Below are positions 1 to 33,388 of a DNA stretch of 33,388 bases, piece by piece. The position numbers were made by a program, and so were the translations under genes. Origin of the DNA: Magnetococcales bacterium (GTDB lineage Bacteria > Pseudomonadota > Magnetococcia > Magnetococcales > UBA8363); the NCBI GenBank assembly GCA_015660855.1, contig JACSDG010000124.1, positions 1 through 33,388 of the forward strand, given 5' to 3'. Each line of letters opens with the position of its first letter. The first letter of the stretch is position 1. Under the pieces are notes generated by a model. The model saw only the letters and a list, made by a program, of their open reading frames with translations, had not been told where the DNA came from and ran no database searches.

Positions 1-1
1 T

Positions 2-82
2 CAGGGACTGTTCGTGATCGTCCAGTCGGGAGAGGCCGTTGCCTTGGCCAACGAACCGGAGTTCAAACCGCGAATGTGGTGA
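2..82 (+). CDS. C-terminal end of an unidentified protein (partial)
   Basis: Reading from base 2 there is an open frame of 26 codons ending in TGA at 80-82. It translates to a hydrophobic stretch (GLFVIVQSGEAVALAN) followed by EPEFKPRMW. The composition is protein-like, whereas the other two plus frames read into the following repeat. The start lies outside the window and no family can be named from so short a tail. It may be co-directional with the DUF218 gene that follows about 220 bases downstream. Confidence 0.45.
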   Translation, partial: QGLFVIVQSGEAVALANEPEFKPRMW

Positions 83-185
83 ATGGTGACGCGGAAGCCT
101 ACCTGCCCCTTCCGATGGGTTCATCCGGCCAGAATGGATAAAATGGGAGCCAGATTTGAGAAATTTCAGTGGACGGGGAGGTTGA

Positions 186-294
186 AATTTGGGACAGGGG
201 GGATCATCCTCCCCGTGTTGCGGTTCGGAGGCGGCAGACTCCAAAGGTTTTGCTTTTTTTGCCCGCAGGGCATCATGTTCGCAAGTGGGTAAGG
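186..294 (+). repeat. Composite dispersed repeat, diverged copy 1
   Basis: This stretch holds degenerate forms of all three hairpins of the dispersed family: GGGGGGATCATCCTCCCC, then GGAGGCGGCAGACTCC, then TGCCCGCAGGGCATCATGTT. The 5' box is worn away. It fills most of the space between the partial upstream gene and the DUF218 gene, and ends six bases before the chosen ATG of that gene. Confidence 0.7.
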
Positions 295-299
295 TTGAC

Positions 300-998
300 A
301 TGAGGAATCATACGCATGGTCCAGAGGACAGACGGCAACCGTGGTTGCTTCTGGCCCGATTCCAGCGATTTGCCCAATGGCCTCACCGCGTACTGCTCGC
401 GGTTGGTATGGGGGTGTCTGTTGTTCTGTTTACTCCGTTGACCGAGATTCTCTATCGTCCCCTCATCGTCGATGAAGTGCCAGGACAAGGGGAGTTGATC
501 GTCATTTTCGCGGCTGGTATTTATCCCGATGGACTGCCGGATTTTTCGACAATGGTGCGTTTGCGCAAGGGTGTCGATCTTTACCGTCAGCATGCAGCAC
601 CGAAAATAATGACTCTCGGCGGCGGTCCTCGGGGGAAAAGTGGACTCTCATACGCTGAATTGATGGCGGAAGATTTGGTACGATACCATCGTATCCCCCG
701 AGAAGACATCCTGAGCCACAGTGAAACATCCAATACCTACGCAGACATTACTTCCATGGTGGCCCGTTTTAAAGATCGTTTTAATTTTAATCGTTCGATT
801 TATGTTTCCTCCGCTTACCACACATACAGGATTAAAAGGCTTCTGCTGAAAAAAAATATCACCGGACCGGTCGTCGCAGCCGAACCTTATGAGCTGACTC
901 CGCTGAGAACGGTTGATCGTATGGTTTTTTTCAGGGAAGTTTCCCGAGAGTACCTGGCCCTGTTCTATTCCCGTATGCGGGGATGGCTGGAAATTTAA
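300..998 (+). CDS. DUF218 / YdcF-ElyC-SanA family membrane-anchored protein
   Basis: The product is 232 residues. An N-terminal hydrophobic segment (about residues 28-50) is followed by a DUF218-type domain: a GELIVIFAAGI strand, the IMTLGGGPRGKSGLSYAELM region, the HSETSNTYAD motif, and an IYVSSAYHTYRIKR segment. In the YdcF/SanA/ElyC family the Ser/Thr-Asn-Thr and His-x-x-Arg motifs line the presumed active site, and members act in envelope or peptidoglycan homeostasis. The exact reaction is unknown. I chose the ATG at 300 because the frame upstream of it only reads through the repeat. A repeat of the same family begins 12 nt after the stop, and the gene converges on manC. Confidence 0.8.
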   Translation: MRNHTHGPEDRRQPWLLLARFQRFAQWPHRVLLAVGMGVSVVLFTPLTEILYRPLIVDEVPGQGELIVIFAAGIYPDGLPDFSTMVRLRKGVDLYRQHAAPKIMTLGGGPRGKSGLSYAELMAEDLVRYHRIPREDILSHSETSNTYADITSMVARFKDRFNFNRSIYVSSAYHTYRIKRLLLKKNITGPVVAAEPYELTPLRTVDRMVFFREVSREYLALFYSRMRGWLEI

Positions 999-1010
999 CC
1001 TCAGTTTGAC

Positions 1011-1050
1011 GTATCGGAAAAAATAAAATTTGGCAAAAATTATTGCGGGG
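1011..1050 (+). repeat. Composite repeat, truncated copy 2 (5' box only)
   Basis: This is the 5' box of the dispersed repeat (GTATCGGAAAAAATAAAATT, then TTGGCAAAAATTATTGCGGGG). It starts 12 nt after the DUF218 stop codon and is cut off where the 3' end of the convergent manC gene begins. Neither hairpin is present. Confidence 0.75.
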
Positions 1051-1052
1051 AT

Positions 1053-2474
1053 TTAGTCCGAAGACCGACCGTAGTTGTCTTCGAAGCGGACAATATCGTC
1101 TTCCCCAAGGTAGCTTCCGGATTGGATCTCAATGATGTCCAGAGGAATTTTCCCCGGGTTGGCCAAGCGATGGCGAACCCCCAGGGGAATGTAGGTGGAC
1201 TGATCCTCTGTCAAAAGGAAGGATTCTTCGCCGCGTGTGACCTGAGCCGTCCCTCGGACGACAATCCAATGCTCGGCGCGATGGTGGTGCATCTGTAACG
1301 ATAAAGTTGCACCGGGATTGACCCGTATCCGTTTGACCTGGAATCTGTCCTCAATGTTCAAACATTTAAAACTGCCCCAGGGGCGGAAAACCCGTTGTCG
1401 GTTGATGTGTTCACGTCGGCCAAGTTGCTGTAGTTTTTTGACGATTCCACCGACATCCTGGACGCGATCCCGTGCCGCCACCAGGACGGCGTCCGCCGTC
1501 TCAATGATTACATGATTTGAAAGACCAACCCCCGCAACCAATCGGCTCTCGGAGCGAATGTAACAATGATCGATTTCGTGCATCAGCACATCGCCGATGA
1601 TGACATTGTCCTGGGCATCCTTGGAGCCTACCCCCCAAAGTGCCGACCAGGAGCCAACATCGCTCCACCCCGCATCCAAAGGCAGGACAACCCCCAGGTC
1701 GGTTTTTTCCATCACGGCGTAGTCGATGGAAATTTTTTGGCTCGTCGCAAAAGCGTCATGGTCCAGTCGGATGAAATCCAAGTCCTTGATTGATTTGGCC
1801 AACGATTCCCCGACAGACTTGGTGATATCCGGGGCATGCCGGTCCATCTCGGAAAGCATTACCTTGGCCGAGAACATGAACATGCCGCTGTTCCAATAAT
1901 ATTCCCCAGAATCCACATAAGACCGGGCTGTTGCCAAGTCCGGTTTTTCGACAAAACGCTGAATCTGAAAACCCGGACCGTCAGCACTGGTGTTTCCCCG
2001 GTGAATGTAGCCAAATCCGGTTTCAGGGTTTTTGGGGACAATGCCAAAGGTTACAACCCGGCCCGCTTGTGCGTAACCCAAGCCCTGCTGCACGGCACGA
2101 TGAAATTCCGGCAGGTCAGCCATGAGATGATCCGCCGGAAGGATCAGGAGGATGGCCTCGGGGTGTTTTTCCAGGGCAAACAGGGTGGCCGCCGCAACGG
2201 CTGGGGCGGTGTTGCGTCCCACCGGTTCCAGAATGATGCCCGAAAGATTGGCATCGACCGCGCGCGCTTGCTCCGCCACCACAAAACGATGTTGATCATT
2301 GCAGATGATCAGGGGCGACTGGATACCCGCGACCCCCAGAAAACGTTTGAGGGTCGATTGAAACAGAGACATGTCGTCGATGAGTGGTAAAAACTGTTTG
2401 GGGTAGGCTTCTCGCGAAAGGGGCCACAGCCGTGTTCCGGATCCTCCGGACAAAATCACTGGAATGATCGACAT
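1053..2474 (-). CDS. manC: Mannose-1-phosphate guanylyltransferase / mannose-6-phosphate isomerase
   Basis: The 473-residue product matches the bifunctional ManC/AlgA/CpsB/XanB type in length and layout. The N-terminal nucleotidyltransferase half starts with SIIPVILSGGSGTRLWPLSR and EAYPKQFLPL (the GTP/Mg signature) and contains the FVEKPD sugar-phosphate motif. The C-terminal cupin half (about residues 350-465) carries FRPWGSF, QMHHHRAEHWIVV and the GEDDIVRFEDNYGR ending typical of type II phosphomannose isomerase. It interconverts fructose-6-P and mannose-6-P and makes GDP-mannose from mannose-1-P in the cytosol. The ATG at 2474 is preceded by AAAGGA, and longer in-frame extensions have no family match. 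It follows the sugar dehydrogenase gene by 73 nt on the same strand, pointing to a shared polysaccharide precursor role. Confidence 0.95.
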   Translation of the reverse strand: MSIIPVILSGGSGTRLWPLSREAYPKQFLPLIDDMSLFQSTLKRFLGVAGIQSPLIICNDQHRFVVAEQARAVDANLSGIILEPVGRNTAPAVAAATLFALEKHPEAILLILPADHLMADLPEFHRAVQQGLGYAQAGRVVTFGIVPKNPETGFGYIHRGNTSADGPGFQIQRFVEKPDLATARSYVDSGEYYWNSGMFMFSAKVMLSEMDRHAPDITKSVGESLAKSIKDLDFIRLDHDAFATSQKISIDYAVMEKTDLGVVLPLDAGWSDVGSWSALWGVGSKDAQDNVIIGDVLMHEIDHCYIRSESRLVAGVGLSNHVIIETADAVLVAARDRVQDVGGIVKKLQQLGRREHINRQRVFRPWGSFKCLNIEDRFQVKRIRVNPGATLSLQMHHHRAEHWIVVRGTAQVTRGEESFLLTEDQSTYIPLGVRHRLANPGKIPLDIIEIQSGSYLGEDDIVRFEDNYGRSSD

Positions 2475-2547
2475 GGATTGTTCCTTTGAGAGAAATTTTG
2501 TATTTCCAGGCCAGGACAGCAAACAGGCCGCAGTTTTTTTTCGCGCA

Positions 2548-3855
2548 TCACGCACGTATGATTCTACCCTTGACGGTATTGAATCGTCCGCGAGCATCGA
2601 CAATCAGGGCCGAATTCTGCTCAATCAACTCCCAATCAAACCGGTCATGATCGGTGGCCACAACCACACAATCGTAACCCGACAGATTTTCCTTGGTAAT
2701 GGCGACGCTTGTTTTTTTGATCGAATAGGCGCGCATGGGGGGAATGGCGGCGACATGCGGGTCGGAATAATCAACAACAGCCCCCTTGGCCATCAGTCGC
2801 GTCAACAAGACAAAGCTTGGGGATTCCCGAACATCATCGATGTTCTTTTTGTAAGCCAGACCTAAAATTAATATTTTGGCGTTACGCATGGCCTTGCCAT
2901 GATCGTTCAGGGCGTCAGTCACCTTGGTAATGACATAATCGGGCATGGAGGTGTTGACCTCACCCGCCAGTTCGATAAAACGGGTGTTAAGCCCGTACTC
3001 CCGGGCCTTCCATGTCAGGTAGAAAGGATCAATGGGAATACAGTGCCCTCCCAGACCGGGTCCAGGGAAAAACGGTTTGAAACCAAAAGGTTTTGTTGCC
3101 GCAGCGTTGATGATCTCAAAAATATCCATATCCATTCGATCTGCGACAAGTTTCAACTCGTTGACCAAGGCAATATTGACGGAGCGGTAGGTGTTTTCCA
3201 AAATTTTGACCATTTCTGCCACTGCGGTGGAAGAAACTGGTACGATACGGTCAATGATGGCCCCATAGAGGGCCACTCCCGCTTCAAGGCAAGCGGCGGT
3301 CGTGCCACCGCATACTTTGGGGATGGTCCGCGTCGAAAATTCCGCATTGGCCGGGTCTTCCCGCTCGGGGGAATAAACGACAAAAAAATCTTTACCGATG
3401 ACCAGTCCCTTTTCTCTGACACGAGGATCGATATGTTCAGCGGTTGTCCCAGGATAGGTCGTGCTCTCCAGGGAAAGGAGTTGTCCGGGGCGTAAATATG
3501 GCAAGATGGAAGTCATGGAACCGGTGATGAAGGAAATATCGGGTTCCCGGTTGCGATTGAGCGGGGTGGGGACACAAAGAATAATGGCATCGGCCTTGGC
3601 GATTCGGGAAAAATCGGTCGTTCCCCAAAAAGTCCCTTTTTGGATGGCCTCATAGAAAGGCTGGGCGGGGAGATGTTCAATATAGCTTTCTCCCCGTTCC
3701 AGTTTGTCAATCTTTTTGGCATCGATGTCAAACCCTGCCACGGTAAATCCTTCTTCAAGGAAACGTAGTGCCAGGGGAAGACCGACGTAACCCAGGCCGA
3801 GGACGCCAATGACAGATTGTCTTTGGCGTATTTTTTCCAGGAATTCAGTTTTCAT
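2548..3855 (-). CDS. Nucleotide-sugar 6-dehydrogenase (WbpA/TviB type, UDP-HexNAc or UDP-glucose)
   Basis: The 435-residue product has the three-part UDP-sugar dehydrogenase layout. A Rossmann domain shows GLGYVG at residues 20-25. The central domain contains [12 protein letters not shown] and YSPERED. The catalytic cysteine lies in [10 protein letters not shown] (around residue 270). A C-terminal UDP-binding domain contains [27 protein letters not shown] and the SPEREDPAN segment favour the WbpA/TviB branch (UDP-N-acetylglucosamine or -galactosamine) over classical UDP-glucose dehydrogenase, but substrate cannot be fixed by eye. The reaction is a two-step NAD-dependent oxidation of C6 to a carboxylate. 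The start at 3855 agrees with family N-termini. It lies 43 nt after crcB and 73 nt before manC on the same strand. Confidence 0.92.
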
Positions 3856-3898
3856 TGCGATGTTTCCTTGCCGATGGCAGCCATAAAAAAGCCCTCGA

Positions 3899-4267
3899 TC
3901 AAACTGTTCGAGCCAGGGACAGCCCTGCCCAAACACAGATGAGGCACAACAAGACACTTAAGCCAACATTGATCAGGAACAGTCGGAGTTCCCCGTTTTG
4001 GATCAGCTGAAGGGATTCCAGGGAGAAGGAAGAAAAGGTGGTAAAACCGCCAAGCAAACCGACCAGCAGGGCGGTTCGCCAGAGGGTCTGGGTGGGGATT
4101 CGCTCCGAAAACACCTGAAACAGTGCCCCCATGAGAAATGAGCCAACGACGTTGACAAACAGGGTTCCCCACGGAAATCCACGTCCCAGCCAAACGGTTA
4201 TCCAACCGGAAATCAGATACCGACCCACAGAACCGATGGCCCCCCCCAGGGCAATGGCCAAAATCAT
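3899..4267 (-). CDS. crcB: Fluoride exporter CrcB/Fluc
   Basis: The product is 122 residues, the usual CrcB length, with four predicted membrane spans. Family motifs are all visible: [11 protein letters not shown] near the N-terminus, [14 protein letters not shown] in span 2, and [15 protein letters not shown] in span 3, which holds the Phe residues lining the fluoride path and the Na-binding break. Fluc channels work as antiparallel dimers. Only one copy is seen here, so a homodimer is expected. The ATG at 4267 was chosen because the upstream frame runs through a dispersed repeat. Gene order crcB-dehydrogenase-manC with short gaps suggests co-transcription, although no functional link is obvious. 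Confidence 0.93.
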
Positions 4268-4271
4268 CTTG

Positions 4272-4422
4272 AACACGGCTCCCCCTAGCCTCCCCCTTGG
4301 GGGGCAGAAAAAATCAAAGTTAAAAGAAAACCTTGTAGTCTGCCGCCTCAAAACCGCAGTCCGGGGGGATGTCCCCCCACGCCACCGCAACAATTTTTGC
4401 CAAACTTTGTTTTTCCGATACG
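4272..4422 (-). repeat. Composite dispersed repeat, copy 3
   Basis: Read on the minus strand this starts with GTATCGGAAAAACAAAGTTT about 14 nt after the stop codon of the S24 repressor gene. It continues through the TTGGCAAAAATTGTTGCGG box, the GGGGGGACATCCCCCC hairpin and a diverged second hairpin, and ends with the CCCCCCAAGGGGG module just before crcB. It separates the repressor gene from crcB, so crcB has no visible fluoride riboswitch leader. Confidence 0.85.
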
Positions 4423-4435
4423 TCAAAATATCGTT

Positions 4436-5092
4436 TTATGGATATTCCTTGTACTTGCAGACCACCACGCCACAGACATGAATTCCACCTTTTACCTCAA
4501 TCATCGGGTATCTGTCGTTGAGCGGCTTAAGATACTGAATATTTCCATGGTCAATAAGCCGCTTGAACGTTGGCCGGTTGGTACCTTCACGCGCAACCAG
4601 AAACTGGTTGTGCGAGCTTTTTACCATCGGGTCGATGACGATGATTTCGCCTTCTTGAAATTCTGGCACCATCGAGTCGTCGGGCACTTTCAGGGCGAAG
4701 GTGTGCTCACTGGCTTTGGGTGCCACAGGTATCCAGGATCGGGATTCCGGTTTGAAGTTCTCAACAGATTCGCCGCAATATTTGGCCAGTTCGTCCCAGG
4801 TTATCAAAGGAACTCGGGCCAACAGCGGATAGGTTCGGGTAGCTACGCCGTCTTCGCCAACGTTGAGGGCACCGCCAGGAAGGGCCATATCGCCGCGCCC
4901 GGTGTCAAGCCAAACAGGATCGACACCGCACGTCAGGGCGATGGAAACGGTCCTTCTGGACGAAGCCGAACGACCACATTCAATTTTGTGAACAGCGGTT
5001 TGGCTGAGGCCTACCTTGTCGGCGAGTTCTTTTTGTGTAAGGCCTGCGTATTTTCTAGCCTGTTTGATGCGTTCTGCAAGGGTGTTATTCAT
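4436..5092 (-). CDS. XRE-type HTH repressor with S24 (LexA/CI-like) self-cleavage domain
   Basis: The 218-residue product pairs an N-terminal Cro/CI helix-turn-helix (residues 5-60: LAERIKQARKYAGLTQKELA, then VGLSQTAVHKIECG) with a C-terminal S24 peptidase-like domain. The nucleophile is Ser140 in VPDDSMVPEFQEGE. The general base is Lys177 in RPTFKRLI, 37 residues later, the same spacing as Ser119-Lys156 of LexA. A Cys106-Gly107 pair sits 33-34 residues before the serine, where a LexA/CI-type cleavage site would be expected. The family is released from DNA by RecA-stimulated self-cleavage in the SOS response. No phage genes surround it, so it may be a prophage relic or a host stress regulator. 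Its targets are unknown. Confidence 0.9.
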   Translation of the reverse strand: MNNTLAERIKQARKYAGLTQKELADKVGLSQTAVHKIECGRSASSRRTVSIALTCGVDPVWLDTGRGDMALPGGALNVGEDGVATRTYPLLARVPLITWDELAKYCGESVENFKPESRSWIPVAPKASEHTFALKVPDDSMVPEFQEGEIIVIDPMVKSSHNQFLVAREGTNRPTFKRLIDHGNIQYLKPLNDRYPMIEVKGGIHVCGVVVCKYKEYP

Positions 5093-5246
5093 GGATGGCT
5101 CTTTGGTTGGATTTTGTTTCTATGGTGAACAATTTAAGATCTGTGTGCTTGCTGGCTCGGATTGTGTTTTATCCTTTTATGCAGAGAAAACCGGTTTGTA
5201 AGACTTTGGTTAAAAATGCAAACTTTTAATATATTATTTTATCGAG

Positions 5247-6518
5247 TTAGTTCTTTCCTGTGAAAGTCTGTTTGGGTGGCAGGATGCCTAAAATCTTGTG
5301 TCGCTGTGGCGATTGCGACAATGGATCGAATGGTGTTCCAGAAACTCGTTTTGAACTGGTTTTCTGGATCCACACGGGGGAAGAAAGCACCAGACGTACC
5401 ACATCGGCCTGCTGCGACGTATTGGTTTTTGAAAATACTGCCTTGATATGGGTACGGGCGGTGTTTTCTGCCATTCCCAGAAATTCCGCAGCCTTCTGGA
5501 GAGAGCGACCTATGACCAATTGTTCGACAATTTCAGCCTCCTTTCGGGTAAGACCAAACATGCGTCGCAGCAGATCCGGTGGTGCTTCCTGAGGCTTGCG
5601 TGGGTCTGTGACAAATATTACCGCAAGCGATTGTTCCAAAGCACCTGCCTGTAGAGGCAGGTTAGCCAGCGAAAGAGAAGAAACCATGGCTGTCAGTGTG
5701 ACATCCTGTCCTTCTCCGGTCAAACAGATCGTCCTGGGATGCTGGGTTGGTTGGTTTGGTGATGTCTGCGTGGCATGGACTACCAAATGTTGCAAATCAG
5801 CGTATTCGTTGGGATTATAAACCATCAAGCGACTTGAACCTGCACGGAATCCTTCGGCATTATAAAACAATTCCTTGGCACTTGCGTTGGCGAAGCGGAT
5901 TTGCAGTTGGTCATTGACGATGAATATTCCCATGGGAATATGGTCTAGAGCGTCAACTGTCATACGATGGCCCATATCCAGCATTATAAGCCTTTTTTGT
6001 ATTACAAAAAGTCGTTTAATATGCGGAACCAGTTCTCCAAGAAAATCGCAGCTTTTCTGGTCAAAAGGCTGCCTTCCGGGGGAGCGAAACAGCGCAAGCC
6101 CAGTCACAACATCGTCGTTGCTTCCGGGAAGATTGACCCCCAGGGTATATTCGGCCTTGGAAAAACGAAGAACCTCCTGGTATACGCGAGAAGCATGAAG
6201 CTCCTTGTCGGTCAGGTAAGCACGACAAGATATTGGTTTCTCCGGAAATCTATTCGCTAAAATAATACGCGGATCGTCAAAAATCAAACCCTGAAATTTT
6301 TTTGCCAGGGTTTCGTTCCATAATATGGGGCCTTCACTATAAAGTATGGATATATCAAGTAAAGGATTCCGTCTATCATGATGAACCAAATGGCACCCAT
6401 CGGCGTCTAGAGATTTGGAAATAGTCCCTAGCGCAGGTTCCAGTTTTCTTTGATCCACGGCTGCATTATATAGGGCATCAATGCAGGTCAGAATTTGACG
6501 ATCAATAGTTGTGATCAT
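5247..6518 (-). CDS. PAS-domain LuxR-type transcriptional regulator
   Basis: The 423-residue product has an N-terminal sensor-like region of unknown fold (1-185). A PAS-like segment follows (about 190-290, starting DHIPMGIFIVNDQLQIRFANA). A C-terminal LuxR/FixJ-type HTH lies at about 318-372 (FGLTRKEAEIVEQLVIGRSL, AAEFLGMAENTARTHIKAVF). The FGLT-KEAE opening and TARTHIKAVFSKT recognition helix are typical of proteobacterial regulators in which PAS and LuxR modules are fused. There is no receiver domain, so it is not a classical response regulator, and ligand and targets are unknown. The HTH is followed by a roughly 45-residue basic, Pro-rich tail. The ATG at 6518 has only a weak upstream purine run. 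A 154-nt spacer separates its stop from the repressor gene start. Confidence 0.85.
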   Translation of the reverse strand: MITTIDRQILTCIDALYNAAVDQRKLEPALGTISKSLDADGCHLVHHDRRNPLLDISILYSEGPILWNETLAKKFQGLIFDDPRIILANRFPEKPISCRAYLTDKELHASRVYQEVLRFSKAEYTLGVNLPGSNDDVVTGLALFRSPGRQPFDQKSCDFLGELVPHIKRLFVIQKRLIMLDMGHRMTVDALDHIPMGIFIVNDQLQIRFANASAKELFYNAEGFRAGSSRLMVYNPNEYADLQHLVVHATQTSPNQPTQHPRTICLTGEGQDVTLTAMVSSLSLANLPLQAGALEQSLAVIFVTDPRKPQEAPPDLLRRMFGLTRKEAEIVEQLVIGRSLQKAAEFLGMAENTARTHIKAVFSKTNTSQQADVVRLVLSSPVWIQKTSSKRVSGTPFDPLSQSPQRHKILGILPPKQTFTGKN

Positions 6519-6763
6519 TTCTGTTTTTCTACTTACATCAGACTGATAATTATTTTCACCTTGGCCGGTTTGGGTTGCGAAATATTCCGCAATCCTTGTT
6601 AGCTTCTCATCCTAATACCACAAAAAAATGAAAATAGCTGCGTTTCTAACCCAAATGGGTGATGTTTTCTTTTTTAAGCGCGGTTAAACTCTCCTCTCAA
6701 GAATGTGGCTCGCCTCGGAAATCATGATGGGTTCGTGTTGACTCTGCGGCGATATGTGTGTGG
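6519..6763. other. Intergenic stretch without recognisable gene
   Basis: This AT-richer spacer lies upstream of the minus-strand LuxR-type gene and should hold its promoter. I see no convincing -35/-10 pair, no hairpin and no ORF with a ribosome binding site. Confidence 0.4.
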
Positions 6764-6877
6764 AAAAAATAATAAAAATTATTGCGGGGGTCCGGGGGGG
6801 ATCATCCCCCCCGGCGGGGTTTGGGGCAGCGCCCCAAGGTTTTGATTTTGACTTTATGCCCGTAGGGCATCATGTTC
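6764..6877 (+). repeat. Composite dispersed repeat, copy 4
   Basis: The copy has a shortened 5' box, a complete G7/C7 hairpin (GGGGGGGATCATCCCCCCC), a perfect second hairpin TTGGGGCAGCGCCCCAA (6821-6837), the AAGGTTTTG spacer and the third hairpin ATGCCCGTAGGGCAT with CATGTTC after it. It faces copy 5 in inverted orientation across a spacer that contains a short tandem repeat and two hairpins. Confidence 0.9.
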
Positions 6878-6885
6878 AAGAAACT

Positions 6886-6962
6886 TCAGAGGGGAGGCCT
6901 TCAGGGGAGGCCTTCAGGGGAGGCCTTCAGGGGAGGCCTTCAGAGGGGGGACTTTCAGAGGG
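6886..6962. repeat. 13-bp tandem repeat (about four units plus degenerate flanks)
   Basis: The unit AGGCCTTCAGGGG repeats at 6895, 6908 and 6921, with a fourth, altered unit at 6934. Degenerate relatives (ACTTCAGAGGGG, ACTTTCAGAGGGG) stand on both sides. The tract carries no credible ORF. It occupies the spacer between two inverted dispersed repeats. A run of this kind is a likely site of copy-number variation between strains. Confidence 0.9.
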
Positions 6963-6967
6963 GGGAT

Positions 6968-6985
6968 AGGTGACATTTGTCACCT
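6968..6985. repeat. Perfect 8-bp inverted repeat
   Basis: AGGTGACA is followed by TT and then TGTCACCT, giving a perfect 8-bp dyad. It could be a protein-binding site or a small hairpin. It follows the 13-bp tandem repeat directly and precedes a longer hairpin. Confidence 0.75.
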
Positions 6986-6994
6986 GTTTTGGGT

Positions 6995-7025
6995 CCATGG
7001 TCCGGCCATTTTGGCTGGACCATGG
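6995..7025. repeat. 14-bp stem hairpin
   Basis: Arms 6995-7008 and 7012-7025 pair over 14 positions (CCATGGTCC outer arm with GGACCATGG, GCCA inner arm with TGGC) with one G-T wobble and a TTT loop. No T-run follows on either strand, so it does not look like a simple intrinsic terminator. It lies between two inverted dispersed repeats. Confidence 0.8.
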
Positions 7026-7036
7026 TACTCGAACGA

Positions 7037-7158
7037 ATCTCATGCCCTACGGGCAAGAACCAAAACCTTGCGGGCTGCCGCCTCCAAACCGCAGCAAGGG
7101 GGGGGTGATCCCTCCCGGACCTCCGAAAAAAAACGCCAAATTTTGTTTTTCCGATACG
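7037..7158 (-). repeat. Composite dispersed repeat, copy 5
   Basis: Read on the minus strand the copy begins with CGTATCGGAAAAACAAAATT about 19 nt after the stop codon of the chemotaxis receptor gene. It then carries a diverged GGGAGGGATCACCCCCC hairpin, a partly mismatched second hairpin, and the third hairpin TGCCCGTAGGGCA near 7037-7051. It forms an inverted pair with copy 4. Confidence 0.88.
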
Positions 7159-7176
7159 CAAGAAAACGTCCCGTTG

Positions 7177-9189
7177 TCATGTGCTGGCTGTCCGGAAACC
7201 GGAGAGCTTGGCACTCAGGCTGGTAGCGATGGACGCCATTTCATGGGCCTGTTTGCCAACCGAAGAACCCATGACGAGAAGTTCTTCGGCGGATCGATTG
7301 ACATGACCCATATTTTCCGCCACTTCCCGGATCGATTGGGAGGCTACCGCAACGTTGCCGTTGACCTCCTCGGCCCCTTTGGATGTCTCGCTGATGCGTC
7401 GGGTAACCTCACCAACCCCGGTGGTCGCTTCCAGCACGCTACGCGTGACCTCCCCAATGCCAGAAGCAATTTCCACGACACTTCGCGCGACCTCCTCAAT
7501 GCCAAAGGAAGCCTCGTTGACCTGTTCCGTCACTTCATTCATCTGCTTGGACGCCTCGGCTGTGGCCATGGAAACATCCTTCAAAGTCAAGGTCTGCTCC
7601 TCCACAGAGTGCAGAATGGCGGAATTGGAAAAGTTGAGTTGTTCGATAATTTGAGTCACTTCACGGGTAGCACCGCCGGCGTTATTGGCATTCGTCTGAA
7701 TTTCTTCGATTTTACCCGCAATCATGCGGGTCGCTTCGGTGGTCTGGCGCGCCAAATCCTTGACCTCGACTGCCACGACCGAAAATCCAACACCCGCATC
7801 GCCAGCACCGGCGGCTTCAATGGCGGCGTTGAGTGCCAACAGGTTCGTCAAGCTCGCAATATCGTTGATAACTTTCACTACCTGTTCGATCTCTTTGGCG
7901 GAAACAGACAGCTTTTCCATGGTTTGGTAGGTACTCAAAACTTTTTCGCTGGCAAGGCTGGCCACTTTGGCGGCAGACTGGCATTGTTGCCGAACTTGCG
8001 ACAGAGATGTCATCATTTGCTCCACTGCCGAAGCTACGGCACTGACGTTCTGGTCGGTCCGCAAGACGGTGTCCTTGACCTGGCTCATACGAACACTGGC
8101 CTGGTTGCCAGAATCAGAAACTGTACTCAGGTTGATGTTGGCTTCCTCGGCTGCGGAAGCAATGGTGTTCATGTTGGTGGCCATCTCCTCGGCGGCAACG
8201 GCGACAGTCCCTAAATTCGCTGACATTTGCTCCGCTGCGGCAGACATGGTGTCCATATTGGCACTCAATTCCTCGCTGGAAACGGCCACATGTCGCGCTT
8301 TAAGATCCAACTCCGAGGCATTTCTGTTCAGATCGCCGGAAACCCGACTCATTTCAATCGACGCCGTGTCCACCTGCTTGGCCTTGGAAACAATATCCAC
8401 AACGATCTGCTCGAGAGAAGAAGCCATTCCGTTGAGCGCAACCGCCAGAACACCAACCTCGTCACTTTGCCTAACATCCATCCGCGCCGTAAGATCACCC
8501 GATGCCAACGCCTTGGCCATATTCACCCCTTTGGTCAGGGGAATGGTGATCGAGCGATTGATAGACCAGGCGATGACAGCACCACATAAAACGGATAGCA
8601 GGGAAATAATGGAAATTATAGGAATTGCGACAGAAACTTCTTTCTCGGCAGACGTTTCTATTTCCTCAGCGAGTTTGGAAGCGTAGGCCGCTACCGCATC
8701 GACGGATTTTCGATGCCTGCCGTAGAGGTCTCCCAAGCGTTGCAACAGGATCAGCGTCTGGTTTCGATCACCATCGAGTAAAGATTTCAGATATTGATTT
8801 CTGCCCAAATCATAAAATTCACTGACCGTCTCGTTGGCTTGATCCATAAGGGAAACAAGTTTTGGATCCAAGGTCGCTTTTTGCCAATATTCACGGCGTT
8901 GATCGTATTCCTTCTTCAAGGTATCCAGTTTTTCGGAAAGTGGGTGAATTTCTTCCTTTGTGGTGAAGTGATACATATCCAAGAGCACCTCCCATGATTC
9001 AAGAACGTGGAGGGGAGGCGGTAGAACATCGGCAAGAAGATCCTTGTCTTGTATGATTTTATCATACAACGGGCCGTTGATTTTATAAGTTTCGATCACG
9101 TACAAAGCGGTCAGATAGATGGTCAACATAAGCAACAATACAGACCCAAAACCAACAGCCAGTTTTTTCCACATTTTTATATTTTTCAT
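7177..9189 (-). CDS. Methyl-accepting chemotaxis protein
   Basis: The product is 670 residues. A first membrane span (about 9-32) is followed by a periplasmic helical sensor region (about 35-186), a second span (about 187-210) and a HAMP domain (about 212-265). A long coiled-coil signalling domain completes it, with the hairpin tip around [20 protein letters not shown] and [18 protein letters not shown]. The tip binds CheA and CheW in known receptors. The C-terminal half is rich in heptads such as [20 protein letters not shown]. No C-terminal CheR-tethering pentapeptide is visible. The usual EAARAGE at the tip reads EAAGAGD here, a mild departure. The ligand is unknown; the four-helix-like periplasmic part gives no specificity. 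Confidence 0.93.
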
Positions 9190-9198
9190 GACAATTCC

Positions 9199-9222
9199 CA
9201 GGGTGTTGACATTCGATAATTT
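9199..9222 (+). repeat. Partial copy of a CTAG-bounded short repeat
   Basis: The segment CAGGGTGTTGACATTCGATA followed by ATTT matches, with one base missing, the reverse complement of a 42-bp element at 23109-23150. It sits ten bases upstream of the receptor start codon. A related 5' portion occurs at 16994. Confidence 0.6.
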
Positions 9223-9307
9223 AAATTTCTAAATAATATAACAATAAAAAACTATCCTAACACCTTAAATAAACCCTGGTGTGGGCGGGTAAGCGTACCT
9301 GATGGGG
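9223..9307. other. Intergenic spacer, no gene seen
   Basis: This AT-rich spacer probably holds the promoter of the minus-strand chemotaxis receptor gene. No clear promoter boxes can be assigned by eye. Confidence 0.3.
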
Positions 9308-9562
9308 TTACGGATGGAACATGTCCTTCTTGATATGGGTTATCCTGAAATCCACGATTTACGCGGAGAAGACTACGGCATCTTCGCTGGTAGTGGAATA
9401 TGCCCCAACAGAAATGCTTTTCTCAGTATTTGCGTGGCGGCCACGCCGAATCAGCCTATCACCAATGTACTCATCTGCCTCTTCAAAGAAGGCATCCGTT
9501 AATTCTGGAGCATCATCCGGGTCAATCCACTCTGCTTCCATACTTTGCTTGTTCTCTGTCAT
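9308..9562 (-). pseudogene. brnA: BrnA-like antitoxin, apparently decayed at its C-terminus
   Basis: The first 40 or so residues (EWIDPDDAPELTDAFFEEAD, then YIGDRLIRRGR) match the BrnA family, whose N-terminal part ends in an RRGRP-type linker before a ribbon-helix-helix DNA-binding part. Here the sequence after RRGR no longer resembles that domain and a stop comes at 9359-9361 after 67 residues. Beyond the stop, the same frame reads IVDFRITHIKKDMFHP to a stop at 9308. This lines up roughly with the GWQTRIN-type end of the family, so frame disruptions inside the gene are likely. The start overlaps the toxin gene by 41 nt, as usual for brnTA. Confidence is good for the family and moderate for the decay. 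Confidence 0.6.
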
Positions 9563-9794
9563 TGGCTTTCCTCAAAGAAATAATGTGGAAGGCGTCCCTT
9601 CGCCGAGTCCATGCCATCATAACCATGCGATCATCCAACTTACCAACAGTAATAAAGCGTGACTCGCCGTAGTCTTTACGCAGGTCAGTCCAGGTAAAGT
9701 GGTGTCGGGCAAACACCTCGTTTGCTCGCTCAAAATCAAGGCTCCTGGCACGAAGAGTCTTTTCCCGCTTAACCGGGTCGTAAGTGATCTTCAT
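9522..9794 (-). CDS. brnT: BrnT-family ribonuclease toxin
   Basis: The 90-residue product has the BrnT (COG2929) pattern throughout: MKITYDPVKREKTLRARSLD at the start, then ANEVFARHHFTWTDLRKDYG, ESRFITVGKLDDRMVMMAWT, and RRRDAFHIISLRKANDREQA before the end. BrnT toxins are small RNases of the RelE-like fold that block translation and are neutralised by BrnA. The reading frame is intact. I chose the ATG at 9794 by family N-terminus. An ATG three codons upstream (9803) is possible, and neither has a clear ribosome binding site. The partner gene overlaps its 3' end. If the antitoxin is truly broken, the toxin must be unexpressed, inactive or controlled by another locus. Confidence 0.88.
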   Translation of the reverse strand: MKITYDPVKREKTLRARSLDFERANEVFARHHFTWTDLRKDYGESRFITVGKLDDRMVMMAWTRRRDAFHIISLRKANDREQAKYGSRVD

Positions 9795-9850
9795 GGCATC
9801 CATTGTAGTAGCATTGCAGTCGATGAAGCAAACATGAAAAAATTCAGCGA

Positions 9851-9976
9851 ACATGATGCCCTGCGGGCAAAAATCAAAGTCAAAAACAGTGAAGGGAGCA
9901 ATTTGTTTAAAGTCAAAAACAAAACCTTGGAGGCTCCGCCTCCAAACCGCAGCAAGGGGGGGATCATCCCCCCCTT
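9851..9976 (-). repeat. Composite dispersed repeat, copy 6
   Basis: On the minus strand the copy contains the GGGGGGGATGATCCCCCC hairpin, a perfect second hairpin (9927-9945 on the plus strand, TTGGAGGCTCCGCCTCCAA), an interrupted AAAC/GACTTTG spacer and the third hairpin TGCCCGCAGGGCATCATGTT. The 5' box is not recognisable. It lies just upstream of brnT and its outer hairpin may be in the brnT leader. Confidence 0.85.
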
Positions 9977-10056
9977 AACCCATACCGTTACACGCAAGTT
10001 TGCAACAGTTTGAATTTACGATACTTTTTCAGAAGTCAGAAATGACAATTTATCGG

Positions 10057-10242
10057 AACATCATGCCCTCCGGGCAGGAATCAAAACCTTGGGGGCTTCG
10101 CCCCCAACCCCCCTCAGGCGATGAAGCTTTTTGTTTAAATTCAAAGACAAAACCTTGGGGCGCTGCCCCAAACCCCGCCGGGGGGGATGATCCCCCCCTT
10201 AACCTCCGCAATAATTTTTGCCAAACTTTGTTTTTCCGATAC
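10057..10242 (-). repeat. Composite dispersed repeat, double copy 7
   Basis: On the minus strand the unit begins with GTATCGGAAAAACAAAGTTT at 10242. It then carries the GGGGGGATCATCCCCCC-type hairpin, a perfect second hairpin (10155-10171) and a spacer. A further second-hairpin module (TTGGGGGCTTCGCCCCCAA at 10089-10107) and the third hairpin TGCCCGGAGGGCATGATG follow. The duplicated hairpin-2 module suggests two units fused or recombined. It starts about 140 nt after the stop of the minus-strand FecR-like gene. Confidence 0.88.
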
Positions 10243-10384
10243 TTTGAGAATGTGGCCGATAAGAGAAGAAAATAGGGTGTTTTTGGTGGAGCCATCTTTT
10301 TTCGTCAAGAGCACACCAATGCCATGGGCAAGAGCCTCACGCAAGATTCAAAAACAGATGGGTATTTGTCTATCCATTCATCTT

Positions 10385-11246
10385 TCAGGAAGGACTCGCC
10401 GGTTCTGGTGGTACGACATCTTCCACAGGTTCAGTCTTTTCCTCTGGTTTTGGCTTTACCTCTTCCGCCGGGGGAGGTGTGTTCTGGTTGGGATCTGCCG
10501 CCCGTTCCAGACTGGGAACAACTTGTTCGATACCCTTTACGGATTCCTTGATTGCACCGGCATCGGTCGCAGCCTGGGAAACGGTGCTGGCGGCCTGTTT
10601 GGCATTTACGTTTGCAGCGTTTGAGTTGGCTATGGCACTGGCTACTTCCTTACTGCTGTCCCTGACCGCCTGATTGATGGAATCCGTACTCATGCCAGAA
10701 GCTTTGGCTACTGCCGCCACGACATCGGCAGCATTGGCACCAGAGGACTGAATGACTGCCCCTGCGACGGCACCGTTGACACCGGGTCCGGCTTCCCTGG
10801 TGACGGAATTGGCCACAGCCGCCGCGACATCCGCACCCGCCATTTGGACCACCGAAGCGGCCACCGAAGCGGCCACCTCGGAACCTCCAACTTTGGTAAC
10901 CGCAGCGGCAATATCCGCTGCCGCCGCCTTGCCCGCAACCTGGGTCACCGCCGCCGCCACCGAGGCGGCACTGGCGGACCCAGCCTCCTTGGTGACAGCA
11001 GAGGCAATATCCGCTGCCGCAGAGGCCCCGGCCAACTGGGTTACGACGGCCGCAATACTGGCGGCCGCTCCGGCACCTGCCGCCCTGGTAACCATGGTTG
11101 CCACGGCCACCGCTGCTTCTGGAGCTATGGCCACCGTAGCGGCCGATACCTGCACGGCAGCTTGAGCTTGTACATCCGCTGGCATGGCATTGACCGCCGC
11201 CGCAGAAACGCCCAGTCCGATTCCTGCCAGGTGACCCGCTCACCGA
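10385..11246 (-). CDS. Ala-rich repeat and Pro-rich tail, C-terminal part of the FecR-like protein (frameshifted)
   Basis: This open frame is the natural continuation of the FecR-domain protein, in a different frame from the N-terminal part. After a lead-in (about AGHLAGIGLGVSAAAVNAMP) come eight tandem 16-residue units with a V-T-x-x-A-G core. An Ala/Ser/Lys region and a Pro/Glu-rich tail (PPPAEEVKPKPEEKTEPVED and onward) end the protein. In the N-terminal frame the same DNA reads as a Gly/Cys/Arg-rich string, which marks that frame as wrong here. The switch lies between about 11236 and 11246. No separate ribosome binding site was found, so it is probably not an independent gene. The role is unknown; repeats plus a Pro-rich tail suggest an extended envelope or secreted protein. 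Confidence 0.65.
10709..11092 (-). repeat. Protein-level tandem repeat: eight 16-residue units
   Basis: Val-Thr (or Val-Val/Val-Ile) recurs every 16 residues without slippage across eight units, each followed at constant distance by an A-G or S-G pair and then an Ala-rich helix-like segment. Examples are VTQLAGASAAADIASA and VTKEAGSASAASVAAA. At DNA level the 48-bp units have diverged, so this is an old repeat array, not a recent slippage expansion. Confidence 0.85.
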
Positions 11247-12497
11247 AGTCTCGACGACCAGGCTGGCGACATCGGAACTGGCACCCACCGCTGCTCCTAC
11301 AATCTGCGCCACTTCATCCAGATTCGGGGCAACCTGGGTGGCACCGGATATGACCGTTTTTGTGGATGTCTGCTGATTGGCCTTGGTTTGCTGTTGCTGG
11401 CTGTTGGAATGGTTGGCAACATTGGCGGCGGCATTGGGATATTGTCGCGAAGCTTGAGCCAATAAATTGGCCTTGGCCTCGGAGGGCGGACTGGCGGCAT
11501 CAAACATGTTCAACTTTCCCGCATCCACCAGCAGAGCCAGGGATTCCCTGGCAGCAGCAAAAGCACTGGTGACAAGAAAGTCCTGTCGTCCCCACCCATC
11601 CGCAAAGGTTTTCCACGCCGAAGCCGGGGTTAAGTCAGTGAAAAAAAGGGAGGAGGGGGCTAAAAGGCTTTGTTTTTTTCTGGGGTCGGTTTTTGACGCA
11701 CGTTGTTGATCGGTTATGGAAAGCTGGTTCATTTGTGCATCGATCAAAATCTGCTCCGGGGTCAAGGTGGGAGACGGAGGCTCCGCCGATCCCAACTCCG
11801 CAACCACATAACCCATCCCTTGTTCGGTCAGGGTGGGGGGCATTTTATCGGCTCCCGGAGGCAACACGCGGCCACTGGAAAAGGCGGTGGCCTGTCCAGA
11901 ACTCAAAGGCAACTGGCCGCCCTTGTTACTCAACAAGCCTTCCCCTTCGGAAAGCATCATGAAGAAAGGGACATTTTCCTCGACCACCCCCTCAAGTGCT
12001 GTTCCCCGCACTCCAACCAATGCCATGGGGGTGTTGAAGCTGACACTGGGTTTTTTAACCTTGAATCCGGAGTTGTAGCGAAAGGCACCCTTGACGATGT
12101 CCACGGCACTGGTGGCCTGGCTCTCTGCCGGACTGAAAGAATACTCCGACACCCGAATCCGGGAATCGGGGCCCACGGTCATTTTGGAACCGTCCCTGAA
12201 GGTGATAACGGCCTTGGATGCGGCTTCGGTGATCAATGTGTCGGAAACCAGAATCGGATCGTTTAGCACAGGCGTCCGTGTACCGGATTCGCCCTCAAGC
12301 CGAACTGTCTTTTCCAGAAATGTGATCCGTCCCGCATGAACCGGACCGGAAGGCTGGGCAGCCGCAGATACGCTGTTTTGACCGCCTGTCCCTTCCGCCG
12401 CCATGGGTTGGGACAGGGAAAAGAACAGGGACAGGATGCCCAGGAACAGGTGTAGGACTATACCATGATTGTTGGATCTGCTTACTAGACGTACCAT
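11236..12497 (-). CDS. FecR-domain exported protein, N-terminal part (frameshifted gene)
   Basis: From the ATG at 12497 the product has a signal peptide (hydrophobic GIVLHLFLGILSLFFSLSQP, then an AAEG site near residue 34). A FecR-type domain follows at about residues 55-175 (DPILVSDTLITEAASKAVIT, FRDGSKMTVGPDSRIRVSEY, then FNTPMALVGVRGTALEGVV). A low-complexity Gln/Asn/Ala region leads into the repeat part. FecR domains of this stand-alone kind are periplasmic or secreted and are not the sigma-factor regulator with an anti-sigma tail. The same frame stays open to 10650, but beyond about 11240 its composition becomes Gly/Cys/Arg-rich and unlike protein, so one extra base or a two-base loss near 11236-11246 is inferred. 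It is divergent from the efflux genes. Confidence 0.75.
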
Positions 12498-12803
12498 GAC
12501 CGCAACCTTTACCAGGGATTATCGTGCTTTGGCGATGCTAGGAGGCTCGATGGCCCCCCCCCTTGGCTTCCCTTCACCCGAGCGTCAAAGGTAATGGAAA
12601 CGCTGCAATATTGCAATGTCGCCGAAAATAGAGCAAAAACCTGTGACCCATGTCTGGTTGGAGGAGAAGAGGGTCTTGTGATAGCCTAGGAAAGGGGTAC
12701 TATCCCACACAGGCGTGCTCCAAGTGGAATTGGCGGAGGCAGTTTTCTTGATATGTACCAAATAAAATCCAATGAGTGATTTACCCCCAAAGGACATCCC
12801 CGT
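12498..12803. promoter_or_regulatory. Divergent intergenic region between FecR-like gene and efflux operon
   Basis: This 306-bp spacer must hold the promoters for both directions. A perfect 12-bp palindrome TGCAATATTGCA lies at 12604-12615 and could be an operator, but no regulator gene is adjacent and no second copy was found. The adaptor start is preceded by CCCCAAAGGACATCCCCGT, in which AAAGGA is a good ribosome binding site. I could not assign -35/-10 boxes with confidence. Confidence 0.35.
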
Positions 12804-13964
12804 ATGGAAATATCACTTTTCAGGTCCCATTTTTTTGCTTTGGTCATCCTTTTTGGATCCTTTCTGGCATCCTGTTCCAAGGGGGAGGAGGCTGGCAAGA
12901 AAAAAATGGACAATCCGTCCACTCCGGTCACTACCGTTGCGGTCGTCCAAAAAAATATTCCTCTGATCATCCACGCCGTGGGTAACGCCGAAAGTTGCCG
13001 GACGGTGGCGATCAAAGCCCAGGTTGACGGAGAAATCACCAGGGCCTATGTCACCGATGGCCAGGAGGTGCGGGAAAAAGATCCGCTTTTCGATTTGGAT
13101 GATCGACGCTATCGCCACCGTCTGGCCCAGTTGCGAGCCAATCTTGACAAAGACCTGGCCCAACTGGAACAGGCCCACTCCAAGGAGCGTCGCCAAACGC
13201 TCCTGAACAAGGAGAAGATAGCCTCCGAGGAAAATCTGGCGTCCATGGTGGCCAACCGGAAAATGGCGGAGGCCAGTGTTGCCGCAGACCGGGCCGCCAT
13301 TGCCGAAGGAGAACTGCAACTGGGCTTTACCCGTATTTCTGCCCCCATTGCGGGGATGACCGGGCGCATCCTCATGCAACCCGGTAACGTCGTCAAAGCC
13401 AACGATACGGCTCCCCTGGTGGTCATCAACCAGATGGATCCCATGTGCATTTCCTTTTCCGTTGCCGAACACCATCTGGCAAGCATTCGCGACAACCATG
13501 CCCAAGCCCCTTTGACGCTGCAAGTCACCTCCGACCGGGAGGGGATCGCTCCTGTGCCCGCCACCTTGCTTTCCATTGATAACGCCATTGATCGCCAAAC
13601 CGCCTCCATTCGCCTCAAGGCTCAGGCGGACAACGGCAAGCGTCGCCTTTGGCCGGGATTGTTTGTTTCCGTCGAGTTAAAATTGTTTGACCGCCCCAAC
13701 GCCCTGGTCATTCCTGCCCAGGCCGTCCAAACCGGCACCAAGGGAATTTTTGTCTATGTGGTCAAACCGGATGCAACTGTCGAGCAGCGTTCCATCACCC
13801 TCGCCCAGGAAAGCAAGGAAGAAGCGGTTATCGACACCGGCCTGAATCTTGGGGAAATGGTTGTCACCGTGGGCCAATGGCGCCTCAAACCTGGGGCCAA
13901 GGTGGAAACTGCAAAGTCCAAAGAGACCGATCCGGAGAAAAAAGGGCAGGGTGATAAAAAATGA
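12804..13964 (+). CDS. RND efflux periplasmic adaptor (membrane fusion lipoprotein)
   Basis: The 386-residue product has a lipoprotein signal peptide with lipobox FLASC, cysteine at residue 24. The AcrA/HlyD order follows: first barrel-sandwich half (VAIKAQVDGEITRAYVTDGQ), a helical hairpin (about 100-165), the second half (RISAPIAGMTGRILMQPGNV), then beta-barrel and membrane-proximal domains (ALVIPAQAVQTGTKGIFVYV, LNLGEMVVTVGQWRLKPG). It would link the inner-membrane RND pump to an outer-membrane channel. AAAGGA stands at a good distance before the ATG. The stop overlaps the pump start by ATGA, so translation is probably coupled. The substrate is unknown. Confidence 0.93.
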   Translation: MEISLFRSHFFALVILFGSFLASCSKGEEAGKKKMDNPSTPVTTVAVVQKNIPLIIHAVGNAESCRTVAIKAQVDGEITRAYVTDGQEVREKDPLFDLDDRRYRHRLAQLRANLDKDLAQLEQAHSKERRQTLLNKEKIASEENLASMVANRKMAEASVAADRAAIAEGELQLGFTRISAPIAGMTGRILMQPGNVVKANDTAPLVVINQMDPMCISFSVAEHHLASIRDNHAQAPLTLQVTSDREGIAPVPATLLSIDNAIDRQTASIRLKAQADNGKRRLWPGLFVSVELKLFDRPNALVIPAQAVQTGTKGIFVYVVKPDATVEQRSITLAQESKEEAVIDTGLNLGEMVVTVGQWRLKPGAKVETAKSKETDPEKKGQGDKK

Positions 13965-15748
13965 ACATCACTGCCTTTTTTATCCATCGACCGGTAACCA
14001 CCGTCCTTTGCATGGTGGGTCTTCTGTTTTTCGGTTTATTGAGCTATGGCCTGCTGCCGGTTGCCGCGTTGCCCACGGTGGATTATCCCACGTTGCAGGT
14101 TTCCGCATCCCTCCCTGGGGCTTCCCCTGACACCATGGCCAATTCGGTCGCCCTGCCTTTGGAGAAAGAATTTTCCACCATTGCCGGCCTTGAAACCATG
14201 ACCTCCACCAGCAGCATGGGATCGACGCAGATTTCCCTTCAGTTTACTCTGAATCGAGACATTGACGCCGCCGCCCAGGATGTCCAGGCGGCCATTTCTT
14301 TGGCGCAACGGCGATTACCCAGCAACATGACTTCCACCCCCTCTTTTCGCAAAGTCAATCCTGCCGATCAACCCATTTTTTATATTGCTTTGACCTCGGA
14401 AACGCTTCCCCTGACCAACATTTCCGATTTTGCCGATACCACCCTTTCCCAACGCATTTCCATACTCCCCGGAGTGGCCCAGGTGAGTATTTACGGTCGC
14501 CAAAGTCCGTCGGTACGGGTCAAGGTCAACCCCAACGCCCTGGCAGCCAACAACCTTTCCCTGGAAGACGTGGAGCAGGCCATCCAACAAAACAATCCCA
14601 ACCTGCCCAGTGGTTTTCTCATCAGTCCCAATCGACTGACCTCCCTGGAAACCCCCAATCGCATGCTGACGGCCCAAAGTTTCCGATCCATCATCATCAA
14701 CCAGAACAATGGGGTTCTCCTGCGTTTGGATGAGGTTGCCCGAGTTATCGATGGCCCAGAGAATGATCTGTCCGCCGCCTGGTTCAATACCACCCAGGGG
14801 GTTGTCCTGGCCATCCAACGCCAACCTGGCTCCAATACCATCGCCGTCGCCGATGCCATCCGCGAGGTTGTCCCCACCCTTCTTAAACAACTTCCTGCCG
14901 CCGTGGAACTGAACATTCTCTATGATCGTTCCGTCAGTATTCGTGAGTCGGTACGCGATGTTCAACTCACCCTGCTGTTTTCTCTCGCTCTGGTGGTGTT
15001 GGTGACCTACCTGTTTTTGGGCAACGCCTCGGCAACGTTGATCCCCAGTCTCGCCCTCCCCATTTCCCTGGTGGGGGTTTTTCCCCTCATGCTGTATCTG
15101 GATATGAGTATCAATATCATTTCCCTCATGGCCCTTACCCTGTCGGTAGGTTTGGTGGTGGACGACGCCATTGTCATGCTGGAAAACATCATACGTAACA
15201 TGGAAGAGGGGAAAACGGCCTGGCAGGCTTCTCTGGATGGGGGACGGCAAATTTCTTTTACCATTGTCTCCATGACGCTTTCCATTTCGGCTGTTTTTCT
15301 TCCCGTCCTATTCATGGAGGGGATCCTGGGACGTCTATTGCACGAATTTGCCATTGCCATCATGGCGGCGGTGATCCTCTCCGGCGTTGTTTCTCTGTCT
15401 TTGACTCCGATGCTGTGTTCCCGCATTCTCAAACCCCATGATCCTTCCCGGGCCAATTTGATTATCCGGGGCAGCGAGGCGGCTTTCCTTGCCCTGAAAA
15501 GGGGGTATGCCCGTTCCCTGGATGTGTCCATCCGCTACCGTCGTGTGGTCCTCCTGCTTTTTTTCGGTATGGCCGTTTGGTCCATTCAGGTGGGGCAGGA
15601 CATGCCCAAAGGATTCATGCCCACGGAAGACACCGGACAGATCCTTTGTTTTACCGAAGCCGAACAGGATATCGGTTTTTTCGACACCCATTGCCACCTG
15701 CGTCATGTCTTTCATTGGTGGCGGTTCAACGCCTTCCGCCCTCAATAA
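13961..15748 (+). pseudogene. RND efflux permease, N-terminal part (gene broken by a short deletion)
   Basis: The reading frame encodes about 585 family-matching residues of an MdtB/MdtC/MexF-like HAE1 pump: ITAFFIHRPVTTVLCMVGLL, PTVDYPTLQVSASLPGASPD, the porter segments, the LTLSVGLVVDDAIVMLENI motif with charged Asp-Asp in span 4, and FMPTEDTGQILCFTEAEQDI at the start of the second periplasmic half. Immediately afterwards the frame runs into unrelated residues and stops. The family sequence resumes in another frame at 15705. Compared with family members, about 44 nt are missing at this junction, which also explains the shift. The pump would exchange protons for substrate. As written it is not expected to make a full-length protein, unless the break is an assembly error. 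Confidence 0.85.
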
Positions 15749-16997
15749 TGGGAGGATTTTCATACGGTTAAAACCTATGAACCAACGCCCGCATGCCGAT
15801 GAAATTGTCAAACGATTGCGTCCCAAACTGGTCAAGGTTCCAGGGATCAAGGCGTTCATCCAGAATATTCCCTCCATTCGCATTGGTACGCGCCTGACCA
15901 AGAGTCAATATCAATTTACCCTCCAGGGGACGGAAACCGAGGAATTGTTTACCTGGGCGGACAAACTGGAAAAACAATTGCGTGAGTTGCCTGGGTTCCA
16001 GAATGTCACTTCCGACATGCAATTGGCCAAAACCCAGGCCATGGTGGAGATCGACCGGGACAAGGCAGCCTCTCTGGGTATTTCCCCGGAACGATTGGAA
16101 AAAACCCTTTATCAGGCTTTTGGGCCGAAACAGGTTTCGACTCTTTATGGTTCCAGCAGCCAGTTTGCTTTGTTGTTGGAGTTGGACGATCCTTTCAAGA
16201 CCGATCCGTCCATGTTGTCCCGTTTACGGGTGCGCGGTGCGAATAACACGCTTGTCCCTTTGGATGCGGTAGCCCGTATTTCCCGGACGGTGGGTCCGGC
16301 CTCCATTTCGCACCAGGGACAATTGCCTGCCATCACCCTGTCCTTTGATCTTGCCCCAGGTTTGGCTTTGAGTCAGGCTATGGATGCCATCGGCAAGGCT
16401 CGGGAAACCATGGGCATGCCCGACACCATCACCGCCAGTTTCCAGGGATCTGCCCAGGTCTTTCAGTCTTCCATGACCGGAATGGGTTGGCTGTTGGGAT
16501 TGGCTGTATTGGTGATCTACCTGGTATTGGGCATGCTCTACGAAAGTTACGTTCATCCCCTGACCATTCTGTCGGGTTTGCCCGCTGCCGGACTGGGGGC
16601 GTTGCTCACCTTGAAAATGTTCAATATGGAACTCAATCTTTTCAGCTATGTGGGTTTGATCATGTTGATCGGCATCGTCAAGAAAAATGCCATCATGATG
16701 GTCGATTTTGCCATCGAGGCGCAACGCAATGAGCATATGTCGGCACAGGAGGCGATTCGTCAGGCAGGTTTGGTTCGGTTTCGGCCCATCATGATGACAA
16801 CGATGGCCGCTCTTGTGGGGACTCTCCCCATCGCCTTGGGTTGGGGGGCGGGTGGGGAGGCGCGGCAACCCCTGGGTATCGCCGTGGTGGGAGGATTGAT
16901 CCTTTCCCAATGGCTGACTTTGTACATTACGCCGGTGATCTACCTTTATTTGGAAAAAATCCGTCCTTTCGTCGATCCGAAAAATAAAACTTTCTAG
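15705..16997 (+). pseudogene. RND efflux permease, C-terminal part (out of frame with the N-terminal part)
   Basis: Family similarity resumes with VMSFIGGGSTPSALNNGRIF and continues to the end: PGIKAFIQNIPSIRIGTRLT, FQNVTSDMQLAKTQAMVEID, the FQGSAQVFQSSMTGMGWLLG segment, LTILSGLPAAGLGALLTLKM, GLIMLIGIVKKNAIMMVDFA and the final LTLYITPVIYLYLEK. All expected spans of the second half are present. The first in-frame ATG (15705) is internal to a conserved motif, so it is not a natural start. The TAG stop at 16995-16997 lies inside the left end (CTAGGGCGTGTTGACAT) of a repeat element. Confidence 0.85.
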
Positions 16998-17215
16998 GGC
17001 GTGTTGACATTGTAACCGTTCCGTCCCCCGCCTTTTTTTCTTTAAAAGTATTGCGGGGGTCCGGGGGGGATCATCCCCCCCGGCGGAGGTTTGGAGGCAG
17101 CAGCCCACAAGGTTTTGTCTTTGAATTTGATTTTGATTTTACTGCCCCCCAAGGGGGGTCTAGGGGCGCAGCCCCAGGGTTTTGATTTTGACTTTATGCC
17201 CGCAGGGCATCCGGT
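16994..17215 (+). repeat. Composite dispersed repeat, copy 8 (long form)
   Basis: This copy has an alternative 5' part: CTAGGGCGTGTTGACATT, then GTAACCGTT, then a CCCCCGCCTTTTTTTCTTTA stretch. The standard unit then begins at ATTGCGGGGGTCC with hairpin 1, the weak hairpin 2 (TTGGAGGCAGCAGCCCACAA) and the TTTGATTTTG spacer. A CCCCCCAAGGGGGG module, GGGGCGCAGCCCC and the third hairpin ATGCCCGCAGGGCAT follow. The same long form with the GTAACCGTT part recurs at 22789. It separates the pump gene from the acyl-ACP synthetase gene. Confidence 0.9.
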
Positions 17216-17241
17216 TCCTGGTATGAATTGGGGGTGAATCC

Positions 17242-19323
17242 ATGTTCAGATGGTTGTTTCGGTGGTTGTTTCGTCTCCAGTGTGATGGTCTTGAAAACTT
17301 GTCGGGTCGTTTGGTCGCGGCCAATCGATGTTCTCGGTGGGATTGGGTGATTGTCACCGCATTTCTTGAAAAAGGCTCCTGGATCATCCTGCCTCCTGGA
17401 GAATTTCCGCTCGGTTATCGCCGATTTTTCGGTTACCACGTTCGGTTCATTCCCGAAGATCAGGTGGATCCGGAGTCACTGGCCCATCATGTTCGTCAGG
17501 GCCATACCGTTGTTTATTTTCCTGAACCCCTGTCTCCTTTTGCGGGACGTTTTCGCAAAATTTCCGTCGCCTTTGAAGTTTCATGTCCGCGTGCTGTCCT
17601 GGCCGTGCAGGGGACAGGACCGTGGCCATTGTCCAGGCGAACTTTTTCTGGAAAACGACACTGGTTTTCCCCGGTCCGGCTTTCCGCCGTGCCTCTGGAT
17701 CCTGATGGAGGTCACGATGCGTGGACTCTCCAGGATGGGCTGGGGCGGGCCATGATGGCATCACAAACCTTGGATACAACGCTATGGAACGCGTTACTCG
17801 GTGCGGCGCAGCATCATGGACGCAGGAAGGTGGTTCTGGAAGATGAAAACGGTCAGAGGCTGAACTATGGGCAGTTGATTTTCAAGGCCATCCTGTTGGG
17901 CCGACTGCTCGAACCCCAAACCCGAACGGGGGAGAGGGTGGGACTCATGTTGCCCACGACCGTTGGTACGGTTGTCACCTTCTTTGCCTTCCAGGCGGGA
18001 GGTCGGGTACCCACCATGCTCAATTTTTCCAACGGTCCTGAAACCATCTTGGCCACTTGTCGGACGGCTCAGGTGCGTTTGCTGGTGACCTCGCGTCTTT
18101 TCATTCAAAAAGCCCGTCTTTTCGACTTGATGGATGCCCTGGCCGAATTGAACATTGTTTACCTCGAAGATCTCAGATCCTCTGTCACTCCTGGTATCCT
18201 GCTTTATGCTTGGTGGTTTTCCCATGTTACCCGATGGGGGCGAAAGCCTGTCTCTGGTGACGCTGAAGCGGTCGTCCTTTTCACCTCCGGATCGGAAGGA
18301 ATTCCCAAGGGGGTGGTGCTGTCCCACAACAATCTGTTGGCCAACGCCAAACAGGTATTCATCCGCTTTGATCTTGGGCCTGCGGATGTGATTCTGCATG
18401 TGTTACCGATGTTTCACGCTTTTGGTCTGACTGTGGCAACCCTGGTGCCGTTATTGGCGGGGATGCGTATTTTTTGTTATCCGTCGGTCCTTGATTATCG
18501 CACTGTCCCCAAAATGGCATGGAAAGCCGGGGCAACATTATTGGCGGGAACCGATACCTTCCTGAAAGGGTATGGCCGCATGGCCGATCCTATCGATTTT
18601 GCCGCGTTGCGGTATTGTTTTGCCGGGGCCGAAACGTTGCGGGCATCGACACGTAACTTGTGGATGGAAAAATTTGGCATTCGTATCCTGGAAGGGTATG
18701 GCGCCACCGAAACCGCTCCGGTTTTGTCGGTCAATGCCCCGGAGGCGTATCGTTGTGGTTGTGTTGGGCGCATGTTGTCGGGAATAGAGTGGAAATTGCA
18801 GCCGGTTTCCGGACTGAAAAATGGTGGTCGTCTGTTTGTGCGTGGACCCAATGTGATGCTGGGGTATTTGTTGTCGCATGCCCCTGGCGTGTTGCAGTCG
18901 CTTTGGACCGGAATCGATCCGGGATGGTATGACACCGGCGATGTCGTGCAGGTGGACACCCACGGTTTTGTTTCAATTTTGGGACGCGTCAAGCGATTTG
19001 CCAAGATTGCCGGGGAAATGGTCTCTCTGGCTGCCGTGGAGTCCGTGGCTATGGAGGAATGGCCCGACAGCCTGCATGCAGCCGTGGTTGTGGCCGACCC
19101 GCAGAGGGGCGAAACATTGGTCATGGTGACCGAAGATCGAAAAGTTAACCGACTTACTTTTGCCAAGGCATTGAAAGAGCGTGGTCTAAGCCTTCTGCTT
19201 TTGCCTTTTCGGTTCGTCTACCATGATTCCCTGCCGGTATTGGCTTCTGGAAAGCTGGATTTTATACAATTGGAAATTTTTGTGCGGGAGGGGAAAAATA
19301 ACATGGATACAACAGATTCCTGA
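17242..19323 (+). CDS. Aas-like fusion: degenerate acyltransferase domain plus acyl-ACP/acyl-CoA synthetase
   Basis: The 693-residue product resembles E. coli Aas (719 residues): an N-terminal PlsC-like domain (1-190) and a C-terminal AMP-forming ligase. The ligase motifs are complete: LFTSGSEGIPKGVVLSH (about 345-362), GYGATETAP (about 485), YDTGD (about 562), GRVKRFAKIAGE (about 577) and SGKLDF with its catalytic Lys (about 669). In the PlsC part the usual N-H-x-S-x-x-D reads NRCSRWD, so the catalytic His is Arg29. The FPEG block reads FPEP at 93-96. The acyltransferase is therefore probably inactive, leaving fatty-acid activation as the likely activity. GGGGGTG precedes the ATG. It stands between the pump and TolC genes, separated from each by a repeat. 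Confidence 0.85.
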   Translation: MFRWLFRWLFRLQCDGLENLSGRLVAANRCSRWDWVIVTAFLEKGSWIILPPGEFPLGYRRFFGYHVRFIPEDQVDPESLAHHVRQGHTVVYFPEPLSPFAGRFRKISVAFEVSCPRAVLAVQGTGPWPLSRRTFSGKRHWFSPVRLSAVPLDPDGGHDAWTLQDGLGRAMMASQTLDTTLWNALLGAAQHHGRRKVVLEDENGQRLNYGQLIFKAILLGRLLEPQTRTGERVGLMLPTTVGTVVTFFAFQAGGRVPTMLNFSNGPETILATCRTAQVRLLVTSRLFIQKARLFDLMDALAELNIVYLEDLRSSVTPGILLYAWWFSHVTRWGRKPVSGDAEAVVLFTSGSEGIPKGVVLSHNNLLANAKQVFIRFDLGPADVILHVLPMFHAFGLTVATLVPLLAGMRIFCYPSVLDYRTVPKMAWKAGATLLAGTDTFLKGYGRMADPIDFAALRYCFAGAETLRASTRNLWMEKFGIRILEGYGATETAPVLSVNAPEAYRCGCVGRMLSGIEWKLQPVSGLKNGGRLFVRGPNVMLGYLLSHAPGVLQSLWTGIDPGWYDTGDVVQVDTHGFVSILGRVKRFAKIAGEMVSLAAVESVAMEEWPDSLHAAVVVADPQRGETLVMVTEDRKVNRLTFAKALKERGLSLLLLPFRFVYHDSLPVLASGKLDFIQLEIFVREGKNNMDTTDS

Positions 19324-19383
19324 AGCGTGCCTTTGTCGTATATAGAGCCATTTTACGGCGAAGATTTCCGGCCATTTGTGCAC

Positions 19384-19503
19384 GTATCGGAAAAACAAAG
19401 TTTGGCAAAAATTTTTGCGGGGGTCCGGGGGGGATCATCCCCCCCGGCGGAGGTTTGGAGGCAGCAGCCCACAAGGTTTTTTTTTTGCCCGAAGGGCATC
19501 ATG
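19384..19503 (+). repeat. Composite dispersed repeat, copy 9
   Basis: The copy has the full 5' box (GTATCGGAAAAACAAAGTTT, TTGGCAAAAATTTTTGCGG), perfect hairpin 1, the weak hairpin 2 variant shared with copies 8, 14 and 15, a ten-T run directly after AAGG, and the third hairpin TGCCCGAAGGGCATCATGTT. It starts 60 nt after the stop of the synthetase gene. The hairpin followed by TTTTTTTTTT would be a plausible intrinsic terminator on the plus strand. Confidence 0.9.
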
Positions 19504-19718
19504 TTCACGGTGTGCGGCTTGTTGGTTGCTGAAAACGGCGAATTGGGTCTGATGTGGTTTAACTTATAGAAAAGGATTATTTTCTCTCTCCCGGTAAAAA
19601 GAGTGTCATCTTGCGGCACGGTCCTGCCGATACCATAGACCGAGTGTCAGGCTACTCTTTTTCAAGGAAAATCGGATTGTCCACGCTCCCCAATCATCGT
19701 CTCCAAAGTCTTCAGGCC
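19504..19718. promoter_or_regulatory. Leader region of the TolC-adaptor pair
   Basis: After the repeat come about 215 bases without a credible gene. The frame of the TolC gene stays open upstream of its ATG, but those residues do not look like a signal peptide. A promoter for tolC is expected here; I could not place its boxes. Confidence 0.3.
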
Positions 19719-21239
19719 ATGCGAAAGTGGCTTACGGGTCTGTTGGCGGTGTCTGTTCTTTCGGCGTGTGCCGTCAAACCGGAGCCGTTGCCAGAGTCCA
19801 GCATTATGCAGCGCACGCAAGACGACAAGGCTGCCTATTACAAGGATGTGAAACCGGTCGTGCGTGCCATTCCCTTGGCCGAGGCCATGGCGCGGGCGAT
19901 TCGTTACAACCTGGACCACCGTCTGAAAACCATGGAATCGGCCTTGGCCATGGGACAATCCAAGCTGACCGGTTATCAGCTCCTTCCTCAGGTGGCTCTC
20001 CAGGCGGGTTATTCCAAACGTTCCAATGAACTTGGTTCTTCAAGCCGTTCGTTGATTACCGGTCAAGGCAGCCTGGAATCGTCGACTTCCTCGGAAAGGA
20101 GCTATGGCGATGCCGATCTGACCATGACCTGGAACATTCTTGATTTTGGCGTCAGTTATTTCAAGGCCAGGCAGCAGGCGGATCGCTATCTGGTATCGGA
20201 GCAGAGGCGACGCAAGGTCATTCACAACATCATTCAGGAGGTGCGGCAGGCTTATTGGCGGGCCGCAGTAGCCCAGGAGTTGCTGCCCGATATTGAAAAT
20301 TTTCTCGTTGAGGCCAATCTGGCTTTGGAAGATGCCAAAAAATCGGGCGATGCCCTGTTGCAGTCGCCGTTGGATACCCTGAGATATCGCATGGGGTTGT
20401 TGGAAACCGTTTATCAGATCATTACTTTGCAGCGGGATCTGTCGGTCGCCAAGACGCAGTTGGCTGCTTTGATCAATGTGGACCTGAAGGAAAACTTTCG
20501 CCTGGAAACGCAGAACCAACAGGACATGTCCGCCCCAAAAATTCCCTATGATATTGATCTCATGGAAAAAATGGCTCTTTTTTTCCGCCCCGAATTGCGT
20601 GAAGAAGATTATCAAAAGCGGATTGACATAGCCGAGACCAAATTGACTCTGTTGCAGGTTCTTCCCGGTTTAAGTTTGGAAGCCGGTCTGCATACATCCA
20701 CCAACCACTATCTTTTCAATCAACAATGGGCCGATGGTGGTCTTAAGCTGGCGTGGAATTTGATCAATCTGGCCGCCGGTAATGATACGCTGGATGTCGC
20801 CGGTATCAGGGAGGCGACAGGGACCATGCGCCGGCTTTCCTTGGGTATGGCCATATTGACCCAGGTCCATGTGGCTCTCGTGCGCTACAATCAGACCCTG
20901 GAGGAGTTTGAGCTGGTCAAGACCATAAGCCAGACTGCCGACCAGATTCAACACCATTCTGCTGCGGCGCGCCAGACCATGACGGGATTGGATGTGATCC
21001 AAGCCCAGGCACGGGCCATCTACAGGAGATTGCAAATGGGGTTATCCTACGCCGAGTTGCAAAATTCTGCCGGCCAGATTTACGTCTCCATCGGTCTGGA
21101 TCCACTTCCGAGTTCGTTGGAATCGACCGATCTTGACACCTTGACGGCCACTCTGGAAGGGATGATTCAGCGTTGGCAGGTGGGCGAAGTGGAATTGGGA
21201 ACCCTTGTCGATAACCGCTTGCAGGGCCAATCGGGATGA
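19719..21239 (+). CDS. TolC-like outer-membrane efflux lipoprotein
   Basis: The 506-residue product starts with a lipoprotein signal (MRKWLTGLLAVSVLSAC, lipobox LSAC with cysteine at 17), which decides the ATG at 19719. It contains two copies of the outer-membrane efflux protein domain: helices around IPLAEAMARAIRYNLDHRLK, a long AALINVD-ending first repeat, and a second repeat ending in GLSYAELQNSAGQIYVSIGL. Asp-Pro-rich NodT/OprM-type linkers are not obvious. The family forms trimeric outer-membrane barrels with periplasmic alpha-helical tunnels. Its stop overlaps the next adaptor gene by ATGA, so the two are translationally coupled. It may serve the RND pump upstream, a distant transporter, or both. 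Confidence 0.88.
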   Translation: MRKWLTGLLAVSVLSACAVKPEPLPESSIMQRTQDDKAAYYKDVKPVVRAIPLAEAMARAIRYNLDHRLKTMESALAMGQSKLTGYQLLPQVALQAGYSKRSNELGSSSRSLITGQGSLESSTSSERSYGDADLTMTWNILDFGVSYFKARQQADRYLVSEQRRRKVIHNIIQEVRQAYWRAAVAQELLPDIENFLVEANLALEDAKKSGDALLQSPLDTLRYRMGLLETVYQIITLQRDLSVAKTQLAALINVDLKENFRLETQNQQDMSAPKIPYDIDLMEKMALFFRPELREEDYQKRIDIAETKLTLLQVLPGLSLEAGLHTSTNHYLFNQQWADGGLKLAWNLINLAAGNDTLDVAGIREATGTMRRLSLGMAILTQVHVALVRYNQTLEEFELVKTISQTADQIQHHSAAARQTMTGLDVIQAQARAIYRRLQMGLSYAELQNSAGQIYVSIGLDPLPSSLESTDLDTLTATLEGMIQRWQVGEVELGTLVDNRLQGQSG

Positions 21240-22045
21240 AAATGATTCCGTTGATCTTGTTGGTTGGGGGAATTTTCCTGGGGATGGGAACGGGTCATGC
21301 CTTCGATGCGAAGCCGCCCCAGGATCGTGTGCTTTCAGCCATGGAAGAGACGGGGGGAGGGGAGCCTTTGCGTGGATTGCTGGTTGCATCGCAGGAGGCG
21401 ATTCTTTCCAGCGAGATTGCCGGGCGGGTTTTAGAAATTCGCCATGAAACGCGTCAAAGTTTCAAGAAAGGTGAAATTTTGCTTCGGTTTCATTGTCCCG
21501 ACCGGGAAGCGCGTCTGAAAAAAGCGCGTGCCCAGTTGGATGCCATCAATCAACGTCTTAAGGTTCACCGCCAACTTGTTGAGTTGCGGTCGGCCAGTTT
21601 GCTGGATGTCGAGATTATGGAGGCGGAACGACTTGGGGCGACAGCGGAAGTGGCGGTACATCAGGCAGAGGTTGAGCAGTGCACCCTTTATGCCCCTTTT
21701 GCGGGCAGAATTGCCGAAAGACTGGTCAAACCCTACGAAAGCGTCAACATGGGCCAGCCATTGTTGGATGTCGTGGGTCAGGCCCCTTTTGAGATTCATA
21801 TCATTTTGCCTTCGGACCTGTTGCCGGGAGTCCATCCGGGCACGCCCGTCACAATCGTTCTGGACGAGACCAAAAGTCGCCATCAGGCTCGCATCAGCAG
21901 TTTGGGAGGGCGCATTAATCCTGCTGGTCAAACGGTACGGGTCGTTGCAAAAATGGCGGGGGTTGCAGACGATCTTATCCCTGGGATGAGTGGTCCTGTG
22001 ATGATTGAATTCGATCCGCTATCCTCTTCTGCTGCGCCGCGTTGA
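21236..22045 (+). CDS. Short periplasmic adaptor (HlyD/RND-MFP type)
   Basis: The 269-residue product has a signal peptide (MKMIPLILLVGGIFLGMGTG, cleavage likely after GHA). A compact adaptor core follows: LLVASQEAILSSEIAGRVLE, a short helical hairpin (about residues 85-145), CTLYAPFAGRIAERLVKPYE closing the barrel-sandwich domain, and a beta-barrel with IILPSDLLPGVHPGTPVTIV. It lacks the lipobox of the first adaptor and is more than 100 residues shorter. It is coupled to the TolC-like gene by an ATGA overlap. No inner-membrane transporter gene follows, so its pump partner is either the upstream RND protein or encoded elsewhere. Confidence 0.85.
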   Translation: MKMIPLILLVGGIFLGMGTGHAFDAKPPQDRVLSAMEETGGGEPLRGLLVASQEAILSSEIAGRVLEIRHETRQSFKKGEILLRFHCPDREARLKKARAQLDAINQRLKVHRQLVELRSASLLDVEIMEAERLGATAEVAVHQAEVEQCTLYAPFAGRIAERLVKPYESVNMGQPLLDVVGQAPFEIHIILPSDLLPGVHPGTPVTIVLDETKSRHQARISSLGGRINPAGQTVRVVAKMAGVADDLIPGMSGPVMIEFDPLSSSAAPR

Positions 22046-22061
22046 CGGCTGTTCTGGCGTA

Positions 22062-22082
22062 ATCTTGTTTTTCCGATACGCG
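22062..22082 (-). repeat. Fragment of the dispersed repeat 5' box (copy 10)
   Basis: Only CGTATCGGAAAAACAAG remains, on the minus strand, about 16 nt after the plus-strand adaptor stop. Unlike most copies next to a stop codon it is antisense to the preceding gene. It could be the relic of an excised or deleted copy. Confidence 0.5.
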
Positions 22083-22248
22083 AAAAAGATGTTGACTGTG
22101 TTAAAATATTGGCAGTGCCGTGTTCTTGCGCTTTACCGGGAAGATGATGTTAACCAATTGTTAAAATTGATGTTTATTGGACAAAGCAACTTGGACTGGG
22201 AAATGCAATATCACCCTCAAGACGGTCATTGCTATCCAGGAGGGTGCC

Positions 22249-22446
22249 ATGCAGACGCCAATTTCAACATCTTGCTTGCAAGCTTTCCATACGTCCGTAT
22301 GGGGAGTCAAAACTGTCCAGTCCGCCGACCAACAACGGAACAGCTTAAAGAATGTCGGTGGAAATCCGAGCAACAGCTTTGAACAACTCCTTGGACAAGT
22401 CGAGCGCCAAATGGATAAAAAGCTGGACAGATACTCTTCTTTGTAA
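22249..22446 (+). CDS. Small protein of unknown function
   Basis: A 65-residue ORF begins with ATG at 22249 and is preceded by CCAGGAGGGTGCC, a near-perfect ribosome binding site at optimal spacing, the best in this part of the window. The product (MQTPISTSCLQAFHTSVWGV, then a Ser/Asn/Gln-rich middle, then FEQLLGQVERQMDKKLDRYS) has no signal peptide or membrane span. It ends in an amphipathic charged helix that could form a coiled coil. I recognise no family. The gene is isolated between the efflux locus and a block of repeats. Confidence 0.5.
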   Translation: MQTPISTSCLQAFHTSVWGVKTVQSADQQRNSLKNVGGNPSNSFEQLLGQVERQMDKKLDRYSSL

Positions 22447-22788
22447 CACACTATCCTTTTCCTTCCTAAAAGCATTCTTTTCGGTGACAATCAATTTCTT
22501 CCTGCCGCTTTTTGGGTACGGCAGCGGGGCGTCGCCGTCGTTATTGTTGATCAACCGCTGGGGTAATTAAAATTATGGAAGTCGTGACTTTGTACGCAAA
22601 ACAATCTTCCGGCAAACTGGCTGGCATCCCATTTTCTTTGGAATGGTTTGAATATCAAGCTTTCAGACCGACGGACAAGGTAGAGAACATACATGGTTTT
22701 CCCCATGCGACCATCCGTCAATTTGAACGTACCGATCCTTTTAGCTGTGATACCGTTTGGGTTGGGGAGCCTCTCCACTAGATTGGGT
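22447..22788. other. Stretch without assignable gene
   Basis: Two overlapping short open frames occur, 22575-22781 on the plus strand (68 residues) and 22551-22778 on the minus strand (75 residues, GTG start). Neither has a clear ribosome binding site or a family I recognise. The minus-strand frame (GITAKRIGTFKLTDGRMGKT) looks somewhat protein-like and may be a gene remnant. An inverted CTGCCG/CGGCAG pair lies near 22502-22525. Confidence 0.3.
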
Positions 22789-22983
22789 GTAACCGTTTAG
22801 TCCCCCCGCCTTTTTTTTCTTTAAAAGTATTGCGGGGGTCCGGGGGGGATCATCCCCCCCGGCGGAGGTTTGGAGGCGGAGCCTCCAAGGTTTTTCTTTT
22901 GACTTTGATTTTGATTTTAGATTTTGATTTTACTGCCCCCCAAGGGGGGTCTAGGGGCGCAGCCCCAGGGTTTTGATTTTGTT

Positions 22984-23029
22984 TTTTTGCCTGAAGGGCA
23001 TCCTGTTTATGATGCCCTTCAGGCAAAAA
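22984..23029. repeat. 19-bp perfect hairpin at a head-to-head repeat junction
   Basis: Arms 22984-23002 and 23011-23029 are exact reverse complements (TTTTTGCCTGAAGGGCATC against GATGCCCTTCAGGCAAAAA) with the 8-nt loop CTGTTTAT. On either strand the stem ends in an A/T run. It forms where two dispersed repeats meet at their third-hairpin ends. Confidence 0.9.
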
Positions 23030-23065
23030 CCAAAACCTTGGGGGCTTCAAAACAAAGTCAAAACC

Positions 23066-23099
23066 CTGGGGGCAATCCCCCAGACCTCTTTTTTCTTTT
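23066..23099 (+). terminator. Intrinsic terminator-like hairpin
   Basis: CTGGGGG, loop CAAT, CCCCCAG forms a 7-bp GC-rich stem (23066-23083). It is followed by ACCTC and then TTTTTTCTTTT on the plus strand. It would end plus-strand transcription before the convergent icd gene. Confidence 0.65.
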
Positions 23100-23108
23100 A
23101 ATAATTTT

Positions 23109-23150
23109 CTAGAGGGCGTCAACAAATTATCGAATGTCAACACGCCCTAG
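23109..23150. repeat. 42-bp CTAG-bounded short element
   Basis: The element starts CTAGAGGGCGTCAACA and ends TGTCAACACGCCCTAG, so both ends carry CTAG and a GGGCGT/ACGCCC inverted pair, with two GTCAAC direct repeats inside. Its reverse complement matches 9199-9222 near the chemotaxis receptor start and, in its first 17 bases, 16994-17010 at the pump stop codon. Confidence 0.7.
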
Positions 23151-23162
23151 ATGGGGTGGTTG

Positions 23163-23216
23163 AAAAAAGAGGGGGTGTTGCCAGGGGGAGCGGTCAAAAA
23201 AACCGGATCCCCCTGG
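23163..23216 (-). terminator. Intrinsic terminator of icd
   Basis: CCAGGGGGA (23181-23189) pairs with TCCCCCTGG (23208-23216), and an inner CGGT/ACCG pair extends the stem. On the minus strand the stem is followed by CAACACCCCC and then TCTTTTTT. It lies 13 nt after the icd stop codon, the expected place. Confidence 0.6.
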
Positions 23217-23229
23217 AATGTCGATGGGT

Positions 23230-25479
23230 TTAGCCTAGAGAATCCATGATGGCGTTGAATGTCGGACTGGGCCGCATGTGTGCGGCCAACTTATCGGGGT
23301 CCGGTAGGTAGTATCCCCCCAAATCCACGGCATGCCCCTGGGAAGCATTCAGTTCGTCCACGATCCTGACCTGGTTTTGTTCCAGGCGTGCAAACAAGGG
23401 GGCAAATGTTTTGTTGAGATCCGCATCCTCCCGCTGTTCCGCGAGCATTTCTGCCCAATAAAGAGCTAGATAAAAATGGCTGCCGCGACTGTCCAACTCC
23501 CCCTTTCCGGGTTTGGGTGATCGGTTGTTGAGCAATACTTTTTCGGTAGCCTGATCCAATGTTTTTGCCATGATTGCTGCTTTGGGTCGGCTGGCGGTTT
23601 GGGCAAGGTGGTCCAGGGAAGCCGCCAGGGCGGAGAATTCACCAAGGGAATCCCAGCGTAAATGCCCTTCTTTCATGAATTGTTGAACATGTTTGGGAGC
23701 GGAACCACCGGCACCGGTTTCAAAAAGTCCGCCGCCGTTCATCAGTGGAACGATGGAAAGCATTTTGGCACTCGTGCCTACCTCAAGAATGGGAAACAGG
23801 TCGGTGTTGTAATCCCGGAGGACATTACCCGTGACGGAGATGGTATCTTGTCCCGCCCTGGAACGCCTGAGAGACTCCCGGGTTGCCTCCTCTGGCGACA
23901 TGATTTTGATATCCAGTCCATGGGTGTCGTGGTCTTTGAGGTAGGTTTGAACTTTTTGGATCAACTGCACATCGTGAGCTCTGGTGTTATCCAGCCAGAA
24001 GATGGCTGGTATGGAAGTGATCCGAGCGCGATTGACCGCAAGTTTGACCCAATCCTGAATGGCCCCATCTCGCGTTTGGCACAAACGCCATATGTCCCCT
24101 TTGTCCAGCGCATGTTCCAACAAAATTTTTCCACTGGCAGCCACAACCCGGATGATTCCCTCGCTGGGTGACTGAAAGGTTGTCGGATGCGAACCGTATT
24201 CTTCGGCCTTCTGGGCCATAAGCCCCACGTTGGAAATACTGCCCATGGTGGTTGGATCGAAGGCTCCGTTTTCTTTGCAAAAGTCAATGGTGGCCTGATA
24301 GACCCCAGCATAACAACTGTCGGGGATGACACACTTGGTATCACAGGTTTTGCCATCGGGACCCCACCCCTTACCGCCGGCACGGATCAGTGCTGGCATG
24401 GAGGCGTCAATGATGACATCGCTGGGGACATGCAGGTTGGTAATTCCCTTGTCGGAGTTGACCATGAACAGGGAGGGTTGTTTCGCCATACATTGCCGAA
24501 TGTCTGCTTCGATGGCCTGCCTCCTGTCGGTTGGCAGGGACAGGATTTTGGTTACCACATCGCCGAAACCATTTTTTGGATCCACGCCAAGTTCAGAAAA
24601 AGTTTGCGAGTGTTTTGCGAATACCTCTTCAAAGTAGACCGTGACGGCATGGCCAAAAATAATGGGATCGGACACCTTCATCATGGTGGCTTTCATGTGC
24701 AAGGAAAACAAAACTTCCTGATGTTTGGCCTGTTTGATTTCTTCCGCAAAGAACGCGATCAATGCCTTTTGACTCAAAAAGGTGGCATCGATCACCGAAC
24801 CGATTGAAAGCTTTAGATTTTCTTTCAGTATAGAAACGGTACGATCCTTGGCAATAAGTTCAATTCTGGCAGATCCGGCATTTTCTGGAGTTATGGTGAC
24901 GGATTTTTCATTGGCACGGAAATCTCCGTGCGACATGGTAGCGACATGGGTTTTGGAATCTTTGGACCATTTTCCCATGGAATGAGGATTGTTTTTTGTG
25001 TATTCTTTTACCGCCCTGGGTAGCCTTCGGTCCGAATTTCCCTCCCTGAGGACCGGATTGACAGCACTTCCTTTTATTTTGTCATACTTGGCCCGGATCT
25101 CTGCCTCTTCCTGAGTTTTCGCTTTTTCCGGATAATCGGGAACGGGATATCCCCTGCTTTGAAGTTCAAGAATGGCCGCCTTGAGTTGCGGGACTGAAGC
25201 ACTGATGTTAGGAAGTTTTATGACGTTGGCCTGCGGAGAAGTGACCAGCTCCCCCATTTCTTGCAGATCGTCGTGTCGTCTCTGTTGCGAATTCATCTTC
25301 TCGGGAAAGCTGGCGATGATCCGATTGGCCAACGAAATATCTTTCGTCCCCACGGTAATCCCCGCCTTTTTCAAGTAGGCTTGGATGATGGGAAGCAATG
25401 ATGCGCTTGCAAGTTCGGGAGCTTCATCCACCTTGGTGTAGATGATGTCCGGCAGGGTGGTTCTGGATTTTTCTGACAT
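23230..25479 (-). CDS. icd: NADP-dependent isocitrate dehydrogenase, monomeric type
   Basis: The 749-residue product matches the monomeric IDH-II family (about 740 residues) along its full length. The N-terminus reads [80 protein letters not shown] and [10 protein letters not shown] then follow in order. The [20 protein letters not shown] and [14 protein letters not shown] blocks line the isocitrate/Mg and NADP sites in known structures. It decarboxylates isocitrate to 2-oxoglutarate in the TCA cycle. TGGAGGAACCC gives a strong ribosome binding site for the ATG at 25479, which decides the start over an ATG five codons upstream. It is single, with its own terminator. Confidence 0.97.
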
Positions 25480-25940
25480 GGGTTCCTCCAGCATGGGATG
25501 GTTTTTTTTCGTTTATTTTTTTTTGTTTACACAGCATGTGCTGCAAATATTTTCTCAAGGTGAATCAGATAGATAAAACAGGTAGAATCATTTTCAGGCA
25601 CCTTCATTCACGATCTCCAGGTGTCACATGGGCAAGGATGTGAGCCGGTTTATGCAGAAGTATTTTTACATTTTTCCATCCTTGCTTGGAGGGTACCACG
25701 CTCTTACAGCAGATACACGTTTTTGTGACCATCACTTTAGAGAATTTCTCAAGATCACTCCTAGATAATGTGCAGAACTTCTTGTCCAATCCAGATTGAG
25801 GATGCTCCGAAACAAAATCTATTTTTGGTCTATGCAAAAAGTTGACTATGATATTTAAAAACTATATCCTGCCCAGGTTCAAGTGGCTGCACAGGTCTCC
25901 ATCTTAACTTCTGACTCCAATTCCAATCGAGGAACGTTCC
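25480..25940. promoter_or_regulatory. Divergent spacer between icd and hns
   Basis: The 461-bp spacer must hold the promoters of icd (minus) and hns (plus). A 12-bp dyad CAGCATGTGCTG lies at 25532-25543, upstream of icd, and could be an operator. A minus-strand open frame at 25604-25837 (77 residues with a CICC cysteine cluster, TTG start) has no ribosome binding site and no family I recognise; it is listed here as doubtful. T-rich runs near 25501-25525 lie between the dyad and the icd start. Confidence 0.35.
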
Positions 25941-26285
25941 ATGAACACAACACATATTTCCAATCTTGAAAATCTGCCGCTTGAGGAATTGGTATCCCTT
26001 AGCGCCGATCTCGATGGTCTTATCAAGAAAAAACGCCGCGAAAAGTCCAAACAGATCCGCATGCAAATAAATGAACTGGCCAAAGTTGCCGGTTATGAGA
26101 GTGTCGAGGAATTCATCGAAAGTCAAACGGGCCGCATGACGCGAAGCGATAAAGGAATGAAACTTCCCCCAAAATATCGCAATCCGCAAAATCACGGCCA
26201 GACCTGGAGCGGTAAAGGTCCAACCCCGAAATGGTTGCGCGAATACGAGAACGGCGGTCGGAACCGTGAAGATTTCCGCATCTAG
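25941..26285 (+). CDS. H-NS family nucleoid-associated protein
   Basis: The 114-residue product has an N-terminal coiled-coil oligomerisation region (LENLPLEELVSLSADLDGLI, then a KKKRREKSKQ basic helix). The C-terminal H-NS DNA-binding domain is clear: LPPKYRNPQNHGQTWSGKGP with TPKWLREYENGGRNREDF. The TWSGKG-x-PKWL block is the AT-hook-like signature that inserts into the minor groove of AT-rich DNA. Proteins of this type silence horizontally acquired and surface-structure genes. GAGGAAC lies at good spacing before the ATG. A dispersed repeat begins about 5 nt after its stop. It is divergent from icd. Confidence 0.93.
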   Translation: MNTTHISNLENLPLEELVSLSADLDGLIKKKRREKSKQIRMQINELAKVAGYESVEEFIESQTGRMTRSDKGMKLPPKYRNPQNHGQTWSGKGPTPKWLREYENGGRNREDFRI

Positions 26286-26290
26286 TACGC

Positions 26291-26412
26291 ATATCGGAAA
26301 ACAAAGTTTGGCAAAAATTGTTGTGGGGGACCGGGGGGGGATGATCCCCTCCCCGGCGGGGCTTGGGGCACTGCCCCAGGTTTTTTTTGTTTTTCTCCTG
26401 GAAGGCACCCTG
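26291..26412 (+). repeat. Composite dispersed repeat, copy 12
   Basis: It starts ATATCGGAAAACAAAGTTTG right after the hns stop. A GGGGGGGATGATCCCC-type hairpin, TTGGGGCACTGCCCCAGG as second hairpin, an eight-T run and a degraded third hairpin (CTCCTGGAAGGCACCCTG) follow. The T-run after the second hairpin makes it a plausible hns terminator. Confidence 0.88.
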
Positions 26413-27837
<1,425 letters not shown>

Positions 27838-27923
27838 GTATGGAATGGTCGAGAGGGAAGGAATCGGGTGCGGGTTATTTTTTCCCGCAAGAGAGGCCGC
27901 AGCCATAGGGACTCCACTCTGAC

Positions 27924-28799
27924 ATGGCGTCCAGGGATTCTGCATTTACCACGAATGACTCTCTTGATGAGACGCTGTTCCAGCGTCTTAGCGCGGAGAT
28001 ACATGCCCGATTTGGTATACTTTTGCCCATCACCAAGAAAGGTTTGCTGACTTCGGGGTTGCATCGGCGGATGGGCAGCCTTGGCATCGTCAGTATGGCC
28101 GAGTACAGCGGCATTTTATTTGGTCATGATGAAAACGATGAGCGGGAACTGGTGTTGTTGTTGGACGCCATGACCAGTTATTCCACTAAATTTTTTCGCA
28201 ATTCCCGGCAATTTGAGTTTCTTGCCCAGACGGCTCTGCCGGAATTGATCAAGATGCACGGTGCTGGAATCGGTCGGGTTCTTAACATTTGGAGTGCTGG
28301 TTGCGCCACGGGTGAGGATTCGTACACTTTGGCCATGGTGCTTTGTGAGTTTGCGCAGCACTATCCTGGCATTCAATTTAAATCAAAAGTCTTGGCAACC
28401 GATGTCAGTCAGCGAATATTGGAATTTGCGAAAAATGCCGTCTATGAAATGGAAAAGGTTCAGTCCATCCCGGATTTATTGAAAAGAAAATATTTGCTTA
28501 AGAGTAAGGATCGACGTAGGAGTTTAGCCAAGGTGGTTCCGGAGTTGCGAGCCATGGTTAATTTCCGGCAACTGGATTTTATGGACCCTGCTTTTGGTTT
28601 GCGGGAGGAGATGGATGTTATTTTTTGCCGTAATATTTTGAGCTATTTTGATCGGGACACTCAAGAGCAACTGGTGAACAAACTTTGCAGCCATATGGTT
28701 CCTGGGGGTTATCTGTTTGCCGGTCCCTCGGAATCTCTTCACAGCCTCGCCACCCCGTTGGTACCGTTAGCTCCGTCGATTTATCGGTTGTCGTCCTGA
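27924..28799 (+). CDS. cheR: Chemotaxis protein methyltransferase CheR
   Basis: The 291-residue product has the helical N-terminal CheR domain (1-90, ending in TSYSTKFFRN, the T-x-FFR motif). A SAM-binding Rossmann domain follows, with NIWSAGCATGEDSYTLAM, VLATDVSQRILEFAKNAVYE, VNFRQLDFMDP and FCRNILSYFD. It methylates receptor glutamates using S-adenosylmethionine. No C-terminal TPR extension is present. The order cheB-cheR on the same strand with a short gap suggests one transcript, matching their opposing roles in adaptation. AGGGA lies upstream of the ATG at a slightly long spacing. It converges on a coiled-coil protein gene, with a dispersed repeat between them. Confidence 0.96.
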   Translation: MASRDSAFTTNDSLDETLFQRLSAEIHARFGILLPITKKGLLTSGLHRRMGSLGIVSMAEYSGILFGHDENDERELVLLLDAMTSYSTKFFRNSRQFEFLAQTALPELIKMHGAGIGRVLNIWSAGCATGEDSYTLAMVLCEFAQHYPGIQFKSKVLATDVSQRILEFAKNAVYEMEKVQSIPDLLKRKYLLKSKDRRRSLAKVVPELRAMVNFRQLDFMDPAFGLREEMDVIFCRNILSYFDRDTQEQLVNKLCSHMVPGGYLFAGPSESLHSLATPLVPLAPSIYRLSS

Positions 28800-28808
28800 C
28801 AGTTTGAA

Positions 28809-28976
28809 GTATCGGAAAAATAAAGTTTGGCAAAAATTTTTGCGGGGGTCCGGGGGGGATCATCCCCCCCGGTGGGGGTTTGGGGGCAAAGCCCCCAAGG
28901 TTATTTTTTGCCAATGAAAACAAAAAGATAACTTCACTGTTTCTGACTTTGATTTTTGCCCGCAAGCATGATGTTT
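28809..28976 (+). repeat. Composite dispersed repeat, copy 13
   Basis: The copy begins GTATCGGAAAAATAAAGTTT 9 nt after the cheR stop. It has perfect hairpin 1 and a perfect long hairpin 2 (TTGGGGGCAAAGCCCCCAA, 28880-28898). An interrupted spacer with about 40 extra bases leads to a damaged third hairpin (TTGCCCGCAAGCATGATG). It fills the whole gap between two convergent genes. Confidence 0.88.
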
Positions 28977-28980
28977 ACTA

Positions 28981-29571
28981 TTAGTTGGCAACGGTTTTCA
29001 GGAAGACCTGTTCGGAAACTTCATCGCGTTGTTTGATGACGCCATCAATCTGTTGCAGGATAGAGTTTAGTTGTTGGTGCGCATTTTCAATATCGGCACG
29101 GATTTGTGGGACTTTGCCCAGGAGGATTTCAATCTGTCCCTTGCGCTTGTTGATGATCGCATCATTGGCCTCTTTTGCCTTGACAAGATCCAAGCGTTGG
29201 GGTTCCGTCGTAACCATCGGATCAATCAGGGAGAGTTCCTGGGCTTTGCGATATTTATTCACAACCTCGACTACGGGACGTTCTTCCACGATCAAGGCTT
29301 TTTGTGCCGCGATGATTTCTGCCTCAAGGTCAAGCAACCCTTTTTGCATCTGTTGGATGGACACCTGTTGCTGGACATGCGCCGCGCTCAGACTTTCCAA
29401 TGAACCGTTCAATTCCTGGATACGCTGCAACCGTGCTGCGGAATGATCTGGATAGGTCCAATAACCTGTCCCAAGGGCGTCGGGCAGTGGTATCATCAAC
29501 CAAGCCGTTGCAGCCAGGGCGACGCCGGCTATAACAATCCGGTGTGCCGAAAATTTATACTTTAAATTCAT
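28981..29571 (-). CDS. Membrane-anchored coiled-coil protein of unknown function
   Basis: The 196-residue product has a short basic N-terminus, one hydrophobic span (about residues 11-32, IVIAGVALAATAWLMIPLP), then a long helical region (about 45-190) rich in Gln, Glu, Leu and Ala. Heptad-like spacing suggests a dimeric coiled coil on the periplasmic side. I recognise no enzyme motif or named family. The ATG at 29571 is preceded by GAAGGGG, a good ribosome binding site, which rules out the much longer open frame upstream. It is divergent from the AI-2E family gene with 101 bp between them. A structural or scaffolding envelope role is possible but not shown. Confidence 0.7.
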   Translation of the reverse strand: MNLKYKFSAHRIVIAGVALAATAWLMIPLPDALGTGYWTYPDHSAARLQRIQELNGSLESLSAAHVQQQVSIQQMQKGLLDLEAEIIAAQKALIVEERPVVEVVNKYRKAQELSLIDPMVTTEPQRLDLVKAKEANDAIINKRKGQIEILLGKVPQIRADIENAHQQLNSILQQIDGVIKQRDEVSEQVFLKTVAN

Positions 29572-29672
29572 ACCCCTTCTCCATATGATTTTGATAGTCC
29601 TTTGGGTCAACGTGTACCTGTCCACTCCCGACACATTGACAAACACCAGAAAAAGCCGAAGCCATTGATCCC

Positions 29673-30812
29673 ATGGTAAGAAAATCCCCCACCCCCGCCA
29701 GCAAACCCCGGCCCCCCTACGAACAGGGGTTTCTGCTCTTTCTGCTGGTATTGGCCATCGTGGGATTGTTGTGGTTGTTCGCCCCTTTTCTCCCTGGGTT
29801 GTTCCTGGCCATATTGCTGGCAACGGCGACCTATCCGCTGTACCGCCATCTCGCCCAGCGTCTATCCATTGGATCGGATAAAGCAGCCCTGATCATGACT
29901 GTTTTGATCTTTTTTCTCGTTGTTTCGCCCCTGCTCTATCTGCTGTCGGTCAGTGCCGTGATGGCGGGAGATGTGGTTGAGCGTCTGCGCGATTGGTTTT
30001 CCGGATTTGAAAACGACGCCGCCTTGGCCAAAGCCCTTGGAAGTATCATCCATACGTTTCCACTTCCTGAATTTATCAGGGGTTTTCTTTTGGACCAGGC
30101 CAGCGATAACCAGGAAGCTCTGATTCAAAATGTAACCAAGGCCCTATTGTTTTTATTCAAGGGAATTACCGATAACAGTATTTCCTTTCTTTCTTCCCTG
30201 CTCTGGGTTGTTTTTTCTCTTTTTTTCTTTTATCGCGATGGCCCCCATCTGATTCAGAAATTACGTTTGTTAACCCCCTTACCCAACCATTACGATGATT
30301 TTCTTTTGCAGAGGTTTTCAGGTTTGGCGACGGTGCTCACCATAAGCACTCTGACGGTTTCCCTGACCCAGGGGCTTACCTTTGCTACGGTCACAGCGTT
30401 TATCGGTCTCCCCTGGTTTTTTCTTGGTTTAGGTCTGGCTGTTACCTCCTTCATTCCGATTCTTGGTGGATTTATTCTCTGGGGTCCCTTGTCCTATTAT
30501 CTTTTTTCTACGGGTAGGGAAGAATCGGGGGTGTTTTTGTTTTTTTGGGGGGTGATCGTCAATGGTTTTCTTATTGACAACATTTTCAGACCCATCCTGA
30601 TTGGCCGTTTGTCCCAATGGTGCGCCACTGAAGATTCCAACAGCGATTTTTCCGCTCTGGACCATACGCTGCTCACAACCCTGGCCACGTTTGGAGGCAT
30701 TATGAACTTTGGTATTTTGGGTCTTTTTTTCGGTCCGGTCATTGCGGCTATGGCGATTGCGGTTTTTGAACTCTACGAGAAAATCTACAGCGGCAACCTG
30801 GATCGATCCTGA
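29673..30812 (+). CDS. AI-2E transporter / PerM family membrane protein
   Basis: The 379-residue product has seven to eight predicted spans and the layout of the AI-2E exporter-like (PF01594) family. A Pro-rich N-terminus and spans around FLLFLLVLAIVGLLWLFAPF and LIMTVLIFFLVVSPLLYLLS come first. An amphipathic central region follows, then a C-terminal half with LAVTSFIPILGGFILWGPLS, NGFLIDNIFRPILIG and FGGIMNFGILGLFFGPVIAA, the family's conserved P-x-x-G-G and G-x-x-G-x-x-x-GP blocks. Members include TqsA, YdiK and PerM and a few Na+/H+ antiporters; the substrate here is unknown. An insertion between the last two conserved blocks (QWCATEDSNSDFSALDHTLL) is unusual for the family. It precedes fliQ by about 150 bp. 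Confidence 0.88.
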   Translation: MVRKSPTPASKPRPPYEQGFLLFLLVLAIVGLLWLFAPFLPGLFLAILLATATYPLYRHLAQRLSIGSDKAALIMTVLIFFLVVSPLLYLLSVSAVMAGDVVERLRDWFSGFENDAALAKALGSIIHTFPLPEFIRGFLLDQASDNQEALIQNVTKALLFLFKGITDNSISFLSSLLWVVFSLFFFYRDGPHLIQKLRLLTPLPNHYDDFLLQRFSGLATVLTISTLTVSLTQGLTFATVTAFIGLPWFFLGLGLAVTSFIPILGGFILWGPLSYYLFSTGREESGVFLFFWGVIVNGFLIDNIFRPILIGRLSQWCATEDSNSDFSALDHTLLTTLATFGGIMNFGILGLFFGPVIAAMAIAVFELYEKIYSGNLDRS

Positions 30813-30965
30813 CTTTCGCGTCGTCGCCAACATGCTGTTGGGACTAAAGAATTATATGGTTGACCGATTATTTTTCATGGACAGACCAAAACGATCAGGT
30901 ACAATTCACCTTTGCCGATGGGTGGCACGGGTTTGTCGCCAATATCGCCTACATGAGGAAGGGTC

Positions 30966-31235
30966 ATGCCCACAGAAACCGTCCTGGAACTGGTCATCGA
31001 TGCCCTGAAAACCGCCTTGATGATTTCCGCACCTATGCTGCTCACAGCCCTTGTGGTCGGCATTGTTATTTCGCTGTTTCAATCGGTTACGCAAATCCAG
31101 GAGATGACTCTTACGTTCATCCCAAAAATTTTGGCCACCTTTCTGGCCCTTACCTTGACGCTTCCCTGGATGCTGGAAACCATGATGGACTATTTTAAAC
31201 GTTTGTTCGATTCCATTCCCGGCATTGTCAATTGA
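30966..31235 (+). CDS. fliQ: Flagellar biosynthesis protein FliQ
   Basis: The 89-residue product has the standard FliQ length and two membrane spans. VLELVIDALKTALMISAPML leads into LVVGIVISLFQSVTQIQEMT, then LTFIPKILATFLALTLTLPW and the MMDYFKRLFDSIP tail. The V-G-x-x-I-S-x-F-Q-x-x-T-Q-I-x-E-x-T-L stretch is the family signature. FliQ packs around FliP and FliR in the helical export gate of the flagellar type III secretion system. GAGGAAGGGT precedes the ATG. fliR follows 17 nt after the stop. fliP, which often precedes fliQ, is absent from this position. Confidence 0.96.
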   Translation: MPTETVLELVIDALKTALMISAPMLLTALVVGIVISLFQSVTQIQEMTLTFIPKILATFLALTLTLPWMLETMMDYFKRLFDSIPGIVN

Positions 31236-31252
31236 GTTGACGGAGAACGCTT

Positions 31253-32047
31253 TTGGATCCCCAGGCTCTCATCGACTTTCTCGGTTTTTCGGTCGGGGAG
31301 GTGGAACGGGCCTTACTGGTTGTCGCCAGAGTGACTGGTTTGTTTCTATCCGCCCCGTTTTTCTCCCGTGCCGTAGGTCCCAGACGCGTCAAAACAGCCT
31401 TCATCCTGGCCTTGTCCGTGGTTATTTTCCCTTTGGTGTCTCCCTGGAGCGGTGAAGGCAAAGGGCAAGTCCCTTCCATGATTGCCGCTGGGATTACGGA
31501 AGTTGTCATCGGTGCCATCATTGGCATGCTGGTTCACTGGGTGCTTGTTGCTGTCCAGGTGGCGGGTGCCATCATTGGATTTCAAATGGGACTTTCCATG
31601 GCCATGGTGATGGATCCCACTTCGGGCATCCAGGAAGGTGTGTTGTCCAACCTTCTTTATCTGACTGTTTTAATGTTATTTTTGACCGTTGGCGGGCACT
31701 ATTTGCTTATTGAGGGGCTGATTCGATCTTTTCAAACCCTTCCTTTGGGGGAAGGACTCCCGCCAGCGGGCAATGTTTTGGAGGCGAGCATGAAAGCTAT
31801 TGCGGCCATGTTTGAGCTGGCCATCCTTATTTCTGCTCCTATCGTTGTTTCCACGACGTTGCTCTATGTGGGAATGGGATTGATCAATCGCGCTTCGCCG
31901 CAAATTCAGGTTTTCTTTCTGTCCATGCCTGTTGCCCAGATTGTCGGGTTTATCATCTTGGGGCTGACCATGATTCTTTTTTCCAAGGTTTTGCTTCGGG
32001 AAATGGACACTTTTTTTTCCATCGCCTTCAAGGCGGTCGGATTTTAG
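31253..32047 (+). CDS. fliR: Flagellar biosynthesis protein FliR
   Basis: The 264-residue product has six predicted spans and FliR motifs: RVTGLFLSAPFFSRAVGPRR near the N-terminus, GAIIGMLVHWVLVAVQVAGA, GFQMGLSMAMVMDPTSG, and INRASPQIQVFFLSMPVAQI near the end. FliR joins FliP and FliQ in the export gate. The start is a TTG at 31253: GGAG lies about 8 nt upstream, the frame matches family N-termini, and no ATG is available at this point. A dispersed repeat begins 2 nt after the stop and separates it from flhB. Confidence 0.95.
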   Translation: MDPQALIDFLGFSVGEVERALLVVARVTGLFLSAPFFSRAVGPRRVKTAFILALSVVIFPLVSPWSGEGKGQVPSMIAAGITEVVIGAIIGMLVHWVLVAVQVAGAIIGFQMGLSMAMVMDPTSGIQEGVLSNLLYLTVLMLFLTVGGHYLLIEGLIRSFQTLPLGEGLPPAGNVLEASMKAIAAMFELAILISAPIVVSTTLLYVGMGLINRASPQIQVFFLSMPVAQIVGFIILGLTMILFSKVLLREMDTFFSIAFKAVGF

Positions 32048-32049
32048 AA

Positions 32050-32172
32050 GTATCGGAAAAATAAAGTTTGGCAAAAATTTTTGCGGGGGTCCGGGGGGGA
32101 TCATCCCCCCCGGCGGAGGTTTGGAGGCAGCAGCCCACAAGGTTTTTCTTTTGATTTTGACTTTGATTTTGA
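32050..32172 (+). repeat. Composite dispersed repeat, copy 14, inside the flagellar operon
   Basis: The copy is nearly identical to copies 9 and 15 over the 5' box, hairpin 1 and the weak hairpin 2 (TTGGAGGCAGCAGCCCACAA). It ends in the TTTTGATTTTGACTTTGATT spacer without a third hairpin. It begins 2 nt after the fliR stop and ends 16 nt before the flhB ATG, so the flhB ribosome binding region lies at its edge. Confidence 0.92.
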
Positions 32173-32187
32173 TGAGCCTTTTGATCC

Positions 32188-33258
32188 ATGGCAGAAGATA
32201 CCGACCAAGACTCAAAAACCGAAGACCCTACCTCCAAAAGGACGCAGGATGCCCGCGGCAAGGGGCAGGTTGCTTCATCCAGAGAAGTGGGAACGGCTCT
32301 GTTGCTTCTGGTGGCCACGTTAACTTTTTATTTTCAGGGCGAAAAATTATGGGTGTCTATGCAAACCAAAATGCGCCTTTTTTTCGGCGGTTTTATCAGT
32401 GACGACATCCAACCTCAGGGGGTCGTTGTTTTGGTCCAGGATCTTTTGAAAGGGATTGTCCTGGATTTGACCCCACTGTTTATGTTTTTCATGATTGTTG
32501 GAATTTTAGGTTCTATCATACAGCATGGATTTTTGATCACCCTGGATCCCATCATGCCAAATTTTGGCAAGATCAATCCACTCCAGGGGTTGAAAAGGCT
32601 TTTCTCCATGCGTTCTTTGGTTGAACTGTTCAAGTCCATCCTGAAATTATCGGTCATATCGATTGCCGTTTATGTGGCGTTAAAGGGCAGCATTGTTGAA
32701 TATATGGGATTGATGGATACCAATCTGACCCATGTTACGGCTGTTCTTGGCAGGGACATTCTCCATCTTTTTGTTTTGGTTACCATTGCCTTCATGTTTT
32801 TGGCTGTGATTGATTTTGTGTACCAACAGCACGAATATGTTAAAGGTTTGCGCATGACCAAGCAGGAGGTCAAGGATGAGCAAAAACAAATGGAAGGTGA
32901 CCCTCTGATCAAAGGGCGCATTCGTCAGATTCAGAGGGAAATGGCACAGAGACGTATGATGGAAGAGGTCCCCAAGGCGGATGTGGTCATCACCAACCCG
33001 ACGCATTATGCAGCGGCTTTGGTTTACAAACAGGGAGAAATGATGGCTCCGAAACTTATTGCCAAGGGTCGGGGACGTATTGCAGAGCGTATCCGTGAGA
33101 TTGCCAGGGAAAACAAAATTGTGCTGGTAGAGAATCCGCCGTTGGCCCGGTCTTTGTATTCCGATGTGCCGTTGGATTCGATTATTCCGCCCCAATTGTT
33201 CAAGGCGGTGGCGCAGGTATTGGCCTATGTTTACAGTTTGAGGCGCAGCAGATCCTGA
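32188..33258 (+). CDS. flhB: Flagellar export switch protein FlhB
   Basis: The 356-residue product carries the FlhB N-terminus (DSKTEDPTSKRTQDARGKGQ), four membrane spans (about 30-215) and the cytoplasmic domain with the self-cleaving NPTH motif at residues 270-273 (VVITNPTHYAAALVY). Cleavage between Asn and Pro switches export from rod/hook to filament substrates. The conserved KGRGRIAERIREIARENKIV and ENPPLARSLY segments follow. The ATG at 32188 matches the family start but has only a weak GATGAG upstream. fliQ-fliR-flhB order is standard, but here a repeat splits fliR from flhB. Confidence 0.97.
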   Translation: MAEDTDQDSKTEDPTSKRTQDARGKGQVASSREVGTALLLLVATLTFYFQGEKLWVSMQTKMRLFFGGFISDDIQPQGVVVLVQDLLKGIVLDLTPLFMFFMIVGILGSIIQHGFLITLDPIMPNFGKINPLQGLKRLFSMRSLVELFKSILKLSVISIAVYVALKGSIVEYMGLMDTNLTHVTAVLGRDILHLFVLVTIAFMFLAVIDFVYQQHEYVKGLRMTKQEVKDEQKQMEGDPLIKGRIRQIQREMAQRRMMEEVPKADVVITNPTHYAAALVYKQGEMMAPKLIAKGRGRIAERIREIARENKIVLVENPPLARSLYSDVPLDSIIPPQLFKAVAQVLAYVYSLRRSRS

Positions 33259-33265
33259 TTTTTAC

Positions 33266-33388
33266 GTATCGGAAAAACAAAGTTTGTATAAATTTTTGCG
33301 GGGGTCCGGGGGGGATCATCCCCCCCGGCGGAGGTTTGGAGGCAGCAGCCCACAAGGTTTTTCTTTTGATTTTGACTTTGATTTTGAT
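33266..33388 (+). repeat. Composite dispersed repeat, copy 15 (cut by window end)
   Basis: It starts GTATCGGAAAAACAAAGTTT 7 nt after the flhB stop, has perfect hairpin 1 and the weak hairpin 2 variant, and runs off the window in the TTTTGATTTTGACTTTGATT spacer. It is nearly identical to copy 14, one gene upstream. Confidence 0.92.

Follow-up and report, generated by a model that had tools for sequence, protein, structure and literature searches.

An Aas-like protein of Magnetococcales with arginine in place of the catalytic histidine of its acyltransferase domain and an intact predicted acyl-ACP ligase

The closest described system is LplT–Aas lysophospholipid repair, in which Aas joins an acyltransferase (AT) domain to an acyl-ACP synthetase domain. 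In the E. coli experiments presented in PMC11416262, the H36A substitution of Aas abolishes lysolipid acylation while leaving LplT binding intact, and the AT domain alone mediates LplT binding; in the complementation results of PMC13170283, AasH36A fails to complement and serves as an inactive allele. Stand-alone acyl-ACP synthetases of the AasS type, as portrayed for Vibrio harveyi AasS in PMC11271967, convert fatty acid, ATP and ACP to acyl-ACP without lysolipid acylation, and the PlsC/LPLAT acyltransferases (structure 5kym) offer a third comparison for the N-terminal half. A search of open-licence papers returned no report of a catalytically dead Aas paralogue, nor of Aas in Magnetococcales.

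The window, the whole stretch of 33,388 nucleotides that was analysed (Magnetococcales bacterium, contig JACSDG010000124.1), encodes a relative of Aas with the following features.

17242..19323, + strand: Aas-like protein of 693 amino acids with an ATG start, an open reading frame with putative pseudo-acyltransferase and AMP-forming acyl-ACP ligase domains
17242..17769, + strand: N-terminal LPLAT-like AT domain, residues 1–176, predicted to be catalytically dead
17326..17328, + strand: CGA codon of Arg29, opposite catalytic His36 of E. coli Aas in the alignment
17518..17529, + strand: FPEP codons in the sequence, residues 93–96, replacing FPEG
17770..19320, + strand: acyl-ACP/acyl-CoA ligase domain (AMP-binding) with intact motifs (PF00501, 1e-55, residues 189–543)

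In a BLASTP comparison with E. coli K-12 Aas, taken from the reference genome, the protein shows 38% identity across 714 columns. Motif I reads N28-R29-C-S-R-W-D34 with R29 opposite H36, and motif III reads F93-P94-E95-P96 with P96 opposite the Gly of FPEG. An earlier note made from the letters alone had pointed to Arg in place of the catalytic His, to FPEP in place of FPEG and to intact ligase motifs; the alignment bears out both substitutions, and the A3, A5, A7, A8 and A10 sites of the ligase are present in all eight copies from the genus. The Aas-type NCBIfam profiles PRK06814 (1.9e-209, 698.4 bits, curated cut-off 1349) and PRK08043 (1.1e-159, 533 bits, curated cut-off 886) match across the whole protein, yet both scores lie below the curated cut-offs. 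Pfam recognizes the AMP-binding domain alone, and the AT domain of the window protein has no Pfam match at E 0.01. A profile of the AT domains of the wider clade described below matches PlsC structure 5kym at 5.8e-14, and an AT-only model (pLDDT 61.9), which is adequate for a fold match and inadequate for the geometry of Arg29, is matched by Foldseek to PlsC 5kym (5e-05) and LpxM 5kn7, and more weakly to PatA; a full-length model, for which two sequences were used, had a poor pLDDT of 39.9 and was set aside. The profile and the AT-only model point to retention of the LPLAT fold. The domain resembles PlsC/LPLAT enzymes in profile and fold and differs from them, in this genus, by the Arg at the His of HX4D and the altered FPEG.

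Comparison within the genus covers eight genomes, that of the window and seven relatives, and each of them holds two Aas-like genes, one short and one long, the latter encoding an MFS–acyltransferase–ligase protein. The short copies of the seven relatives are 57–63% identical to the window protein and the long copies 42–45%. Every long copy reads NHVSFLD and FPEGR (8/8) and is a normal Aas. In every short copy motif I has NR, motif III has PEP and the Asp of HX4D is kept (8/8); in full, the third motif is FPEP or SPEP, and the next residue is Leu or Pro. Since R29 and PEP are invariant in all eight despite an AT identity of about 50%, their conservation reflects more than chance. A sequencing error behind the H to R change is ruled out by the eight genomes that carry Arg and by the PEP change that accompanies it, and the intact open frames of the genus speak against a pseudogene. 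In the frames placed for genomes G004, G013 and G019 the in-frame stops fall at the C-terminal end; the sole stop within the AT region belongs to G034, a clade member from another genus. No LplT gene is fused or adjacent to the short gene in the eight genomes, where each genome's only LplT-like match is the fused part of the long protein (8/8). The short protein resembles Aas in its two-domain architecture, near full-length identity and intact acyl-ACP synthetase motifs, and departs from it by the Arg, by FPEP, by the lack of an LplT gene or fusion and by its scores below both NCBIfam cut-offs. Its predicted reaction is that of AasS; unlike AasS, it keeps the LPLAT-like N-terminal domain and does not have the AasS domain architecture.

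The two paralogues are constrained in opposite ways. In the short paralogue, the AT domain averages 50.3% identity with a mean dN/dS of 0.292 (28 genus pairs, of which 26 were computable) and the ligase domain 66.9% with 0.157 (27 pairs), while the long paralogue shows 84.5% identity and 0.086 for the AT domain and 77.5% and 0.111 for the ligase; all of these absolute dN/dS values are rough, as most pairs have a nearly saturated dS. The ranking of the domains by constraint is thus inverted, the AT domain being the tightest part of the long protein and the loosest part of the short one. In the short protein, purifying selection on the AT domain is relaxed yet present.

The search of the order took in 48 genomes at a threshold of E 1e-60 and gave a match in 44. 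Ligase-domain trees were built first with 61 rows and then with 94, the outside rows of the larger tree coming from 30 of the 74 genomes of the phylum outside the order with a match at E 1e-100, plus the alphaproteobacterial locus L023. In the 94-row tree, 35 short proteins, one per genome (35/48), form a single branch with SH-aLRT 100, and no other row enters it, the outside relatives being those placed in this tree. Tree placement assigns the window protein to an order-wide orthologous group. Members of the clade group mostly by family; acquisition of an odd copy by horizontal transfer is not supported, given this mostly family-wise clustering and the confinement of the clade to the order among the rows placed. 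Relatives from other families that consist of a ligase alone are placed elsewhere in the tree, not in this clade. A canonical Aas is present as well in 19 of the 35 clade genomes, and in the other 16 nothing Aas-like besides the clade member matches at E 1e-60, eight of these 16 genomes having a completeness of 90% or more and a contamination of 5% or less; of the remaining genomes of the order, nine have a canonical copy only and four have no match. The catalytic sites of the ligase are invariant in 35/35 clade members, and the A10 Lys is present in all 34 that are readable there.

An AT-like domain is present in 34 of the 35 clade members, the window protein included, and its motifs are worn in many ways. 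The column of the catalytic His holds H in 24 rows, R in eight (all from this genus), N in two and a gap in one; the Asp is kept in 27/35 rows, and His, Asp, Glu and Gly are kept together in a single row. Among AT-bearing rows outside the clade, His is found in 52/52 and FPEG(R) in 48/52, the four exceptions being a second paralogue of family f34. Only one AT column is invariant across 33 clade domains, an alignment that left out L064 (without the domain) and L055 (stop), vs 24 columns across 26 canonical domains. At E 0.01, Pfam Acyltransferase matches 26/26 canonical domains vs 17/33 clade domains; that 17 still match counts against reading the clade as ligase-only. In G008 (L064:8457-10036) the AT domain is lost altogether and a ligase alone starts right behind a glycosyltransferase-like gene, which amounts to a natural domain deletion, and tblastn found no significant match to an AT remnant beside it. 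Outside the genus, the clade rows share no replacement motif. Substitution of Arg for His is thus one outcome among several of a clade-wide decay. Conservation of Arg29, which the earlier note proposed to check in relatives, holds for 8/8 copies in the genus but stops there, as 24 of the 26 AT-bearing clade members outside it have the normal His, which by the test that the note itself had set counts in part against its reading; by these alignments, H to R is confined to this genus and the decay takes other forms across much of the order. As the His is kept in 24/34 AT-bearing members and the Asp in 27/35 rows, only in this genus and some further lineages is loss of the transferase firm.

The f34 loci (L097, L098, L099 and L100), from other genomes of the phylum, represent a separate short Aas-like lineage, with SHQSRFE or VHQSKLD in motif I and LPDA or FPDA in motif III, which accompanies a canonical long Aas in two of four fetched genomes. 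It is like the clade in being short and in having altered AT motifs, and unlike it in lying on a separate branch (SH-aLRT 100) outside the clade and in keeping the His.

We favor, with a probability of roughly 0.7 and on sequence evidence, the reading that the window protein is an Aas paralogue turned ligase-only, an acyl-ACP synthetase that keeps a pseudo-acyltransferase domain for folding or docking. Its C-terminal domain would activate free fatty acids with ATP and load them onto acyl carrier protein, as Aas and AasS do; both the fatty-acid activation and ACP as the acceptor are proposed by kinship with Aas, and CoA may be an alternative acceptor. The AT domain, with Arg and FPEP, would most likely be unable to acylate lysophospholipid. 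Given that R29 lies opposite H36 and that H36A inactivates the E. coli enzyme in the assays of PMC11416262, we strongly infer that transferase activity has been lost in this genus. The acyl-ACP product would feed the ordinary acyltransferases or fatty acid synthesis, and recycling of fatty acids would by that route be uncoupled from lysophospholipid repair, the protein probably only recharging fatty acids. The dead domain would owe its retention to a part in folding, in membrane contact or in docking. Conservation of Arg29 in the genus, together with an AT domain kept under weaker purifying selection, makes a non-catalytic role of this kind reasonable; docking in particular is suggested by analogy with LplT binding by the E. 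coli AT domain. The proposal in the earlier note of a fatty-acid-activating Aas relative with a dead transferase half used for binding or membrane docking hence stands in part: an intact ligase and a predicted-dead AT domain fit it and a non-catalytic use is plausible, docking as such is an analogy, and the export of lipids or acylated metabolites that the note attached to it does not hold up.

A broader version of this reading is possible, though tentative. In it, the clade would be an ancient order-wide Aas paralogue in which AT catalysis was lost independently in several lineages and the AT domain was kept as a docking module that tethers the acyl-ACP synthetase to the membrane or to the LplT part of the long paralogue. 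If so, fatty-acid recycling would be uncoupled from lysolipid repair, and in the single-copy genomes lysolipid repair would be absent or carried out by another enzyme.

An AT domain that is alive with changed chemistry or a changed acceptor, Arg29 and PEP being part of a new site, is unlikely. R29, W33, D34, W35 and P94-E95-P96 are invariant in 8/8 copies while the domain averages 50% identity, which speaks for a new site; but the genus copies agree at 37 of about 176 AT positions, which makes a handful of invariant residues unremarkable. Arg is, moreover, a poor general base, and the rest of the clade offers no shared substitute motif. The loss of activity of E. coli Aas upon H36A, as recorded in PMC11416262, also speaks against it.

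That the gene is on its way to loss, with an AT half that is merely decaying and a whole protein redundant to the long Aas, is quite unlikely. AT divergence, relaxed dN/dS, the AT deletion of G008, the in-frame stop of G034 and the canonical Aas found beside the clade member in 19/35 genomes are what such a fate would produce, and the G034 stop is as compatible with plain decay as with repurposing. However, purifying selection acts on the ligase, whose catalytic sites do not vary, the clade spans 35/48 genomes and supplies the sole Aas-like match in 16 of the 35, the eight well-completed genomes among them, and R29 and PEP do not vary within the genus. These observations favor the ligase-only enzyme over a dying one.

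The neighbors of the gene in the window are, in part, efflux genes.

12804..13964, + strand: RND periplasmic adaptor (TIGR01730), upstream of the Aas-like gene only in the window genome
13961..16997, + strand: RND permease (MdtB/MuxB-like) in two frames, 13961-15748 and 15507-16997, upstream only in the window genome
19611..21239, + strand: TolC-like outer-membrane efflux protein (PF02321)
21236..22045, + strand: HlyD/RND adaptor (PF13437), paired with the TolC gene

The setting between an RND pump and a TolC–adaptor pair, described in the earlier note, is therefore real in the window, where the RND adaptor–permease pair, the gene and the TolC–HlyD pair share a strand; its gene order is not conserved. 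By tblastn in the seven genus relatives, the RND pair is upstream of the Aas-like gene in 0/7, and an 80–85% orthologue of the permease with an open frame of at least 1029 amino acids lies on other contigs in five, the two orthologues inspected adjoining the same adaptor; G001 gave permease matches of only 43–47%, and G006 (75% complete) no permease match at E 1e-60. The window permease, as assembled, carries a frame-changing indel near 15680 relative to the intact copies of the relatives. The TolC–HlyD pair lies directly downstream in 6/8 genus genomes (5/7 relatives), and TolC orthologues occur in all eight; in G003 and G007 the orthologous pair is elsewhere, beside flhB, without the Aas-like gene. 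Upstream, five of the seven relatives share a cluster of 606-amino-acid open reading frames, which from its sequence we take to be aspartyl-tRNA synthetase. Across ORF clusters in 40 fetched loci of the order, a rubrerythrin/ferritin-like gene stands directly upstream in L066, L067, L072, L076 and L077 and, with a gap, in L059; spanning five families, it is the most widely conserved neighbor seen. A glycosyltransferase-like gene is directly upstream of the clade member in the three f14 loci. No conserved export partner emerged from the seven relatives and 40 loci, and promoter and terminator sites in 16900-19700 are no more frequent than in shuffled sequence. An export operon, in which the enzyme would activate or tether an acyl group on a lipid or metabolite exported by the RND pump and TolC–HlyD, has in its favor the flanking pairs and the TolC–HlyD adjacency in 6/8 genomes, but on gene order an efflux operon is rejected, with RND adjacency in none of the relatives, a frameshifted permease, TolC–HlyD apart from the gene in two genomes and different neighbors in other families, and such an export role is highly improbable. 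The efflux genes beside the Aas-like gene look incidental.

Other features of these loci deserve mention in their own right. In L130:3480-7480 (f13) and L131:5147-9155 (f12), a conserved gene coding for about 470 amino acids comes after the TolC–HlyD pair and is a possible partner of this TolC type. Window positions 26620-33258 hold CheB, CheR, AI-2E family transporter, FliR and FlhB genes, a chemotaxis–flagellar block near the efflux pair that is partly conserved in the genus. On the minus strand, 10653-12497 encodes a 615-amino-acid FecR-domain protein with weak similarity to the leptospiral lipoprotein models Lsa33 and LipL45.

For the annotation of this family, the ligase-only reading counsels that such proteins should not be labeled bifunctional acyltransferases, and the gene-order comparison that function should not be read from adjoining efflux genes. 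Lipid enzymes with an evolutionarily kept dead half lend themselves well to testing what lipid-binding domains do besides catalysis. As H36A spares LplT binding in the E. coli experiments of PMC11416262, nature may have built here, in the short Aas paralogue of this genus, a mutant that separates docking from catalysis.
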